From an uncultured Chitinophagales bacterium (GTDB lineage Bacteria; Bacteroidota; Bacteroidia; Chitinophagales; UBA2359), in contig CALFBW010000112.1 in NCBI GenBank assembly GCA_937951415.1, forward strand, positions 1-64,000: 64,000 nt of DNA. Reading direction: 5' to 3'. Shown here one piece after another: positions 1 through 64,000 of the stretch. Under the pieces are notes generated by a model. That model was not told the origin of the DNA and did not search any database. It saw nothing but the letters and a program-made list of their open reading frames with translations. The position numbers were made by a program, and so were the translations under genes. Numbering within the stretch: the first letter of the stretch is position 1; every line of letters starts with the position of its first letter.

Positions 1-3000
1 CGATCACCCGCCTCTTGCGAAGCAGTGGTCCATGAGAGGCTATGCGTATTACCTACAACTTCTCCTTCGAAGCTCAACAATTCAACAGCGGTTTTGGTGC
101 AAGGCACAGGCGTGATTGAAATAGAACCTGTGCATGAAAGTGCATCAGTAGCATCTACTTCATACACTTGATTTTCTAAGTATTCCAAAGTGAAGTTTTC
201 TCCGAGAACAACATCTCCAGTGAGATCTCCTCCCGCTACATAAAAATCTTCACCTTCAATCCCTTGCGGACCAAATTCTGCCACAAAGCTCGGAAGGCCT
301 CCAGAAAATGCATAAGTAACGTCAAAAATACCTGTCACTTCATCACAAGTGTAATCGTGACTAACCACAATCGGAGCAAGTACATTTACATTCATAGGAG
401 CCGAGGCTGCAACACAATTGAAACTGCCTAAATCATTGAAAGCTTCTACTTCCGTTGTCAAGTCCGCATCAGCCAAGTTGAAAGCAATCAGCTCATACGC
501 TCCAGCATTTATTTCAAAAGAGCCCGTCAAGTTGGCCTCCATTGCGTTTCCATTTTCAAACAATACATATACATCTGTATATCCTTCTTGAGCAGAACCT
601 GTAACCGTCGTTGCGAATTCAGTATCAGCACACAAATACACTTCTGAATCGTCAAACTGACCAGCCTGCGCCTCACAAGGAACCGAACAAGGCAAAGGAG
701 CATCGACAAATACCATAGCAAAACAAGTACTGTCGGCAGCATCTGTAATTTCGAAAGCAATTGAACCTTCTGCGATTGAATAGGGTCCAAATGTGAGTGA
801 TTCTCCCATACTCCCACTATTTGCAAGGGGATCATTTGCGATCCAATTGCCTGAAGTGTTGGTTCCTTCCACGATTACTTCAAAGCTGAAAGTGTCATCG
901 GAAATTTCGAGAGGCGTTCCTTGGTCATCACAAACCACCACTCCAACAATTGCATCCAATTCACAAAGCAATGGTCCACAAGGGTTACCAACAGTTACAT
1001 CAAAAGTGCTCGAACAAGCAGTATTCACGTCTGTAGCATTTACAGAAAAGTCTGTTCCGGCAGGAATCTCAAAATCCAAATCGGTATTCAAGGCAAAAGT
1101 TCCTTCCACACTTCCCGTCAGTTCCACATCACCTTCAGTACCAGCATTATTTATCAGCAATGTAACCACTACGGTAGTGTCGTCAACACAAGTTTCTGAA
1201 TAGCTGATCTCCAAACCTCCAACCACTTGAATTGGCTCATTCACGGTAAGCAAATCAGAGCATTCAAAGGAATCAAAAAAGTCGAGTGAAAAGCTGCCAA
1301 TCAAAGCCTCCACATCGAAAGTATCTTCCGATGCTGGAATATTCACCAAGTTGACCGAATAGGTTCCAATTGGTAAATCCGAAAACACTCCACTGGTATT
1401 CATGTCTGTAATAAATAAGCCCAAATCCAACAAAACATAGTACTGAACATAAGAAGCATTGAATCCAGCTGAAGTAAGTACTACTGGCGAGCCTGCACAA
1501 AATGGACCCACATCACCTGTTATGTCTCCGGCCGCAGCTTCACACAAACCACAATCCTCGCCCTCTTGACGAATGATAGTAATAGAATTTTCACTTAACC
1601 CATAGCAACCTGTGCCTGGCAAATCTTCAATTTGCGAACCCAACTCAAACAAGGGTGCTTGTGCATCGCCATACGCCAGCGTATAAATAAGGCAAATCCC
1701 TGCCGCAGCTCCATTCAAATCGAATGTACCATTGTCTTGCGGTAAAGCAATCAAATTGCCAGCTTCATCAGTTAATAAATAAACCAAGCCACAACCATTA
1801 TCAGCTTCGACGGTAACAATAACGGTTTTATCAGAATCATCATCTAAACAAAAAGTTGTAGGACTATCCGTACTCAATGTACCTCCCGTTAATGCCTCAC
1901 AGTCTACAACAGCATCACAAAAAATTGGCGCTCCTGAATCAATCGGAGCACTACAACCGTTTGCATCTGTTAGCAATAAAGAATAGTCGACTGGGTTTGT
2001 TGTTTCTAAAGTAAAGACCTCTCCAGGCATTAACTCAGCAATTATTATCTCTCCATTTATCGTTCCTTCTAAAAAGTAAAACGAAGTAACATCTGGAGTG
2101 ATACTAATGCTCACTACCTCATTTAAATCACAAGCATCACAAGCAAGATCTAAAGTTGCTGTACTTCCGGGTAAAACATCAAAAGTGTTGGGCATTGAGT
2201 TGATGTCAAAACAAGTGAGACTAGCCAAAACATCACTCGCCAACTGACCGACTAAAGCTTGAATATTTACAGGGGCTTCATCTGGGTCAATATTGAGCGC
2301 ATGACCTACATAAGTTCCTATGGGTACAAAATCAAAAGTAGAGAAACTCGCTGCTGCTATGATTCCACCCAAATCAGTGAGTAAATAAACTTGCGTGTAA
2401 TTTTCATTAAATCCATCAATAGCGAACTGAATAGAAGAGTCAGCACAAACGTCAGCACTAATTTCTGGAAACTCAGTTCCAGCATCCGCCAAACATTCTA
2501 GCGGACAAGGAGCGCCTTCTGAAACCTTAGTGATAACGACCGGCGAAAAGTCCAGCGAAGAGCAAGAAGAACTCAAATCAAAAACACTGGTTTCACCAGC
2601 TGTCCAAACAGGTGCATCTCCTTCAAAAGCAAAACCATAAATAGAACAAGTTCCAGCTTCATCCGCCAATACGACTACAGAATTGTCTTCATCCACTGAA
2701 ATGATGATTCCATTTTCATCAGCCAAAACCAACCAAGCATTTCCCTGGCTGTTAAAATTCAAATTGTATTCATATACTGAGCCATCTACACAGATGGTGG
2801 TCTCATCAGCAGTATTGACACCCCCAGCAAATACTTGTGTCCAATCCACAAAGATCGAATTAGTACTCAATACGGCACAATCGCCTGCTGGTAATTCATC
2901 AATACTAGCCACTGCGGGTGGCAAATCTCCTTGATAGGCAACTGCCCAAATCTCATAATCTTCTCCAGTCCAGTCCACACCCGTCACAAAAGATTCCTCT

Positions 3001-3704
3001 AGAGGTCCTGCAAAAACAACACCCTCTGGAGTTGCCAAATACAAAACTGTAGATCCCGACACTTCACCGAAATTGATATTAATGTCATTTGGAGGAACCT
3101 CCTGCGAAGTACAAAACGAAGTATTATCATCGGTAGATATGGCACCAATCGCTGCATTACATCCCAAAGTACAATCCGGATTTTCTGCGGGATCTAAAAA
3201 GGTGACACTCGGATATTCCAATCCCAAATTGATGGAAGAACAAGGGCCAGGCTGAAAGGGCAATGCGGTAACATCACCAAAAACCACAGGCACTATTATA
3301 TAGGTAGCAGGAAAAGGCAAAGGCAAGCCCGGAGGCAACAAGCCCATTCCGTTATCTACAATAGGAACACTCGGACTCATCTCTTGTCCAAAAATAACGA
3401 AGGTCGCATTTGGATCATCCGCAGGATTCGTTTCCGTGGGTTGATCGAGGTATAACATAAAGGTTAAGCCGGGATTCGGCAAACCCAAAGTAGGATTCAC
3501 ACCTTCTGAACCAAAGTTCAAGATAGCGTCGCTACACAAAACATAAGGATCAGCAGCAGTTCCAGAACCCATGGTTCCATCGGGAGGACTGACACTAAAG
3601 TTACCTGGGTCGTTGCAATCGGCTGTTTGCGCTATTACACTTGTCGCAGAAAAAGCAAACAATAGCAAGACTAGCACCGCCCATAGGGGTCGCAAATTCT
3701 TCAT
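1..3704 (-). CDS. Very long secreted repeat protein, probable T9SS cargo (C-terminus off the window)
   Basis: The frame is open from an ATG at 3704 to the left edge, about 1,234 codons with no stop, so the 3' end is missing. Residues 1-25 form a signal peptide ending near VIAQ. The body is acidic and cysteine-bearing and holds repeats of roughly 100 residues around a core like YLLTDxxG followed by G(T/A)YxI; copies begin near residues 215, 320, 430, 545, 635, 745 and 1040. The last visible residues read LSWTTASQEAGD, the segment that in Bacteroidota secreted proteins usually precedes a type IX sorting domain, so the missing end probably carries one. It is likely displayed on or released from the outer membrane. 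Related repeats occur in the protein at 56383-58650. A TATCTTTA box (3735-3742, complement) may be its promoter. Ligand and function are unknown. Confidence 0.85.
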   Translation of the reverse strand, partial: MKNLRPLWAVLVLLLFAFSATSVIAQTADCNDPGNFSVSPPDGTMGSGTAADPYVLCSDAILNFGSEGVNPTLGLPNPGLTFMLYLDQPTETNPADDPNATFVIFGQEMSPSVPIVDNGMGLLPPGLPLPFPATYIIVPVVFGDVTALPFQPGPCSSINLGLEYPSVTFLDPAENPDCTLGCNAAIGAISTDDNTSFCTSQEVPPNDININFGEVSGSTVLYLATPEGVVFAGPLEESFVTGVDWTGEDYEIWAVAYQGDLPPAVASIDELPAGDCAVLSTNSIFVDWTQVFAGGVNTADETTICVDGSVYEYNLNFNSQGNAWLVLADENGIIISVDEDNSVVVLADEAGTCSIYGFAFEGDAPVWTAGETSVFDLSSSCSSLDFSPVVITKVSEGAPCPLECLADAGTEFPEISADVCADSSIQFAIDGFNENYTQVYLLTDLGGIIAAASFSTFDFVPIGTYVGHALNIDPDEAPVNIQALVGQLASDVLASLTCFDINSMPNTFDVLPGSTATLDLACDACDLNEVVSISITPDVTSFYFLEGTINGEIIIAELMPGEVFTLETTNPVDYSLLLTDANGCSAPIDSGAPIFCDAVVDCEALTGGTLSTDSPTTFCLDDDSDKTVIVTVEADNGCGLVYLLTDEAGNLIALPQDNGTFDLNGAAAGICLIYTLAYGDAQAPLFELGSQIEDLPGTGCYGLSENSITIIRQEGEDCGLCEAAAGDITGDVGPFCAGSPVVLTSAGFNASYVQYYVLLDLGLFITDMNTSGVFSDLPIGTYSVNLVNIPASEDTFDVEALIGSFSLDFFDSFECSDLLTVNEPIQVVGGLEISYSETCVDDTTVVVTLLINNAGTEGDVELTGSVEGTFALNTDLDFEIPAGTDFSVNATDVNTACSSTFDVTVGNPCGPLLCELDAIVGVVVCDDQGTPLEISDDTFSFEVIVEGTNTSGNWIANDPLANSGSMGESLTFGPYSIAEGSIAFEITDAADSTCFAMVFVDAPLPCSVPCEAQAGQFDDSEVYLCADTEFATTVTGSAQEGYTDVYVLFENGNAMEANLTGSFEINAGAYELIAFNLADADLTTEVEAFNDLGSFNCVAASAPMNVNVLAPIVVSHDYTCDEVTGIFDVTYAFSGGLPSFVAEFGPQGIEGEDFYVAGGDLTGDVVLGENFTLEYLENQVYEVDATDALSCTGSISITPVPCTKTAVELLSFEGEVVGNTHSLSWTTASQEAGD

Positions 3705-3770
3705 TCGTTAAAGATTGGATATTTAATTCTGTCGTAAAGATAAGCACTGTAAATGCTATCCTTGAGATGT

Positions 3771-3823
3771 TTCTTATCTAATAAAAGCTGCCCCGCAAAT
3801 GAGCGAGCTCCCAGGCTTTTATT
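3771..3823 (-). terminator. Probable terminator of the rpiB-tatC unit
   Basis: Just downstream of the tatC stop, on the minus strand, AATAAAAGC (3815-3823) pairs exactly with GCTTTTATT (3780-3788) around a GC-rich loop region. The second arm itself supplies the T-rich end. It separates tatC from the start of the large secreted protein. Confidence 0.55.
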
Positions 3824-3826
3824 GCC

Positions 3827-4687
3827 TTAACTCAAAGCCTCCTGTTCTCGTTGTTTCTCTACACGTTCGGCAAGTAAAATGCTGAACTCATATAATATGT
3901 ACACAGGTATGGAGACCAAGATTTGTGAAAAGGGATCCGCAGGAGTTATGACTGCAGAGATAACCAACACAACAACAAAGGCGTGTTTGCGATAGGAACG
4001 TAGGGTAGAAGGGTAAATCAGACCCATTTTTGCTAATAAATAAATCACCGTCGGCAATTCAAATAGAATTCCAGCGGCCAAAACCAAGGAAGTAACTGTT
4101 TGAATGTACGATTCAATATTAAAGTCCTTTGCTATCTCCTCCGCCAAGTCGTAACTCGCAAAGAAGTTGATGGCAAAAGGGCAAAGAACGAAATAGCCAA
4201 AAGAGGCGCCCATCAAGAAAAGAATAGAACCGAATAAAACAACACCACGGGCTTGCTTTCTTTCTTCGTCGTACAAGCCAGGAGATATAAAGCGCCACAA
4301 CTCCCAAAGCAAATAAGGGAAACCCAAAATCAAACCTACAAAGAGCGACACTTTTAAGTGCAAGAAAAATGGATCCGTAAGCTTCCGAAATTCCACATTA
4401 AAGACTGGAGGCTTTATACAAGCTCTATCTTCCAAACCCACCCAGTGCGAAAATTTGCAAAGCTGTGTATACGTAACAAAATCTTCATTCTTGGGGCCCA
4501 ATATCACCGTCTCCATTACAAAGCTCTTCATAAAAAAAGCTACCAGTCCAATGAGCATAATGCTCAGTAAAACTCGGATAATGTGCCAACGCAATTCTTC
4601 CAAGTGATCCAAAAAAGACATTTCTTTTTCTTGGGAGTTTGCGTGCTCCAAATCGACATCAATTTGATCTAAGGGTGTGGGCTTCAA
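3827..4687 (-). CDS. tatC: Sec-independent (twin-arginine) translocase subunit TatC
   Basis: TatC is the polytopic receptor of the twin-arginine pathway, which exports folded proteins across the inner membrane. The N-terminal signature SFLDHLEELRWHIIR is diagnostic, and six hydrophobic segments can be followed through the 286 residues, including the conserved stretch VLVISAVITPADPFSQI near the end. The reading frame opens with TTG at 4687. An ATG at 4621 would start at the SFLDHLEEL motif and give 264 residues, but related Bacteroidota proteins often carry a short charged lead such as the one seen here, so the longer form is kept. It lies 35 bp downstream of rpiB on the same strand and is probably cotranscribed. 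No tatA/B is in the window. Confidence 0.95.
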   Translation of the reverse strand: MKPTPLDQIDVDLEHANSQEKEMSFLDHLEELRWHIIRVLLSIMLIGLVAFFMKSFVMETVILGPKNEDFVTYTQLCKFSHWVGLEDRACIKPPVFNVEFRKLTDPFFLHLKVSLFVGLILGFPYLLWELWRFISPGLYDEERKQARGVVLFGSILFLMGASFGYFVLCPFAINFFASYDLAEEIAKDFNIESYIQTVTSLVLAAGILFELPTVIYLLAKMGLIYPSTLRSYRKHAFVVVLVISAVITPADPFSQILVSIPVYILYEFSILLAERVEKQREQEALS

Positions 4688-4722
4688 GCTGGATGAAATT
4701 ACTTTCTAATAAATAAATGGAA

Positions 4723-5157
4723 TCAACAAGAAGTTATCTTATCTACACGTCTTTGGTGGCGACCACCTTCAAACTGGGTCTTCGCAAACTGCAAAACGAT
4801 TTCACTCGCAGTTTCGAAACTAATAAAGCGTGCTGGCAAACAAATAACATTCGCGTTATTATGTTGTTTCGTCAACACCGCCAATTCAGGCTCCCAGGCA
4901 ATTCCTGCACGAATGTTTTCATATTTATTAGCAGTAATTGCTACCCCATTTGCAGAACCACAAATCAAAATACCCCAAGCGCAATCTCCTGCTGAAACCG
5001 CTTTTGCCAAAGGATGTACAAAATCAGGATAGTCCACAGAATCAGGAGAAAAAGTCCCAAAATCGGTCAATTTCCATCCTTCTTTCAACAAATGTGAACG
5101 CAGTTGCTCTTTGTATTCGAAACCGGCATGATCTGACGCAATAGCCACTATTTCCAT
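4723..5157 (-). CDS. rpiB: Ribose-5-phosphate isomerase B
   Basis: This enzyme interconverts ribose 5-phosphate and ribulose 5-phosphate in the pentose phosphate pathway (cytosol). The 144-residue length fits the RpiB/LacAB family. Visible family features are SDHAG at residues 8-12 (phosphate/substrate binding), the catalytic cysteine at position 66 in LICGSANG, an ANKYENIRAG stretch and His99, the residues that define RpiB as opposed to the unrelated RpiA. The start is an ATG. An exact Bacteroidota -7 box, TAGTTTTG, sits on the minus strand at 5172-5179, about 14 nt upstream of the start. It is the first gene of a likely rpiB-tatC unit. Confidence 0.95.
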   Translation of the reverse strand: MEIVAIASDHAGFEYKEQLRSHLLKEGWKLTDFGTFSPDSVDYPDFVHPLAKAVSAGDCAWGILICGSANGVAITANKYENIRAGIAWEPELAVLTKQHNNANVICLPARFISFETASEIVLQFAKTQFEGGRHQRRVDKITSC

Positions 5158-5634
5158 TCCTATTTTTATTACAAAACTAAGGTATAAATGGAGGATAAAA
5201 GACTAGATGCAAATGTCCCTTGAAGTCCTTCAAACAACGATGTCTTTCTATTCTTCTTATAAGACACTCAACTTCCATTTATGAGAGCACAACTTAAAAA
5301 CAAAATATTTACAACAAGCTCTATCGCTTCACTGCTAGCCGCTTATCGCAGAAAGGCGATATCTCTCCCTTTTTTGAGTCTCCCAGAGAATAATCAAAAT
5401 TCAATCAAGCAGCTTAAGAAAGAAAAGTTTAATTTTGACTTACTAAGTAACAGAGCCAAGTTAGTTTTTCACAAAGTCTGGACATTATTTGATGCACTTC
5501 GAAGCCGAAATGGCTGAAGAGGTGAAATTATTTCTTTACCATATGTTAGCTGGGGCATAAGGGGAGATAGTGTACTGCCGTGGAAGATTGTTTACTTACA
5601 GGATAAGATTTATTGAGGAGAGGTAAAGCCAGCT
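5158..5634. other. Divergent intergenic region between rpiB and the LutB-like gene
   Basis: This 477-bp AT-rich stretch holds the rpiB promoter box near its left end. The only open frame of note is 5281-5517 (+), 78 codons, basic, without signal peptide, recognised domain or convincing ribosome-binding site. I treat it as probably non-coding. A GGAGAGG about 11 nt before the ATG at 5635 is a plausible ribosome-binding site for the next gene. No tRNA or strong hairpin was seen. Confidence 0.5.
5172..5179 (-). promoter_or_regulatory. TAnnTTTG -7 box of rpiB
   Basis: Reads TAGTTTTG on the minus strand, an exact match to the Bacteroidota sigma-A -7 consensus, 14 nt before the rpiB start. A clear -33 TTTG element was not assigned. 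Confidence 0.5.
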
Positions 5635-6966
5635 ATGACTAAACATCTAGAGCTCCAGCTCTTGCAGGAAAAACAGCGCCAACGACTGCAAGCAAGTTTG
5701 GAAACATTACGACATGCTGTACACGATTCGGTAGGGAATTACGAGAACTTCAAAGCACTTCAACAGAAGGCTAAGAACTGGAAGTGGGAGTCCATTGAAA
5801 ATCTCGAAAAATACCTAGTAGAATTCGAAGGTCGATTGCAACAATCGGGCGCACAAATCATTTGGGCAAAAGATGCCGATGAAGCGCGTAAGGCCATTCA
5901 ACAAATTCACTCGCAAGGAAAGTTTGATACGACTTTAGTAAGTCGCTCAAATGAGCTTTCTGAAATAGAGATAGAAACACATTTCCAGAATTTAGGATTG
6001 GGTTTTCAAAATACCGACATAGGACAGGATATAGCGACACAGCTCAAAATGAATCGTCGTCATCCGGTCTATCCACTCTTGGAAAAAGACAGTCGCGATT
6101 TGCGAAAGGAACTCAACAAAGGAGGTTACTCTTTGCCGGAACTACTAAGCACTTGGAGGAAAGAATCGAACAAAAAGCAGTCGGGCTTAACGCTAAGTAT
6201 TACGGGAGCAGACTTCCTCATAGCAGATAAGGGCACTATTGTCAATTGTTCTACCGAAGGTGACGCTTCTTGGTCTTCATCGCTGGCCGATACGCAAGTT
6301 GTGGTGAGCGGCATTGAAAAGGTCCTACCCAATATGCAAGCCTTGATGGAGGTTTTGCCCGTATATGCTTCTTACCAATTTGGAAAGGCAAATATTGCAA
6401 GAACCCTATTACGGAGAGGAAACAAGTTCAAAGAAGGGAAATTAATTCTGATTCTTATCGACAATGGGCGGACAGAACTATTGGCCAATCCCAATTTCAG
6501 AGAAGCCTTGTATGATCTAGAAGGCAGTTCTTTCATATTGGATTGTCCGATCTATCAAAACATCAGCGGCCAACACTATGGTGCTTTAATTCCCGGGCCT
6601 CTTGGAGCTGTTTTGACTAGTTTATTGTACAAAGAAAAGGACTTCGTTGACGATCCTTCTTTTTACAGTTGCTTAGAAGAAAACCTCTCTTCTAATCCTT
6701 TTCTTATTGATTTGCGTCGAATGATCGTCAATGCACGCTCGCGAAGCATGACTGGACAAGGAAAAGGAACCATGGAAAGATATTTCTGGGATTATTGGGA
6801 AAAAGCAATGCTCGATCGAGACCAACTCGACGGACGAAATAACTTTCTCAAGAAATCATTTCGAAGACTAATGTCTAAATTTATTGCTGGCAAAACACAT
6901 ACCCCAGAATTTGCACCTAAGTCGTTCGCACAACTTTGGGAAGAAAGAAGAATCGCTTTTAAGTGA
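5635..6966 (+). CDS. LutB/LldF-like LUD-domain protein lacking [4Fe-4S] cysteines
   Basis: The 443-residue protein follows the layout of LutB, the iron-sulfur subunit of the LutABC L-lactate oxidation system: an N-terminal LUD domain (about 70-300), then the ferredoxin-like part with the strongly conserved SGQHYGALIPGPLGAVLT (311-328). In canonical LutB two CxxCxxCxxxCP motifs bind two [4Fe-4S] clusters. Here the first motif is D294, G297, F300, C304-P, keeping only the last cysteine. The second is L347, N350, N354-P355, with only an off-register C346. Both clusters therefore look lost while the surrounding fold is kept. No lutA or lutC is adjacent. The gene is intact and ends before a strong terminator, so it does not look like a pseudogene. 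A role in lactate oxidation is unlikely in the usual form; the true function is unknown. Confidence 0.8.
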   Translation: MTKHLELQLLQEKQRQRLQASLETLRHAVHDSVGNYENFKALQQKAKNWKWESIENLEKYLVEFEGRLQQSGAQIIWAKDADEARKAIQQIHSQGKFDTTLVSRSNELSEIEIETHFQNLGLGFQNTDIGQDIATQLKMNRRHPVYPLLEKDSRDLRKELNKGGYSLPELLSTWRKESNKKQSGLTLSITGADFLIADKGTIVNCSTEGDASWSSSLADTQVVVSGIEKVLPNMQALMEVLPVYASYQFGKANIARTLLRRGNKFKEGKLILILIDNGRTELLANPNFREALYDLEGSSFILDCPIYQNISGQHYGALIPGPLGAVLTSLLYKEKDFVDDPSFYSCLEENLSSNPFLIDLRRMIVNARSRSMTGQGKGTMERYFWDYWEKAMLDRDQLDGRNNFLKKSFRRLMSKFIAGKTHTPEFAPKSFAQLWEERRIAFK

Positions 6967-6984
6967 TCATAATAAATGCAAAAG

Positions 6985-7026
6985 AAAGCCCCCTTTCATT
7001 AATACGTATGAAAGGGGGCTTTTTTA
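6985..7026. terminator. Strong bidirectional terminator between the LutB-like and E1 genes
   Basis: AAAGCCCCCTTTCAT (6985-6999) pairs without mismatch with ATGAAAGGGGGCTTT (7008-7022) around an 8-nt loop, followed by a T run. On the opposite strand the hairpin also runs into T residues, so it can serve both converging genes. Confidence 0.9.
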
Positions 7027-7062
7027 TTCTTTGCTAATAAATATTAGAGCTGCTTCGACTAT

Positions 7063-9090
7063 TTAGTATTCAAACAATCTAAGCAAGTCTGCCTCAAATC
7101 GAGCTACTGGCAAAAATGCTTCTTCCAAAGCTCCTGCAAAAGGCACAGGAGTATCTAAAGAAGCCGAACGTAAAACTGGTCCGTCCAAATACTCAAAGCA
7201 TTCTGAACTGATCATACTGACAATTTCACCTCCAATTCCACCAGTCATACTGTCTTCGTGTAAGACAATCGCTTTTCCAGTCTTTTTTACAGAACTCAAA
7301 ATCGCATCTTTGTCCAAAGGAGCCAAAGAACGCAAGTCGATAAGCTCCGCCTCCATTTCAGGATGTTTTTCCAAAATATTCAGCGCCCAGTGAACGCCCA
7401 TTCCGTACGTGATAATCGTCAAATCCTCTCCTTCTTTGACCACCGCTGCCTTGCCGATTTCCACAGTATAAGGCGCATCTGGAATATCAGCTTTCACCGT
7501 TCGGTACATCGCCTTGTGCTCAAAAAACATTACCGGATTGGGGTCTTCAATAGCAGCCATCAACAAGCCCTTCGCATCATAAGGGTTCGAAGGGTAAACA
7601 ATCTTAAGTCCCGGAGAGTGGAAAAACCATGCTTCGTTACTTTGACTGTGAAAAGGACCTGCTTGTACACCAGCTCCCGTTGGCATCCGAACCACCACAT
7701 CGGCATTTTGTCCCCAACGGTAGTTAGATTTACTCAGGTTATTTATAATCTGATTGAATCCACAAGTCACGAAATCCGCAAATTGCATCTCTACCATTGC
7801 CTTTTTACCAGCAATGGAAAGCCCGAATCCGATACCTAAAATCGCAGACTCGCAAATAGGGGTATTTCTCACACGACCATGCCCAAACTTGTCTAAAAAG
7901 CCATCCGTGATTTTGAATACACCACCATATTCAGCAATGTCTTGGCCCATCAAGACCAAATTGTCGTGTCGCTCCATCGACTGCAAAAGGCCATCAGAAA
8001 TCGCATTTATGAAGCGCTTCTCACTGGTCTTCTCGTTCTTAGCTTCAAGAACTACGGCATCCGATTTTTTGTAAACATCCTCTATTTCTTCCTGCGCTTC
8101 TTCCAAAGTAATGATGGGCGTATCGTAAGCTACTTTCAACTCACTTTCGATCTCCGCCTTAAATTCACTGCGGAAGTCCTCCATCATATCGGTCGTCAAA
8201 ATACCCTCTTGCTCCAAGAACAATTCGAAATTAGCAATCGGATCTTTCTTCGCCCAAGCGTCCATCAATTTCTTCGGTACATATTTCGTCCCAGAAGCCT
8301 CTTCATGACCGCGCATGCGGAAGGTCTTACACTCCAATAAAATCGGACGAGGATTCTTCAAAATCGACTGCTTCAATCGACTAATCGTCTCGTAAACTTC
8401 TAAGATATTGTTCCCGTCTATTTCATGTGCCTCCATTCCGTAGCCCAATCCACGATCGGCAATACGCTCGCAATTGTATTGCTCACTGGTAGGTGTAGAT
8501 AAGCCGTAGCCATTATTTTCTACCACAAAAATGATGGGCAAATTCCAAACTGAAGCCACATTTAAAGACTCGTGAAAATCACCTTCACTCGTTCCTCCTT
8601 CCCCACTAAACGCTACCGTAACTTTCTTTGCTTTTTGTAGATGGTTGGCCAGTGCTATTCCACTTCCAACACCCAATTGCGCACCCAAATGCGAAATCAT
8701 CCCAACAATGTGAAACTCATTGGTTCCAAAGTGAAACGAACGATCACGGCCCTTGGAAAACCCTCCGCGTTTGCCCTGCCATTGCAAGAACAATCGATGC
8801 AAAGGAATATTTCGAGAAGTAAAGACACCCAAATTTCGGTGCATCGGTAAAATGTACTCGTCAGCATCTAAGGCAGCAGTAACACCCACTGAAATAGCTT
8901 CCTGTCCAATGCCACTGAACCATTTGCTGATCTTTCCTTGACGCAACAAACTCAACATCTTTTCCTCCACCAAACGGGGAAGCAGTAATTGTCGATAGAG
9001 ATCCAACAACAATTTCTTGCTGTGCTTTTTACGCTTGTATTCGATCGCCATTTTTGTCGATCCTTTCTTAGTCGCGAGCATTTTTCCCAT
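7063..9090 (-). CDS. 2-oxo acid dehydrogenase E1 component, alpha and beta subunits fused
   Basis: Thiamine-diphosphate-dependent E1 of a branched-chain-type 2-oxo acid dehydrogenase complex, which decarboxylates the oxo acid and passes the acyl group to the E2 lipoyl protein. The alpha half (about 20-330) has [10 protein letters not shown], a TPP motif [13 protein letters not shown] ending in ENNGYG, and the loop [10 protein letters not shown]. The beta half (about 345-675) has [24 protein letters not shown] and [13 protein letters not shown]. In most bacteria these are two genes; a single chain of about 675 residues is common in Bacteroidota. The substrate (branched-chain acids or pyruvate) cannot be fixed from sequence. 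No E2 or E3 gene is nearby. A TAAATTTG box lies at 9124-9131 (complement). An internal ATG at codon 14 (MAIEYKRKK) is an alternative start. Confidence 0.92.
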
Positions 9091-9123
9091 TTATTCTCTA
9101 CAAGTAATAGTGTGAAGACAGCG

Positions 9124-9131
9124 CAAATTTA
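9124..9131 (-). promoter_or_regulatory. TAnnTTTG -7 box of the E1 gene
   Basis: Reads TAAATTTG on the minus strand, exact consensus, about 33 nt upstream of the E1 start codon. Confidence 0.5.
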
Positions 9132-9244
9132 AGTCCATTTCTCCGCTTCTGCCTGTAAAGAAAAAACGAATTTGCCTTTATCAAGCTTCCACTCGTTTGA
9201 GATTGTAAGACCTTTAGAAGCTTGCGAAACTCTACTGTTCTTTT

Positions 9245-9826
9245 TTATTCTTTTGTCAAGCGGAAGGTCATGCGATGATAGGGGCTTGGACCATGCGCCT
9301 TTATGGCTGCACGATGCGCAATAGTAGGATAACCTTTATTGCTATCCCAAGCATATTCAGGATACTCCTCATGCAGTTTTTGCATGTATTCATCCCTGTG
9401 GGTTTTCGCCAAAATAGAAGCTGCCGCTATTGCAGCGTACTTTCCGTCGCCCTTTACTACACATAGATGCTGTGTCCAAGGGTAAGGTTTAAAGCGATTG
9501 CCATCTACCAATATCAACTCAGGCCGAACCTTCAGTTTATCCAAGCTTCTATGCATTCCCTCCAAAGAAGCCTGCAAAATGTTGATTTGATCGATCTCTT
9601 GGTGAGAAACCGCAGTTACCGACCAAGCTAATGCCTCTTTTTCGATTATAACCCGCAGTTCGTTTCGCGCTTCTTCTTTCAAGACTTTGCTGTCATTCAA
9701 TAGTTCGTGCTCAAAGTCTTTCGGTAAAATCACAGCGGCAGCATACACCGCTCCTGCCAAGCAGCCACGACCGGCCTCGTCGCAACCAGCCTCGATTAAC
9801 TGCGGGTGATAGTGCTTTAATTTCAT
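9245..9826 (-). CDS. rnhB: Ribonuclease HII
   Basis: RNase HII cuts the RNA strand of RNA-DNA hybrids and starts removal of single ribonucleotides misincorporated in DNA. The N-terminal signature AGCDEAGRGCLAGAV carries the first two catalytic acids of the DEDD set. LILVDGNRF and SILAKTHRDEYM match the later family motifs. The length of 193 residues is typical of a short RNase HII without extensions. It is transcribed towards the E1 gene's upstream region and has its own 153-bp upstream gap shared divergently with the DUF4834 gene. Confidence 0.95.
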   Translation of the reverse strand: MKLKHYHPQLIEAGCDEAGRGCLAGAVYAAAVILPKDFEHELLNDSKVLKEEARNELRVIIEKEALAWSVTAVSHQEIDQINILQASLEGMHRSLDKLKVRPELILVDGNRFKPYPWTQHLCVVKGDGKYAAIAAASILAKTHRDEYMQKLHEEYPEYAWDSNKGYPTIAHRAAIKAHGPSPYHRMTFRLTKE

Positions 9827-9979
9827 ACTTTACCTAAAGGTCGGGAACCAATAGCTCTCCATCTTGTTTTTATAATAAATAAAAGCGCAATCACAGACTT
9901 GGTGGATAATTAAGCGCAGATAAGAAAGCGTCAAACAATTCCAATTCTGAACTAGCGTTTATATTTATACGCTGAAACT

Positions 9980-10240
9980 ATGTCTAACTTATTAATCTTC
10001 TTACTGGTAGTTGCAGGCATTTACTATGGGGGTAAAATGCTCATTCGATACGCTGCAATAAAGTTTATCTCGAATATAAACACCAAAGTACAGCAACAAC
10101 AACGAGACTTCCAGCAAAGACAAAGATCACCTGCAAGCGCTCCGAAAGAAGGAGAAATCAAAGTAGAACACGCACCGCAAGAAAAGGCAAAACTGGGAGA
10201 CCAAGGGGGAGAATATATTGAATTTGAAGAGATTTCATAA
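9980..10240 (+). CDS. DUF4834 family small membrane protein
   Basis: An 86-residue protein with one N-terminal membrane helix (about 4-20), a second short amphipathic stretch, a glutamine/arginine-rich coiled middle (KVQQQQRDFQQRQR) and the C-terminal motif GEYIEFEEIS. This arrangement, especially the closing GEYIxxEEI, is characteristic of DUF4834 proteins, found almost only in Bacteroidota. Function is not known. It precedes the phosphatase gene by 79 bp on the same strand. Confidence 0.8.
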   Translation: MSNLLIFLLVVAGIYYGGKMLIRYAAIKFISNINTKVQQQQRDFQQRQRSPASAPKEGEIKVEHAPQEKAKLGDQGGEYIEFEEIS

Positions 10241-10319
10241 TTATTTATTCCTTATTGATCTTTTAACTAACTTAGAGAAGCACGAACTAGCGGGTTTAGT
10301 TCCGAACCCTTAAATCCCC

Positions 10320-11537
10320 ATGAATACTCCTCTTATAAACTATAAGCAGCTGGAGCTTGATGCCGTCTTGGAAATTACCCAAGCCATCAACCGCAATACC
10401 TCAGCTGTTGATCTCTGTAAAATTTACGGCTTTACATTAAGGGCGCACATGGGCGTGCAAAGGATGGCGGTAGTATATCTCGATGATCCAGATTGGGAGC
10501 TTTTGATGATACAGGGCTTGAAAGAGGATTTCATCCAACTAAATGAAATCGACCAATGGTGCAATGCTGATGAAGAGATCAGCTTACTAAAAGACACCGA
10601 CTTACGCATTCGTAAAGAGTTTGATGTTTTACTTCCCGTTCGACACAAAGGGCGTTGCATTGCCTTTGTACTCATTGGCAATTTGAATGAGATAAAAGAA
10701 CGGCAATTACCCGTTTCTTTCGATGAAAAAATCAAATTCATTCAAACGGTTACAAATATTATTATCGTAGCTATTGAAAACAAGCGCCTATTCAAAAAGC
10801 ACGTGGAGCAGCAGGCCATTCAAAAAGAAATGGAGCTCGCGCGGAAGGTGCAAAAAATGCTCATACCAGCAGATTTACCTAGCACCTTAGACATTGCTGC
10901 CATTTATAGACCGCATCACAGCATTGGAGGAGATTACTACGACGTATTCGAGCTTTCTCCAAAGAACTTGCTCATCTGTATGGCGGATGTTTCAGGAAAA
11001 GGAGTGGGTGCTGCACTCTTGATGGCTAACTTTCAAGCCTTGGTTCGAGTCTTAGCACGTGAATCTCGTTCGCTTACTGAGTTGGTTAGCATCTTAAACG
11101 AACGCGTAGAAGAAATCACAAAAGGCGATCGCTTTATTACGGTATTTATTGCACTGTACAACACGGAAACTAAAGAGTTGAGCTACATCAATGCTGGCCA
11201 TCCTCCACCGATTGTCTGCAAGAAAAACGGCATTGAAGAACTCTCTAAAGGTTGTATAATCCTAGGAGCTTTCCCCGACCTTATTAAAGTCGAAGAAGGA
11301 AGATTAAGCCTAGAAGACGATTCCATCTTACTCATTTACACCGACGGACTGACCGAACTTAGTAATAGCAAAGGAGAACTCTTCAACGAAGATCGTTTAT
11401 ATGAGTTTGCCACGAAAAATCAAGAGTTATCCCCAGACGATTTCTTGGACAGTTTGATTAGTGAAATGAATGCCTTCAAAAGAGAAGAGCCTTATTCCGA
11501 CGATATTTCAGTACTTTGTTGGAAAATCAGCGCCTAG
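10320..11537 (+). CDS. GAF-domain SpoIIE/RsbU-type protein serine phosphatase
   Basis: A PP2C-superfamily phosphatase of the SpoIIE/RsbU group, the class that dephosphorylates anti-sigma-factor antagonists or similar partner-switch proteins. Residues 20-160 look like a GAF sensor domain. A short coiled linker follows (ELARKVQKMLIPADLP, the usual RsbU entry motif), and then the catalytic domain with GGDYYDVF, ADVSGKGVGAALLM, NAGHPPP and LIYTDGLTE supplies the metal-binding aspartates. No transmembrane segment is seen, so it is cytosolic. It overlaps the convergent dnaN stop by 4 bp. No partner anti-sigma or STAS gene is adjacent, so its target is not apparent. Confidence 0.9.
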   Translation: MNTPLINYKQLELDAVLEITQAINRNTSAVDLCKIYGFTLRAHMGVQRMAVVYLDDPDWELLMIQGLKEDFIQLNEIDQWCNADEEISLLKDTDLRIRKEFDVLLPVRHKGRCIAFVLIGNLNEIKERQLPVSFDEKIKFIQTVTNIIIVAIENKRLFKKHVEQQAIQKEMELARKVQKMLIPADLPSTLDIAAIYRPHHSIGGDYYDVFELSPKNLLICMADVSGKGVGAALLMANFQALVRVLARESRSLTELVSILNERVEEITKGDRFITVFIALYNTETKELSYINAGHPPPIVCKKNGIEELSKGCIILGAFPDLIKVEEGRLSLEDDSILLIYTDGLTELSNSKGELFNEDRLYEFATKNQELSPDDFLDSLISEMNAFKREEPYSDDISVLCWKISA

Positions 11538-12652
11538 CGGTTCATCATAATAGGCATCACCAACATCAACAGCTCCTCGCCTTCTTCCTGTTCGCCAGGA
11601 ATAATCAATCCAGCTCTACTTGGAGTGCTCAATTGGAGTTTGACTTGCTCTGAATCCAATACGCCTAATACTTCAATCAAGAATCGAGCATTAAAAGCAA
11701 CTTTCATGGCTTCTCCTTCAAATTGACACATCAATTTTTCAGCAGCGTGATTCGCAAAGTCTGGATCTTCTGCTTGAAGAATAACATGCGAAGGATTGAT
11801 GTCTAGTAAAACTTGATAAGTTGTCTTACTTGCGAAAATTGAAATACGTTTCAAGGCATTTTGAAAATCAACTCGACTAATCGACAACTCATTAGGATTG
11901 TTCGTCGGAATAACGCGACTTACGTCAGGAAAAATGGAATCGATCAAACGACAAACCAACAACTTTCCATTTGATTCGAAGAACGCGTTTTTATCATTCC
12001 AAAAAATACGCACTTCACCAGTTTCATCGGCTAGTGAGACTTTGAGGAGACTTGCTGCTTTCTTAGGCAGGATCAAATTTACGTTTCCTTGATGCGTAGC
12101 ATTTTTATTTTCATACTTCACCAATTTGTGTCCATCGGTAGAAATAAAACGGGTGCCCGTTTCATCAATTTCCATTTTAACACCACTCATCGCAGGTTTC
12201 AAATCATCGCTGCTAGTAGCAAACAATGTCTTGGCTACCGCTTCTGCCAAAATCACGGCATCTAAGCTGATGTTGTCATTGTTTTCTTTCTCTGGAATTT
12301 CCGGAAACTCCTCCCCGTTCTCTCCGGCCAATTTATAAATCCCAGTTTCCGAGGTTATACTCACGGTAAATTGCTCTTGATCAATATCGAATTCGAGCGG
12401 TTGATCTGGCAATGCTTTCAAGGTATCAAGCAATATTCTTGCAGGAATAGCAACCACGCCATTTTCCGTTCCTCCTACAGCAACAGTAGCCATCATCGAG
12501 GTTTTCAAATCAGAAGCGTAGACCTTTAAGTGATCGCCTTCTAATTGAAATAAAAAATCTTCCAAAATCGGAAGAACGCTATTATTTCCAATAGAGCCAC
12601 TAATCAGATTGAGGCCTTTTAACAAGATATTGGTGGAAACTGTAAATTTCAT
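11534..12652 (-). CDS. dnaN: DNA polymerase III beta subunit (sliding clamp)
   Basis: The ring-shaped clamp tethers DNA polymerase III to its template. The 372-residue length and the three repeated clamp domains fit. Recognisable stretches are LPILEDFLFQ near the start, GENGEEFPEIP, FISTDGHKLV in the second domain and MLVMPIMMNR at the C-terminus, matching the conserved end of DnaN. It stands away from dnaA, as is usual in Bacteroidota. An exact TACCTTTG -7 box is at 12678-12685 (complement), 25 nt before the start. It converges on the phosphatase gene with a 4-bp overlap and no visible terminator between them. Confidence 0.96.
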   Translation of the reverse strand: MKFTVSTNILLKGLNLISGSIGNNSVLPILEDFLFQLEGDHLKVYASDLKTSMMATVAVGGTENGVVAIPARILLDTLKALPDQPLEFDIDQEQFTVSITSETGIYKLAGENGEEFPEIPEKENNDNISLDAVILAEAVAKTLFATSSDDLKPAMSGVKMEIDETGTRFISTDGHKLVKYENKNATHQGNVNLILPKKAASLLKVSLADETGEVRIFWNDKNAFFESNGKLLVCRLIDSIFPDVSRVIPTNNPNELSISRVDFQNALKRISIFASKTTYQVLLDINPSHVILQAEDPDFANHAAEKLMCQFEGEAMKVAFNARFLIEVLGVLDSEQVKLQLSTPSRAGLIIPGEQEEGEELLMLVMPIMMNR

Positions 12653-12677
12653 CCTATGGGTATTTGCTTGATTATAT

Positions 12678-12685
12678 CAAAGGTA
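12678..12685 (-). promoter_or_regulatory. TAnnTTTG -7 box of dnaN
   Basis: Reads TACCTTTG on the minus strand, exact consensus, 25 nt upstream of the dnaN start. Confidence 0.5.
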
Positions 12686-12740
12686 CTGCTAATGCGTTTC
12701 TTCAATAACAAACCTGTTTTTATTTACTAATAAATAAATA

Positions 12741-14009
12741 TTAGCGTTCTATTTTAACGTTTTCGCGAAAAGCATGTACAACCATTCCACTGCGTAATTT
12801 TGGTTCAAACCAAGTTGATTTTGGAGGCATTACTTCTCCCGAATCTGCCACAGAAAACAGTTGATCTAAACTCACTGGAAAAATGGAAAAGGCAATTTGC
12901 ATTTCTCCACTATCTACGCGACTTTCTAGTTCTTTCATTCCTCGAATCCCACCTATAAAATCGATGCGGTCATCAGTTCGTTGATCTTTTATCCCTAAAA
13001 TCGGATACAGTAATTGATCGTGTAAAATCGAGATATCTAAGGAACCTACAGCATCTTCCAAATTGTGATATTCCCTTTTCGCCGATAAGGAATACCATTC
13101 ACCAGAGATGTACATTCCAAAAATTCTTGCCTTGGTGGGCTTGAAGCTTTGTTGTCCTTCCGAATTTATTTCAAACTTTTCAGCCACCAAGTCCAAAAAC
13201 TCTTGCTTACTGTGGCCATTCAAATCTTTCACAACTCGATTGTAGTCGATGCAATTGACTTGATCGTGCGGAAACAAAACGGTTAGGAAATAATTAAATG
13301 GCTCATCACCTTCTACTTTACTGTGTTGTTCTCGTTCCTGAAATCCCACCTTGCTGGTTGAAGCTGCACGATGATGCCCGTCTGCGATGTAGGTCTCTGA
13401 AATTTCATTTTCAAAAAGCTTAACAATTTGCTTGATGTCTTCATCTCCATCAATCACCCACAAGCTGTGTTGTACACCATCCTCTGAGCTGAAATCGACT
13501 GCTGGTTCTGCCTCCATCAATCGACTCGACAAAGCATCCATGCTTTCATTCTTGCGATAAGCGCAAAAAACAGGACCTGCATGAATACCCGTCGTTGAAA
13601 TGTGCTTGATTCTATCTTCTTCTTTTACAGGCCGTGTAAACTCATGTTTCTTGATCACACCGTTCTGATAGTCATCAATGCTTGATCCGCAAACCAATCC
13701 CACTTGATTGACATCTCCCATAATCAAGCGATACAGATAAAAGCAAGCTTTGTGGTCTTTCAAAAAAACATTTTGCTCCAAGAAAGACCAAAAATTATCT
13801 CTTGCAGCAGCATAAACTTGCTCGTCGTAAGCTGAAAGTTCTGGATCAAATTCAATTTCCGAGCGAATAACGCGCAGAAATGAATAAGGATTTTCTTCAG
13901 CATCTTCTCGAGCTTCTTCCCTACTCATTACATCATAAGGACGTGATGCTACTTTTTCCACTAAATCTGGTCTCGGGCGATAGCCGATGAAAGGTCTGAT
14001 TTTAGCCAT
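12741..14009 (-). CDS. DUF1015 family protein
   Basis: A 422-residue cytosolic protein whose opening (IRPFIGYRP and VASRPYDVMSREEA followed by NPYSFLRVIRSE) and central motif YIADGHHRAAST are signatures of DUF1015, a family widespread in Bacteroidota, Firmicutes and archaea. In some other genomes the family sits next to serine or amino-acid metabolism genes such as serC/serA; no such neighbour is present here. The conserved histidine pair in DGHHR suggests a catalytic or ligand-binding site, but the activity is not established. Start ATG with an exact -7 box 17 nt upstream. The gene ends in the AT-rich inverted repeat CTAATAaataaaTATTAG near 12725-12745. Confidence 0.9.
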   Translation of the reverse strand: MAKIRPFIGYRPRPDLVEKVASRPYDVMSREEAREDAEENPYSFLRVIRSEIEFDPELSAYDEQVYAAARDNFWSFLEQNVFLKDHKACFYLYRLIMGDVNQVGLVCGSSIDDYQNGVIKKHEFTRPVKEEDRIKHISTTGIHAGPVFCAYRKNESMDALSSRLMEAEPAVDFSSEDGVQHSLWVIDGDEDIKQIVKLFENEISETYIADGHHRAASTSKVGFQEREQHSKVEGDEPFNYFLTVLFPHDQVNCIDYNRVVKDLNGHSKQEFLDLVAEKFEINSEGQQSFKPTKARIFGMYISGEWYSLSAKREYHNLEDAVGSLDISILHDQLLYPILGIKDQRTDDRIDFIGGIRGMKELESRVDSGEMQIAFSIFPVSLDQLFSVADSGEVMPPKSTWFEPKLRSGMVVHAFRENVKIER

Positions 14010-14026
14010 TTCTGTAATTTATGGGG

Positions 14027-14034
14027 CAAAGATA
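14027..14034 (-). promoter_or_regulatory. TAnnTTTG -7 box of the DUF1015 gene
   Basis: Reads TATCTTTG on the minus strand, exact consensus, 17 nt upstream of the ATG. Confidence 0.55.
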
Positions 14035-14162
14035 GAAGATTCGACGCTGCTCTTCTTGTTCCAATTTTCATTCCCAATTGCAATTCTGATGGATCATTTA
14101 TCCACATAGCACTATTTACCTTTTGTTCTTTCGCGCTTTATACCCTAGAAGTAAGGAGAATT

Positions 14163-15704
14163 ATGGGATTAGCAAAAACTTATGGCGCAGCGGTTTTGGG
14201 CGTAGATGCTTGTTTGATTACAGTAGAAGTCAACATCACGACGGGAGTAAAATACTTTATGGTAGGCTTACCTGACAATGCCGTTCGAGAAGGTCGATTT
14301 CGAATTGAATCGGTATTGAAGCATTGCGGCCTCCACATGCCACGGCAAAAAATCATTGCCAATTTCGCTCCTGCCGACATTCGAAAAGAAGGTTCGGCCT
14401 TTGACTTAACCTTGGCTATGGGTATACTCAGTGCAAGCGGCCAAGTACCTGAAGATCTCACTGGAAAATACTTATTGATGGGAGAACTCTCCCTAGACGG
14501 AACCTTAAACCCCATCAAAGGAGCTTTACCAATCGCGATTCAGGCAAGAAAAGAGGAGTTCGCAGGATTTATATTGCCCAAGGAAAATGCAAAAGAAGCT
14601 GCCATTGTCGATGGCTTAGAAGTGTATGGTGCGAGTAACTTTATGGAAGTCGTTCGTTTCTTTCGCGGGGAAAATTGTTTGGAGCAAATTATAGTTGATA
14701 CCCGCGCTCAGTTTCTCAGCAAGCTAGACCATCCTAGCAGCGATTTCTGTGATGTCAAAGGACAAGAGAACATTAAAAGAGCGCTAGAAATTGCAGCAGC
14801 GGGTGGACATAACGTGATTTTGATCGGACCACCGGGAGCAGGAAAAACCATGCTCGCTCGAAGACTCCCTGGGATATTGCCTCCTTTCAACTTACATGAA
14901 GCCCTAGAAACAACCAAGATTCACTCAGTAGCAGGAAAACTACAAGGGAATACTAGCCTCCTCTCCGATCGTCCTTTTAGAGCTCCACATCATACAGTCA
15001 GCGATGTGGCTTTGGTGGGCGGCGGTGGTCATCCTCAACCAGGAGAGATCTCTTTGGCGCACAATGGCGTGCTCTTCCTCGATGAACTTCCAGAGTTCAA
15101 ACGAGCCGTACTTGAAGTACTGCGCCAACCCATGGAAGAGCGGCGAATCACTATTTCACGGGCACGCTTTACCGTTGATTATCCCGCGAACTTCATGTTG
15201 ATCGCGAGTATGAATCCCTGCCCTTGTGGTTTTTACAATCACCCCGATAAAGAATGCGCTTGTGCTGCGGGCATGGTGCAGAAATACCTCAACCGCATAT
15301 CAGGACCTCTACTGGATCGCATTGATTTACACGTAGAAGTAACGCCAGTTTCTTTCCGCGAACTTTCGAATGATGTAAAGTCAGAAAATAGTAAAGCCAT
15401 TCGTCAACGTGTTATCAAAGCCCGCCAAATTCAAAATGAGCGCTTATCAGACCTGCCAAATGTCTACTCCAATGCCCAAATGGCACCCAAACAAGTACGC
15501 GAAATTTGCTCCATCAATGAAGAGAGTCGAAAAATATTAGATCAAGCCATGGAAAAACTAGGGCTTTCAGCTAGAGCGTACGATCGCATACTTCGAGTAT
15601 CTCGAACCATTGCTGATCTTGCAGGAGAGGAACATATTGAAATGGAACACCTCGCAGAAGCAATCCAGTTTCGAAGCTTAGATCGCAGTAATTGGGCGGG
15701 ATAA
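14163..15704 (+). CDS. comM: YifB/ComM family Mg-chelatase-like AAA+ ATPase
   Basis: ComM is a hexameric helicase that promotes branch migration during natural transformation in some Gammaproteobacteria; in other phyla its role is untested. The N-terminal Lon-protease-like ChlI domain (1-170) includes VGLPDNAVREGRFRIESVL. The AAA+ module has Walker A GPPGAGKTMLARRLP, the RAPHHTVSDVALVGGG segment, Walker B GVLFLDELPEF and MNPCPCGFYNHP with its cysteines. The C-terminal Mg-chelatase domain follows. The length of 513 residues is normal. The intergenic DNA to the divergent DUF1015 gene is 153 bp. Confidence 0.94.
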   Translation: MGLAKTYGAAVLGVDACLITVEVNITTGVKYFMVGLPDNAVREGRFRIESVLKHCGLHMPRQKIIANFAPADIRKEGSAFDLTLAMGILSASGQVPEDLTGKYLLMGELSLDGTLNPIKGALPIAIQARKEEFAGFILPKENAKEAAIVDGLEVYGASNFMEVVRFFRGENCLEQIIVDTRAQFLSKLDHPSSDFCDVKGQENIKRALEIAAAGGHNVILIGPPGAGKTMLARRLPGILPPFNLHEALETTKIHSVAGKLQGNTSLLSDRPFRAPHHTVSDVALVGGGGHPQPGEISLAHNGVLFLDELPEFKRAVLEVLRQPMEERRITISRARFTVDYPANFMLIASMNPCPCGFYNHPDKECACAAGMVQKYLNRISGPLLDRIDLHVEVTPVSFRELSNDVKSENSKAIRQRVIKARQIQNERLSDLPNVYSNAQMAPKQVREICSINEESRKILDQAMEKLGLSARAYDRILRVSRTIADLAGEEHIEMEHLAEAIQFRSLDRSNWAG

Positions 15705-15805
15705 CTGGATGATGGCGCCAAGTAGTTTTTATTAAGCAACAGAATATATGTTTTCCTGTGGGCAGAACGGAACTTTAGCCGTCTGAATACTGTAATATTG
15801 TAGAG

Positions 15806-16246
15806 ATGCAGCAGACCAGTAATTTTTTCGATAAAGAAGAAGAAGCACGAATCATTTCTGCCATAAAAACGGCAGAAGGCATGACTTCTGGGGAAATCAA
15901 GATTCACATGGAATGTCATGCGGGCAAAGAAGTAAAAGACCGCGCGGCAGAGATTTTTGATTCTTTAGGGATGTACAATACTGAGAACCGAACGGGCATT
16001 CTCTTTTATTTAGCCATGGATGAGCGACAGTTTGCCATTCTTGGTGATGTAGGCATTAACGAAAAAGTAGGCGAAAGCTATTGGAATGAACTTCGGGACC
16101 GCTTGCAAGACAATTTCAAAAGTGAACGCTTTTGCGATGGCCTAGTCGAAGCTATTATTGATGCTGGTGAACACCTTCGCCACTTCTTCCCTATTGGGGA
16201 TGATGACAAGAACGAACTATCTGACGAAATCTCTTACGGCAATTGA
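15806..16246 (+). CDS. TPM domain protein without signal peptide
   Basis: A 146-residue protein matching the TPM (TLP18.3/Psb32/MOLO-1) fold: EARIISAIKTAEGMTSGEIKIHMECHAG, then the GILFYLAMDERQFAILGDVGINEKV core. It lacks a signal peptide or membrane helix, so it should be cytosolic or peripheral. It overlaps the next, membrane-anchored TPM gene by 4 bp (TTGA), implying coupled translation. In many Bacteroidota the two TPM genes follow lemA; no lemA is present here. A TAATATTG sequence, one mismatch from the -7 consensus, lies about 7 nt upstream of the ATG. Confidence 0.85.
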   Translation: MQQTSNFFDKEEEARIISAIKTAEGMTSGEIKIHMECHAGKEVKDRAAEIFDSLGMYNTENRTGILFYLAMDERQFAILGDVGINEKVGESYWNELRDRLQDNFKSERFCDGLVEAIIDAGEHLRHFFPIGDDDKNELSDEISYGN

Positions 16247-17145
16247 ATAAACACTTAGTAATATTATTGACCAGCCTACTTGGGCTCACTTTTTTCTGGC
16301 AAACCACATTGGGACAGATACCGGCTAAACCAGCTCTGTCTGAAGGACAGGTAATAGATCAAGCGGATATTCTTTCGGATGCGGAAGAAAAGAGACTCGA
16401 AAACTATTTACTCCAGCTTGATAAGTCTGGCTCAAGTCAAATAGTCGTGTACACCCTCCAGAAGCTTCCTAGCAGAATGAACGAAAACGATTTTGCCATT
16501 GGGATTTTGAACGAGTGGGAAGTTGGTGAAAAAGGAAAGGACAACGGGGTAGTTTTATTGGTCGCGATTGACGATAAAAGGGTGGCTATTCAAACAGGCT
16601 ATGGTGCAGAACAATATCTCACGGATGATGCGGCCAGCAGAATTATTAGTGAAGACATGCGCGCACCATTCCGAAAAGGAAGATATGCCGATGGAATAAA
16701 TGTTGCCGTTAAAAAAATCGATGGATACTTAACAGGTAAGTATAAAAGAGAAGGCAAATATTACGATGGCGAAAGCGATGGAAGCATCTTCGGGATTCCT
16801 CCTATCCTATTTTTCATTTTAGCTGTTTTCATATTCTTCCTCATCTTCAGTGTATTGGCGTCCAGCGGAAAGCGCGAGTCTACAACTTATAGTGATCAAG
16901 GAAAAGACATTCGTGAAGAAAGACGTAAACGCGGAAGAAGACAGCAGCGCCGGCGACCAGTTGTAACTGGCTATCCACGCAGAACGAACATGCCAAGAGG
17001 TGGTTGGTGGGTCTTTGGTGGTGGAAGCGGCCGCTCTCGTGGTGGCGGTGGTTGGACTGGCGGCGGTGGAAGCATGGGCGGCGGCGGTTTTGGCGGTTTT
17101 GGCGGCGGTCAAGGTGGCGGCGGTGGTGCTTCGGGAGGCTGGTAA
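16243..17145 (+). CDS. YgcG-like TPM domain membrane protein with glycine-rich tail
   Basis: The start is TTG, overlapping the TGA of the previous gene. A signal peptide (1-25) is followed by the TPM domain (about 35-165, with QVIDQADILSDAEEKRLENY, NGVVLLVAIDDKRVAIQTGYGAE and a closing IDGYLTG), a membrane helix at about 190-208 (PPILFFILAVFIFFLIFSVL), a basic RRKRGRRQQRRRP stretch and a long GGGG-rich tail ending GGASGGW. This is the standard plan of YgcG/TPM membrane proteins: the domain outside the cytosol and the Gly-rich tail inside. TPM domains have been linked to phosphatase-like or complex-repair roles elsewhere, but its role in bacteria is not settled. Confidence 0.88.
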   Translation: MNKHLVILLTSLLGLTFFWQTTLGQIPAKPALSEGQVIDQADILSDAEEKRLENYLLQLDKSGSSQIVVYTLQKLPSRMNENDFAIGILNEWEVGEKGKDNGVVLLVAIDDKRVAIQTGYGAEQYLTDDAASRIISEDMRAPFRKGRYADGINVAVKKIDGYLTGKYKREGKYYDGESDGSIFGIPPILFFILAVFIFFLIFSVLASSGKRESTTYSDQGKDIREERRKRGRRQQRRRPVVTGYPRRTNMPRGGWWVFGGGSGRSRGGGGWTGGGGSMGGGGFGGFGGGQGGGGGASGGW

Positions 17146-17360
17146 GCCTCTTCAATCTCATAGAAAACCTTCATTGATACACTGTTCTTTTTCTATCCAA
17201 TACTTAATACACCTAGCTCCAACAGATTTTTTTCTGTTTTTGAAGAAAATTTTATTTTTTCTCTACTTTCTTCACATTTCACTCAATTTCAATATCATAC
17301 GAAAGCGACATTGACTTAAATCTGTATTTTTATTATATAAAAAGACTTGAATGATAAGTG

Positions 17361-17377
17361 TTGGCACAGAAATTGAT
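17361..17377 (+). promoter_or_regulatory. Sigma-54-type -24/-12 promoter, copy 1
   Basis: Reads TGGCACA-GAAA-TTGAT from 17362, preceded by one more T. The consensus is TGGCACG-N4-TTGCW. The -24 element is perfect and the spacing is exact. The -12 element has GA where GC is usual. The predicted start of transcription is about 17388. Confidence 0.6.
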
Positions 17378-17387
17378 GCTTTATTGT

Positions 17388-17452
17388 CAGAAGTTATTTT
17401 CATTTAAGTATTCAAGAAAACCTCCGTTGCATGCTGGCTCGGAGGTTTTTTT
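17388..17452 (+). ncRNA. Candidate sigma-54-dependent small RNA 1 (about 65 nt)
   Basis: Between the -24/-12 promoter and an intrinsic terminator lies about 65 nt with no start codon leading to an open frame of useful length. The 3' half is the stem AAAACCTCCG/CGGAGGTTTT with a 13-nt loop and a poly-T end. The 5' half (17388-17416) looks unstructured and could pair with a target. Ends are inferred from promoter and terminator positions only. Confidence 0.5.
17417..17452 (+). terminator. Intrinsic terminator of small RNA 1
   Basis: AAAACCTCCG (17417-17426) pairs with CGGAGGTTTT (17440-17449), a 10-bp stem with a loop including GCATGC, and the T run continues to 17452. Confidence 0.85.
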
Positions 17453-17501
17453 ATGCCTAAAAATCACATTTCTCTTTCTTATATATTCTTTTTTATCAAA
17501 G

Positions 17502-17518
17502 TTGGCACAGCCTTTGAA
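17502..17518 (+). promoter_or_regulatory. Sigma-54-type -24/-12 promoter, copy 2
   Basis: Reads TGGCACA-GCCT-TTGAA from 17503, preceded by GT as in copy 1. It has the same perfect -24 element, the same 4-nt spacer length and the same GA in place of GC at -12. The predicted start of transcription is about 17529. Confidence 0.6.
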
Positions 17519-17528
17519 CTACCCTTAA

Positions 17529-17598
17529 TCGAGTAGTTGTTTTTTTCCATAGTTAGGCCATTACCCTGGTAAGAAGAAGTCTTACCAGGGTATTTTGG
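17529..17598 (+). ncRNA. Candidate sigma-54-dependent small RNA 2 (about 70 nt)
   Basis: About 70 nt from the predicted start to the end of a perfect 13-bp terminator hairpin. The 5' part contains a T-rich single-stranded tract (17538-17547) and no open reading frame of note. Apart from the promoter and the general plan it shares little sequence with small RNA 1. Boundaries are inferred. Confidence 0.5.
17562..17596 (+). terminator. Intrinsic terminator of small RNA 2
   Basis: TACCCTGGTAAGA (17562-17574) pairs perfectly with TCTTACCAGGGTA (17580-17592) around a 5-nt loop, followed by TTTT. Confidence 0.85.
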
Positions 17599-17788
17599 TT
17601 ATAAAGGTTTCCCAAGGCTAATCGTGCCTAAATCTCCAGATTGTGTTAAAAGCCTTCCCGCCTTTTTTTTTCACTATTTTTTCCACTTCATTTGCAGGCT
17701 AATAATACTTTGAGTCGTCTTTCGAGCGTCTCTATGTAGCAACTCCCCGTTTAAAGATTAGAGATTTAGAGAGACTAGTACAGAAGAG

Positions 17789-18958
17789 ATGAGATGTAGG
17801 AATTTGATGGCCTTGTTTGCAGGGCTATGTTTTGCATTTATAATGCAAGCACAAAACAGTGGCGTGCGAGAATGCCCTGAATGGCAGCCGTGCAGTAAAG
17901 AAGAGATTGAACAACGCTTTGCCTTAATAAGCAGTGATATTCCCATGGAAATGAACAGTACTGTTTATACCCACATTCGGCATTGTTTACATAGAAGCAA
18001 AGAGAAATCAGAGCGATTGATTGGTTTATGCGAAACCTACTTTCCTGTGATCGATGAGGTTTTGCAACAAGAAGGCGTTCCTATAGCATTGAAATACATG
18101 TGTATTGCCGAATCAAACATGAACCCTACCGCAATTTCCAGAGCCGAAGCAGTGGGTATGTGGCAATTCATGGAATACACGGGCAAAATGTATGGCCTCA
18201 CTACCAATGAGTTTGTCGACGAACGTTACGATTTTTACAAAGAAACTCGAGCGGCTGCCCGATTCTTACGGGATTTACACGATCAATTTGACGATTGGTT
18301 GTTAGCAATAGCTGCTTACAATTGCGGCCCTGGAAGAGTACGTAAAGCAATTCGCAGATCAGGTGGAAAGAAGGACTTTTGGAAAATCAAACGGTTTCTT
18401 CCACGAGAGACTCGCAACTACGTTCCGAGAATATTGGCAGAAACTTACTTCATGTACTACTACAGTGAGTATGACCTTCGACCTGTTGATCCTTATTGGA
18501 AAGACTTATATGTCGCTATTGAAGAAGTGCATTATGATACGCATCCGGAATCGATTGCCAATAAGCATGGAGTTACACTAGGGGAATTATATTTATTTAA
18601 TCCCGAGCTTTTGAAAAATAAGATTGAAATGCTTGACCTCCCGTACTACGCTAAAATTCCTGCACCCTACAATCACTACGAAATGGGTATTGCGCAAGCA
18701 TATGTTCCTGAAGAAGGTGCCGCTTCCATTCAAAAAGGTAGAAACTATCCACGAACCACTATTGTACCTGACAAACTAGCAGTGGTAGAAGCTAGTGACT
18801 TGCCTATAGAAACTGAAAAGGAAGAACCTTTCACAGAATCTCTTTTTGAAGAACAAATGAAACGAATGGATCTAGAAAGAGAAGCACTGAATGCTGAAAT
18901 AGCCACTCAAAAGAAAAAGGGCTTCTTCCCCTTTCTTGGGAAAATCTTTTCTAGGTAA
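17789..18958 (+). CDS. MltD-like lytic transglycosylase
   Basis: A secreted murein lytic transglycosylase (SLT/GH23 fold) that cleaves the MurNAc-GlcNAc bond with formation of 1,6-anhydro ends. A signal peptide (1-22) ends in MQAQ. The catalytic domain (about 85-215) has ALKYMCIAESNMNPTAISRAEAVGMWQFM with the catalytic glutamate in the ESN triad, then AIAAYNCGPGRV and ETRNYVPRILA. After the domain, HPESIANKHGVTLGELYLFNPEL resembles a degenerate LysM unit. The acidic/basic tail (about 325-389) looks coiled and ends in FFPFLGKIFSR. The length of 389 residues fits Bacteroidota MltD-type proteins. The preceding 643-bp region holds the two small transcription units. Confidence 0.9.
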   Translation: MRCRNLMALFAGLCFAFIMQAQNSGVRECPEWQPCSKEEIEQRFALISSDIPMEMNSTVYTHIRHCLHRSKEKSERLIGLCETYFPVIDEVLQQEGVPIALKYMCIAESNMNPTAISRAEAVGMWQFMEYTGKMYGLTTNEFVDERYDFYKETRAAARFLRDLHDQFDDWLLAIAAYNCGPGRVRKAIRRSGGKKDFWKIKRFLPRETRNYVPRILAETYFMYYYSEYDLRPVDPYWKDLYVAIEEVHYDTHPESIANKHGVTLGELYLFNPELLKNKIEMLDLPYYAKIPAPYNHYEMGIAQAYVPEEGAASIQKGRNYPRTTIVPDKLAVVEASDLPIETEKEEPFTESLFEEQMKRMDLEREALNAEIATQKKKGFFPFLGKIFSR

Positions 18959-18973
18959 TTAGATAATAAAAAT

Positions 18974-19004
18974 GGGCTGGTATTGAATATTAGCCCTTTT
19001 CCTT
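18974..19004 (+). terminator. Terminator after the transglycosylase gene
   Basis: GGGCTGGTA pairs with TATTAGCCC (two G-T wobbles), followed by TTTTCCTTTC. It lies between convergent genes. Confidence 0.7.
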
Positions 19005-19010
19005 TCTCCT

Positions 19011-20048
19011 CTACCACTCAATACTTACACGTTCGAGAATACTTCGGACAAGTGATTTGTGGAAAGTATAGTACAAAGAGACTCCTCCAAATGGAGCTCC
19101 ATCCGCACTCGCTTTTTGCAACTCATCTCCTCGTTCAAATCTAAAATTGGTACCCGTAGCATAGCCTCCATAAGCCATCAAACGTACTTTTTTACTCAGC
19201 TTGTGTTTGATTCTTGTTCCTATGCGAATTTGCCACAGACTCAAGTCTACGCTTGACTGCTCGTCAGCCACAGGCGGTAGCGTTAATGGGTGCTGAAAAA
19301 TAGAATAGTTTCCATACCCTGTTCGGTAGGCATTTAAACCCACAAAGAACGCCTGTTGCCAAGCCTTACTGTACTTGTGCGAATAGCTAATCTGAACCGG
19401 CAAGATGGCTGCAAATGTTCCCTTCTTACCTACTTTCATGGCTACTCCTCCAAAAGGGATCGGAATGTTAAAGCCATTGGTGTAACTGAATACAACTCCA
19501 TAAAAAAATTGACGCTTCAGATTCTTTAAGATAGCACGTCCATAAAAACCGGTAAAGCGCAAAGTCGTACTTGAAAACTCATTGTCGTTTTCCGAGACCA
19601 AGAAATTGGCAGAGTAAAACTCTGCTCGCTTCTTACCCACATAACGCACCAAAGACATCCCAGTTCCTACCGATAAAAAGTCGTTATAAAGCTCATTACT
19701 AGGTAAGTTCAAATGCGTCCGCTCAGCATAAAAAGTCCAAAAAAGCTGATAAGCCTTAAGCTTTAATGCTCCTCTTGGCTTTAGGACGTTTTTCAAATTG
19801 AAATCTATATCTAAGCCCAAACTACCCTTTACAGGAATGATACCACTGATGTAGGATCTTGTGCTGTTAAACTCTTGAGTGGTCGGAACATCAAAAGGGT
19901 AAGTCTTGTAGTTCGTTGATGGACTGAACTCAAAACCAGCGCTTAAGCTTGGTCGAAACATTTGATTGAGATCAACCACATTTATTTGCTGCGCTTGGCA
20001 CAAAGTACCAATCAACAGCGCCATACATAATACCCAAGTCCTTATCAT
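19011..20048 (-). CDS. Secreted outer-membrane-type protein of unknown function
   Basis: 345 residues with a signal peptide (1-19, ending CQAQQ). The rest alternates short amphipathic strands with aromatic ends (for example FYGRAILKNLKRQFFYGVVFSYTNG and VSLYYTFHKS), the pattern of an outer-membrane beta-barrel. Possibly DUF5723-like, but I cannot place it with certainty. It stands alone: converging with the transglycosylase gene and 113 bp from the next minus-strand gene. Confidence 0.7.
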   Translation of the reverse strand: MIRTWVLCMALLIGTLCQAQQINVVDLNQMFRPSLSAGFEFSPSTNYKTYPFDVPTTQEFNSTRSYISGIIPVKGSLGLDIDFNLKNVLKPRGALKLKAYQLFWTFYAERTHLNLPSNELYNDFLSVGTGMSLVRYVGKKRAEFYSANFLVSENDNEFSSTTLRFTGFYGRAILKNLKRQFFYGVVFSYTNGFNIPIPFGGVAMKVGKKGTFAAILPVQISYSHKYSKAWQQAFFVGLNAYRTGYGNYSIFQHPLTLPPVADEQSSVDLSLWQIRIGTRIKHKLSKKVRLMAYGGYATGTNFRFERGDELQKASADGAPFGGVSLYYTFHKSLVRSILERVSIEW

Positions 20049-20161
20049 ATTCCTTTTTTAAATCGACGGCCTAGCCATCATATATCCCATCACTTAGCTG
20101 CCTGGTGTTAAGCAATAAGCCTTAGAAGTTCAAGCTCCTTTACCTTATGACGGTAAAAAGT

Positions 20162-20635
20162 CTAAATCGGTTTGGCTGCCCGCAACATTTCTGTGTGCGG
20201 AATCCCATCTTCTAAGTAGTCCTTACCCGTTTCGTCGAATCCGAAAGACCTATAAAATCGCAACAAGTAGGTTTGAGCACCAATCCTTATAGGACATAGA
20301 CCATACAAATCGAAACAGGTTTGAATACTCACGCGTAATAAGAGTTTTCCGTAGCCCTTTCCTCGGCCACTTGAAGTTGTGATGATTCGACCAATCGAGA
20401 CTTCGGGAAAGGACAGACCAGCAGGTAGAATTCGAGCATATGCGCAAATAGCTCCATCTTCGGCTCTGCCCATCAAATGATAGCTTGCTTGATCCAAGCC
20501 GTCGAGATCTTGATAAGGGCAGTCCTGCTCTACTACAAAAACCTCCTGTCGCACTTTGAGCAATTCGTAAAGCTCATCTATACTTAAGTCTTTGAACGGC
20601 TTTAAGCTCCAATCTAAGTTTCGCATTCCTCGCAT
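20162..20635 (-). CDS. ElaA-like GNAT family N-acetyltransferase
   Basis: 157 residues with the opening pattern of ElaA proteins (LSIDELYELLKVRQEVFVVEQDCPYQDLDG) and the acetyl-CoA-binding motif SIGRIITTSSGRGKGYGKLLL (R/Q-x-x-G-x-G/A). The downstream segment PIRIGAQTYLLRFYRSFGF is also typical of ElaA. Cytosolic. The acceptor substrate is not known for the family. A second ATG three codons in (MRNLDW) is an equally good start. It is divergent from the prolyl oligopeptidase gene over 67 bp. Confidence 0.88.
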   Translation of the reverse strand: MRGMRNLDWSLKPFKDLSIDELYELLKVRQEVFVVEQDCPYQDLDGLDQASYHLMGRAEDGAICAYARILPAGLSFPEVSIGRIITTSSGRGKGYGKLLLRVSIQTCFDLYGLCPIRIGAQTYLLRFYRSFGFDETGKDYLEDGIPHTEMLRAAKPI

Positions 20636-20677
20636 TTCACTTTTTCATTTTTAAGACCTTGTCGTACTAGCAAGCTC

Positions 20678-20685
20678 TATCTTTG
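20678..20685 (+). promoter_or_regulatory. TAnnTTTG -7 box of the prolyl oligopeptidase gene
   Basis: Reads TATCTTTG, exact consensus, 17 nt before the ATG at 20703. A TTG at 20660-20662 could be part of the -33 element. Confidence 0.55.
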
Positions 20686-20702
20686 AGCCTACAAGAAAGA
20701 TT

Positions 20703-22742
20703 ATGAAGCCACCAATTGCACCAATAGTTCCTCACAAACTTACAACGCACGATCATACCCGCATAGATAACTATTATTGGTTGCGCGGAAAGGAAGAAAA
20801 ACAGGTACTAGATTATCTAAAGGCAGAAAACGATTTTACGTCATTTATTACCAAAGACAACAAAAAAGCAGAAGAGCATTTGTACAAAGAAATGCTGGGC
20901 AGAATAAAAGAGACCGACCTTTCGGTTCCAGAAAAAGATGGTGATTACTACTATTATTCTCGAACGGAAGAAGGCAAAAGTTACTCCATTCACTGTCGGA
21001 AAAAAGGCAGCCTTTCTGGTAAAGAAGAAATCATTTTAGATGAAAACGACTTGGCTAAAGGAAAGGAATTCTTCTCCTTACATGAGTTCGAGATCAGCCC
21101 CGATGACCGCTATTTAGCTTATTCGACAGACACGGATGGATCGGAAAAGCACGACATTTTCATCAAGGATTTGAGCAACAATACCATCATTGACAACAGC
21201 ATTAAGCAAGCTGCGGGAGATGTTGTTTGGGCAAATGACAATAAAACCATCTTCTACAATCAATTAGACGAAACAATGCGCCCCTTTCAATTGTGGCGCC
21301 ATGTAATTGGCAGCACGAATGATGATGACCAACTGGTTTTCGAAGAAAAGGATCAAGCTTATTTTCTTGCTCCGACAAAAACAAAGAGCGAAGAGTTTCT
21401 CCTGATTTACCTGCACAGTAAAATAACGACAGAAGTTCATTACCTCGATGCCAATAATCCTAAAGGAGAATTTCAACTTTTTGCCGAGCGAAGAAATGGA
21501 GTAGAATATTCACTAGCGCATCATGAAGACAAATTCTACATTCTTTGTGATGAGAATGCGATCAATTTTAAACTAATGGAATGTCCAGTCAATAAAACGG
21601 ACTGGCAACATTGGACAGCAACGGTTCCTTACAATGAAGAAGTCAAACTCAGTGGACTGGATGCTTTTAAAGATCACCTTGTCATTTATGGCAGAAAAGA
21701 GGGTTTGAAGAGTATTCACATTTATCACTATGCAAGCAAAAGTCTAAAACAATTACGTTTCCCACAAGCCATTTACACATATTGGGAAAGTGATAATCCT
21801 GAGTTTAACACTACCCTTGTTCGGTTCACCTATTCTTCGATGTGCACACCTCGAAGAGTGGTTGATTACGATTTAGAAAAGGAAACTTTTACCATTAAAA
21901 AAGAATACGAAGTCCTAGGAGGTTTTGATCGAAGCAACTATCAAGAGGAGCGCGTTTTTGCAAGGGCCGATGACGGAACTTCCATCCCAATTTCGATCTT
22001 ATCAAAAAAGGGTTTAAAGAAGGATGGCAATAATCCCTGTCTCCTTTACGCATATGGTTCGTATGGAAGTCCAAGTGATCCTTATTTTTCATCTACCATT
22101 TACAGTTTAGTCGACCGCGGATTCGTTTATGCGATTGCGCACATTAGAGGCGGGGGAGAAATGGGAAGGAATTGGTATGAAAACGGAAAATTTCTACATA
22201 AAAAAAACACCTTTACGGATTTCATAAATTGCGCAGAGCATCTCTGTTCGATCGCTTACACAAAAGCTGAAAAATTAGTAGGAAGAGGCGGAAGCGCTGG
22301 TGGCTTACTAATGGGAGCAGTGGCGAATATGGCACCCAAACAATTCCATCTAATTTGTGCACATGTTCCATTTGTAGATGCTTTAACAACAATGCTAGAT
22401 GAAAGCATTCCTTTGACGGTGATAGAATACGACGAGTGGGGCAACCCTAATGAGAAGAAATTCTATGACTATATGCTTTCCTATTCACCTTACGATAATG
22501 TGGAAGCTAAGGAGTATCCGAACATTCTAATTACAGCTGGATTAAATGATCCACGCGTTCAATATTGGGAACCCGCAAAATGGTGCGCAAAATTACGCGC
22601 CACTAAAACAGACCAAAACACACTCATTCTCAAAACCAATATGGGGGCCGGCCACCAAGGGCAGTCAGGTCGTTATGGCTATTTAAAAGAACAAGCTTTC
22701 GAATATGCTCATATTTTGAAAACTTTATCTATTCCATTCTAA
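20703..22742 (+). CDS. ptrB: Prolyl oligopeptidase family serine peptidase (oligopeptidase B-like)
   Basis: A 679-residue S9A peptidase. The N-terminal beta-propeller (about 60-400) opens with HDHTRIDNYYWLRG, the standard family start. The catalytic alpha/beta-hydrolase domain has the nucleophile motif GRGGSAGGLLMGAVA, the acid in AGLNDPRVQYWEPAKW and the histidine in GAGHQGQSGRYG. LLYAYGSYG and AIAHIRGGGEMGRNWYENGK match oligopeptidase B, which cleaves after basic residues, more than classical prolyl oligopeptidase. There is no signal peptide, so it is cytosolic. It is followed 21 bp later by the L-2-hydroxyglutarate oxidase gene and probably shares its transcript. Confidence 0.93.
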   Translation: MKPPIAPIVPHKLTTHDHTRIDNYYWLRGKEEKQVLDYLKAENDFTSFITKDNKKAEEHLYKEMLGRIKETDLSVPEKDGDYYYYSRTEEGKSYSIHCRKKGSLSGKEEIILDENDLAKGKEFFSLHEFEISPDDRYLAYSTDTDGSEKHDIFIKDLSNNTIIDNSIKQAAGDVVWANDNKTIFYNQLDETMRPFQLWRHVIGSTNDDDQLVFEEKDQAYFLAPTKTKSEEFLLIYLHSKITTEVHYLDANNPKGEFQLFAERRNGVEYSLAHHEDKFYILCDENAINFKLMECPVNKTDWQHWTATVPYNEEVKLSGLDAFKDHLVIYGRKEGLKSIHIYHYASKSLKQLRFPQAIYTYWESDNPEFNTTLVRFTYSSMCTPRRVVDYDLEKETFTIKKEYEVLGGFDRSNYQEERVFARADDGTSIPISILSKKGLKKDGNNPCLLYAYGSYGSPSDPYFSSTIYSLVDRGFVYAIAHIRGGGEMGRNWYENGKFLHKKNTFTDFINCAEHLCSIAYTKAEKLVGRGGSAGGLLMGAVANMAPKQFHLICAHVPFVDALTTMLDESIPLTVIEYDEWGNPNEKKFYDYMLSYSPYDNVEAKEYPNILITAGLNDPRVQYWEPAKWCAKLRATKTDQNTLILKTNMGAGHQGQSGRYGYLKEQAFEYAHILKTLSIPF

Positions 22743-22763
22743 TCGTTTCCGAACACCTCATTT

Positions 22764-23999
22764 ATGCCTGAAATAGAATCGAATAAAAACCCAAATAAAA
22801 CCATTGGCATTATCGGTGGTGGCATTGTAGGTTTGTCGGTGGCTTGGCAACTTTCGAAGCGATTAAAGGAAAAGGACTACGCCTTTTTTTTATTGGAAAA
22901 AGAAAAAGAGCTTGCTTTTCATCAAACGGGCCACAATTCGGGTGTTTTACATTCTGGCATTTATTACAAACCTAATTCGCTGCGAGCGAGCAATTGCCAT
23001 ACGGGAAGAACCGCCATGGTTGATTTTTGTAATAAATATCACATCCCACACGATGTTTGCGGAAAGGTGATTGTTGCTACACAGAAATCAGAATTCCAGC
23101 AACTAGAAAAAATATACGCCAATGGGCTAGCAAATAAAACGACTGATATTAGGTGGATAAATACGGAGGAAATAAAGGCCATTGAACCTTACTGTCATGG
23201 CTTGAAGGGAATTTGGGTCGGCAGCTCTGGAATTGTGGATTATCGAGCAGCCGCCAATAAAATGGGAGAATTATTCGAAGCCAATGGCGGTATTATTCAC
23301 AAAAACTGTGAAGCGCTGGAAATAAACGAAGCAGAAAACATCAAAGTAATCAAAAGCTCGAAAGGGGATTTCAAGTGCAAGCAACTAATTGTTTGTGGTG
23401 GTTCTCAGAGTGATCGACTAGCGAGAAAAGACAACTTAGATCCGCAAATGCGAATTGTCAGTTTTCGAGGGGAATACTATGATTTATTGAACAAGGAAAA
23501 AGTGCGCAATTTAATTTACCCAGTACCCAATCCTGCCTTCCCATTCCTAGGCGTTCATTTTACCAGAATGACCGATGGCCGAATCGAGTGCGGACCCAAT
23601 GCAGTCTTTGCGTTCAAAAGAGATGGTTACGGAAAATTTGATTTCAATTACAAGGACAGTCTGGATGCGCTTAGTTATTCAGGCTTCTTAAAATTAGCCA
23701 GTAGAAATTTAAAGTTTGGAATTGTCGAACAATGGCGATCAATTTCTAAAGCAGCTTTCTTGAAAAATTTACAAGGCCTAATTCCCAGCCTCCAATCGAA
23801 AGACATCAGCGCAGGAAGAAGCGGTGTACGGGCTCTAGCACTAGCAGCCGACGGCAACATTTTCGATGACTTTAAATTTGTGAGTCACCGAAATTCTTTA
23901 CACGTTTTGAATGCACCAAGCCCTGCAGCCACTGCCTCCATTGCGATAGGAAATCAAATCGCAGAAAAAGCCATAAATGACTTTGGACTTGAGGAATAA
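22764..23999 (+). CDS. lhgO: L-2-hydroxyglutarate oxidase
   Basis: FAD-dependent oxidase of the DAO fold that converts L-2-hydroxyglutarate, a side product of central metabolism, to 2-oxoglutarate. The FAD Rossmann motif IGIIGGGIVGLSVAWQL sits at residues 14-30. FHQTGHNSGVLHSGIYYKPNSLRA and AYCxxL-type stretches such as EPYCHGLKGIWVGSSGIVDYRA are hallmarks of LhgO. The end GVRALALAADGNIFDDF followed by LNAPSPAATASIAIG is also conserved. The length of 411 residues is typical. It lies 21 bp after the oligopeptidase gene and converges with the CotH-family gene with 13 bp between stops. Confidence 0.94.
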   Translation: MPEIESNKNPNKTIGIIGGGIVGLSVAWQLSKRLKEKDYAFFLLEKEKELAFHQTGHNSGVLHSGIYYKPNSLRASNCHTGRTAMVDFCNKYHIPHDVCGKVIVATQKSEFQQLEKIYANGLANKTTDIRWINTEEIKAIEPYCHGLKGIWVGSSGIVDYRAAANKMGELFEANGGIIHKNCEALEINEAENIKVIKSSKGDFKCKQLIVCGGSQSDRLARKDNLDPQMRIVSFRGEYYDLLNKEKVRNLIYPVPNPAFPFLGVHFTRMTDGRIECGPNAVFAFKRDGYGKFDFNYKDSLDALSYSGFLKLASRNLKFGIVEQWRSISKAAFLKNLQGLIPSLQSKDISAGRSGVRALALAADGNIFDDFKFVSHRNSLHVLNAPSPAATASIAIGNQIAEKAINDFGLEE

Positions 24000-24012
24000 A
24001 ACAGAAAATTAT

Positions 24013-26160
24013 TTACCGAAGTAACTTCCCGTAATATTTTCTATCATCTACGTTTATGCTGTAGAAATAAAACCCTGGCGCAAAATCGTCCCATTTGTTC
24101 AATAAATCCTGAGGGCTAACTAAAATGCTTTGTCGACCTAAGACATCGCTTATATTTACTTCACCCACCACATTTTCTTTGAGGAAAATTCCGCCTCTCT
24201 CGTTTTGTCCGAATAAAGAAAAGTTTTGTCCATTTTCCAACAATCCCAATGCCGGGTCACAGAATCCTGGCAAATTTTGATCCAACCATTCCAGCCGATT
24301 CATTAAAAAGTCAGAAAGATATTCGACCTCTTCTTCGTAGGTTCCTGTCACTACAGGATTAGGCCAAACCTGTTGATCTAAAATTGGCCAACGTGTGAAA
24401 TTTCGTTTTTGTGCGAATTCCAATTCGTCTGAGTAAGTATTTATTTTTTCCAGTAAATACTCATCCGACAAAATATCTAAACGCAGAGTCTCATATCGAC
24501 AGCGCAGCATTCCAGTAAAAACCTCATCTTCTAAAAAGCGGTCCCACCAAAAAGGAACTTCCCAAGAATCTTCTGGGCATAGATCGTAAAAATCATACAT
24601 AAAGCCCTCTTCTGATTCACCTCCACAATAATTTGCATTACCCCAAGCAAGATTGTAATCCCAAACTGGGCCCATGCTTATTTTTCCATCATTGCTATTT
24701 TTGTCTTTAAAGAGAAAAGTACTCAATCGATAAGCATCTACATTCTTGGCAATTTCACTTAGAATGAGATAATCAATAAAAGTAGAAACGTCAACGATTC
24801 CTCGGTAACCATTTACTTCATCGTCTAAATCCTCAAATAGTAATCGGCGCTCGAATTCTTCGAAATGTTGTTCGATGTATTTTTTCTGTATAAACTGTAA
24901 ATCTTCTTCCTTCGGATATTCTATTTGATAAGTAGAAGGAATACCTGATTCATTTCCATAATTCGACTGCCAAAGATCAGAGGAGCTCCCAGTAAATTTG
25001 TCGATCTTAACAATGTAACCGCCTGTCAATTCATCGCCGTCCACATCTTCAACATCTAATTCAGCTACATCAACTCTATCTTCCCCCTGTTTTATTTTTT
25101 CCATGAGTACATATACTCCTTGGTATTCTTCATTGATCAGCAATTCCACAAATTGAGTGCGGGAAGCATAATTTCCCATCGAGCGCGAGATTTCCATTGC
25201 CAAAACATTTCGCATTAAGGTCTTATCAGAATACGGTCCATTAAGTATCCAGTCATTATCTGAAGGCATTCCCAATAATTCCACATTGTTATTGGAGCCA
25301 TCTTCGTTGCGCGTTTCGAAACTGTAGGACTTTTTATCGAATAAGGCTTGGGAGGTACTTCCTCTTGTTTCTATTCCAATAAAACCGTCGTAATGATTAA
25401 AAGCATCGGTGAAATAATTGGGCTCTTCTCCATTGTCAACCACGCCCATTTTACCAGTTACTTTTGGCTCATCAGGAATAACTCCAATGTCGTATAAATG
25501 AATAATTGGGAGATTGCTAGATCCAATGATAAGAGGTGGCGTAAAAAAATTGGGCACCCCTCCAAAAATGTTGCTATCATCATTCACACCAACATGTAGC
25601 CAAACATTCGAACTTAAATCACTCGAATTAGCGGAATTTTGCACTTGCACTGCCAGACAATTTGTTCCTTCAACTAACAGACTTTCCCACTGGCTTCTAG
25701 GAATAAGGTGCTGCTCAGGAATTCCTCCGTCAGGCAAAACGGGATCTGTAAAGTTGGCAGCAAAGTCATCATATTCGGGTATTTCACCATCTGGAATAGA
25801 GCCAGCGCGAGCAATCTCTTCTCCGTTTAGAAACGCTATAAAAGCATCGTCATAATCCGCTTGAAGAATCATTGCTTCTATTCTATCAAGGTCATCAATT
25901 TGCCAAGTTTTTCGCAAAAAAACCGAAGGAGTGATTTCGATCTGCGTTAAATCATCTCCGTCGCCATAACCGAAACCTCCAGGCCCGGTCGACCAACTAC
26001 TAGCGTTGAAACCCAAAGTCTCCCAAGCTTGTCCAGGAGGGCCGTCATCGCCAACGTGATACGACCATATATCACTACTGTTAATCATTGATTCCCAATG
26101 ATCAATTTGTCCATTCAAACTTGTAGCAACTAGCAATAAGAATCCAATCATTATGCGCAT
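24013..26160 (-). CDS. Secreted CotH-kinase-family protein, T9SS cargo
   Basis: 715 residues. Signal peptide 1-17; an N-terminal beta-sandwich (about 25-190, WSYHVGDDGPPG through FLNGEEIARAG, a pattern seen in lamin-tail-associated cargo); then the CotH domain (about 215-600) with ETRGSTSQALFDKKSYSFE, LNGPYSDKTLMRNVLAMEI, YQGVYVLMEKIKQGEDRVDV, GGYIVKIDKFTG and MGPVWDYNLAWGNANY, which carry the lysine and the metal-binding aspartates described for CotH protein kinases. The C-terminus (NISDVLGRQSI, APGFYFYSINVDDRKYYGKLL) is a compact type A T9SS sorting domain. It would act on the cell surface or outside; the substrate is unknown. An exact TAGTTTTG box ends only 4 nt before the ATG, so the mRNA may be almost leaderless. 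Confidence 0.9.
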   Translation of the reverse strand: MRIMIGFLLLVATSLNGQIDHWESMINSSDIWSYHVGDDGPPGQAWETLGFNASSWSTGPGGFGYGDGDDLTQIEITPSVFLRKTWQIDDLDRIEAMILQADYDDAFIAFLNGEEIARAGSIPDGEIPEYDDFAANFTDPVLPDGGIPEQHLIPRSQWESLLVEGTNCLAVQVQNSANSSDLSSNVWLHVGVNDDSNIFGGVPNFFTPPLIIGSSNLPIIHLYDIGVIPDEPKVTGKMGVVDNGEEPNYFTDAFNHYDGFIGIETRGSTSQALFDKKSYSFETRNEDGSNNNVELLGMPSDNDWILNGPYSDKTLMRNVLAMEISRSMGNYASRTQFVELLINEEYQGVYVLMEKIKQGEDRVDVAELDVEDVDGDELTGGYIVKIDKFTGSSSDLWQSNYGNESGIPSTYQIEYPKEEDLQFIQKKYIEQHFEEFERRLLFEDLDDEVNGYRGIVDVSTFIDYLILSEIAKNVDAYRLSTFLFKDKNSNDGKISMGPVWDYNLAWGNANYCGGESEEGFMYDFYDLCPEDSWEVPFWWDRFLEDEVFTGMLRCRYETLRLDILSDEYLLEKINTYSDELEFAQKRNFTRWPILDQQVWPNPVVTGTYEEEVEYLSDFLMNRLEWLDQNLPGFCDPALGLLENGQNFSLFGQNERGGIFLKENVVGEVNISDVLGRQSILVSPQDLLNKWDDFAPGFYFYSINVDDRKYYGKLLR

Positions 26161-26164
26161 ATCT

Positions 26165-26172
26165 CAAAACTA
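26165..26172 (-). promoter_or_regulatory. TAnnTTTG -7 box of the CotH-family gene
   Basis: Reads TAGTTTTG on the minus strand, ending 4 nt before the ATG at 26160. If used, transcription starts at or next to the start codon. Confidence 0.4.
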
Positions 26173-26329
26173 CACAAGAACCGTTCAAAATAGAAGTATG
26201 TGCGACGGGTAAGTCAACCATTGACAGAAAGACTGCCAACGGAAATGAGCATTCGTCACTCTTTAACCTTTTTTTTGCATTAAAAGCAGCCAAATGCGCT
26301 AACTTTCGTCTTTAAAGCAAAGATTCGAT

Positions 26330-27106
26330 ATGAAGCGGTTATTGACTCTCCTTCTGATACTATTTTCTTGGAACGCACAAGGACAAATTATTGATGCCAT
26401 CGGTGATGTTGCTGCAGAAAGCTTTAGCATAGCCTCCGACATCGGAGGCAGCGATGCTTGCGTGGATGGTTGCTTCGACGGTTGCTTCATTATTTTCGAC
26501 CCAAGTTTTTGGTATGTATTGCATGAAGTAAATCGAGATTTCATCATGCGCAAAAAAGACGAAGGCTATGATCGCCTGAGAAGTCTAGAGCTCTCAGCCA
26601 ATCTCGGGCTACTTTCCCGTGATCTCACTGTGTTTTTACCTCAAGTCAGATACAACAGTGGCCGATGGGGGAGCAATTTCCGTGTTTTACATGCACGAGA
26701 AAAACGTTTAGAAGGAACGGACATTTATTCTACCTATGATTGGCAAATTATCAATTACAACATGATTGTACAACGCGATTGGAGATTCTACCTTGGAGCT
26801 GGCTTGTCTTGGGAAAACATTCGTGAACAGTCAAGCTTCGGCAGCAGCCAATCGCAACTACACTTAGAATATACTGCAGGATTTGACCTTCATCTCGATG
26901 ATCGGGTTCGTTTGCGTGGAGAAGGGCGCTACGGATGGGATCCTGAAAATTCTCGAACCATGAGAACAGAAGTCAATGGAACCCTTTCTTATTTATTGAA
27001 CAATAGTTATCCTCGAGTTTACGCAAATGCTACTGCCTTGACCTCTAAGTACTACAGCACTGTCAACTTATGGACGGCGGGCGGTGGTTTAAGCATCGAA
27101 TTCTAG
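26330..27106 (+). CDS. Secreted outer-membrane-type protein of unknown function
   Basis: 258 residues. The signal peptide (1-18) ends in NAQGQ. An alanine/serine stretch follows with three cysteines in DACVDGCFDGCF, then alternating strands with aromatic girdles to a C-terminal phenylalanine (TAGGGLSIEF), typical of an outer-membrane beta-barrel recognised by the BAM complex. I do not recognise the family. TAACTTTC about 30 nt upstream is one mismatch from the -7 consensus. No close operon partner (150 bp to the next gene). Confidence 0.75.
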   Translation: MKRLLTLLLILFSWNAQGQIIDAIGDVAAESFSIASDIGGSDACVDGCFDGCFIIFDPSFWYVLHEVNRDFIMRKKDEGYDRLRSLELSANLGLLSRDLTVFLPQVRYNSGRWGSNFRVLHAREKRLEGTDIYSTYDWQIINYNMIVQRDWRFYLGAGLSWENIREQSSFGSSQSQLHLEYTAGFDLHLDDRVRLRGEGRYGWDPENSRTMRTEVNGTLSYLLNNSYPRVYANATALTSKYYSTVNLWTAGGGLSIEF

Positions 27107-27256
27107 AAGAGCAATACATCCGACAATCAAACATCTTTGAGAGACAAATTAGTGACAACTACCATATAAGGTGGTCGTAAGAATAATTCGCTGATCCGCA
27201 ATAGGGTTAGAGATGTGGGAGCTATAAGCTGAAATGTTGTCGTGTATTGACTCTGT

Positions 27257-28090
27257 ATGAATTGGATTAAGAAGATAGGCTTTTCGATGGTGGCCTTGTT
27301 TTTTGCCGCCATCTTATTGTACGGCTTTAGTCAAAGCCCTGATCAAGCTCTGTCCAGCGAATTGTCAAAGCAATCTGATTACTTTTATTTCGATTTTTCA
27401 AAAGACTCCCGAACTTTACAAAGTGCCATACCTACACCCTGGGGTTTTTCGCGCAACTCAGGCAACAATGAAGAATTGGAAGACTGGCTAAGACACCTGC
27501 CAATTCTCCCAAAAGGCAGCTCTATTGTAAGCCACACGGGTGATCTTTTGCCTACACATGATACCTTCTTCTTTGGGCGCCATGCTGGTGTTCTTGACAT
27601 GAATGTGCTCCATTCTTACGAGCAATGCGCAGACATGGCCTTACGACTACATGCTGAATTCTTGTTCGCAGAACATAGAGAGAGCGCCATCCGCTTTCCT
27701 TACAAAGACGATCACTTACAGTATACAGGCGGACGGTCAAGGGCCGATCTTGAAAGTTTTTTAGTTGAGGCTTATTCAAAGATTAACACGCGAACTATTA
27801 TACAAGACTTTCAAGAAATTACCGCTCAAGAGTTGCGACCAGGAGATTTAATTGTGCAGGAAGCCACAGAATCCAATGGATTGGGACATTTATTCCTAGT
27901 ACTTGATGTAGCAATTAACAACTTTGGTAATAAAAGATTCTTGATTGGTGAAGGCTCTACTCCTGCCCAGTCTTTTCACTTGGTGAAACATCCTTTCCAT
28001 TTAAGCGCTTGGCATAAGATCGAGGATTTTTTATCTGATCTAGACAAAAGCGATTTGGGTTCGGCTAGTCTTCATCGTTTAAGCCTTTAA
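27257..28090 (+). CDS. DUF4846 family protein
   Basis: 277 residues beginning with a single hydrophobic segment (about 7-25) that could be a signal peptide or a membrane anchor. The domain follows with IPTPWGFSR, the pair LEDWLRHLPILPKGS and HAGVLDMNVLHSYEQCADMALRLHAEFLF, and GDLIVQEATESNGLGHLFLVLD, all characteristic of DUF4846. Members are envelope proteins of unknown activity, common in Bacteroidota. It is followed 66 bp later by the PH-domain gene. Confidence 0.86.
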   Translation: MNWIKKIGFSMVALFFAAILLYGFSQSPDQALSSELSKQSDYFYFDFSKDSRTLQSAIPTPWGFSRNSGNNEELEDWLRHLPILPKGSSIVSHTGDLLPTHDTFFFGRHAGVLDMNVLHSYEQCADMALRLHAEFLFAEHRESAIRFPYKDDHLQYTGGRSRADLESFLVEAYSKINTRTIIQDFQEITAQELRPGDLIVQEATESNGLGHLFLVLDVAINNFGNKRFLIGEGSTPAQSFHLVKHPFHLSAWHKIEDFLSDLDKSDLGSASLHRLSL

Positions 28091-28156
28091 TCGCGGCTAG
28101 AGTTCCCAGTTCTTCACATGCTCATTTCTATTATCTTTATTTTCTAAATTCACTGC

Positions 28157-28588
28157 ATGGCTACTGAAAAAAAAGAAGAGGTGTTGTGGCATGGGAAACC
28201 TTCTCAGGTTTTGAATGTACCAATTTATGCGCTTTGCCTATTGGGCTCTTTCTTGATTGTACCCATTTTTTATGCTGCTTGGCGATGGATCGAGCTGAAC
28301 AACATAGAATATGAGTTTACCACAGAACGAATCTTCAAGAAAACAGGCGTTTTCAGTAAGATGATAAGTGAAGTTGAGCTGTACAGAATCAAAGACTACA
28401 CACTGCAGGAGCCGTTCTGGCTGCGTTTGTTCGATTTGGGAAACATTCAACTCGACTCTTCAGACAAAAACCTCCCGATTTTCAACATGAGAGGCTTAGA
28501 AAAGTCCAGTCAACTGCGCGATAAGATCAGAATGTATGTAGAGAGACTGAGAGAAATCAAAAAAATTCGGGAAGTGGATGGATTTTAA
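28157..28588 (+). CDS. Bacterial PH-like domain (bPH2/DUF304) membrane protein
   Basis: 143 residues: one membrane-spanning hairpin near the start (about 20-43), then the bPH2 domain with YEFTTERIFKKTGVFSKMISEVELYRIKDYTLQEPFWLRLFDLGNIQLDSSD, which matches the pleckstrin-homology-like DUF304 pattern (TTERI, EVELYRIKD). Related proteins are membrane-associated scaffolds of unknown biochemical role. A TATCTTTA sequence lies a little upstream. Confidence 0.85.
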   Translation: MATEKKEEVLWHGKPSQVLNVPIYALCLLGSFLIVPIFYAAWRWIELNNIEYEFTTERIFKKTGVFSKMISEVELYRIKDYTLQEPFWLRLFDLGNIQLDSSDKNLPIFNMRGLEKSSQLRDKIRMYVERLREIKKIREVDGF

Positions 28589-29003
28589 GACATTTTTTTT
28601 GATTTGCTACCAGTGTTTCCCATGTCGTCTCTTTGTTTTTGTGCAATCAACAAGAATAAATCACTGAAATGCACACTACCTTATCCCATTCCATCATAAA
28701 AACTCGTAGCACTTTTTTCTTACTAAGCATTCATTTACAGGGTAATAAATCGTAATACACTTTTCCCACACTAAGAAGTCGAAACAAGTTAGAAATGCAG
28801 ATAAATAATATTTGTTTCTTCCTATTTATCCCATTGCAAAAACAAGAATCTATTATAAAAGACAAACGAATAGAGGCAAAACAGTGTTGTCAAGCGCTAA
28901 CAGATGGCCATTTATTCACATCTATTTAATGTATGGGTACAATTTTTGATACTTAATCGGTAGTTGCGAAAGTGACAACAACAACTAACTCAAATAAGGG
29001 ACT
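28589..29003. other. 415-bp AT-rich region upstream of the orphan gene at 29004
   Basis: No open frame of interest, no tRNA and no strong terminator was found. Two loosely similar segments, one near 28709-28730 (ACTTTTTTCTTACTAAG) and one near 28758-28775 (ACTTTTCCCACACTAAG), form an imperfect direct repeat. The last 60 nt (GTACAATTTTTGATACTTAA around 28936) may hold the promoter of the next gene but do not match the -7 consensus exactly. Confidence 0.4.
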
Positions 29004-29582
29004 ATGCTAAGTGGTGCAATAAAGGACATTCAAGAGTCCTTTTGCCTCCGACCCAGCTCTCATCAAGGGAAGATGATTTGGAAGGTAAAGAACGGGCTCA
29101 TACATGCAGTCATAGTAGGACGAGACTATCGAGGGAATTTATTTATCGTATGTAATGACCCCGAAACTAGAACCTATAAACTTCGTGAATTGCGCGGCTT
29201 CGACGATGCCTACTGCTATCACCAAGAGGTGAGTTTCAGCGATGATTTGTCAACAACTACACAGCGAGCCTTTGAACTGCTTTTGCAATTCAATGAGCAT
29301 ACCGATAGTACCTATAGACCCTCACATCGCTTCGTGATTCCGCAAATCAGTGCTCCTGATTACACGGTTAGCATTTCAAGCGAAGTTGGACACGTGGCAT
29401 ACGACTTCTTTAAGATTCAAACCCTCAAAGAAACCGCCAGCAATACCGTTATTGCTTTGCGATTAGCACTCGGATTGGTTCCAAAACGAACAGCAGAAAC
29501 AAAACTTGCAGCACGAAAGGCAATGGAAAGACGATTAGAGCCAAATTTGGCTTTGCCCTTAAGAAGAAGCCTTACAGCTTAA
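29004..29582 (+). CDS. Conserved-looking hypothetical protein, 192 aa
   Basis: I do not recognise this family. It is an intact cytosolic-type protein with no signal peptide or membrane helix. The first half is a mixed beta region (KMIWKVKNGLIHAVIVGRDYRGN and RTYKLRELRGFDDAYCYHQ). The last 50 residues are helical and strongly basic (AETKLAARKAMERRL and LRRSLTA), which could bind nucleic acid or acidic partners. It stands alone after a long AT-rich leader and ends in a good intrinsic terminator, so it is a single-gene unit. Codon use is like that of its neighbours. Confidence 0.7.
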   Translation: MLSGAIKDIQESFCLRPSSHQGKMIWKVKNGLIHAVIVGRDYRGNLFIVCNDPETRTYKLRELRGFDDAYCYHQEVSFSDDLSTTTQRAFELLLQFNEHTDSTYRPSHRFVIPQISAPDYTVSISSEVGHVAYDFFKIQTLKETASNTVIALRLALGLVPKRTAETKLAARKAMERRLEPNLALPLRRSLTA

Positions 29583-29616
29583 AATTTAGCCCCTTAGCAA
29601 CTAGATTTTTATCATG

Positions 29617-29660
29617 AAAAGACCTCTGGAAATTTTTATTTCAGGGGTCTTTCCTCTTTT
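29617..29660. terminator. Terminator between the orphan gene and thiL
   Basis: AAAAGACCTCTGGAAA (29617-29632) pairs with TTTCAGGGGTCTTT (29639-29652) with one wobble and one bulge, then CCTCTTTT. The reverse strand ends in TCTTTTC, so it may serve both converging genes. Confidence 0.75.
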
Positions 29661-30720
29661 AGTGCTTATTCAAATGGTTCCATCCTTGGGCAATCAATTG
29701 ATGCTCTTCACCTTTAGGGCTGATCAACTTGTAGCCTTCAGATGCAGGACTCACCACACCAATCACCTTCAAATCCGCCTTTCCGTCTAGTTTCTTAAAG
29801 CTCGCAGGTGGCATAGTCATTAGCAGCTGGTAATCTTCCCCTCCACTTAAAGCGCAAGTAACGGGAGCAATTTTGAACTCATTTACAGCTAAGTCGAAAG
29901 CCGCTTGTTCAAAAGGCACATTCTCTTCATGAATAGCACAACCTACCTTAGAAGCTCGGCATATATGCAAGAGCTCTGAGGATAAACCATCCGAGATATC
30001 AATCATTGCATTTGGCACCACACCTTCTTCCGCCAACACTCGAATGATGTCGTACCGCGCTTCTGGCTTCAATTGGCGCTCCACCAATGTTTTGTATTTG
30101 TCCAATTCTGGCTGCATAGCGGCATCTTGCAAAAACACTTGCTTCTCTCGCTCCAATACTTGCAAACCCAAATAGGCACTGCCTAACACTCCTGAAACAA
30201 CAATATAGTCTCCTTCTTGAGCACCTGAACGCTTGACCATTTTTGCCTCTTCCACTTCCCCTACTACCGTTACGTTGATCATCAAACCACTCAAAGAACT
30301 GGTAATATCACCCCCTAACAAATCAAGCCCGTAAAAACGGCAAGCCTTGCGAACACCGCGGTACAATTCGTCCATTGCTTCCACAGTGTATTTGCTAGAA
30401 ATCGCTAATGAAATCGTTATTCCTGTCGGCGTTCCATTCATGGCGTATATGTCAGACAAAGCTGTAACCACTGCTTTGTAACCCAAATGAGCCAAAGGAA
30501 AGTAAGATAAATCGAAGTGAATTCCCTGAACCATGCTATCAGTAGAAATAAGCTGCAGTTTAGAACCATCTACTTTTCTAGCAGCTGCGTCATCACCTAT
30601 CCCTAGCACCGTTTCTGGGCGTTTAGGTTCAAAACCCAAACTCAATCGGTCAATGAGTCCAAACTCTCCCAGTGAACTTATGGGTGTGAGCTTAGGCTTT
30701 TCCATTTCTTCTTTTGACAT
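29659..30720 (-). CDS. thiL: Thiamine-monophosphate kinase
   Basis: ThiL phosphorylates thiamine monophosphate to the active cofactor thiamine diphosphate using ATP. Family marks: SSLGEFGLIDRL at the start, GIGDDAA (ATP/Mg binding, about 41-47), STDSMVQGIHFDL, LGYKAVVTALSDIYAMNG, LLGGDITSS and the late DISDGLSSELLHI. 353 residues, slightly longer than E. coli ThiL. It supplies the cofactor used by enzymes such as the fused E1 in this window. The exact -7 box TATCTTTG ends only 4 nt before the ATG, so the transcript may be leaderless; an ATG at codon 6 (MEKPKL) is an alternative start. It is divergent from the sigma-factor gene. Confidence 0.94.
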   Translation of the reverse strand: MSKEEMEKPKLTPISSLGEFGLIDRLSLGFEPKRPETVLGIGDDAAARKVDGSKLQLISTDSMVQGIHFDLSYFPLAHLGYKAVVTALSDIYAMNGTPTGITISLAISSKYTVEAMDELYRGVRKACRFYGLDLLGGDITSSLSGLMINVTVVGEVEEAKMVKRSGAQEGDYIVVSGVLGSAYLGLQVLEREKQVFLQDAAMQPELDKYKTLVERQLKPEARYDIIRVLAEEGVVPNAMIDISDGLSSELLHICRASKVGCAIHEENVPFEQAAFDLAVNEFKIAPVTCALSGGEDYQLLMTMPPASFKKLDGKADLKVIGVVSPASEGYKLISPKGEEHQLIAQGWNHLNKH

Positions 30721-30724
30721 ACTG

Positions 30725-30732
30725 CAAAGATA
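30725..30732 (-). promoter_or_regulatory. TAnnTTTG -7 box of thiL
   Basis: Reads TATCTTTG on the minus strand, exact consensus, ending 4 nt before the annotated ATG. Confidence 0.5.
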
Positions 30733-30864
30733 CTCTTATCACAGTCGCATTTTTTTTGTAATAAAAAGGCGTGATAAGGAACTTTTTCGAACTCCCCTGC
30801 ATTCTTGCTAAAGAATGGTTAAATTTAGATTTTGCTGTTCGCGATCGTTCACTTAAAACAAAGA

Positions 30865-31488
30865 ATGACAGAGTTAAAAACGGCAGAGGAAAAAACGTCC
30901 CTTCTAGTTCAGAAGGGGAAAATGAAACGTATGTCCCTAAGCAGAGAGGAGCAGGAAAAGATCTTTTATGATGAGATCTGGCCTCACAGCGATGCCGTAT
31001 TTAACTTCGCCTTGTCTTTGGTTTTGCACGAGCAAGATGCCAACGACCTTTTACAAGATACCATGATGAAGGCTTTTAGATCAATAGCCTCCTACCAACA
31101 GGGAACCAATGCTAAAGCATGGTTGTTCCGTATATGTAAGAACAATTTCATCAACGAGTATCGCAAAAAGAAAAGCCGCCCCAATACTGTCGATTACGAA
31201 GACCAAAAGGAATTCAACGATTCGAAAGAAATGGTGGTTGACCTCCGAGAGGAAATATTTCACAACTTGATGGGTGACGAAGCGCAAGCCGCTGTGAACT
31301 CACTGCCCGTCGATTTCCGAATGGTCGTGTTGCTTTGTGATGTAGAAGGATTCACTTACGAAGAAATGTCGAAAATTCTCGACATACCGATAGGTACGGT
31401 ACGTTCGCGCCTACACAGGGCTCGAAAAATGCTGGAAATCAAATTAGAAGCTTACGCCAAGAACCTTGGTTATACTAAAAAATCTTAA
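30865..31488 (+). CDS. RNA polymerase ECF-type sigma-70 family factor
   Basis: An alternative sigma factor of the extracytoplasmic-function type. Region 2 is YPHSDAVFNFALSL-like at IWPHSDAVFNFAL, with DANDLLQDTMMKAFRSI and AWLFRICKNNFINEYRKK (regions 2.2-2.4). Region 4 is AVNSLPVDFRMVVLLCDVEGFTYEEMSKILDIPIGTVRSRLHRARKML (-35 recognition helix). The frame is open from a TTG at 30832, but the ATG at 30865 (MTELKTAEEK) is preferred, leaving 207 residues. Its TAA overlaps the ATG of the anti-sigma gene (TAATG), so the two are translationally coupled. Confidence 0.92.
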   Translation: MTELKTAEEKTSLLVQKGKMKRMSLSREEQEKIFYDEIWPHSDAVFNFALSLVLHEQDANDLLQDTMMKAFRSIASYQQGTNAKAWLFRICKNNFINEYRKKKSRPNTVDYEDQKEFNDSKEMVVDLREEIFHNLMGDEAQAAVNSLPVDFRMVVLLCDVEGFTYEEMSKILDIPIGTVRSRLHRARKMLEIKLEAYAKNLGYTKKS

Positions 31489-31736
31489 TGATGTCAGGAA
31501 GATTTAGTCACAACTGCGCCAATTGCGAAGACAAAATCAACCGATTGGTTGATGGCAATTGCACTGCTCAAGAAAGAAATCTACTGCTGGGAGAAGTAAA
31601 AGGATGCCCGCGTTGCTTCGATCAGTACGAGAAAGTCAAAAATTTGAAAATTTTTGTACACGATAAGTATCCAAAGAAATCGGCTTCGCCGAACATCCTC
31701 AACAGCATCCGAGACGGTATCAGTAACATTCGATAG
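31488..31736 (+). CDS. Anti-sigma factor (zinc-finger-like), partner of the upstream ECF sigma
   Basis: 82 residues with the plan of short cytosolic anti-sigma factors: an N-terminal HNCANCEDKINRLVDG, a helix, then GEVKGCPRCFDQYEK and a C-terminal PNILNSIRDGI helix. In the ZAS family the zinc site is HxxxCxxC; here the histidine position is a glutamate (E-V-K-G-C-P-R-C), although the extra N-terminal CANC pair could supply ligands. There is no membrane helix, so it would sense a cytosolic signal such as redox state. The start codon overlaps the sigma stop. Confidence 0.82.
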   Translation: MMSGRFSHNCANCEDKINRLVDGNCTAQERNLLLGEVKGCPRCFDQYEKVKNLKIFVHDKYPKKSASPNILNSIRDGISNIR

Positions 31737-31811
31737 TCCTCTCTCCGACCTCTCTCGGTCTTTCGCCTCCCAGAAATCAAATCAAAAGAACTACGAACGG
31801 TCTAGCATTAT

Positions 31812-31829
31812 GCTTCCCGAATGGGAAGC
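31812..31829. repeat. Perfect hairpin between the anti-sigma gene and meaB
   Basis: GCTTCCC-gaat-GGGAAGC: a 7-bp perfect stem with a 4-nt loop. There is no T tract on the plus strand, so it may be a weak terminator, an mRNA stabiliser or an operator. TATCTTTA (one mismatch from the -7 box) lies just after it, about 40 nt before the meaB ATG. Confidence 0.45.
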
Positions 31830-31889
31830 TTATAGCCGTATCTTTAGCCAATAAAGCCACTATTGGCCGGTGGAAGTCAGAGTCTCGCC

Positions 31890-32807
31890 ATGAACAGGAA
31901 AGCAGAAATAGCAGCAGGCAACCTTAAAGTCTTAGCTCGTGCCATCTCGTTGGTAGAAAACGAGGTAGGCAATTACAAGGAATTACTTTCTTCTTTAGTA
32001 ATAAAAGACACACCCATATTAGGCATTACTGGGCCTCCCGGGGCAGGCAAAAGCACCTTAGTTAATGCCTTAGTAGGCGAATTGTTAGAGGACGGAAAGC
32101 GGGTGGCCATATTAGCAGTCGACCCTTCTTCTCCTTTCAATTTTGGAGCTCTTTTGGGCGACCGTATCCGCTTGAATCAATACTACGAAAACCCCAATGT
32201 TTACATTCGCTCAGTAGCCACACGAGGAGCACTCGGCGGTCTTTCCGACAAGATCATTGAAATTACCGACCTTATGAAGGCCGCTGATTTTGATCTCATC
32301 ATCGTAGAAACCGTTGGCGTTGGTCAATCAGAAGTAGAAATTGCGGGACTTGCCGATACTAGTGTAGTGGTACTTGTCCCAGAAGCAGGTGATGAAATAC
32401 AAACCATGAAGGCGGGTTTAATGGAAATCGCCGACATCTTCGTGGTGAATAAATCTGATCGCGAAAACGCAAAAGAATTTGCCCAAAATCTACGGAAGTT
32501 GGTCATATCAAGGGGCGAACAGGCTTGGACTACTCCTGTACTGCTGTGCTCCGCTACCCTTTCCGAGGGCATTAGCGAATTACTGCAAGCCATCTCAAGC
32601 CATCATAAGCAACAACACCTGGATGAACACAAGGCCCAACTTCTAAGCCTCAAAGCCTGGAAGCTGATCGAAAAACATCGCATGAGCGATATTGATAGAT
32701 CCGAGCTTATAAATCAGTTAAAAAGCGCGCTACAAAAAGAAAACTGGAATTTATATGCCTTCGTTCAAAAATTTATCTCCAAGAATCAAGTAGGATCAAA
32801 TCGCTGA
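31890..32807 (+). CDS. meaB: MeaB/ArgK-type GTPase, methylmalonyl-CoA mutase chaperone
   Basis: A G3E-family P-loop GTPase that protects and reactivates B12-dependent methylmalonyl-CoA mutase. Walker A ITGPPGAGKSTLVNAL, the loop VAILAVDPSSPFNFGALLGDRIRL, IRSVATRGALGGLS, the switch motif ETVGVGQSEVEIA and the NKSD guanine-specificity motif are all present. The frame extends upstream to a TTG at 31863, but the ATG at 31890 (MNRKAEIAAGN) fits the family start better. No mutase gene is in the window, which is common in Bacteroidota, where meaB is often unlinked. Confidence 0.93.
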   Translation: MNRKAEIAAGNLKVLARAISLVENEVGNYKELLSSLVIKDTPILGITGPPGAGKSTLVNALVGELLEDGKRVAILAVDPSSPFNFGALLGDRIRLNQYYENPNVYIRSVATRGALGGLSDKIIEITDLMKAADFDLIIVETVGVGQSEVEIAGLADTSVVVLVPEAGDEIQTMKAGLMEIADIFVVNKSDRENAKEFAQNLRKLVISRGEQAWTTPVLLCSATLSEGISELLQAISSHHKQQHLDEHKAQLLSLKAWKLIEKHRMSDIDRSELINQLKSALQKENWNLYAFVQKFISKNQVGSNR

Positions 32808-32821
32808 AAAGTTCTTTATCG

Positions 32822-32829
32822 TATTTTTG
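32822..32829 (+). promoter_or_regulatory. TAnnTTTG -7 box of scpB
   Basis: Reads TATTTTTG, exact consensus, 21 nt before the TTG start of scpB. Confidence 0.45.
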
Positions 32830-32850
32830 TGCTCTTAATAAATAAAGGTC

Positions 32851-34263
32851 TTGAACGAACAGCCAGCTGATAACACAGAAAATGAAGAACTACCTCTACA
32901 AGAGGAAGAAACTTCAATGGAACTCACTTCAGAAGAAGCTCAATCATCTACCGAGTCATCGGTGGAAGAAGAAAGCAAACTTGTAGAAGAAGGAGTAGAG
33001 AAAAAGCCCAGTAAAGAAACCACTGTAGATGCTGTAGACTTGCCAGAGAGCACTGAAACGGTGCCCACCGATGAGGATTCTACAGAATCAATAGCAAAAA
33101 AAGAAAACGAGACGACATCTACAGAAACTGCCGAAGCAGAGTCCGCGATCAGTGCAGAAAGTGATCAAGAACAAAAGGAAGAAACGGAGACGGAAGGAGT
33201 AATAGAAGTAGAAGTAGAAGTAGAAGCGGATACAGAATCTACTACTCAAGACACAGGGGCGGCAAAGGAAAAGGAAAAGGAAAAGGAAAAAGACAAGCCT
33301 GCTAAGAAAAAGAAAAAACGACGATCCAAAAAGAGCAATGTAAAAGTCGAAGACATTTTGTTGCCCATTGAAGCGATGTGTTTTGTTTCAGAAAATTCGG
33401 TGCGCATCAATGACATACGCGTTGCTGTGGAAAATGCAATGGGCCTCGAAGCTTCGACAGAAGTAATACACGAAGCCTTGGACATCATCACAGAAAAGTA
33501 CGCAGACGATCGTTACCCTTTTGAGTTAACAGCTATTTCTGATGGCTATCGCTTTTTAACCAAGCAGAGTTACCACAAAATCATTTCGAGTTACTTGAAT
33601 GTAAAGTCGAAAAGAAGACTGTCGACCTCAGCCATGGAAACCCTTTCTATCATTGCCTATAAGCAACCCATCACAAAGAGTAATATCGAAGATATACGCG
33701 GTGTAAGTTGCGATTACAGCATTCAAAAGCTTTTAGAAAAGGAACTGATTCAAATTTTGGGCAGAAGCGATGCACTCGGTCGACCTTTACTTTATGGAAC
33801 GAGTAAGTTCTTTATGGATTACTTTGGGCTCAAGTCGATGGACGATCTTCCGAAGTTAAAGGAAGTCGTTCCTCAAGACAATCAAATTGGAGAGGCCGAT
33901 CAAGACATCATTGAATTGGTAGATCAGGGGCAACAAGAAGAATTGCAGAAAGAAGAAGAAACTGTTGAGACAACAGCTGAACCAGAAATCACAGATAGTG
34001 AGCAACAACATACCACCGAAACCTCCAGAGAAACCGGAGAAGTCGGAACAGCCAGAGAAGAAGATTCGGAAGCCGAAATGGCCGAAGTCGAGGAAATCGA
34101 AGTCAAAGGCGAAATTGAAAAAGCAGAAGGAGCAGCCAGCTCGCCCGAAAGCCCTACGGAAGAAACACCGGAAGGGACCACCAAAGAAGGGGCAGAACCT
34201 GACGGCGGAGCAGATGAAGGATCTGACGGGGAAACTAGCAGCACCGAAGAGCCAGAAGATTGA
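32851..34263 (+). CDS. scpB: Segregation and condensation protein ScpB with long acidic tails
   Basis: ScpB dimers join ScpA (kleisin) and SMC in the chromosome condensation complex. The winged-helix core spans about residues 165-345: EDILLPIEAMCFVSENSVRINDI, then STSAMETLSIIAYKQPITKSNIEDIRGVSCD and LGRPLLYGTSKFFMDYFGL, the classic ScpB motifs. Core ScpB is about 190 residues; here it is embedded in 470. The first 145 residues are Glu/Thr/Ser-rich, followed by a lysine patch (KPAKKKKKRRSKKS) and, after the core, a second acidic tail of about 125 residues. The start is TTG. The last 50 bp, and possibly 299 bp, overlap the pseudouridine synthase gene in another frame. Confidence 0.9.
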   Translation: MNEQPADNTENEELPLQEEETSMELTSEEAQSSTESSVEEESKLVEEGVEKKPSKETTVDAVDLPESTETVPTDEDSTESIAKKENETTSTETAEAESAISAESDQEQKEETETEGVIEVEVEVEADTESTTQDTGAAKEKEKEKEKDKPAKKKKKRRSKKSNVKVEDILLPIEAMCFVSENSVRINDIRVAVENAMGLEASTEVIHEALDIITEKYADDRYPFELTAISDGYRFLTKQSYHKIISSYLNVKSKRRLSTSAMETLSIIAYKQPITKSNIEDIRGVSCDYSIQKLLEKELIQILGRSDALGRPLLYGTSKFFMDYFGLKSMDDLPKLKEVVPQDNQIGEADQDIIELVDQGQQEELQKEEETVETTAEPEITDSEQQHTTETSRETGEVGTAREEDSEAEMAEVEEIEVKGEIEKAEGAASSPESPTEETPEGTTKEGAEPDGGADEGSDGETSSTEEPED

Positions 34264-34996
34264 GCTTGATTCCGAAGAAGGAACTCGCCTTAATAAATAT
34301 GTCTCTAACGCAGGCATTTGCGCCCGAAGAAAAGCTGATGAATTTATTCGCAAAGGCGATGTGACAGTTAATGGTCAGATTATACTTGAAATGGGACACA
34401 AAGTGATGCCCGGTGATGAAGTACATTTTCAAGGACAACTCGTGGAAGCCAGTCAGAAAGTCTATGTACTACTCAACAAACCAAAAGATTGCATCACCAC
34501 CACACATGACCCTCAAGGGCGCAAGACCGTAATGGATTACCTAACAAAGGTAGACTGTGAACGATTGTATCCAGTAGGACGATTGGATCGAATGACTACT
34601 GGTCTCCTTTTATTAACCAATGATGGCCAATTGGCGCAAAACCTAGCCCACCCGAGCCGTGAGGTCAAAAAGCTGTATCATGTTAAGCTCAATAAAACCG
34701 TCAGCGAAGCTGATTTACTACAGATTAGAGCTGGCAAGGTCCGCCTAGAAGAGGGTTTAGTTCCTGTGGATGAAGCAAACTATGTAAAGAATGGCGACTT
34801 CAAAGAAGTAGGTATCAGCATCCATATTGGTTGGAACCGTGTGATTCGTCGAATCTTCGAGGAACTGGGTTATCGAGTAGAAAAGTTGGATCGAGTTATT
34901 TATGCGGGCTTAACGAAGAAAGACTTGCCCCGATCTCGTTGGAGGTATCTAGAAGGAGAAGAATTACTCTTTCTAAAACGTCAAGCAAAAAAGTAG
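34214..34996 (+). CDS. rluB: RluB/RsuA-family pseudouridine synthase (S4 domain)
   Basis: Isomerises uridine in 23S (or 16S) rRNA. The S4 RNA-binding domain begins at TRLNKYVSNAGICARRKADEFI. The catalytic part has LLNKPKDCITTTHDPQGRKTVMDYL, the active-site aspartate in YPVGRLDRMTTGLLLLTNDG, and GWNRVIRRIFEELGYRVEKLDRV. I choose the ATG at 34214 (MKDLTGKLAAP), preceded by GGCGGAG and overlapping scpB by 50 bp. The frame stays open back to a TTG at 33965, adding 83 residues that are almost all K, P, R, E and Q. Basic N-terminal extensions are common in Bacteroidota RluB, so the longer form cannot be excluded. Confidence 0.9.
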   Translation: MKDLTGKLAAPKSQKIELDSEEGTRLNKYVSNAGICARRKADEFIRKGDVTVNGQIILEMGHKVMPGDEVHFQGQLVEASQKVYVLLNKPKDCITTTHDPQGRKTVMDYLTKVDCERLYPVGRLDRMTTGLLLLTNDGQLAQNLAHPSREVKKLYHVKLNKTVSEADLLQIRAGKVRLEEGLVPVDEANYVKNGDFKEVGISIHIGWNRVIRRIFEELGYRVEKLDRVIYAGLTKKDLPRSRWRYLEGEELLFLKRQAKK

Positions 34997-35145
34997 AAAA
35001 CTATTGAAAATTTCAGCGATAGATCGATCTTTATAGTGGCATCTTTGTTGTTATAATTAAAAGAAAGAATCAAGGCCCAATAGCGCTTACAACCGTTAGA
35101 AGCCTAGCGAGATGCTCTCTTTTAAATGAAAAAAAATAAACGAGC

Positions 35146-35652
35146 ATGATATCAGAAAAAATGGAAAAAGCCCTTAACGAGCAGATTGCTATGGAAGGGG
35201 CGGCAATGCATAAATATCTTGCTATGGCATTGTGGTGCGACTCAGAAGGTCTTGATGGATCAGCAGAGTTTTTTTACGAGCAAAGCGATGAAGAGCGCAC
35301 GCACATGATGAAGTTCGTGCATTATGTACAAGATCAAGATGCTCGCGCGATAGTTCCTACTTTACAACAGCCACAAGGAGAGTACGAGAGTATTTACGAT
35401 GTTGTACAAAAGGCCTACGAAGGAGAACAAGCGGTGACCGCTTCCATTCACAACTTGGTCGATCTTGCCGAAAAGGACAATGATCGCCAGACCTGGACTT
35501 TCTTGCAGTGGTTTGTTACTGAACAATTAGAAGAAGAAGTACAAATGCGGAAACTGCTCGACAAAATGAAATTGATCGGCGTTGGCTCTAGAGCACTTTA
35601 TTACATTGATAAAGAATTCGCCACTATTCGTCCTGAAGAAGAAGCTGAATAG
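35146..35652 (+). CDS. ftnA: Ferritin
   Basis: Non-haem bacterial ferritin, a 24-mer cage storing iron as ferric mineral. 168 residues with the four-helix bundle. Ferroxidase ligands are seen in EQIAMEGAAMHKYLAMA (Glu near 17), the E-x-x-H pair in QSDEERTHMMKFVHYV, and the later glutamates in KAYEGEQAVTASI and FVTEQLEEEVQMRKLLDKM. GVGSRALYYIDKEFA is the usual C-terminal helix. An ATG five codons in is an alternative start. The 149-bp upstream gap contains CATCTTTG (35040-35047), one mismatch from the -7 box. No Fur-like palindrome was recognised by eye. Confidence 0.94.
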   Translation: MISEKMEKALNEQIAMEGAAMHKYLAMALWCDSEGLDGSAEFFYEQSDEERTHMMKFVHYVQDQDARAIVPTLQQPQGEYESIYDVVQKAYEGEQAVTASIHNLVDLAEKDNDRQTWTFLQWFVTEQLEEEVQMRKLLDKMKLIGVGSRALYYIDKEFATIRPEEEAE

Positions 35653-35733
35653 AAGAGAAACTAAAATCTAAAAGGGTCTTTGAGGAATCCTCTAGATTGC
35701 TAGTGTAAGGTGGTAGCAATTTATAGGTATGAC

Positions 35734-35871
35734 TTAAAGTCCCTTTTTCTTATTGTTAAAAGAAGGACAATCACAATCTTTCTTGAATACAGTGCAGCTG
35801 CTGAAGCTCAGTGAGGCTACCAACAAAAGTCCAAGCAAAAAACGCGGCTTAAATATCCAGTGATTTTTCAT
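35734..35871 (-). CDS. Tiny lipoprotein with CxCP motif, 45 aa
   Basis: The frame runs from ATG at 35871 to TAA at 35734. Residues 1-25 are a lipoprotein signal sequence (basic start, LLGLLLVASL, then SFSSC) with the lipidated cysteine at 26. The mature part is only 20 residues: CTVFKKDCDCPSF followed by NNKKKGL. Its motif C-x2-FK-x-DCDCP is shared with the adjacent gene (CAAFKHSKCDRCPEW), so the two are tandem paralogs 10 bp apart. Cysteine pairs suggest metal binding or disulfides; function unknown. Small lipoproteins of this shape are scattered in Bacteroidota genomes. Confidence 0.65.
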   Translation of the reverse strand: MKNHWIFKPRFLLGLLLVASLSFSSCTVFKKDCDCPSFNNKKKGL

Positions 35872-35881
35872 AATTCGTGCT

Positions 35882-36064
35882 TTACAAATTCTCTTGTAAT
35901 GATTCTTCGATCGAACATTGTTCGGTCATCGATTGATCTTGTTCCACTGAGGTCCATTCGGGACAACGATCACATTTACTGTGCTTAAAAGCAGCACAAC
36001 TACTGCTAGTCATCAAGACTGAAGCTAGCAAAATAACGAGAACAGAAGAAATTCTATTTTTCAT
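35882..36064 (-). CDS. Small cysteine-motif lipoprotein, 60 aa
   Basis: The ATG at 36064 is preferred over an in-frame GTG at 36079. A lipoprotein signal (1-22, ending MTSSSC) puts the lipidated cysteine at 23. The mature protein starts CAAFKHSKCDRCPEWT and continues with an acidic, glutamine-rich tail containing one more cysteine (TEQCSIEE). It shares the FK-x-C-x-CP core with the 45-aa neighbour immediately downstream, and the pair is probably one transcript. It converges with the ferritin gene and is divergent from the glycosyltransferase gene. Confidence 0.68.
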   Translation of the reverse strand: MKNRISSVLVILLASVLMTSSSCAAFKHSKCDRCPEWTSVEQDQSMTEQCSIEESLQENL

Positions 36065-36140
36065 AAAGGGCTTTTCCACTTATTTTAACGTCGAAGAATC
36101 GAAATTATGCGGACTCTAAGTACGCTACAAATGTACGACT

Positions 36141-37226
36141 ATGCCTGCTTCTGCGCACATTTTGCTTTGCGCCCTCAATTGGGGGCTTGGTCATGCTGCT
36201 CGCTGCATTCCAATTGCGCGAGAATTGCAGAAACAAGGAGCTAAAATCTTCTTAGCTTCTGACGGGGAAAGCTTGCAATTGTTTCGGCGCGAATTCCCTG
36301 AAGCAAAATGCTTCGAACTCCCTGCCTACCTTCCCCAATACGGTTCTAGAGGCTCATTCGAACTCGAAATGGCACTGCAAATACCCAAGTTCCTCAAAGC
36401 CATTCAAGCCGAAAAGAAGGTTTGCGCCCAAATCTGTGCTGAGCAAAACATCGACGCCATCCTTTCCGACAATCGCTGGGGTTGCCATCATTCCAATGTT
36501 CCCTCGGTGTTTTTGACGCATCAATTGTTCATTCGATTAAAGGGAAAATTGGGTTTTGCGGAAAAATTACTTTGGCAATGGCAAAAATTCCTGCTTCGAT
36601 CTTTTCAAGAACTGTGGATACCAGATTGGTCAGACCACCGTTCACTTTCCGCTGATTTGTCAAAAAACAGCAGGCTCCATTTCAAGCAAAAAATGCGGCA
36701 CTTAGGTCCTTTAAGTCGTCTAAATTCTGATAATAAAAGTGAAACACCTTATGACTTGTTGCTATTATTATCGGGCCCCGAGCCTCAACGAACGCATTTC
36801 GAAAGCTTGCTGTTAGAAGCAATGGTAGACATTAATAAAAAGAGCATTCTCGTTCGGGGAACGGAACATGCTCCGCCCCTTTTTTCCCCGCCAGCACACA
36901 TTGAAGTACGCGATTTATTGACTGGCGAGTCTCTAGAGCTCTTATTAAACAGTGCGTATTTCGTAGTAGCTCGATCGGGCTACAGCACCATTATGGATTT
37001 GTGCAAATTGCAAAAACCGGCATTGCTCATCCCCACGCATGGGCAAACGGAACAAGAATATTTGGGCGAACGCTTAAGCAAGCTTGGATTTTGCTTCAGT
37101 CAAAGTCAAGAAAAATTAGACATCGAAAAAGCCCTCTCTGAAGTTGAATCTCTGAAAGGGTTTCCAGCATTAGAGAATGATCATTTATTAGAAAAAGAAA
37201 TCACTGCGTTTCTTACTGAACTTTAG
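36141..37226 (+). CDS. MurG-like glycosyltransferase (GT-B fold)
   Basis: 361 residues. The N-terminal motif LLCALNWGLGHAARCIPIARELQKQGA is the GxGHxxR loop of GT-B enzymes related to MurG/MGDG synthase. The C-terminal half has the nucleotide-sugar site region LLLLSGPEPQR, IEVRDLLTGESLELLLNSAYFVVARSGYSTIMDLCKLQKPALLIPTHGQTEQEYLGERL, which matches the GT28 C-terminal domain (RSGYSTIMD, P-x-x-GQTEQ). No signal peptide, so it acts on the cytosolic side. The acceptor is unknown; this family is frequent in Bacteroidota and is distinct from true MurG. Single gene, 78 bp before the phosphatase gene. Confidence 0.86.
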   Translation: MPASAHILLCALNWGLGHAARCIPIARELQKQGAKIFLASDGESLQLFRREFPEAKCFELPAYLPQYGSRGSFELEMALQIPKFLKAIQAEKKVCAQICAEQNIDAILSDNRWGCHHSNVPSVFLTHQLFIRLKGKLGFAEKLLWQWQKFLLRSFQELWIPDWSDHRSLSADLSKNSRLHFKQKMRHLGPLSRLNSDNKSETPYDLLLLLSGPEPQRTHFESLLLEAMVDINKKSILVRGTEHAPPLFSPPAHIEVRDLLTGESLELLLNSAYFVVARSGYSTIMDLCKLQKPALLIPTHGQTEQEYLGERLSKLGFCFSQSQEKLDIEKALSEVESLKGFPALENDHLLEKEITAFLTEL

Positions 37227-37304
37227 TGTCAATTTAAGCAGTTTGAGTTTTAGAAAATAAATAAGTGAGAACGAGCTACGAGAACTCCCTTATCTTTAAG
37301 CAAC

Positions 37305-38357
37305 ATGAAAAAGTCTTTCCTTTTGTTTCTAGTGATGGCAGGATTATGGTCTTGTCAAGCGAAGAAACCCCTTAAGAAAAATATTCAGGCGCGCAGTTTT
37401 GATCGCAGTCAACGCATGGATGTATTGGCATTTGGCTCTTGTAATAAACACGACAAAAAGCAACCACTTTGGAAAAGCATTAAAGCACAGCAACCAGATG
37501 TTTGGCTGTGGCTGGGTGATATTATTTATGGCGACACAGAAAATATGCGCGAATTGCAGTCCTATTATTCCGCACAGAAAAACCAAGAAGATTATCAAGA
37601 TTTTTTAGCCTCTGGTTGTGATGTAATTGGTGTGTGGGACGATCATGATTACGGCGTGAATGATGGAGGAGAAGAATATCCTTACCGTTCTGAAAGTAGG
37701 GATTTGCTTTTCGAATTTTTGGATGTTCCAGAAAATGACCCAAATCGCTTACACGAAGGAGCTTACAGCAGTCAGACCTACGGAAGCGGCAAGGAGAAAA
37801 CCAAGGTCATACTGTTGGATGCTCGTTATTTCAGAGATGAGTTGAAACCGAACAGGAGCTCGAAGCATCGTTACAAACCCAATAAAACGGGCGACCTTCT
37901 TGGAGATGAACAGTGGGCTTGGCTTGAAAAAGAATTAGCAGAAAGCGATGCGGCTATTCACATCATCGCCTGTGGAATACAAATGATTCCTTCGGAGCAC
38001 TATTTCGAAAAATGGTCAAATTTCCCCGCAGAACGCGAAAGGTTATTCCAATTACTAGGAGATGACAAAACCCCAGGCGTCATTTTATTAAGCGGCGATC
38101 GTCATGCAGGTGAATTGTCTAAAATGGATGTAAAAGGATTAGAATACCCTGTTTACGAACTGACTTCTAGTGGACTGACCCACTATTGGGATTTCGATGA
38201 AGACAAAGAACCCAATAAATATCGGGTCGGAAATCGAGTCGGAAATTACAATTACGGCTTGGTAAAGATTGATTGGTCAAAATCACCACTAGAAGCAGAT
38301 TTACAATTAAGAGGTCTTGGGGATGATTTGTATTGGAGTCAGCGAGTTAGCTTCTAG
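37305..38357 (+). CDS. PhoD-like phosphatase/phosphodiesterase lipoprotein
   Basis: 350 residues. A lipoprotein signal peptide puts the lipidated cysteine at 17 (GLWSC). The metallophosphatase core has AFGSCNKHDKKQPLW, WLWLGDIIYGD, GVWDDHDYGVND with its metal-binding aspartates and histidine, LLDARYFRDEL, and late GVILLSGDRHAGELSK. These are the motifs of the alkaline phosphatase D (PhoD) family, which releases phosphate from mono- or diesters outside the cell. It would sit on the periplasmic face or the cell surface. TATCTTTA about 14 nt upstream of the start is one mismatch from the -7 box. Confidence 0.9.
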   Translation: MKKSFLLFLVMAGLWSCQAKKPLKKNIQARSFDRSQRMDVLAFGSCNKHDKKQPLWKSIKAQQPDVWLWLGDIIYGDTENMRELQSYYSAQKNQEDYQDFLASGCDVIGVWDDHDYGVNDGGEEYPYRSESRDLLFEFLDVPENDPNRLHEGAYSSQTYGSGKEKTKVILLDARYFRDELKPNRSSKHRYKPNKTGDLLGDEQWAWLEKELAESDAAIHIIACGIQMIPSEHYFEKWSNFPAERERLFQLLGDDKTPGVILLSGDRHAGELSKMDVKGLEYPVYELTSSGLTHYWDFDEDKEPNKYRVGNRVGNYNYGLVKIDWSKSPLEADLQLRGLGDDLYWSQRVSF

Positions 38358-38459
38358 TTCATTTTAATAAATTGCTAATAATAATTATCCACATTTATTC
38401 TTATCTTGTTTATTGGCTTTTTTACAACCATGATATTTCTCTAATCTAAATAATAAACA

Positions 38460-39239
38460 ATGGACTTAAGTTCAATTCTACAAATGCTCGGCTTACCTGA
38501 GGGAGCTGGCTTAGATGATGTTAAAACAGCTTTTGAAGCCAAGAAAGCCGACTACGAAGCAGGCAATCTTGACGAAGGAGCCTTTGGAAAAATCAAAGAT
38601 GCGGTGGAAGCAGTTCTCGGTGGTGGTGGAATCATGGGTGCTGCTAGTGGCTTAATGGGAAGCTTAAAAGATGGTGCAGGAGATGCAGTTAGCGGACTGA
38701 CTGGCTTAGCTGGAGATGGTGTGGATGCCGTAAAAGGCGGCGCTGGAAGTGTTGTTGACGGTGCTAGTGATTTAGCAGACAGCGGAGTGGATGCTGTGAA
38801 AGGAGGACTGGGTTCACTCAAAGATGGCGCAGGTAGCGTGGTAGATGGTGCTAGTGATTTAGCAGGCAGCGGTGTGGATGCGGTAAAAGGTGGACTTGGC
38901 TCTCTAAAAGATGGCGCTGGAAGCGTGGTTAGCGGTGCAGGAGATTTAGCAGGTAGCGGAGTCGATGCTTTGAAAGGCGGAGTTGGTGCAGTTGCCGATG
39001 GCGTTGGAAATGTTGGTGGTAAACTTGCAGACGGCGTTGGTAGTGGCGTTGATGCAGTGAAAGGCGGTGTTGGTGCAGTTGCCGATGGCGTTGGAAATGT
39101 TGGCGGCAAATTGGCCGATGGTGTTGGAAACGCAGCAGAAGCTACAGGATCAGCAGTTTCAAAACTTCTCCCAATTGCAGCGGTAGTTATTTTTATCGCT
39201 ATTATTCTTTTCGTGCTAAGAACGATGGGAATCCTTTAG
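38460..39239 (+). CDS. Tail-anchored LEA-like glycine/alanine repeat protein
   Basis: 259 residues in three parts. Residues 1-55 are an acidic helical domain (GLDDVKTAFEAKKADYEAGNLDEG). Residues 89-224 consist of a 22-residue partial unit and four tandem 29-residue units built on DAVKGGLGSLKDGAGSVV followed by DGASDLAGSGV; the last two copies drift to GVGAVADGVGNVGGKLADG. Residues about 236-255 are a hydrophobic helix with only four residues after it, so the protein is probably tail-anchored. The repeats look like weakly amphipathic helices of the kind found in late-embryogenesis-abundant and apolipoprotein-like proteins. No signal peptide. Family and function are not recognised; desiccation or membrane protection is only a guess. 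A terminator follows. Confidence 0.8.
   Translation: MDLSSILQMLGLPEGAGLDDVKTAFEAKKADYEAGNLDEGAFGKIKDAVEAVLGGGGIMGAASGLMGSLKDGAGDAVSGLTGLAGDGVDAVKGGAGSVVDGASDLADSGVDAVKGGLGSLKDGAGSVVDGASDLAGSGVDAVKGGLGSLKDGAGSVVSGAGDLAGSGVDALKGGVGAVADGVGNVGGKLADGVGSGVDAVKGGVGAVADGVGNVGGKLADGVGNAAEATGSAVSKLLPIAAVVIFIAIILFVLRTMGIL
38724..39131 (+). repeat. Tandem 87-bp coding repeats in the LEA-like gene
   Basis: Four 87-bp units, each encoding 29 residues and starting GATGC(x)(G/T)T(A/G)AAAGG, follow a shorter 66-bp unit. Units 3 and 4 are nearly identical at the DNA level across the GTTGGTGCAGTTGCCGATGG segment, suggesting recent duplication or homogenisation. Confidence 0.85.
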
Positions 39240-39282
39240 TAGTTAAATGAAATATTAAGCAAATAATCATTGCTATTTTGTA

Positions 39283-39312
39283 GCCGATCTCTTTTAGAGG
39301 TCGGCTTTTTTT
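39283..39312 (+). terminator. Terminator of the LEA-like gene
   Basis: GCCGATCTC pairs with GAGGTCGGC (one G-T pair) around TTTTA, followed by eight T residues. Confidence 0.9.
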
Positions 39313-39327
39313 TACTAACCCTAAGCT

Positions 39328-41373
39328 GTGCGTTTTCTACTTTCCTTTATTTCGCTCCTTTTGTTTTCCGCCCTAGTTGGAGCACAAGATCTAGTGCCTT
39401 ACAACGGCTATGGATTTCGCGGACTTGACCTTACCAATGAACTTAGTACCGGCGGAACCACTTTTCTAGTTACTGGTTTTTCGAAAAGAGCCAACCTGTA
39501 CAAAAGCGCTACTGGAGATCTTGTTCAATCTTACGACACCGACCGATTTGCCCAGTTCTCGAAAAATGACGCATACGTAATAAGCAAAGCGAAAAATCAC
39601 TTAATAAAAGTCTTTGGCGTCGTTTCAGGTGAAGAAGTTTTTCGAGTGGATTTGCCTATGGGCGAAGAAATTGTTTCTTATGCCATCGATGATCAAAGCA
39701 AGCACATCGCCTATGCTTCTAAGAAAAAAACGAAAGGCAGTTTGACCGTTGTAAAAATTATCACAGGAGAAATTGTAGCAAAGTGGGATGCTGATTGTAT
39801 TGCTGAAGAAGGGCAGCTTGCATTTAGTCCTGACGGCAAACTTATTATTAGCGCTTGTAGTCGCGGTCGTGAATTGCGCGCCTATGCTATTTCGACTCAA
39901 AAGGATTATCTAATAAACAAGGAAGAGCCAGGACTGTATTTCGAAAAATTTACAATGAATTGGTCTAGCGAAAAACTGTATATCATAAGTGGATCCGACG
40001 CCATGAATCGCTACATCATTGTTTACGACCTTTTATCAAAAAAGCGCTTAAGTAAAAAGAAAATAAAGGGATCTTCAGGAGGAACAATAAAAACAGTTGA
40101 CTTAGACAAAGAGGAGAAAAATTTACTGGTATACAGTGATGAGTCGACTATAAATAAAATTTCCATTTCCAGTGGCACGATCAAAGAAAGCCATCCTTGT
40201 AGTCGTCTTAAATGCGGACCCTATCTTATCAATGGAAGAGAAATCATTCCTTATGCAGAAGAAAAAGCGCCTGCCTACAGCTTAACAGAAACCGGATACT
40301 ACTTACAGGGAATCGCATTTAGCCCCGACAGTCGTTTTATTATGTCGGGCAGTTATGAAGGAGCTGCCAAAGTAGTGGACCTAGAAAAAGGTGATGTGCG
40401 AAATTTCTATTACCGTGGCAAGAATACTGGTGAGATGACAGAGATCGCGATGAGCTACGAAGGAAAATACATAGGCTTAACAGGTATAGGTGGAACTTTA
40501 TGTCTTTACGATTACGAAACTGGTCGCGAACTTTTTCACTGGACGGACATGGGATTGTACACACACAAAATACAATTTAGTAAGGATAATAAATATGTAG
40601 CGGTACAAGGCAATGGTGCATATATTTACGAGCTAAGCAGCGGAAAATTGGTTTACAAATTCACCATTGAATATCCACAGGGCCTCGCTGCTGGTCCAGT
40701 TACTCAGCTAGCAGTTGACTTAGGCATTGAAAGTAGCGACAGCGCTTTTGTAGATTTCTGGACCAAGAACTATTTCAAGAATATGCAATTCTTGCAACAA
40801 AAAACGCAACAGTTAAATTACAGCGGATGGACGCATCATTGTTCGGAAGCAGGTATTTTATTCAAAAAAGGAAACGCCAATAATACGGGAATCACTCACC
40901 TTAGGTGGCAATCAGAATCAGCTATGATGACGCAAATCTATCCTTCTAGAGAAAGAGGTGTATTGGCAGATATTAACGAAGATAAAATCATAATCATTGC
41001 TGAGAGAGAATTGCGTTTACTTGACTTGGAAACCAATAAGCGTATTGAACAATTTGACTTTCCTGCTATTTCAAAAGACTATTACGGCTATTTTGCACTT
41101 TCACCAGATGGGCGATTTTTATTGTTTGGAAATCATGCAGATGATGCCTTGCTTTTGTATGATCTAGAAAAAAGAGAAGAAGTTTTTACGATTCATTACT
41201 ACAGAGACGAAAGAATGCAAAACCAATTTGCATGGGTAGCAAGAAATAAAAACAATGAATTTACTGGCAGTTCAAAAGCTGCGATCGAAGCTTATTTAAA
41301 GCGAATAGAAAAACTGCAAATTCAGGAATTGGATTGGAGCAAGGAGAATCCCCAAATGCTTCGAGTTCGTTAG
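39328..41373 (+). CDS. Secreted WD40-like beta-propeller protein
   Basis: 681 residues starting with GTG. Signal peptide 1-19 (ending VGAQ). The mature protein is a string of WD40/YVTN-like blades, recognisable by repeated segments such as LAFSPDGKLIISAC, IAFSPDSRFIMSGSYEGAAKVVDLEKG, GLTGIGGTLCLYDYETGRELFHW, QFSKDNKYVAVQGNGA and FALSPDGRFLLFGNHADDALLLYDLEKRE. No enzymatic domain is visible; these propellers usually mediate protein contacts. No T9SS sorting domain is seen, so it is probably periplasmic. It ends 25 bp from the convergent envC gene. Confidence 0.85.
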   Translation: MRFLLSFISLLLFSALVGAQDLVPYNGYGFRGLDLTNELSTGGTTFLVTGFSKRANLYKSATGDLVQSYDTDRFAQFSKNDAYVISKAKNHLIKVFGVVSGEEVFRVDLPMGEEIVSYAIDDQSKHIAYASKKKTKGSLTVVKIITGEIVAKWDADCIAEEGQLAFSPDGKLIISACSRGRELRAYAISTQKDYLINKEEPGLYFEKFTMNWSSEKLYIISGSDAMNRYIIVYDLLSKKRLSKKKIKGSSGGTIKTVDLDKEEKNLLVYSDESTINKISISSGTIKESHPCSRLKCGPYLINGREIIPYAEEKAPAYSLTETGYYLQGIAFSPDSRFIMSGSYEGAAKVVDLEKGDVRNFYYRGKNTGEMTEIAMSYEGKYIGLTGIGGTLCLYDYETGRELFHWTDMGLYTHKIQFSKDNKYVAVQGNGAYIYELSSGKLVYKFTIEYPQGLAAGPVTQLAVDLGIESSDSAFVDFWTKNYFKNMQFLQQKTQQLNYSGWTHHCSEAGILFKKGNANNTGITHLRWQSESAMMTQIYPSRERGVLADINEDKIIIIAERELRLLDLETNKRIEQFDFPAISKDYYGYFALSPDGRFLLFGNHADDALLLYDLEKREEVFTIHYYRDERMQNQFAWVARNKNNEFTGSSKAAIEAYLKRIEKLQIQELDWSKENPQMLRVR

Positions 41374-41398
41374 CAGCTAAGGCTTCTGCTTATCGTTT

Positions 41399-42622
41399 TT
41401 ACTTTTTCATCCAGCCCTCTGGATTCATTTTAGTGGTAGCTTTCCAAACCTCAAAGTGGACTTCACTTTTTCCCGTAGCGCCATCAGTACTTACTTGGCC
41501 AATGACTTCATTGGTGCTTACTTTTTGCCCTTTCGAAACCGTAACCGACGACAAATTGGAATAAACGGTAAAGTAGCTTCCATGCTTTACAATGATGGCT
41601 GACTGAAAACTTGGACTGTAAATAATCTGACTAATTACCCCATCAAAAACCACACGCACCTCCGAGCCCTGCGGGGTAGAAATATCAACGCCACTATTAT
41701 TTATTTTCACATTACTGGCTTCAGAATGCCTTCCAATTCCAAAGCGACCTGTAATTATACCCTTCTTTACCGGCCAAGGCAATTTCCCCTTATTATTCGC
41801 AAAATTTTTGGACAAGGCTTTTATTTCAGGCGTCTCCTTAAAAGAAGAACTAGGTTTATTTTTAGTTCCACTAGATGGAGTTTTGCTAGCTGCGTTAGCA
41901 ACAGCAATTTCCTTTTGAATGATGGACTTGATTTGCCCCTCTAATTGTTCGATGCTTACCCGCTTCTTATCAAGATCCGATTGCAGCACTCTTTCCTTCT
42001 TTTTTAAATCTGCAACAAGGCCATTCTTTTTCTTGGTTTCCACTAACAGCTTTTCGCCCTGCTCTGCCTCTGCGGCTAATAGCTCGTCTAGCTCCTTTTT
42101 TTGCTCTAGTAAATCCTTGTTTTTTTCCTCTAGCTTCTCTTGTGTCTTTCTGATTTTTTCAGCTTGCTGAATTCGATAATCATTGTAAAAACGCACGTAC
42201 TTCAGTCGACGATAGGCGTCGTTAAAACTATCGGCTGAAAAAAGAAAAAGCAGCAGACTTTGTTTACTTTTATTTTTATAGGCTTCTCGAAGGAGCTTAC
42301 CGTAATCTTCTTTGCTCTGAGTTAGCTCCACTTCTAGATAGAGAATCTCCACTTTATTGGAATCAATTTTCGCGTTAAGTGTGCTGGTTTCTTGTTGAAG
42401 TGTTTGAATCAGTTTGTTCCGATTCTCTAACTGCTTATTCAGAATACTTAATTCTCCCAGAGAGGTTTTTCGCTCTTTGGACACTTCCTTCAGCATTTTA
42501 GAAGTAAGCTTCAAATCTTCCTTAAGACGTGTTTTTTTAGACTCTAAAGATTTTACGTTTTGCCCATAAAAACTAAGAGTAATAAATAAGAGTAGAAATC
42601 CTATTTTAATTCTTCCGCTCAT
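41399..42622 (-). CDS. envC: EnvC-family murein hydrolase activator (coiled coil plus degenerate LytM domain)
   Basis: 407 residues. Signal peptide 1-20; long coiled coil (about 25-255, SLESKKTRLKEDLKLTSKML and later KEELDELLAAEAEQ-like heptads); then a peptidase M23/LytM domain (about 285-405). The zinc ligands of active LytM enzymes are replaced: the HxxxD histidine is asparagine (KINNSGVDI), and the HxH pair reads EVH (GKSEVHFEVW). It is therefore probably an amidase activator, as EnvC is in E. coli, not a hydrolase. It is last in a dut-TPR-DUF4292-EnvC cluster typical of Bacteroidota and overlaps the DUF4292 gene by 17 bp. Confidence 0.9.
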   Translation of the reverse strand: MSGRIKIGFLLLFITLSFYGQNVKSLESKKTRLKEDLKLTSKMLKEVSKERKTSLGELSILNKQLENRNKLIQTLQQETSTLNAKIDSNKVEILYLEVELTQSKEDYGKLLREAYKNKSKQSLLLFLFSADSFNDAYRRLKYVRFYNDYRIQQAEKIRKTQEKLEEKNKDLLEQKKELDELLAAEAEQGEKLLVETKKKNGLVADLKKKERVLQSDLDKKRVSIEQLEGQIKSIIQKEIAVANAASKTPSSGTKNKPSSSFKETPEIKALSKNFANNKGKLPWPVKKGIITGRFGIGRHSEASNVKINNSGVDISTPQGSEVRVVFDGVISQIIYSPSFQSAIIVKHGSYFTVYSNLSSVTVSKGQKVSTNEVIGQVSTDGATGKSEVHFEVWKATTKMNPEGWMKK

Positions 42623-43361
42623 ACTTGCTACTGGGCTTGAAAGGCATATTCAAAGGGCCTTCCGTAGCGACTTTTGAGAATTGCATTTCAAGGCTATAAT
42701 TCTTATCAGACTGCATTTCGTAACGTCGATCATTGGGAAATTTAGAACCATTGTCGATGGTTTCGTAGCTGTAGAAGTTTCCATTAATGGTTCCCTGTCC
42801 TCCCGCATCTTCCATAACCATTTGCGCAACAGTGTAGTCAGCATTTAAGAATAGAAATATCCCGTCGGCTGTTAAAGCATATTGATCGCCTTTGGTTTCC
42901 AATTTCTGGTAACCCTCTCGAACGAGCGCATTGCCTAAAATAATATTTTGCAAATCCGTGAAGTTTATCGGGTAATCAATGTACTCGTAAATTTCCTTGA
43001 ACGGTTTGTCGTAGTAATCTTTGTTGATTTTATCCATGACCTGAATACGGTCAGGAGTAATAAGGGCTCTGCCCACCTCTAGTTTTATACCAATATTGGG
43101 AGATACCGACATCCAAATGGCTTTATCTTTTTGCAGTCGATAATCAATAATAAGTCCTTGCTGCTTATCACCATCAACGAAATACTTGGCCTTAATTTTA
43201 CCGCTCATCCATTCGGGAGCCAATAAGTTCTCTTCCAACTTCTGCTCTGCGTAGCGGACAGTCTGTTTGTCTAGCTTTCCTGCGCCTTTGTTTTTGGTGG
43301 ATTTACAAGACGCCAATGTGCAGACACAAAAGAGTAAAAATATGATGCTAAAGTTTCTCAC
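42606..43361 (-). CDS. DUF4292 family lipoprotein
   Basis: 251 residues with a GTG start. The lipoprotein signal puts the cysteine at 19 (CTLASC). The mature part has APEWMSGKIKAKYFVDGD, KDKAIWMSVSPNIGIKLEVGRALITPDRIQVMDKINKDYY and a lipid-binding-like antiparallel sheet resembling LolA/LolB folds, as described for DUF4292. The conserved place between a TPR gene and an EnvC gene suggests an envelope-assembly role. It overlaps envC by 17 bp and follows the TPR gene by 23 bp, so all are probably one operon. Confidence 0.88.
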   Translation of the reverse strand: MRNFSIIFLLFCVCTLASCKSTKNKGAGKLDKQTVRYAEQKLEENLLAPEWMSGKIKAKYFVDGDKQQGLIIDYRLQKDKAIWMSVSPNIGIKLEVGRALITPDRIQVMDKINKDYYDKPFKEIYEYIDYPINFTDLQNIILGNALVREGYQKLETKGDQYALTADGIFLFLNADYTVAQMVMEDAGGQGTINGNFYSYETIDNGSKFPNDRRYEMQSDKNYSLEMQFSKVATEGPLNMPFKPSSKYERKN

Positions 43362-43384
43362 GGTATTTGGACTATAAGGAGTGC

Positions 43385-45142
43385 TTACTCGATTAATTTG
43401 CGTTGACTAATTTTTTGGTCGATAAATTCAGAATCCAAGCCCAATTCCTTGGCCTTAGTCCAGTTACTCACTGCTTCATCAATTTTGCCCAATTGAAAAA
43501 GGACATCACCGTAGTGATCTAAAACCACTGGGCGAGAATCGCCACCGCTTTTCAAGGCTTTTTCCAACCACTCTTCTGCGCTTTCGAAATCGCCCAACTT
43601 GTATTTAATCCACCCGTAGGTGTCTTCAAAAGAGGCATTTCCAGGACTTAATTCATTTGATCTTAAAGACAACTCTTCTGCGCGTTCTAAAGACTCCTCC
43701 CGCAAAGAAAGGTAGTAACTGTAGTTATTTAGCACTAAAGCATTGTCTGGGCTTAACTCCAAAGACTGATCAAAGGCTGAATCACTTTTATCAAACTTTT
43801 TTAAAGTATTGTAGTTATCGCCCATCAAAGCATACATCTCAGCAAGCAGATCTTTATTATCGCTTCCAATCAAGATTCCTTGTTTCAATACTTTCGAGGA
43901 TTTCTCTAGGTCTTTAGTTCGGTTCAAAGCAATGCCTCTGAAGTAATAGACCATTGGTCGGTTCGGGAAATATTCAAGGGCTTCCTTAGCTGTAGCATCC
44001 AAGCCTTTGTAGTCTCGTAATTGTTCGAGTAAAATAAAAGTACGCGACCACAAATTCAGGTCGGAAGAATTCAGTTTCAGTGCTTGTTGGTAATATTCCA
44101 GAGCCTTTTCCTTCTCTCCTGCTCCTTCCAGAATCTCAGCATATAGCAATAGTGCTCGATAATCTTCGGGGTTGCTATTAGCCACTTCTTCCGCTAATTC
44201 ATTGGCCAAAGCTCTGTTCTCTGCTCCATCTCCGTTCGAACCAGCAACAGACATTAAAATCTGCACCTTTTCTTCGATGGGTAATTGAGGGTGCGCAATT
44301 GCTTTGCGCAACATATCAGCTCCTTCCTGGCGTTCTCCACGTTCGTATAAATCTTGCCCCATGTATAATTGCGCATAGGGATCATTTTCGTTGACTTTCA
44401 AAAGTCGCTGATATACTTCACGTGCCTGGTCGTTCTTTCCGAGCATACGGTAAAGCCCGGCCAGCATACCGTAGTACTGGCTTTCTTTTGGATAAGCAGT
44501 AATCAGTTTTTCCAGCTCTCCTGCTGCCCCTTCAGAATCATTGAGCTGCATGTATAAACGGTGCTTTTCAAGAACGAGAGATTCATCAACACCGGTTTTC
44601 TTCTCTACCAAGTTGAGTGTTTCAATCGCCCTTTTCGATTGCCCCGCCAACTTTTGCATGTAAGCGAGTTCGAAATAGTTGTCGATGTTTCCGGGATTAT
44701 CCTTGATGAGCTTCTCCAAAACTATGGCCGCTTCATCGTAGCGGTTAGCCATTGAAAATAACTCGTACTGTCGATATTGATACCAGGTATTGGATGGGTC
44801 CACCTCAGCAGCACGTTGCGCAAGCTCAATGGCCTCGTCCATTTTGCGTTCCTCCACTTTTATTTTTGACAACTCATAGAGAGCTGCATCATTTTCGGGT
44901 TGAAAACGAAGGATATCATTCAACAAGGCAGTTGCTTTCTCGTAATCGTTCTTTAAAACTGCACGTTTGGCTTCAAAAAAACCTGCTTCCAACTCAATCA
45001 GTTGTCCGCTATCGAGCTCAGTGCCCTTGTTCTTGTTCTTTTTATTTTTCTTCTTCCCTTGCTGCGCAGACAGATCGGCCTCTGCTGCAAAGCACAGGCA
45101 AAATGCTGCTAGTAGGAGTTGAATTAGGGTGTTGCTTCTCAT
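43385..45142 (-). CDS. Secreted tetratricopeptide repeat protein
   Basis: 585 residues. Signal peptide 1-26 followed by a lysine-rich linker (GKKKNKKNKNKG). About twelve TPR units follow from residue 45 to 580, with consensus-like segments such as AALYELSKIKVEERKMDEAIELAQRAAEVDPSN, PEDYRALLLYAEILEGAGEKEKALEYYQQALKLN and ASFEDTYGWIKYKLGDFESAEEWLEKALKSGG. It is a scaffold without catalytic motifs, probably periplasmic. It belongs to the dut-TPR-DUF4292-EnvC cluster; the 147-bp gap to dut carries two palindromes. Confidence 0.9.
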   Translation of the reverse strand: MRSNTLIQLLLAAFCLCFAAEADLSAQQGKKKNKKNKNKGTELDSGQLIELEAGFFEAKRAVLKNDYEKATALLNDILRFQPENDAALYELSKIKVEERKMDEAIELAQRAAEVDPSNTWYQYRQYELFSMANRYDEAAIVLEKLIKDNPGNIDNYFELAYMQKLAGQSKRAIETLNLVEKKTGVDESLVLEKHRLYMQLNDSEGAAGELEKLITAYPKESQYYGMLAGLYRMLGKNDQAREVYQRLLKVNENDPYAQLYMGQDLYERGERQEGADMLRKAIAHPQLPIEEKVQILMSVAGSNGDGAENRALANELAEEVANSNPEDYRALLLYAEILEGAGEKEKALEYYQQALKLNSSDLNLWSRTFILLEQLRDYKGLDATAKEALEYFPNRPMVYYFRGIALNRTKDLEKSSKVLKQGILIGSDNKDLLAEMYALMGDNYNTLKKFDKSDSAFDQSLELSPDNALVLNNYSYYLSLREESLERAEELSLRSNELSPGNASFEDTYGWIKYKLGDFESAEEWLEKALKSGGDSRPVVLDHYGDVLFQLGKIDEAVSNWTKAKELGLDSEFIDQKISQRKLIE

Positions 45143-45154
45143 GTTACCTCTTGG

Positions 45155-45170
45155 CTAGTTCAAGAACTAG
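45155..45170. repeat. Inverted repeat upstream of the TPR gene, copy A
   Basis: CTAGTTC-AA-GAACTAG: 7-bp perfect arms with a 2-nt spacer, 12 nt before the TPR start codon. It could be an operator or an mRNA structure near the ribosome-binding site. Confidence 0.55.
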
Positions 45171-45192
45171 GTGATTAACTCGTAAAACTGGG

Positions 45193-45208
45193 GAAGACCT
45201 AGGTCTTC
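45193..45208. repeat. 16-bp perfect palindrome upstream of the TPR gene, copy B
   Basis: GAAGACCTAGGTCTTC is fully self-complementary without a spacer, the form expected of a dimeric repressor site; it is not a terminator because no T run follows on either strand. Confidence 0.55.
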
Positions 45209-45289
45209 TCTCTTTAAACGTTGGACTCTTAAGACTGTTCTTGGTTCAAAGAGACACCTAAGATCCTCAGTATCTAACTAAAACGTCAA

Positions 45290-45721
45290 TTACTGCTTTC
45301 CCGTATGTCCAAATCCACCAACTCCGCGTTCCGTTTGTTCCAAGACTTCCACCTCTTCCCAAGCGACTTGCGTACAGCGTGCAATGACCATTTGTGCAAT
45401 TCGATCTCCGTTTTCAATGCGAAAAGCTTCTTGAGTGAGGTTCATCAGAATCACCTTGATCTCTCCTCTGTAATCAGCATCAATCGTGCCCGGAGCATTG
45501 GGAATGGTAATGCCTTTGTATCCCATTCCACTTCGAGGACGAATTTGCGCTTCGAAACCCACTGGAAGCTGCATGTACAAACCTGTAGGCACCAACTTTA
45601 TCTCGTTTGGTTGCAAGAGCATTTCCTCCTTCAAATCAGCACGTAAATCCATCCCTGCCGATCCTTCGGTAGCATAGTGAGGCAATACATTGCTAGACTT
45701 GTTAATGATTTGAACATTCAT
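45290..45721 (-). CDS. dut: Deoxyuridine 5'-triphosphate nucleotidohydrolase (dUTPase)
   Basis: Hydrolyses dUTP to dUMP and pyrophosphate, keeping uracil out of DNA. All five trimeric dUTPase motifs are visible in 143 residues: AGMDLRAD (1), [12 protein letters not shown] (2), [15 protein letters not shown] (3), GDRIAQMVI (4) and the C-terminal [11 protein letters not shown] (5), which closes over the active site. Start ATG. An exact TATCTTTG box lies at 45729-45736 (complement), 7 nt before the start. First gene of the dut-TPR-DUF4292-EnvC cluster. Confidence 0.97.
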
Positions 45722-45728
45722 ACTACGA

Positions 45729-45736
45729 CAAAGATA
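45729..45736 (-). promoter_or_regulatory. TAnnTTTG -7 box of dut
   Basis: Reads TATCTTTG on the minus strand, exact consensus, ending 7 nt before the ATG; the leader would be very short. Confidence 0.5.
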
Positions 45737-45769
45737 AGCTTCTCACAAAAGTTGTACTTATAAAGGCTC

Positions 45770-46318
45770 TTAGTCAATCGGAACTTCGTCAAAGAAGACC
45801 CAAAAAAGCGGTGTATCTCCACGCTCCGTTCCATCACTGTTGTAAATGGTTTCCATCGGAGCAAGTCCTATTACGCGCGAGTACATTTTTCGCTTGGTTT
45901 CATCGTAATACCATTCTTCCTTCACTCGGGCTTTTCGCACGGCTTCTTTGTTTAGTTCCGTCCTAATGATTTTCTCGATGTAATCTCCTGAATCAGGATC
46001 GAGAACGGTTACTGTGTCGATCTTCTCGAAAAGCTGCCCTATTTGTTCCGCTTTCATCAACTGCAAATCGAGGTATTGGAATGCTTTTAGCTCCCCCGAT
46101 TTCACTTGATTCAAAAGTGTTTCCAACAAACGTTTCTGTCCTGGCTTTAGCACCTTTATATCGCTATGTTTGTCTTCGAAGTTTAATTTAAAATTACTTC
46201 GCGTGGACCAGCTTACCGTTGCATCATCGGGCAGACAATCACTGGCTGAAGTTCCTCCTGTATCACAAGCATAAAAAGTGAGAATAAGGATCAAACACAA
46301 AACATAAGTTCGAAGCAT
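45770..46318 (-). CDS. GldN/PorN-like lipoprotein
   Basis: 182 residues. A lipoprotein signal (1-17, LTFYAC) puts the lipidated cysteine at 18. The mature part follows the GldN pattern, with a KSGELKAFQYLDLQL segment, then DPDSGDYIEKIIRTELNKEAVRKARVKEEWYYDETKRKMYSRVIGLAPMETIYNSDG-type sequence and TPLFWVFFDE at the end (compare RIKEEWFFD, IxGIAP and FWVYYPD of GldN). GldN/PorN forms the periplasmic ring with GldK in the type IX secretion and gliding machinery; true GldN is longer and is not a lipoprotein. It is 21 bp downstream of the C25 gene and likely cotranscribed with it. A specialised accessory for that protein is an inference. Confidence 0.78.
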   Translation of the reverse strand: MLRTYVLCLILILTFYACDTGGTSASDCLPDDATVSWSTRSNFKLNFEDKHSDIKVLKPGQKRLLETLLNQVKSGELKAFQYLDLQLMKAEQIGQLFEKIDTVTVLDPDSGDYIEKIIRTELNKEAVRKARVKEEWYYDETKRKMYSRVIGLAPMETIYNSDGTERGDTPLFWVFFDEVPID

Positions 46319-46339
46319 ATTTATGTATTTTTTACTTTT

Positions 46340-49300
46340 TTATTCCTTGACCATTCTTCCGGTCACTTGTTCATCTCCATTGTCAATTAGAACAAAATAA
46401 ATTCCTGCTGGCAAACTAGAAACATCAAGTGATAGTTTATTGAGCCCCCTTTTGGTTAGCAAATTTTCACGCAACAAAGTCCGACCAGTCATATCATAAA
46501 CAAAATAGTAAACCTTTTCAAAACCACGAGAAAGAAATTTCACTTCACGATGATCTTGCGAACCAAAAGCATTTATTTCCAAAAGCTCTAAAGGCAAATT
46601 TCCTGGAGTATTTTTCAATTCATCAGGATCAAAAACACCGATCGCTCTTTTATTTTTTGCACTTAAATCTATATCGAAACAACCTCCTTGAATATCGAAA
46701 ACTGAATAATCAATTTCTAGACTTAAAAAGGCATCGTCATCCATATTTACTGCTAAGACTTCATAGTTTCCTAATTCTGGAAAAAAATTGCCATCATCTG
46801 TCCAGTCAATAATTCGGTAGTCCTCTGTTCCATCCGTTAATAAATACAGTTGATTGTAACGCGGATTAAAGTCGGTGGACTCCACAATGAGCGCCTCGCC
46901 TTGTCCCAATTCCGGCCCCGTATATAAATTCAGCTTCCCACTTTCTGCTTGACAAGAATTGTAGTCGTCCTCTGAGATGGGGAAAGTTATATCATCAATC
47001 CAAGCGGCATCTTCATTCAAAGATTTGGCTTTATCTTTTCGATATTCCCAAACAAATTCGTGATCGCCTGCTGGAACAGAATACTTTACTTTCTTCCAAT
47101 CTTGGACTCCCGTCCAAGTTCCTAAGACTTCTCCATCTACTTTAAAAATGAGCTGATCATAGTTCTGCTCAGTAGAGACTTTTCTCCAAAAACTAATTTC
47201 TCCAGCTTCTTTAACGTTTCTCAATAAACGCATCACTGACCTTTGTTCATCTCCAATAATTCCCGAGCGACAAACGGCTCCTCTTTCTGCATCCGTTTTT
47301 ATTTCCCAATATTGTGTCCCTTTTCTTTGCCAAGGAAAACTACTGAAATCAAAAGTAGAAAAACTCTCCCGCGGGGCTGCTATTTTCATTTTTAAAAAAT
47401 CATGAGTCGAATAAAACTCAGTCAAGACTTCTCCAATCAATTCAGCACTGGTTCCCCTCGCAGCTGTAGCTTGCACCAAGACTTCTACGCTTGCCTTTAT
47501 TGATAAACCTGCAGCAATAGCGCCTAATTCTTGCTCTCGATCAATGACCAATAACTGCTTATTTCTGGAAGTTAATAAAAGCGCACAAGGAAGACTGTTG
47601 GCAGTTCCGTTGTTTTTCACAGTCAATTCCAATTGCACTCGCTCTCCTGGATCCAATTCGCCATTTCCGTTTCCGAATTCAGCATCATTTATCTTCACAG
47701 CTCCGACTTCAAGTTGTGGAGCATGTAATTTCAATTTGGGTTCCATTTCCCAAGAGCGCCCTTCGCGGTCTTTTATTTTTAAAATAAATGCAGAAGCATG
47801 CTCATCGGGCACTACTCCTTTTACTTTTATTTTCGTACCACTCACTACTATTTCTTCGCCACTTCCTATGGAGGCCACTTGCAGATCTTTCTGCAAAACA
47901 TCGATGTATGGATCATTGCTTTCTAACTGCAATTGCAAACTCGAAGCATCATTGGCACCTAGGTTTTCCATCTGAAATCTCAGTTCCAATTCTTCATTAA
48001 AATCGGCTTGTCCATTGTTGTCGCCTTGTGCCACCGTCATTGATAAAAACTCTATATAAGGCCCGAAGGCCGGCAGAATTGTAATATCTCCTAAATAGGG
48101 AATATTATTGTGCGACAAGAGACTTAAATGCAAGTTTCCTTCTTCATTTATTTTTGAAAAATCAATAAATGTCTGTCCATTTTTCGTCAAGACACGCTGT
48201 ATAACTTCTGTGCCTTTTGAAATAATTAAAAACCCATTCTCGTTGGATGTTTCCAGCAGCGCATTGACGGAACCTGCGGGTATTTTTTTCGGATAATCTG
48301 CACTTATTTTTGCTCCTTGACTGTTTCTTAAATTCAATGAAGGATCTCCCAAAACCGTCATTGAGCGAACCAAAGGAAATGCAAGGGCTTCATAATTTTG
48401 CAATAAATATAAGCCACCTAATAAATAAGCAGATCCCAAATTTCTTCGATTTACGGGCGAAGGAGAGATTGTCCAAACTTCATTGACTGCCGCAAAATAA
48501 GCCGTCATCCATTCTTCTTCTAAAACTCGGGAAGGCGAGATGACAGCAAGCGCTCCTACTGATTTACTATTGGAAGACAAGGCTGTCATCGCAGTTTCTG
48601 ACAGGGCATTTTCTTGTGAAAAATCGCCCATATTACAAGCACTTGACCAAATGATCGGCCATTTATTCTCATTATTCCAATTCTGAAAATCTGTTGCATT
48701 AAATTCTCCAGAGCTACAGTCGCCTAAGATCGCAGCTCGATTAATTTGCAGCCAAGAGACACCTTCATTTATTGCTGCACTAATTTGTGTTTTTGTTGCG
48801 TTTCCTGCCGCATCCCAATCTCCTTGATATCCGTCATGCAACTCTCTCACCGCTCTAAACCCTTGTTGGAGAAATCGTCCCTTTTCGTCTTGGAAAAATT
48901 GGACACTATTTTCATTGCCGATGAAAGCTGCTTGATCGTAATAGTTCGATTTTTCTGCACTCTCATAGCTCATCACTTTGTCTAGTTGTCGCTTAATCTC
49001 TCCCGGATTTTGACCAGTGAGTCTTCCAACAAAAACATCAGGATATTCATCATTTCCGCGCAAACATGCATAAGGCCAATCGCTGCTGTAGGGGAGCTCA
49101 AAAGTGGGTAAATCCGAAACATCGCCTAGCAATAACAGATGGCTAAACTGGTTTTGTTCAAACTTGGCTTCAATGGTATTTTTAATAAATTCAGAACCTC
49201 CCGTTGCCTCCACAGAAACGAAGCGACATTGCACGCCCATTCGGGCTTTCCACTGCATGAAGTTTTGGAGGTAATCTTCATACATTGAGGAACCAACAAT

Positions 49301-50056
49301 TAGCATTTCTTCCTCTGGCATCTGTACTGTACCACTAGTAGACATCCCATAATTCAAAAAATGCTGTCGATACAGCAGATTAAAACTTCCGTCATTTTCT
49401 TGAAGTGCCCTAAACTCGTTTTCTCCTGCCTCCTGCTGATTGGTCTTTACTTGTAGCGAAATGTCATTGTAAACACGTAAGACCTTTGTTACTGGATTGT
49501 ATTGAAACGGAAATACGCGAAGATGCACTGCTCGGTAATCTCGTAGAATGTAAGGTTCAGAAACTTGGGCGATCTCTTCTGGGTAGAAGCGATTCTGATT
49601 GTATACTCCGGGATCTTTTTGTGTGGGAGGGGCAACTTGTCCGAAAAGAGAAAGCGCTGCCGCTGGTGCTAGTTCAATGTTATTGAAATCAGTGTACAGC
49701 GAACTTTCGACTTGCATCCGGACTCTTCCTCTATTGGGAACGATTAGCGAAGTACTGATTTGCTGGAGATCCGGTCGCGCTTCTTGTGATAAAGGTTCTC
49801 CACCAGGGATAGAAATGGCGTAAGAAGTTGTTTCATCTACTGCTGTTTTCGAGGTTTTGAAAAAGCCGTTTACTGCAAAATGTATACTGATGCTGTTACT
49901 GTTTGATTCTAGAATCTCTATTTCCGCTGGGCTGGGTTCATCTTGCTTCAAGCCAATCCATTCTTGTGCTGTTAGTGCATTTTGCACCAATAGCAATAAA
50001 ATGACAAGAAGAAAGTGTCTGGAAAACCGTCCAGTTGAACAGGGTGATGCGGGCAT
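46340..50056 (-). CDS. Gingipain-like C25 family protein lacking the catalytic histidine, T9SS cargo
   Basis: 1,238 residues. Signal peptide to about 30; a propeptide/beta region; the C25 caspase-like domain (about 250-600) with EEEMLIVGSSMYEDYLQNFMQWKARMG, HLLLLGDVSDLP, YPDVFVGRLTGQNPGEI and the nucleophile motif SSACNMGDF (Cys474; compare VACVNGDF of gingipains). The strand that should carry the catalytic histidine (NYTGHGS) instead reads INRAAILGDC, and there is no histidine in the 40 residues before Cys474. Large beta-sandwich domains follow (about 690-1000), then a type A T9SS sorting domain (VYDMTGRTLLRENLL to the C-terminal VTGRMVKE). The end of the C25 domain (ALAFPLVRSMTVLGDPSLNLR) is gingipain-like and not PorU-like. 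Probably a non-catalytic or altered surface protein. Confidence 0.88.
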   Translation of the reverse strand: MPASPCSTGRFSRHFLLVILLLLVQNALTAQEWIGLKQDEPSPAEIEILESNSNSISIHFAVNGFFKTSKTAVDETTSYAISIPGGEPLSQEARPDLQQISTSLIVPNRGRVRMQVESSLYTDFNNIELAPAAALSLFGQVAPPTQKDPGVYNQNRFYPEEIAQVSEPYILRDYRAVHLRVFPFQYNPVTKVLRVYNDISLQVKTNQQEAGENEFRALQENDGSFNLLYRQHFLNYGMSTSGTVQMPEEEMLIVGSSMYEDYLQNFMQWKARMGVQCRFVSVEATGGSEFIKNTIEAKFEQNQFSHLLLLGDVSDLPTFELPYSSDWPYACLRGNDEYPDVFVGRLTGQNPGEIKRQLDKVMSYESAEKSNYYDQAAFIGNENSVQFFQDEKGRFLQQGFRAVRELHDGYQGDWDAAGNATKTQISAAINEGVSWLQINRAAILGDCSSGEFNATDFQNWNNENKWPIIWSSACNMGDFSQENALSETAMTALSSNSKSVGALAVISPSRVLEEEWMTAYFAAVNEVWTISPSPVNRRNLGSAYLLGGLYLLQNYEALAFPLVRSMTVLGDPSLNLRNSQGAKISADYPKKIPAGSVNALLETSNENGFLIISKGTEVIQRVLTKNGQTFIDFSKINEEGNLHLSLLSHNNIPYLGDITILPAFGPYIEFLSMTVAQGDNNGQADFNEELELRFQMENLGANDASSLQLQLESNDPYIDVLQKDLQVASIGSGEEIVVSGTKIKVKGVVPDEHASAFILKIKDREGRSWEMEPKLKLHAPQLEVGAVKINDAEFGNGNGELDPGERVQLELTVKNNGTANSLPCALLLTSRNKQLLVIDREQELGAIAAGLSIKASVEVLVQATAARGTSAELIGEVLTEFYSTHDFLKMKIAAPRESFSTFDFSSFPWQRKGTQYWEIKTDAERGAVCRSGIIGDEQRSVMRLLRNVKEAGEISFWRKVSTEQNYDQLIFKVDGEVLGTWTGVQDWKKVKYSVPAGDHEFVWEYRKDKAKSLNEDAAWIDDITFPISEDDYNSCQAESGKLNLYTGPELGQGEALIVESTDFNPRYNQLYLLTDGTEDYRIIDWTDDGNFFPELGNYEVLAVNMDDDAFLSLEIDYSVFDIQGGCFDIDLSAKNKRAIGVFDPDELKNTPGNLPLELLEINAFGSQDHREVKFLSRGFEKVYYFVYDMTGRTLLRENLLTKRGLNKLSLDVSSLPAGIYFVLIDNGDEQVTGRMVKE

Positions 50057-50103
50057 TTAAGGAGATAGCGTTTTGTCGAATGCGATGATTTTGTTGAAAA
50101 GAA

Positions 50104-50427
50104 CTACAGTTCAAAAATTGGGTCAATAAAACACGACCCTACTGAAAACGCATTAGTAGTACCATCTCGGTATAGGATTTCCACAAAAACTCGTCCTTTT
50201 TTGTAATAATTTTTCAAAACTACGGCCATTCCATCGTCGCTGATCTCTCCTTCGATGGTTTCCTTACTATTATCGTATTGTAACAGTTTGATTTCGGCAG
50301 CTGGCTTTTTCAGGTGCATTTGAAAAAGCTGTGTAGGTGCAGAAAAGTCATCGGACAGATCAATCTCTTCATTTTGCGAAAAGACTAAGACTGGGATGAA
50401 AAAAAGTATCAACAAGAGCTGCTTCAT
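50104..50427 (-). CDS. Small secreted hypothetical protein
   Basis: 107 residues. Signal peptide 1-17 (ending VFSQ). The mature 90 residues form a short all-beta-looking domain with no recognised family (LKKPAAEIKLLQYDNSKETIEGEISDDG type sequence, one cysteine). It lies 47 bp upstream of the C25 gene on the same strand and may be the first gene of a three-gene unit with the C25 and GldN-like genes. Confidence 0.7.
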   Translation of the reverse strand: MKQLLLILFFIPVLVFSQNEEIDLSDDFSAPTQLFQMHLKKPAAEIKLLQYDNSKETIEGEISDDGMAVVLKNYYKKGRVFVEILYRDGTTNAFSVGSCFIDPIFEL

Positions 50428-50564
50428 TGTATTAAATTTGAACCATCAAAATGCAGGCATTCTTAGGAGGACACCATACATTTTTAAAATACTACCTTCG
50501 CAAAGATCGTTCAATAAGATGAAGGATAGCCTTTGAAGGATCGGAGATAACACAAAAGTAAAAT

Positions 50565-51221
50565 ATGGCACTTGATAAAAGGGGCATAGCCCAACGAATT
50601 GCTCAAGAATTACAGGATGGTTTCTATGTAAATCTTGGAATTGGTATTCCTACTTTGGTTTCCAACTTCATTCCTAAAGGTATTGAAATTGAATTGCACA
50701 GCGAAAATGGTCTTTTGGGGATGGGTCCCTTCCCTACTGAGGAGGCTGTAGATGCCGATTTGATTAATGCGGGTAAGCAAACAGTGACTTATTTACCGGG
50801 CAGCAGCTTTTTTGACTCTACTTTAAGTTTCAGCATGATCCGGGGTGGTCATATTGACTTGACGGTTCTTGGTGCTATGCAGGTTTCTGAAAATGGAGAC
50901 ATTGCCAACTGGAAAATACCGGGTAAAATGGTAAAAGGCATGGGTGGTGCGATGGACTTGGTGGCAGGTACAGAGAACATCATTGTGGCTATGACACATT
51001 GCAACAAGAAGGGAGACCCGAAACTTTTACCGTCTTGCACACTTCCTTTAACGGGACTCAATTGCATTAAGCGGGTGGTAACCGACTTGGCTGTTTTGGA
51101 CATAAAAGATGGAGCTTTCCATTTAGTGGAACGAGCTCCTGGTGTAAGCGTGGAAGAGATTAAGGAAAAGACCGCTGGAAAGCTCGTTATTGAAGGTGAT
51201 ATTCCAGAAATGCGCTTGTAG
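50565..51221 (+). CDS. scoB: 3-oxoacid CoA-transferase subunit B
   Basis: Subunit B of succinyl-CoA:3-ketoacid (acetoacetate) CoA-transferase, which activates ketone bodies by moving CoA. 218 residues with [14 protein letters not shown], the catalytic glutamate in [55 protein letters not shown] and the late [16 protein letters not shown], all standard for subunit B. Subunit A normally precedes it directly; here the preceding 137 bp hold no scoA and the upstream gene runs the other way. TACCTTCG (50493-50500) is one mismatch from the -7 box. A strong terminator follows. Confidence 0.93.
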
Positions 51222-51271
51222 CCTAACTGCTGTCTTGTTTATTTTCATAGTCAAGAAACTGTAAAAACAGC

Positions 51272-51306
51272 GAAGGGCTGCCTGATGATCAGGCAGCCCT
51301 TCTTTA
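51272..51306. terminator. Strong terminator between scoB and the convergent T9SS gene
   Basis: A nearly perfect 31-nt palindrome: GAAGGGCTGCCTGAT (51272-51286) pairs with ATCAGGCAGCCCTTC (51288-51302) around a single central base, followed by TTTATT. Confidence 0.88.
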
Positions 51307-51354
51307 TTGGCTTAAAGCTGAAACGCTTTGGGGAAATTGGGGAAAGTCTCGACT

Positions 51355-54300
51355 TTACTCCAAAATCAATTTTACTAGTCGATTGTAAGTACCATGTTGT
51401 ACTCTTATAAAGTACAAACCTGCTGGACGATTAATCATTCCTACTGTGGCCATATGCACTCCGCTCCAATTGGCCAGTACTTTCTGCATAATTTCTTGAC
51501 CAGCTTGGTTGAAGATTTGAATTTCCAAGTCTTGCGCATCTGCCAATCCATGTACTTCAATTTTAAAGATTCCAGGTGTTGGGTTTGGCGAAAGAATCAC
51601 TTGTGCTTGTCCTTCTTCAAAATCACCAATTCCTGCGAACGACTCTACATTTACAGTTCCTCCCGCTACACAATCAAAATTGTCACGAATGCGAGTTTCG
51701 TATTCTCCAGCAGAGAGTCCTTCAAAAACAGGAGATTCTTGATAAGAAGCTCCAGAATTGATGCTGTATTCAAACGGTCCCAAACCACCTTCAGCTTCTA
51801 GAATAATGGTTCCATCATTGGCTCCTCCTGCAGTTACTCCAGTAGCGCTTCCCGAATGCGTTAAGTTACAGTCCACATCAATACAGATATTACGCTCCAC
51901 TTGTGATCCGAAATTCGGATTAATTAAACCAGCTAGTTCGGTTCCATCGGGTCCAAAAATGGAAAAATCGCCTGGAGCACCTGAATTCATTCCGTCGCCA
52001 TAACTATCCTGCAATACAAAACGGAAACAACGTACAGAAGCACAAACTTCTTCTACATAAGTAAAGTTGGTAGAACTGTATGGGCCACCTGTAGCCAATA
52101 CTTCTCCTGAGTCGCCATCTTCTAAAATCCAAGTAGTTTCATTCGGATATTGATCTGTTTTTATCTCAATGCGAATGTCTCCTTGATTAAAGTACGCGTA
52201 AAAGGTTTCACTTATGTTATCATTACCAAAAACACCATCAGGTTGTCCATTTGGTAAAGAAGTAAATACGAAAAGTCTGTTTTCTCCCTCTTCCAAATTA
52301 GTCAAAGCAATTTCGATTTGTCCCGTTTCCAATGGATCTATGCTTCCTGTCCAAATGAATGACTGGACTACTCCCGAGTTCAACTTGAAACTAACATTAA
52401 GCGTACTTAATGGATAAGCTCCGTCATTTTTCACCAATACTTGAACAGTTTTTTCGCTGCTACAAGCATCTGCATTTAGTCCCTCAATTGCTAGAACATT
52501 TGCATCAAAGGCTTCTCTTACTTTGAGCACTTCATTGATCGTATCGTTGAAACGCGCTTGATCAGAAGACCAATCTGTAAAGAACTTAAACTCATAATCA
52601 CCCACCTCTCCTAAGTTTGCTGTGTTTGAGAAGGTATATTGAGCAGATTCACCTGGATTAAGTGTGCCTTCAAAGTTCTCACTGATGACTTCGCCATCAA
52701 ATTCGTATCCTACCGAAATATTGGAGGCTTGTTCGTTACCATAGTTACTTATCTCAACAGTCAGTGAAGCAGTCTCATTGTTGCCCGTTATTCCAAAAGG
52801 GTTTACGAGTCGACTTACACCGACATCAAAGGCATCTTTATATACGGGGAATGCAGCGATAGAAGTTCTCCAATTAGAGAATCCAAAGTACTCTCCTGTA
52901 AACCAAAACTCGTTTTCACTTAAAGGGTCAACACTCATATGGAAATAATCGCCAAAACGATTAAAGTCATTAGCGCTTTGCCCTGCATTAAGGATTGTTT
53001 CATCGCAAGTCATTACTCCAAGCGGATCGCTGGCTCTACGTCCTGTCAATCCAATTCCTGGGAAAGTACTGGCATCGGTGATTCCATAACCTAATGCAAT
53101 ACTTCCTGCTCCGTCCATTGCAATGGTTGGTATAATTCTATTCTTAGAATCAGGAGCATGTGTTCCTTCTTGATGAATTTCCCAACCTCCATTCGGATAT
53201 TTTCGCATTTCATACCAACGAATTCCTGCTCGAAAACCATTGTTTATCACGTTTACTGGATGGCATAGCACTAATGCTTCGTAATCTGCAAAACGTCGAT
53301 ACTGTACTTTGTTCATTATCGTCCCTTCTAGGGCATCGATATTTTCTGCTCCTGGCTGGTCCACACAGTTTCCAAAAGAAGCACAAACATTACTATTGAA
53401 AGGGACTGTGTTCAGGTTAACCGGACTGTCTACAAAAGAGTTATCTGGATCGTCCCAATCAATGTGGAAGTTATATATCTGAATTCTATCTTGCCCAGCA
53501 TTGAAACCCCAAGCATCATCTCTTAGTCGTAAAATCATTCCGGGAGCACCGGGAGGTGGAGCAAGACGACCATCCCAATCTGCGGGCGTTGCTACTTGCC
53601 AAGTATCAGCTTGTCCCACTTTTGGGAAACCCATTCTCTGCACATCCGCATTAGCGGCTCCACTGTACATCTGTTCCTTATTAATAATATAGACAGGAAT
53701 GTTTGGGTCGAACCCCTCGTTAGTCGTCACATATAGCCCATCCGACCAGATACCGTATTTCGGATAATCTGGGAAGCTAGGTGCTTGAAAGCGGTAAGCA
53801 TACCATGATCCAAGAGGGTCACTGGTAGCCGAAACCACCATCATGAAATGGTCAGCACCTTGCGGTGCAAACTCTGTCAAAATCCATCTTTTCGCATGTT
53901 CATCATACAGCACGATTGGATCTCCTGCTCCTTGAAGACCAAATTCATCCCAAAAAGACTGCAAAGTTGAAGGACCAAAGACTGTTTCTCCATTGCGGTC
54001 AGAGATTCGGAATCGAGCTCCCGCTCCTGCATTGATCATTTGAATGTAGTAGTCGCGGCCAATCTCTCCAGAGGGATCTGGCGGCGCTACATTTGTGTAA
54101 CCCAATCCGTTCACATCAACGGATGGAATAATTGGGCCGCCGTTGGCTTTATAGCTGCTTTGTGCAAGGGGATCATTGCCTTGCGGCAAAGCCATATCAT
54201 TCAAAACAGGCAAGTTTCTTTTCTGCGGAAAGTTGGGAATGAGCTTTACATCTTTTCTGATGCTCCTCAAATCAGGGTCTCCTAATATCGGCTCTAAATC

Positions 54301-54438
54301 TCTCAAAGGCTTGCTCACAGCAATCAATTCTGCCTGTGAAACTTCTGCTCCTTCCATCACTTTATTCTGAGCTTCCATCGGAAGGCTCCAAAAAGTAAAG
54401 AGTATGAGGGTCAGGACTAAGGTGTATCTTGTATTCAT
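51355..54438 (-). CDS. Large secreted T9SS cargo with propeller-like, CARDB-like and SprB-type domains
   Basis: 1,027 residues. Signal peptide 1-23. Residues about 105-560 form a beta-rich domain (DPSGEIGRDYYIQMINAG, GDPIVLYDEHAKRWILTEFA, SATSDPLGSWYAYRF, PKYGIWSDGLYVTTN) that also occurs in the gene at 62203. Then come two CARDB-like sandwiches (about 575-760, NYGNEQASNISVGYEF and VKNDGAYPLSTLNVSFKL), a segment with DSYGDGMNSG, a SprB-type repeat (about 875-940, GANDGTIILEAEGGLGPFEYSI and LSAGEYETRIRDNFDC) and a type A sorting domain (LSPNPTPGIFKIEV to LVKLILE). It is a cell-surface or released protein; the ligand is unknown. TATTTTCG about 25 nt upstream resembles the -7 box. Confidence 0.88.
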   Translation of the reverse strand: MNTRYTLVLTLILFTFWSLPMEAQNKVMEGAEVSQAELIAVSKPLRDLEPILGDPDLRSIRKDVKLIPNFPQKRNLPVLNDMALPQGNDPLAQSSYKANGGPIIPSVDVNGLGYTNVAPPDPSGEIGRDYYIQMINAGAGARFRISDRNGETVFGPSTLQSFWDEFGLQGAGDPIVLYDEHAKRWILTEFAPQGADHFMMVVSATSDPLGSWYAYRFQAPSFPDYPKYGIWSDGLYVTTNEGFDPNIPVYIINKEQMYSGAANADVQRMGFPKVGQADTWQVATPADWDGRLAPPPGAPGMILRLRDDAWGFNAGQDRIQIYNFHIDWDDPDNSFVDSPVNLNTVPFNSNVCASFGNCVDQPGAENIDALEGTIMNKVQYRRFADYEALVLCHPVNVINNGFRAGIRWYEMRKYPNGGWEIHQEGTHAPDSKNRIIPTIAMDGAGSIALGYGITDASTFPGIGLTGRRASDPLGVMTCDETILNAGQSANDFNRFGDYFHMSVDPLSENEFWFTGEYFGFSNWRTSIAAFPVYKDAFDVGVSRLVNPFGITGNNETASLTVEISNYGNEQASNISVGYEFDGEVISENFEGTLNPGESAQYTFSNTANLGEVGDYEFKFFTDWSSDQARFNDTINEVLKVREAFDANVLAIEGLNADACSSEKTVQVLVKNDGAYPLSTLNVSFKLNSGVVQSFIWTGSIDPLETGQIEIALTNLEEGENRLFVFTSLPNGQPDGVFGNDNISETFYAYFNQGDIRIEIKTDQYPNETTWILEDGDSGEVLATGGPYSSTNFTYVEEVCASVRCFRFVLQDSYGDGMNSGAPGDFSIFGPDGTELAGLINPNFGSQVERNICIDVDCNLTHSGSATGVTAGGANDGTIILEAEGGLGPFEYSINSGASYQESPVFEGLSAGEYETRIRDNFDCVAGGTVNVESFAGIGDFEEGQAQVILSPNPTPGIFKIEVHGLADAQDLEIQIFNQAGQEIMQKVLANWSGVHMATVGMINRPAGLYFIRVQHGTYNRLVKLILE

Positions 54439-54740
54439 AAGGTGTTTCCTTCGCTTCGAAAATAGTCAATTCGGCGATCAATCAATCTTAAAACGGCCAT
54501 GGAGTTGGACAGAAAAGCCTGTTTTGACGCTTGGCTAACATGGTGAGCAAGGCTTTTAGTGCTAATATTTGCACCTACTTGTTTTCAGGCATCCCCAATG
54601 ATCACAACTACTGACTGGAGTTAAACAAGGATTATAGAACAGAGTTCATGCTCTATTTGTTTTTCAGGAGAATCCATTGGAGCTGATTGAAAGCAGTTAA
54701 ATTGAGCTAATCAGATTAGATTTGCGCTAAAACAAGAAAT
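54439..54740. other. Divergent promoter region, 302 bp
   Basis: No gene is visible. It contains the upstream region of the T9SS gene (minus) and the exact -7 box of the DUF6483-like gene (plus). A weak AGAG/CTCT stem followed by TTTGTTTTT (54643-54665) is the only hairpin noted. Confidence 0.5.
54717..54724 (+). promoter_or_regulatory. TAnnTTTG -7 box of the DUF6483-like gene
   Basis: Reads TAGATTTG, exact consensus, 16 nt before the TTG start at 54741. Confidence 0.5.
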
Positions 54741-55148
54741 TTGTTCCAACAAGATATCATGATGCGTGAGTTGATGCAATTTGTTCGAATTGTCGTACAA
54801 AAGGTCGCAGGCATGCTTGAGTTGGGTCTCACTAGTGAGGCTGATTCTTTGCTAAACTCAACTGCTGAAAAAGGTTTGGGGATGAATTTAGAGGATCTCT
54901 TTTTGCTGAGCGATTCTGATTTGATAGCACTTACAGAAAGGGATGATTGGCAAGTGGAAAAGGTACAGATTGCTGCAGATTTACTTATTGCTCAAGGCAA
55001 GCTGGAGAGAAAGCTAGGTAATGAAAAACGAGCAAGGCTTCATTTCAGAAAGGCTCTAATGCTGTTGAATCACTTAATAAAAACGAGTCCTACATTTTCC
55101 CTTGAATGGGAAGCGTCACTTGATCGTTGCAAAACCCTTTTAAAATGA
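54741..55148 (+). CDS. DUF6483-like helical protein
   Basis: 135 residues, all helical, no signal peptide. The start is TTG giving MFQQDIMMREL; this matches the conserved opening of DUF6483 proteins (MxxQDxxMR), which is why it is preferred over the internal ATGs. The body has a leucine-rich first helix pair, LFLLSDSDLIALTERDDWQVEKVQIAADLL and a TPR-like second half (GKLERKLGNEKRARLHFRKALMLLNHL). The family is best known from Firmicutes and has no assigned function. Its TGA overlaps the ATG of the next gene (ATGA), so the two are coupled. Confidence 0.65.
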   Translation: MFQQDIMMRELMQFVRIVVQKVAGMLELGLTSEADSLLNSTAEKGLGMNLEDLFLLSDSDLIALTERDDWQVEKVQIAADLLIAQGKLERKLGNEKRARLHFRKALMLLNHLIKTSPTFSLEWEASLDRCKTLLK

Positions 55149-55795
55149 AAATGCTCCGCGATGGAATCGTCTTGTTTTTTCTGATCGTTTTAGGAATCAC
55201 GATCAACAAAATGACGAGTTCGAAAGAGGCTTCGGACCAGAAGGAAGACCTAGAAGAATCTTCAGAGATGGTAAATACTGATAGCCTTACGGTTGATAGT
55301 ACAACTTCCAAACAACCGGTAGACAGCCTAAATTTAAAAACGAAAATGATGGACACAACTGGAATTTGGGGACAGCCAAAAGTCAACATTGTTACGCTAG
55401 GAGTAAAAGACCTTAAAAAGAGTCGAGCATTCTACGAAGAAACATTAGCTTGGACTTGCTCTTCCGCAAGTTCCGAAACCATCACATTCATTCAAGCAGG
55501 AGCTACTGTTTTGGCTTTGTACCCTCTAGCTGCTTTACAAGCAGAAACTGGAAAGAAGGGCGAAGATCCAACTATCGGAACAACACTCGCTTACAATGTG
55601 GGAAGCGAAAAAGAAGTAGATCAGATTTTCGATTTTTTGGCACAAAAGAATGTCCGCATCACAAAGAAACCCTCGAAAGTTTTCTGGGGAGGCTATAGTG
55701 GCTATTTTGAAGACGTAGACGGTTATTCTTGGGAGGTCGCCTTTAATCCATTCTTTCCACTTAATAAAAAAGGAGAAATTGTTTTACCCTTATAA
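55145..55795 (+). CDS. Membrane-anchored VOC (glyoxalase-fold) protein
   Basis: The ATG at 55145 overlaps the upstream stop. 216 residues: a membrane helix or signal anchor (about 5-20, IVLFFLIVLGITI), a charged Ser/Thr/Glu linker, then a single vicinal-oxygen-chelate domain (about 78-208) with PKVNIVTLGVKDLKKSRAFYEETL, a middle GTTLAYNVGSEKEVDQIFDFL and WGGYSGYFEDVDGYSWEVAFNPFFPL. VOC proteins of this subtype are usually soluble cytosolic enzymes or resistance proteins; a membrane-tethered one facing the periplasm is unusual. The end overlaps the following lipoprotein gene by 17 bp. Confidence 0.85.
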   Translation: MKMLRDGIVLFFLIVLGITINKMTSSKEASDQKEDLEESSEMVNTDSLTVDSTTSKQPVDSLNLKTKMMDTTGIWGQPKVNIVTLGVKDLKKSRAFYEETLAWTCSSASSETITFIQAGATVLALYPLAALQAETGKKGEDPTIGTTLAYNVGSEKEVDQIFDFLAQKNVRITKKPSKVFWGGYSGYFEDVDGYSWEVAFNPFFPLNKKGEIVLPL

Positions 55796-56237
55796 ATTTT
55801 TCAGCGTTTTGCTTCTTTGCTTTACTGCTGTATTTTTTGGTATTTCATGCAATGAAGAAATCCCAAAGCTTGATCCTACAGAGCATCCAATAGTTGCTCG
55901 TTGGAGAATAAACACTTCTTTTGGATCCAGGTACATAAACGGCTTTTGGCAAGAAAGTGAAAATGGTGTAAACAATAATGGAACAGTTGAGTTTAGGGAC
56001 AACGCATGGGGAACCTTTGATCTAGGTTTCAACCTTCTTGACTCCAGCTATGTTTTTCAAGAAGAATTTACTTGGATAAATACAGATACTGCTGTTATTT
56101 TCAATCAAGACTGGCCAAATCAATTTCACTGGAACATTAATTCTTCAAATGCCAACCTACAATCATTTCAGTTTGGATTTTTCGAAAATGATAGTACTGA
56201 TGTGTTGATAACACTTGGGTTTTCGAGGGCAGAATAG
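55779..56237 (+). CDS. Hypothetical lipoprotein, lipocalin-like
   Basis: 152 residues with a TTG start inside the end of the VOC gene. The lipoprotein signal puts the lipidated cysteine at 24 (FGISC). The mature part is beta-rich with regular aromatic residues (IVARWRINTSFGSRYINGFW, EEFTWINTDTAVIFNQDWPNQFHWNI), a pattern like lipocalin-type domains, but no family is assigned. Third gene of an overlapping set with the DUF6483-like and VOC genes. Confidence 0.72.
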   Translation: MFYPYKFFSVLLLCFTAVFFGISCNEEIPKLDPTEHPIVARWRINTSFGSRYINGFWQESENGVNNNGTVEFRDNAWGTFDLGFNLLDSSYVFQEEFTWINTDTAVIFNQDWPNQFHWNINSSNANLQSFQFGFFENDSTDVLITLGFSRAE

Positions 56238-56300
56238 CAGTTATTTTCAAAGAAATTAATTACAGCTATTCCCTTTTTTTTTCTCCCCATTTTGTTTGAT

Positions 56301-56338
56301 ATTTATTAAAACAAGAAAAGGGCGATCACTGATCGCCC
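56301..56338 (-). terminator. Terminator of the CHU_C-type gene
   Basis: On the minus strand GGGCGATCAGTGATCGCCC (56320-56338) forms a nearly perfect stem followed by TTTTCTTGTTTTAAT. On the plus strand no T run follows, so it serves the minus-strand gene. Confidence 0.8.
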
Positions 56339-56382
56339 CCTGAGTAGAAGTTACACTTCCATAGTTGTTTCTTATTGCAAAT

Positions 56383-58650
56383 TTAACGAATTATTTCTAC
56401 AAAACCTGTTTTAGTTTGCAGATCATTTTCATTCTTATAGGTCAATTGATAAAAGAAGGTGCCTTGACCAAATTTCTCTATACTTCTATCTGCTCCCGAT
56501 AATTGACCTCTAATTATATTTTGATCAGAAAATACCATTTGCCCGTATCGATTAAATACTTCAATGGAAACTTCCCCTGAATCAAAACACTCCATTTCAT
56601 TTTTCACTAGCCATTGATCATTTATTCCATCAAAATTCGGTGATATTAAATTGGGAATAACCATGGCATCCAAGCTACATTTCGCCAGCGTTCCTGCTTG
56701 CTGCTGGGCTTGAGCACCTTCACAATTAGGATTTATTTCCATTAAAACATTGGTATTTTCACAGAAACCATTAGGCTCGCATGCTTCAATATTTATTTCT
56801 TCATTCCCAACAAATCCAGCATTAGATGAATAAGAAAAACAATTGTTTTCGCCTAATACAATCACTCCGCCAGCACTTGCTTCCACCTCTTCAATTTCCA
56901 CATTTTCGATGCAAAAATCAATACACAATTCCAATGTTTCCTGAGGACCAATGCAATGTTGCTGTGGTAATATTTCACATGATCCCAAGACCATTACATA
57001 CACTTTTGTTCTGTCACTATCATTATTGCCATCACAAACTGTGTAAGCAAAAATATCGAGCCCCACAAATTCAGGATCAGGTGTATAGGTGACTGTACCA
57101 TCGCTGTTCAAAACAGCTGTACCATGATTTGGCATGAGGTCATTAATTATTGGACAAACGTCTAATCCATCGTCATCAGGATCTTCGTCGTTGGCGAGAA
57201 CATCAATGGTAATTTGCTGTCCTTGATCCGTAAATACTTGATCATTGTTTGCATCAGGAATTTGATTACAAATTTGGCTTTCAATGTTAACTATGCCTTG
57301 AGCTGTATTTCCATTTTGATCACAAATTGTGTAAGTAAAAGAATCGTCTACTCCCCAAGCAGATTGATAGACTAAATATCCATCGTATAAAAATACATGC
57401 CCCCATTCTGGGTCTGCGTCACCTGCTTCATAATCTAGGCATAAACTAATATTGTCTCCAATATCATTATCAAGAATAAATAAATCCATGTCAGCGTTTT
57501 CACAAATATTATACGCGTCGGGATTTGCAATTAATTCCGTTTGATTCTCTTGACAATTAGGATCGTCGGCAGCCAATCTAATAACACTCACCGGATTCGA
57601 TAACGAAAAGCAACCGTTAATATCTGCGACCAAATCAGATGGGATATCAATGCTATCGTAAGCTACTGCCCAAATTAGACAAGTCCCAGGCGGAGCACCA
57701 TCAAATGAAAACTCTGGATCACTAGTGGGTCCAGCCAAAATAGTAGTGGCAGTTCCATCGGTCACCAAGTAAGCAATATTATTACCCTCAGCTCCAGATA
57801 GACTTACATTGATTGTTTCAGATTGCCCTAAACAAACTTCAGTAATTGTGCTTGTGGATCCTGCTATGCTTAGATTTCCTCCATCAACATCACAAGGGCC
57901 ATCAGCACAATTCGCACTAATTGTTAAGTGCGCTGTTTGCACAAAACAATCTTCGCTCGTTTCGAATACGATTATTATTTGGTCAGTATCTCCTTCTTGC
58001 AAAGTAGCATATGGGGTATACTCCACACAACCATTTGACAAAGGCTGTATATCACAACCAATCTCAGAACTTGCAGAATAAATGTTCACGTTCCCATTGA
58101 TTCCACAATCTGATGGGCAAATCAATATTGAACTATTCACATTCGTGCATAAAATCAAATTATCACAAAATGATAACACTCCATTCTCACAAGCGCTAGA
58201 GCAAGTGATTACATCACAGGAAGCTCCTGTCAAGTCAATGTCCCCACAAATGGTTCCACCACCGATAATCAAATCGCCATATATACTATAGATATCTGGA
58301 TAGTTCAAAGGATTAAAATCAGCTGAATTCCAAACGATTTGATGAATTCGATATACTCCAATGGGCAAGTTCGGAAAGGAGGGGGTTTCGCTGATGTCGA
58401 GTATTGATAAACCGTTATTTGTTGTTAACAGGTAAGCCGCTTCAAAGCCTTCGGGCACCTGTGCACTTCCTTCAATATTAGCAGTCAATGTTTCCCCGAG
58501 GCATAGCGCTTCCCCTTCAAAAGAAAGACTAGCTACAGCAGCATCACATTGAGCATTTGCCTGAAAAGCAAATAACATTGTGACACTCATGCACAATAGC
58601 TGCACTAAGCGTTTTTTGAGTTTGTTTTTACATCTATACATCATCGTCAA
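56383..58650 (-). CDS. Secreted repeat protein with type B (CHU_C) sorting domain
   Basis: 755 residues. Signal peptide 1-33 (ending FQANAQ). Two units of the YLL/VTD repeat shared with the gene at 1-3704 (AAYLLTTNNGLSILD near 65; NIAYLVTDGTATTIL near 295), both ending in G-x-(Y/C)-x-I. Then cadherin-like tandem domains (about 395-555; DVLANDEDPDDDGLDVCP and YTPDPEFVGLDIFAYTVCDGNNDSD) and a second such strand set. The C-terminal 90 residues (VIPNLISPNFDGINDQWLV, VEVFNRYGQMVF-like, GTFFYQLTYKN, KTGFVEIIR) are a gliding-motility-associated type B T9SS sorting domain. Probable cell-surface adhesin; ligand unknown. Confidence 0.9.
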   Translation of the reverse strand: MTMMYRCKNKLKKRLVQLLCMSVTMLFAFQANAQCDAAVASLSFEGEALCLGETLTANIEGSAQVPEGFEAAYLLTTNNGLSILDISETPSFPNLPIGVYRIHQIVWNSADFNPLNYPDIYSIYGDLIIGGGTICGDIDLTGASCDVITCSSACENGVLSFCDNLILCTNVNSSILICPSDCGINGNVNIYSASSEIGCDIQPLSNGCVEYTPYATLQEGDTDQIIIVFETSEDCFVQTAHLTISANCADGPCDVDGGNLSIAGSTSTITEVCLGQSETINVSLSGAEGNNIAYLVTDGTATTILAGPTSDPEFSFDGAPPGTCLIWAVAYDSIDIPSDLVADINGCFSLSNPVSVIRLAADDPNCQENQTELIANPDAYNICENADMDLFILDNDIGDNISLCLDYEAGDADPEWGHVFLYDGYLVYQSAWGVDDSFTYTICDQNGNTAQGIVNIESQICNQIPDANNDQVFTDQGQQITIDVLANDEDPDDDGLDVCPIINDLMPNHGTAVLNSDGTVTYTPDPEFVGLDIFAYTVCDGNNDSDRTKVYVMVLGSCEILPQQHCIGPQETLELCIDFCIENVEIEEVEASAGGVIVLGENNCFSYSSNAGFVGNEEINIEACEPNGFCENTNVLMEINPNCEGAQAQQQAGTLAKCSLDAMVIPNLISPNFDGINDQWLVKNEMECFDSGEVSIEVFNRYGQMVFSDQNIIRGQLSGADRSIEKFGQGTFFYQLTYKNENDLQTKTGFVEIIR

Positions 58651-58902
58651 GTTTCATCTCCGTCTGTTCACATCTCTCTCCTCACAATCCACGAATCGCT
58701 AGATAGGGAAAATTTCAGACGAATCATTTAACAGCATTATGTTGATAATCAACAAATTCATTGTTGATTGAATCGGTTGGTATAGACTAGCACTTCTTTA
58801 CCATTACCTGATGCCTGTGTGGCTTACTTTTGGCATTATCTACCGCGTTAGGTTCTACAAGAATTTTACCAACAATGATTTTTACTAATAAATCTTTCTG
58901 CC

Positions 58903-59739
58903 ATGTTTCTAAAAGTATATAAAGGGGATATTCGAATAGCCTCCCATTCAGAAGAATTAAATCGAGGTTTCAGATATGGAGATGGCCTATTCGAAACCAT
59001 AAAAGTCGCTTATGGTCAGATAGTTAATGGAGCAGCCCATGTATCTCGATTGAACCGTTCTTGTTTGCGAATTGGTTTAGGATTCGAGCCAGCTTTCACT
59101 CTAGAATCTCTGCGGCAGATTTACGATAGATTCGAAAATCAAGTTTCTGTACATGGAAAACTGCGCTTGTGGTGTTTCAGAGCCGGGGAAGGAAACTATG
59201 GTCCGGAATCTTCCGAACCAATTATCTGGGCGGCCTTCTACCCTGCTGAAAAAGGCAAATTCGAACTTCAAGAACAGGGTTTACGTTTGGGCATTTACAG
59301 AGACGTACCATTATCTTACACTAAACTCTCTGGTTTAAAAACAATGGGCGCTCTTCCATACGTTTTGGCCGCAAGATTTGCCCAAAAGGAAGGTTTTGAT
59401 GAAGCCGTCTTACTAGATCGAGAAGGATTCGTCGCTGAAGGCATTTCCAGTAACATTTGTTTGCTAATAAATGGAGAATTGATGGCAGCTAGCCTTTATC
59501 AAGGCGGCGTTGATGGCTGTATGATGCGACGAATAGAAGAAGTTGCTGGTAGCTTAAGCATCCACTTTTATCGATCTTACATCAGCATCAAAGATTTAGA
59601 AGACTGTGACGCGATTTATCTCACAAATGCTATTCAAGGTATTCAATGGGTACATCAATTCAAAGACAAAACCTATAACAGCGGCATTGCTTCGAAATTG
59701 ATTGCAGCACTAAATATACGTTTACAAGATCCTGTCTAG
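58903..59739 (+). CDS. Class IV aminotransferase (PabC/IlvE/DAAT-type)
   Basis: 278-residue PLP enzyme of fold type IV. Motifs: NRGFRYGDGLFETIKV near the start, HVSRLNRSCLRIGL, the PLP lysine in LSGLKTMGALPYVLAARFA, the EGISSNICL loop that holds the cofactor phosphate, and LTNAIQGIQWV near the end. These fit 4-amino-4-deoxychorismate lyase (folate synthesis) or a related D-/branched-chain aminotransferase; the short length and SSN-I-L loop favour the PabC side, but the substrate cannot be fixed by eye. Single gene with its own 252-bp upstream region. Confidence 0.88.
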   Translation: MFLKVYKGDIRIASHSEELNRGFRYGDGLFETIKVAYGQIVNGAAHVSRLNRSCLRIGLGFEPAFTLESLRQIYDRFENQVSVHGKLRLWCFRAGEGNYGPESSEPIIWAAFYPAEKGKFELQEQGLRLGIYRDVPLSYTKLSGLKTMGALPYVLAARFAQKEGFDEAVLLDREGFVAEGISSNICLLINGELMAASLYQGGVDGCMMRRIEEVAGSLSIHFYRSYISIKDLEDCDAIYLTNAIQGIQWVHQFKDKTYNSGIASKLIAALNIRLQDPV

Positions 59740-59779
59740 AAACAAGAAAACTACACGGAAAATTTGATCCATTCAAGGA

Positions 59780-61057
59780 CTAAGGTCTATTGAAATTCAA
59801 ATACTCTAAGATCGCGGCTTGATACTTTCTCCATGCTTCTTCTTGCTTCACATCTTCGAAAAGATTGCCTTTGATCTCATTGCGCTTCGCAAAATAAATG
59901 CGACTTTTCCATGCAATCGCTCCAAGTAGCAAAAAGATAAAAGGTACGAGAAAAGCAAAGAACAAGGAAGAAGTCAAGTAGGCAATAAAAAGGAAAATAA
60001 AAGCGAATACAATAATTGTAATAACTGGAGCTAGAACCATTTTCACCCCATTATGAAATTGGTGATCTTTGAATGCCTTCTTAACAATCCAGTCAGTCGA
60101 ATAAAATATTGGGCTCCAGAAAAAATTACCGAGAAATGTAAATGGGCTCAATAAAATATAGATAAAGTTATTTTCTGCTTTTGATTGCTCATGATTCTCA
60201 TCAAGGCTAGCAGCTGGAAGATTGTTTTTTTTACAGAACTGCTCAAAGATTAGCCATTCTTCAATAAATGCCTTCTCTTTTTCGGGATAATGTATCGAAA
60301 GGTCTTGACATTTATTCAGGAATTGAATTTGCTGCTTCCATTGGGGGTTTTGAATCTTAATGAACGATCGTCGCATCCTATCGTAAATAGGGTAATTTTC
60401 TCCTTTAGGAATATGAACAAGACCTTCCAAAATACCTACCATAAGATCTTTGCGAATTTCATTGTATGCTTTTTGAGGCTTTGCTTCGTAAGAATTTTTA
60501 TAGTTATTTAAAGGTATCGGTTTGGCGATATGCACCATTAAAGCTCCTTGGAATAAATCGTGCTTTTCGTAATTGATGGCTATTGGTACTACTTTAATAT
60601 CGGTCTTAAAATTAGCTTCATTGGCTGCCTGAAATCCGATTCTTGCAAAGCCCTTTTGCAAATTGCGCAAACGATATTGATCGCTGTGATTTCCCTCTGG
60701 AAAAATCAATATTGCTCCTTTATTTTGAAGAATTTTTGCACATTTGTCAAAAGTAATTTGATTCTTCGCTAAAATGTCTACTCCATCACGTGGACGAAAC
60801 ACTGGAAGCATTTTTATTTGATCCAAAAACCAAAGTACCCATTTACCAGCAAAGACATCTGCTCTCGCTAATGACACGATTGGTCGATCAAAAATGCATC
60901 CTAAAATGATGGCATCAACAAAAGCATTCTGATGATTAGGTGTAAGAATAATACCAGATTGATCAGAAATTTTCTGCGGGTCACCAATCACTTCAATTTC
61001 TCGATAATACCACTTAATCACAATACGCAAGCAAGCTCGAAAGAATCGATAGATCAT
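59780..61057 (-). CDS. PlsC-type 1-acylglycerol-3-phosphate acyltransferase family protein
   Basis: 425 residues. The N-terminal acyltransferase domain (about 15-230) has the catalytic NHQNAFVDAIILG (the family NHxxxxD variant), VFRPRDGVDILAKN, and the substrate motif ILIFPEGNHSDQYRLRNLQKGFARIGF. The C-terminal half carries at least two membrane spans (about 345-385, VITIIVFAFIFLFIAYLTSSLFFAFLV region). It transfers acyl chains to glycerolipid precursors at the inner membrane. The extension beyond the usual 240 residues is seen in many Bacteroidota members. It lies 9 bp downstream of the BASS transporter gene and is probably cotranscribed. Confidence 0.88.
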   Translation of the reverse strand: MIYRFFRACLRIVIKWYYREIEVIGDPQKISDQSGIILTPNHQNAFVDAIILGCIFDRPIVSLARADVFAGKWVLWFLDQIKMLPVFRPRDGVDILAKNQITFDKCAKILQNKGAILIFPEGNHSDQYRLRNLQKGFARIGFQAANEANFKTDIKVVPIAINYEKHDLFQGALMVHIAKPIPLNNYKNSYEAKPQKAYNEIRKDLMVGILEGLVHIPKGENYPIYDRMRRSFIKIQNPQWKQQIQFLNKCQDLSIHYPEKEKAFIEEWLIFEQFCKKNNLPAASLDENHEQSKAENNFIYILLSPFTFLGNFFWSPIFYSTDWIVKKAFKDHQFHNGVKMVLAPVITIIVFAFIFLFIAYLTSSLFFAFLVPFIFLLLGAIAWKSRIYFAKRNEIKGNLFEDVKQEEAWRKYQAAILEYLNFNRP

Positions 61058-61066
61058 CCTCTTTTA

Positions 61067-61987
61067 TTAGTTGGTCTTCTTTTTTGACCATATGAAGGCT
61101 ATAGTTAAACCTGCTACCATATGCCAAATACCCCACCATGCTGCAACCACAGCCATGGGACCGAATGCCAAAGATTCTTGAAAAAAACCAAATATCAAAA
61201 CCAAGCCCAAACCACTGTTTTGAATACCTGTTTCAATAGCAAGGGTTCTTCTTGACTGCTCAGGCAAAGCAAAAAGGTATGCTAAAATATAACCTCCTGA
61301 CAAGGCCAAAAAATTGTGAAGAAACACTATACCGAAAATACCTCCAATGTATTTCATAAATGAATCTACATTCGAAGAAAAGGCGATTACAATAAAAAGC
61401 ACAAAAATTGCGATGCCCAACTTTCGGATTATTCCAGCCAACTTTTCCGCCCATTCTACATGAACAAAACGAAACAGCATTCCTAAAATTAATGGCACTC
61501 CTAATAGTAGTAGGACTGTTTGAAATATGTCCCAAAAGCTCAAGTGCAATTCTTTTAAAAGCAAGCCAGTGTCTGGCAATATACCTCCCCAAAATGAGAA
61601 ACTAAATGGGGTCATAAAGATGGCGCTGAGTGTGGCTATTGCTGTCAGGGAAATAGACAAGGCAGTATTTGCTCCTGCTAAGCGAGCGATAAAGTTGCTG
61701 ACGTTTCCCCCTGGACAAGAAGCAACCAAGATCATTCCTAGAGCAAGACCGGCCGGTAGGTCAATAAACAGTCGCAAAAAGAGTATCAGTAAAACGGTAA
61801 CAGCGGGCAGATAGATGAACTGAGAAAAGAATCCCAACAAGACCGACTTCGGCGTTTTGGCGACCTCCAAAAAGTCTCTCCATTTCAGCTCTAAGGCAAT
61901 TCCAAACATGATGATGCCCAAGGCAACATTCATGAGCATTAGGCTTCCTTCTTCGAAGTGTAATTGAGCGTCTAGGAGTTCTTCCAC
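61067..61987 (-). CDS. Bile acid:sodium symporter (BASS) family transporter
   Basis: 306 residues with about nine hydrophobic segments. The start is GTG (MEELLDAQ); an internal methionine run (MLMNVALGI) is an alternative. Family marks: MLMNVALGIIMFGIALEL near the start, the conserved ASCPGGNVSNFIARLAGANTALSISLTAI (the GG-x-SN region that binds sodium and substrate) and AIETGIQNSGLGLVLI (the second half-site). Bacterial BASS proteins import organic anions such as pantoate, pyruvate or taurocholate; the substrate is unknown here. Probably first of a two-gene unit with the PlsC-type gene. Confidence 0.92.
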   Translation of the reverse strand: MEELLDAQLHFEEGSLMLMNVALGIIMFGIALELKWRDFLEVAKTPKSVLLGFFSQFIYLPAVTVLLILFLRLFIDLPAGLALGMILVASCPGGNVSNFIARLAGANTALSISLTAIATLSAIFMTPFSFSFWGGILPDTGLLLKELHLSFWDIFQTVLLLLGVPLILGMLFRFVHVEWAEKLAGIIRKLGIAIFVLFIVIAFSSNVDSFMKYIGGIFGIVFLHNFLALSGGYILAYLFALPEQSRRTLAIETGIQNSGLGLVLIFGFFQESLAFGPMAVVAAWWGIWHMVAGLTIAFIWSKKKTN

Positions 61988-62202
61988 TACTTTTTCCTTG
62001 GATGCTCTAATGGTCGGATACTATTCTTCATCTAGTTCTTCGCTGTTCGTTCTCATTTATTACCTCTAAATGAGCTGTCTTTCTAGTAAACTCGCCGCCA
62101 CTTTACTGGAGAAGTTTGCCGAAATTGGCTTGACACTTTTATTAGGCTTTCGCAATGCAACTTAGCCGTCTTATCTTAAGCGTCATATTCAAATCTAATC
62201 AA

Positions 62203-64000
62203 ATGAAAGACTTCTTTTTCATTTTTGCCGCACTTTGCACGGTAATTTGCTCTGCTCAGTCGAATGAAGCGGACTTGCGATCCATTCCACTTTCTGGAAC
62301 TGTGAATGTTCGTGAAATCGATACTGACTTTTTTCCTAGTCTAATAAATTACGAAATCCCTTCTCCCGGAGGAGATTCTTACCGTGATTACTTAACTAGT
62401 ATTAAGCGAAAAATGCAGCCAAGCGGTGTTGGCAATTTTCAAAAGACCCCAGAAGAGGAAATCCCTATTATACAGGAAAGCTTCGAGGTTTTGGACTTGG
62501 CAAATGCGGGCACCCCTAACGATAACGATCTAAGTATTTCCAATGATGGAAAGATGATTGTTGTGATCAATTCCCTAATACAAATGTGGGATGTTTCTGG
62601 AGAGACTCAAGAACTGCTAGGCAATTTCTCCTTACAGGCTTTTTCTAGCCTGCTGGGTGAATACGCTCTCGCCTTCGACCCCAAAACCGCTTATGATCCC
62701 ATTGCGGATCGATTTGTTATCACGTTTTTGAACGATTACGATTCTTTTGGCTCGCGCATTGTTATGGCATTTTCGAAGACGAATGACCCAATGGGCGAAT
62801 GGAACTTGTATGAGATTCCTGGTAATCCACTCGATAATGATAAATGGAGTGATTACCCGATGATCTGTTTTACGCAAAACGAGCTTTTCTTAACGATGAA
62901 TTTGTTGATTGACGAGCCCGGCATTAGCTGGCAATTGGGCTTCCACGAAACCATCATTTGGCAAATCGATAAGATTTCTGGTTATCTAGGTGAAGACTTG
63001 GATACTCGACTGCACAGTGGCGTGGTTTTTTATGATGAAAAACCTGTGCGTAATTTGATTCCTGTTAAGGGAGGCTCTGGCTTGAAAGGACCGAATCAAT
63101 ATTTCTTGTCTAATCGAAATTTTGATATTGCAAACGATAGTATTTTTTTAATCGAGGTGACGGGACTTTTGGATGATCCGGAAACGGAAGTAAAGGTAGA
63201 TGTGCTAGTAGCCGATCAAGACTATGGTGTTCCTCCTTTTGGAAAGCAAGACGGAGATCGTGAGTTAGACACTAATGACGGAAGGATCCTGGGTGCCTTT
63301 TTGGAGGATGAGCGAATTCACTTTGTTTCAAACAGCTATGAACCCAACACTGGCTTGTGTGCAATCTATCATGGAACTATTAACAATATTGATTCGAATC
63401 CAAGTTTAACTGCTGCTTTCATTTCGGACGATACCCGTCATTTAGCCTATCCAAATCTTTCCTATTCTGGGCAGCTTAGTGGAGATGATCAGGCAATCAT
63501 AAATTTCCTTTACTCAGGTCCCGATGACTATGCGGGTAACGCTTCCGTGTTTTATAATGACGGCAACTATTCACCGATAGAGGTCTTGAAAGATGGAGAG
63601 TATTTTATTGGTTCTTTCGGTAGTTCTTATTCAAGATGGGGCGACTATACAGGAAGTCAAACTAAATACAATGAACCTGGAGTAGTTTACACCGTAGGAT
63701 CTTGGAGTAGACAAATTGGAAGTGGCTCTCTTCCTCTAATTTCAGGAAAGGCCCGCTCTTGGGTGAGCGCATTGGCATCGCCGTTCACTGATTTTACCGG
63801 AATAAGTTCCTTGAAGAAAAAAGAAGAGCTTAAGCTTTATCCTAACCCAACTGTTGATCGATTTGTACTACAATTTAAAATGGAATCTAGCAGCTATGCT
63901 ACTATCAAACTATATGATCAGCGCGGTTCGATTGTCACGATACTTACAAGACATAAGATAAAACAAGGCCTAAATGAATTCAGTTTCGACACTAGAGACC
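62203..64000 (+). CDS. Secreted propeller-like T9SS cargo (C-terminus cut by the window)
   Basis: Open from ATG 62203 to the right edge, 599 complete codons. Signal peptide 1-18 (ICSAQ). The body (about 85-520) is a beta-rich domain with ALAFDPKTAYDPIADRFVITFL, AFSKTNDPMGEWNLYEI, DYPMICFTQNELFLTMN and RWGDYTG, homologous to the corresponding part of the gene at 51355-54438. The visible end, LKLYPNPTVDRFVLQFKM then IKLYDQRGSIV, is the start of a type A T9SS sorting domain, so only some 20-40 residues are missing. Function unknown. Confidence 0.9.
   Translation, partial: MKDFFFIFAALCTVICSAQSNEADLRSIPLSGTVNVREIDTDFFPSLINYEIPSPGGDSYRDYLTSIKRKMQPSGVGNFQKTPEEEIPIIQESFEVLDLANAGTPNDNDLSISNDGKMIVVINSLIQMWDVSGETQELLGNFSLQAFSSLLGEYALAFDPKTAYDPIADRFVITFLNDYDSFGSRIVMAFSKTNDPMGEWNLYEIPGNPLDNDKWSDYPMICFTQNELFLTMNLLIDEPGISWQLGFHETIIWQIDKISGYLGEDLDTRLHSGVVFYDEKPVRNLIPVKGGSGLKGPNQYFLSNRNFDIANDSIFLIEVTGLLDDPETEVKVDVLVADQDYGVPPFGKQDGDRELDTNDGRILGAFLEDERIHFVSNSYEPNTGLCAIYHGTINNIDSNPSLTAAFISDDTRHLAYPNLSYSGQLSGDDQAIINFLYSGPDDYAGNASVFYNDGNYSPIEVLKDGEYFIGSFGSSYSRWGDYTGSQTKYNEPGVVYTVGSWSRQIGSGSLPLISGKARSWVSALASPFTDFTGISSLKKKEELKLYPNPTVDRFVLQFKMESSSYATIKLYDQRGSIVTILTRHKIKQGLNEFSFDTRD

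Follow-up and report, generated by a model that had tools for sequence, protein, structure and literature searches.

The window analysed here is a 64,000-nucleotide stretch from an uncultured Chitinophagales bacterium, whose metagenome-assembled genome (MAG) is 86% complete and spans 3.48 Mb. Between positions 17361 and 17598 it contains two consecutive units, each made up of a sigma-54-type promoter, a predicted small RNA (sRNA) and an intrinsic terminator:

17361..17376, + strand: promoter 1, sigma-54-type, TTGGCACAGAAATTGA, with the -24 GG and -12 G (motif scan)
17388..17452, + strand: small RNA 1 (type A), predicted, about 65 nt; start placed from its distance to the -12 element, end from the T7 tract
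17390..17408, + strand: 5′ seed of RNA 1, GAAGTTATTTTCATTTAAG, aligned with GAAGTTGTTTTTCATAATTAG; its reverse complement, CTTAAATGAAAATAACTTC, is a start-codon-like site
17417..17452, + strand: terminator 1, intrinsic, 10-bp stem followed by T7 (folding)
17502..17517, + strand: promoter 2, sigma-54-type, TTGGCACAGCCTTTGA (motif scan and alignment of related units)
17529..17598, + strand: small RNA 2 (type B), predicted, about 68-70 nt; start set by distance from the -12 element
17530..17556, + strand: 5′ seed of RNA 2, CGAGTAGTTGTTTTTTTCCATAGTTAG, reverse complement CTAACTATGGAAAAAAACAACTACTCG; 31-nt match in L033 and identical core in G003, G012 and G017
17562..17598, + strand: terminator 2, intrinsic, perfect 13-bp stem with a short T4GGTT tail (sequence reading)

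The initial annotation had reported TGGCACA-N4-TTGA(T/A) twice, 141 bp apart, and both copies are indeed present: on reading the window, TTGGCACA-N4-TTGA begins at 17361 and again at 17502, and the motif scan places TGGCACAGAAATTGA at 17362-17376 and TGGCACAGCCTTTGA at 17503-17517, 141 bp downstream on the same + strand. Hairpin 1 (17417-17449) consists of a 10-bp stem and a 13-nt loop with a possible 2-bp inner stem and runs directly into the T7 tract, while hairpin 2 (17562-17592) is a perfect 13-bp stem. Both stems bear out the earlier description of textbook terminators, although terminator 2 is not quite one because its tail is short. Folding z-scores were -4.1 for RNA 1 and -5.1 for RNA 2 (-3.4 and -3.3, respectively, in a second computation). 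In the open reading frame check of the window, neither unit is overlapped by a + strand frame of more than 56 aa, and a conserved reading frame is absent from both, in line with the original view that neither encodes a protein. We infer that both RNAs are transcribed.

Probable sigma-54 promoters and their predicted regulon

With one mismatch allowed, the promoter motif occurs twice in the window against 1.34 copies expected, which is chance level, and we therefore built the case from the whole genome and from relatives. The exact pattern TGGCAC[AG]N4TTG[AC] occurs seven times in the 3.48 Mb genome: twice at the pair, and once each ahead of dnaK, htpG, the thymidine kinase gene (TK), yqeY and a hydrolase gene. 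Predicted starts are intergenic at all seven sites, with intergenic DNA making up 14.4% of the 0.94 Mb examined (chance 0.144^7, about 1e-6), and by our own arithmetic the expectation of finding two of the seven within 141 bp on one strand is about 1e-3. Because all seven exact sites lie outside genes and ahead of genes such as these, both window motifs are, judging from sequence, very probably real sigma-54 promoters.

The pair carries the -24 GG, the -12 G(C) and the fixed spacing of the TGGCACR-N4-TTGCW consensus, and GG and TTG are invariant across 16 aligned related units. The -12 C is frequently replaced by A or G, and the prevalence of GA or GG rather than GC in most units counts against a sigma-54 assignment; the dnaK and htpG promoters share the same unusual TTGA at -12 with the pair. 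No TAnnTTTG housekeeping box was found at the right distance in the window pair when the sequence was read. The presence of rpoN, which the initial annotation had named as a check, was confirmed: the genome encodes one copy, together with two genuine enhancer-binding proteins, of which one has a receiver-AAA-HTH architecture (response-regulator type) and the other is receiver-less and encoded beside lptE.

Slightly relaxed motif sites precede a lon-like gene and genes for a peptidoglycan-binding-domain protein and surface-type proteins, the lon-like and surface-protein assignments having been made by reading translations. In Flavobacterium psychrophilum, mapped sigma-54 (SM4) promoters drive GroESL, Lon, DnaK, GrpE/DnaJ, gliding genes and the putative regulatory RNA Rfp36 (PMC9723704), and the predicted sigma-54 regulon of the present genome matches this one in function. 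A search upstream of 12 promoters returned no activator-binding dyad common to them. A TGTCA-N3-TGGCA dyad does lie upstream of the htpG and dnaK sigma-54 promoters (L092 ~3414 and L097 ~2372, own genome), where it is a candidate activator site, and it is absent from the sRNA pair. The pair would presumably answer to an activator and its activating signal.

Conservation of the tandem pair

A BLAST search with 17301-17640 against 60 relatives recovered 31 nt of unit 2 at 94% identity in another genus, and reading of that locus (L033) revealed a full tandem pair, in the order promoter, core, terminator, promoter, core, terminator. A second BLAST match (L034) was AT-rich, lay in an unrelated context and was rejected on reading. 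A covariance model was built from four units, the window pair and the L033 pair, and E-values of sequences used for model building were not counted as evidence. Outside this training set, the model returned tandem pairs in G012 (E 3.5e-11 and 2.9e-9) and G003 (2.3e-8 and 1.1e-7), whereas G009 and G014 each yielded one unit. Three other MAGs of the family, representing two other genera, thus have the tandem pair in the window's order, and two more have a single unit; the spacing of tandem promoters and units also matches in the three other genomes. A search of related genomes for the paired promoter-terminator block, as proposed initially, accordingly succeeded.

All three pairs of the relatives have the window's order, with type A (GAAGTTGTTTTTCATAATTAG) ahead of type B (GAGTAGTTGTTTTTTCCATAGTTAG). 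The type A core GAAGTTGTTTTTCATAATTAG is found in G003, G012 and G017, aligned with the RNA 1 seed, and the type B core is identical across the same three genomes. The two RNAs had been thought to differ apart from their promoters; they are instead diverged versions of one 5′ core, which becomes clearly visible only through the relatives. Conservation also marks the transcript boundary: the conserved block sets in at the predicted RNA start, about 12 nt after the GA, where a start had been expected. Three genomes of family f59 (G136, G208, G239) have 33 identical nucleotides from the RNA start, whereas the promoter-to-start spacer is not identical. Together with the presence of rpoN and the conservation of the tandem pair, this boundary supports the initial proposal of two sigma-54-driven, terminator-ended small-RNA genes. 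That the pair represents real, conserved sigma-54-driven tandem sRNA genes is, in our assessment, highly probable.

Predicted RNAs are 58-74 nt long in all units except the Bacteroidales copies (88-90 nt), and all are on average more stable than shuffled sequences (z -2.4 to -6.1). Terminator sequence varies freely among genera, and the hairpin is retained. The f59 terminator stem contains two compensatory pairs, a weak signal with three sequences, as 36 of 500 shuffles equalled it. A consensus fold of the mixed alignment yielded mostly promoter artefacts and was set aside.

Beyond these relatives, scanning named genomes for the exact pattern brought in two more MAGs, one from Cryomorphaceae and one, with two copies, from Bacteroidales; that pattern demanded the promoter, so these matches are not independent promoter evidence. 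Model searches also recovered units that keep this layout but have variant cores, in three genomes of family f59 and six of family f18. A model search of 392 phylum genomes under strict filters returned only the window's own genome, indicating a group that is either patchily distributed or diverged beyond the reach of the model. Within that genome, the only further copy of the core at one mismatch lies on C136 and has no nearby hairpin; a reversed-pattern control was equally frequent.

Several other arrangements were observed along the way. At five of six f18 loci (L206-L210), the sigma-54 unit is preceded, ~150-200 bp upstream, by an sRNA-like unit that has a housekeeping-type (TAnnTTTG-like) promoter, a terminator of its own and the same seed (AGTTTTGGTTATTAAATTG), so that one seed stands under two sigma factors. 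In another family, a perfect consensus sigma-54 promoter, TTGGCACAGAAATTGC, precedes a terminator-ended unit of 58 nt whose 5′ core is different (L041:1501-1585; G062:C1). At L055:1495-1665 (G019:C48), just upstream of an apparent REP-associated (Y1-type) transposase, three sigma-54-like promoters are arrayed head to tail, with a recurring CATCACTTCAGTCCAATTATTTT stretch. Finally, apparent 3′ UTRs also contain a GTTTTTTCATAGTTA-like core followed by a terminator (L071 in G333, L068 in G003 and L051 in G017), the L071 copy following a ribosomal-protein-like gene; these copies are possibly 3′-end-derived FopS-like RNAs.

Similarity to FopS and predicted seed pairing

FopS of Bacteroides is a family of paralogous, start-codon-masking sRNAs of 65-70 nt with a single-stranded 5′ seed and a terminator; its R1′ consensus is GTGTTTTTCATAGTATTAGATTTAAGGTTAACAAA, with the 5′ part GTGTTTTTCATAGTATTAG (PMC11697453). 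The conserved sequence at the predicted 5′ end of the units resembles this seed. Where FopS has its R1 seed GTGTTTTTCATAG at the RNA start, the relatives share the core GTTTTTTCATAGTTAG, RNA 2 has GTTTTTTTCCATAGTTAG and RNA 1 has GTTATTTTCATTTAAG; the 5′ part of the sigma-54 units in G009, G014, the Cryomorphaceae and the Bacteroidales contains GTTTTTTCATAGTTAG or GTTTTTCATAGTTAG. Seed similarity to FopS, like the promoters, conservation, tandem arrangement and terminators, is computed here.

When six loci were scanned with cmscan against 4227 Rfam families, four of the five matches at E<=1 were to FopS (RF04319), three of them exactly on sigma-54 units. FopS was the best Rfam match on the Cryomorphaceae and Bacteroidales units, with scores (36.7 and 33.5 bits at L080, 29.5 bits at L078) below the Rfam gathering cut-off of 56 bits; a positive control, the phage BX-TP2 copy, scored 78.9 bits. 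Neither the window pair nor the related sigma-54 units reached this cut-off: the FopS model had no match in the window region at E<=5 or in the window's own genome at E<=1, and no Rfam family reached its gathering threshold in the window. Weak Rfam matches in the window (rli38, ohsC and others) were rejected as chance. Separately, sub-threshold FopS-model matches of 44.1 and 42 bits were seen at L107 (G034) and L108 (G004), in genomes of the same order, without sigma-54 promoters, and FopS-like RNAs therefore probably reach beyond Bacteroidaceae.

The seeds are complementary to AUGAAAA-type starts, their start-codon-like reverse complements being CTAATTATGAAAAACAAC in relatives, CTTAAATGAAAATAAC for RNA 1 and CTAACTATGGAAAAAAACAAC for RNA 2. 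In the window's genome, the RNA 1 seed favours translation starts over coding DNA (3 of 120 shuffled seeds were as good), as do the G012 type A seed (8/120) and the FopS seed (4/120), while the type B seed has no translation-start preference there (45/120). A duplex-energy ranking of targets among ~730 genes, in 27% of the genome, gave top candidates that were individually not significant; because of this, and because start codons are uncertain, we claim no target. Base-pairing targets of the pair would be expected from the seeds, and the one RRM protein encoded in the genome, RRM being the domain type of RbpB, may bind the RNAs.

Alternative explanations

The competing account that survives best, which we nonetheless consider unlikely, is that these are sigma-54-driven sRNAs in which the conserved 5′ core, rich in U, serves as a binding site for protein (an RRM sponge or anchor) and not as an antisense seed. 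In its favour are the U-rich, mostly unpaired nature of the core, the binding of RbpB to the 5′ portion of FopS RNAs (PMC11697453), the RRM protein of the genome and the lack of a start-site preference in type B. Against it, translation starts are preferred by the type A and FopS seeds, and repression of susC by FopS was shown to act through pairing (PMC11697453).

The units could also be leader or attenuator elements, in which sigma-54 transcription passes regulated terminators into the neighbouring gene. The next gene is co-directional in the window and several relatives, but the gene concerned varies by genus (lytic transglycosylase, thiL, maf, serA) and is oppositely oriented at the Cryomorphaceae and L206 loci, terminator 2 is 190 bp from the transglycosylase gene, and the terminator stems are strong, all of which makes this account improbable. 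The lytic transglycosylase that the initial annotation had singled out as a neighbour is not conserved there: thiL adjoins the pair or unit in three genomes, and maf, serA or other genes in further relatives. Because neighbouring genes vary, we regard the units as free-standing genes. An oligopeptidase-like gene directly adjoins the G012 pair (L082) and a prolyl oligopeptidase gene lies ~3 kb from the window pair (20703-22742), possibly a trace of shared gene order; a Flavo-1 RNA (RF01705, 51.5 bits) is found at L038:1855-1939 (G003), a few hundred bp from the G003 sRNA pair.

Chance promoter-like matches combined with unrelated 3′-end hairpins of flanking genes are very improbable: the one-mismatch motif is at chance level in the window and intergenic hairpins are common, but 7/7 genomic sites are intergenic, and three further genomes from two other genera keep the tandem pair with matching order and spacing, which refutes chance in practice. 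Least probable of all are peptides encoded by short frames on one strand or the other (such as MEKNNYS.., antisense to RNA 2): the reverse complement of the core does contain an ATG and a short frame, but T-run length varies among relatives (GTTTTTTTCC in the window, GTTTTTTCC elsewhere), which shifts the frame.

A model for the pair

Collectively, we favour the reading, with a probability of about 0.7, that the locus encodes tandem trans-acting FopS-like sRNAs that mask translation starts and are co-expressed with the sigma-54 chaperone and surface regulon. Two tandem genes, each transcribed independently, would produce trans-acting sRNAs of a FopS-like group, ~65 and 70 nt in length. Sigma-54 RNA polymerase, opened by an enhancer-binding protein, would initiate each RNA at the edge of the conserved seed, leaving the 5′ seed largely unpaired, and the intrinsic terminator would end each RNA. 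Bacteroidota largely lack Shine-Dalgarno sequences; here the seed would pair with A-rich AUGAAAA-type translation starts of target mRNAs and thereby block ribosome binding, with the RRM protein perhaps assisting seed-target pairing or blocking. Taken separately, FopS-like action at translation starts is probable.

The pair may constitute the repressive arm of a sigma-54 protein-quality and envelope stress response, the most likely role because the same sigma-54 signal would drive dnaK, htpG, the lon-like gene and surface-protein genes; we consider this plausible, at even odds or somewhat less. Broader still, and tentative, is the idea that the Bacteroidota sigma-54 stress regulon, whose recognised members are chaperones, proteases and surface proteins, also has a FopS-like repressive arm. 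Promoter swapping would then have rewired one family of start-codon-masking RNAs throughout the phylum, the seed type being controlled by the housekeeping sigma factor in some lineages, by sigma-54 in others, or by the two in adjacent units (L206-L210).

To our knowledge, very little has been described of small-RNA regulation in Bacteroidota other than Bacteroides. This compact conserved pair would link the phylum's sigma-54 heat-shock and surface regulon to FopS-type translation-start control, and it offers ready seed sequences and recognisable promoters. It also suggests that FopS-like RNAs are older and more widespread than Bacteroidaceae.

Comparison with known systems

Among Proteobacteria, Qrr and GlmY/GlmZ are sRNAs under sigma-54 that form small paralogous sets linked to Hfq or RapZ; they share the sigma factor with the window pair, but are unrelated in sequence, longer and part of another regulon. 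MicA and RybB, sigma-E-dependent sRNAs of E. coli, serve as the repressive arm of a stress sigma factor. The logic proposed here is alike, but sigma factor, chaperone and sequences differ, making this an analogy only.

FopS stands closer. Both it and the window pair combine a length of 65-70 nt, an intrinsic terminator and several copies with a seed near the RNA 5′ end, which in the pair is predicted to be single-stranded and resembles the FopS GTGTTTTTCATAGTATTAG; start-codon masking, proposed for the pair, has been shown for FopS (PMC11697453). They differ in that FopS has sigma-ABfr (TAnnTTTG) promoters, in whose place the window pair has the sigma-54 motif (TAnnTTTG is present in some family relatives, L056 and L062), that the distal R1′ part (TTTAAGGTTAAC) is missing from the pair, and that only two tandem copies were found in the window's genome. 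As the architecture is shared and the seed similar in type while the promoter differs and scores stay below the family cut-off, we call the RNAs FopS-like. GibS of Bacteroides has the R1 seed in common with FopS and pairs at translation starts, but it is 145 nt long, with a PM2 promoter and two seeds; both GibS and FopS block translation starts experimentally (PMC7366714, PMC11697453). For Rfp36, a putative sRNA from the same phylum, the start has been mapped and a sigma-54 (SM4) promoter predicted, and it shares its regulon with the chaperones also seen here (PMC9723704). The likeness lies in promoter and regulon; Rfp36 was not reported as a pair, nor with a mechanism. The initial annotation named no described equivalent pair in this phylum; precedents in the phylum are FopS (PMC11697453), for seed type and architecture, and the sigma-54 (SM4) sRNA Rfp36 (PMC9723704). 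A sigma-54 sRNA and FopS were thus each known, and a conserved sigma-54-driven pair joining both appears to be new.
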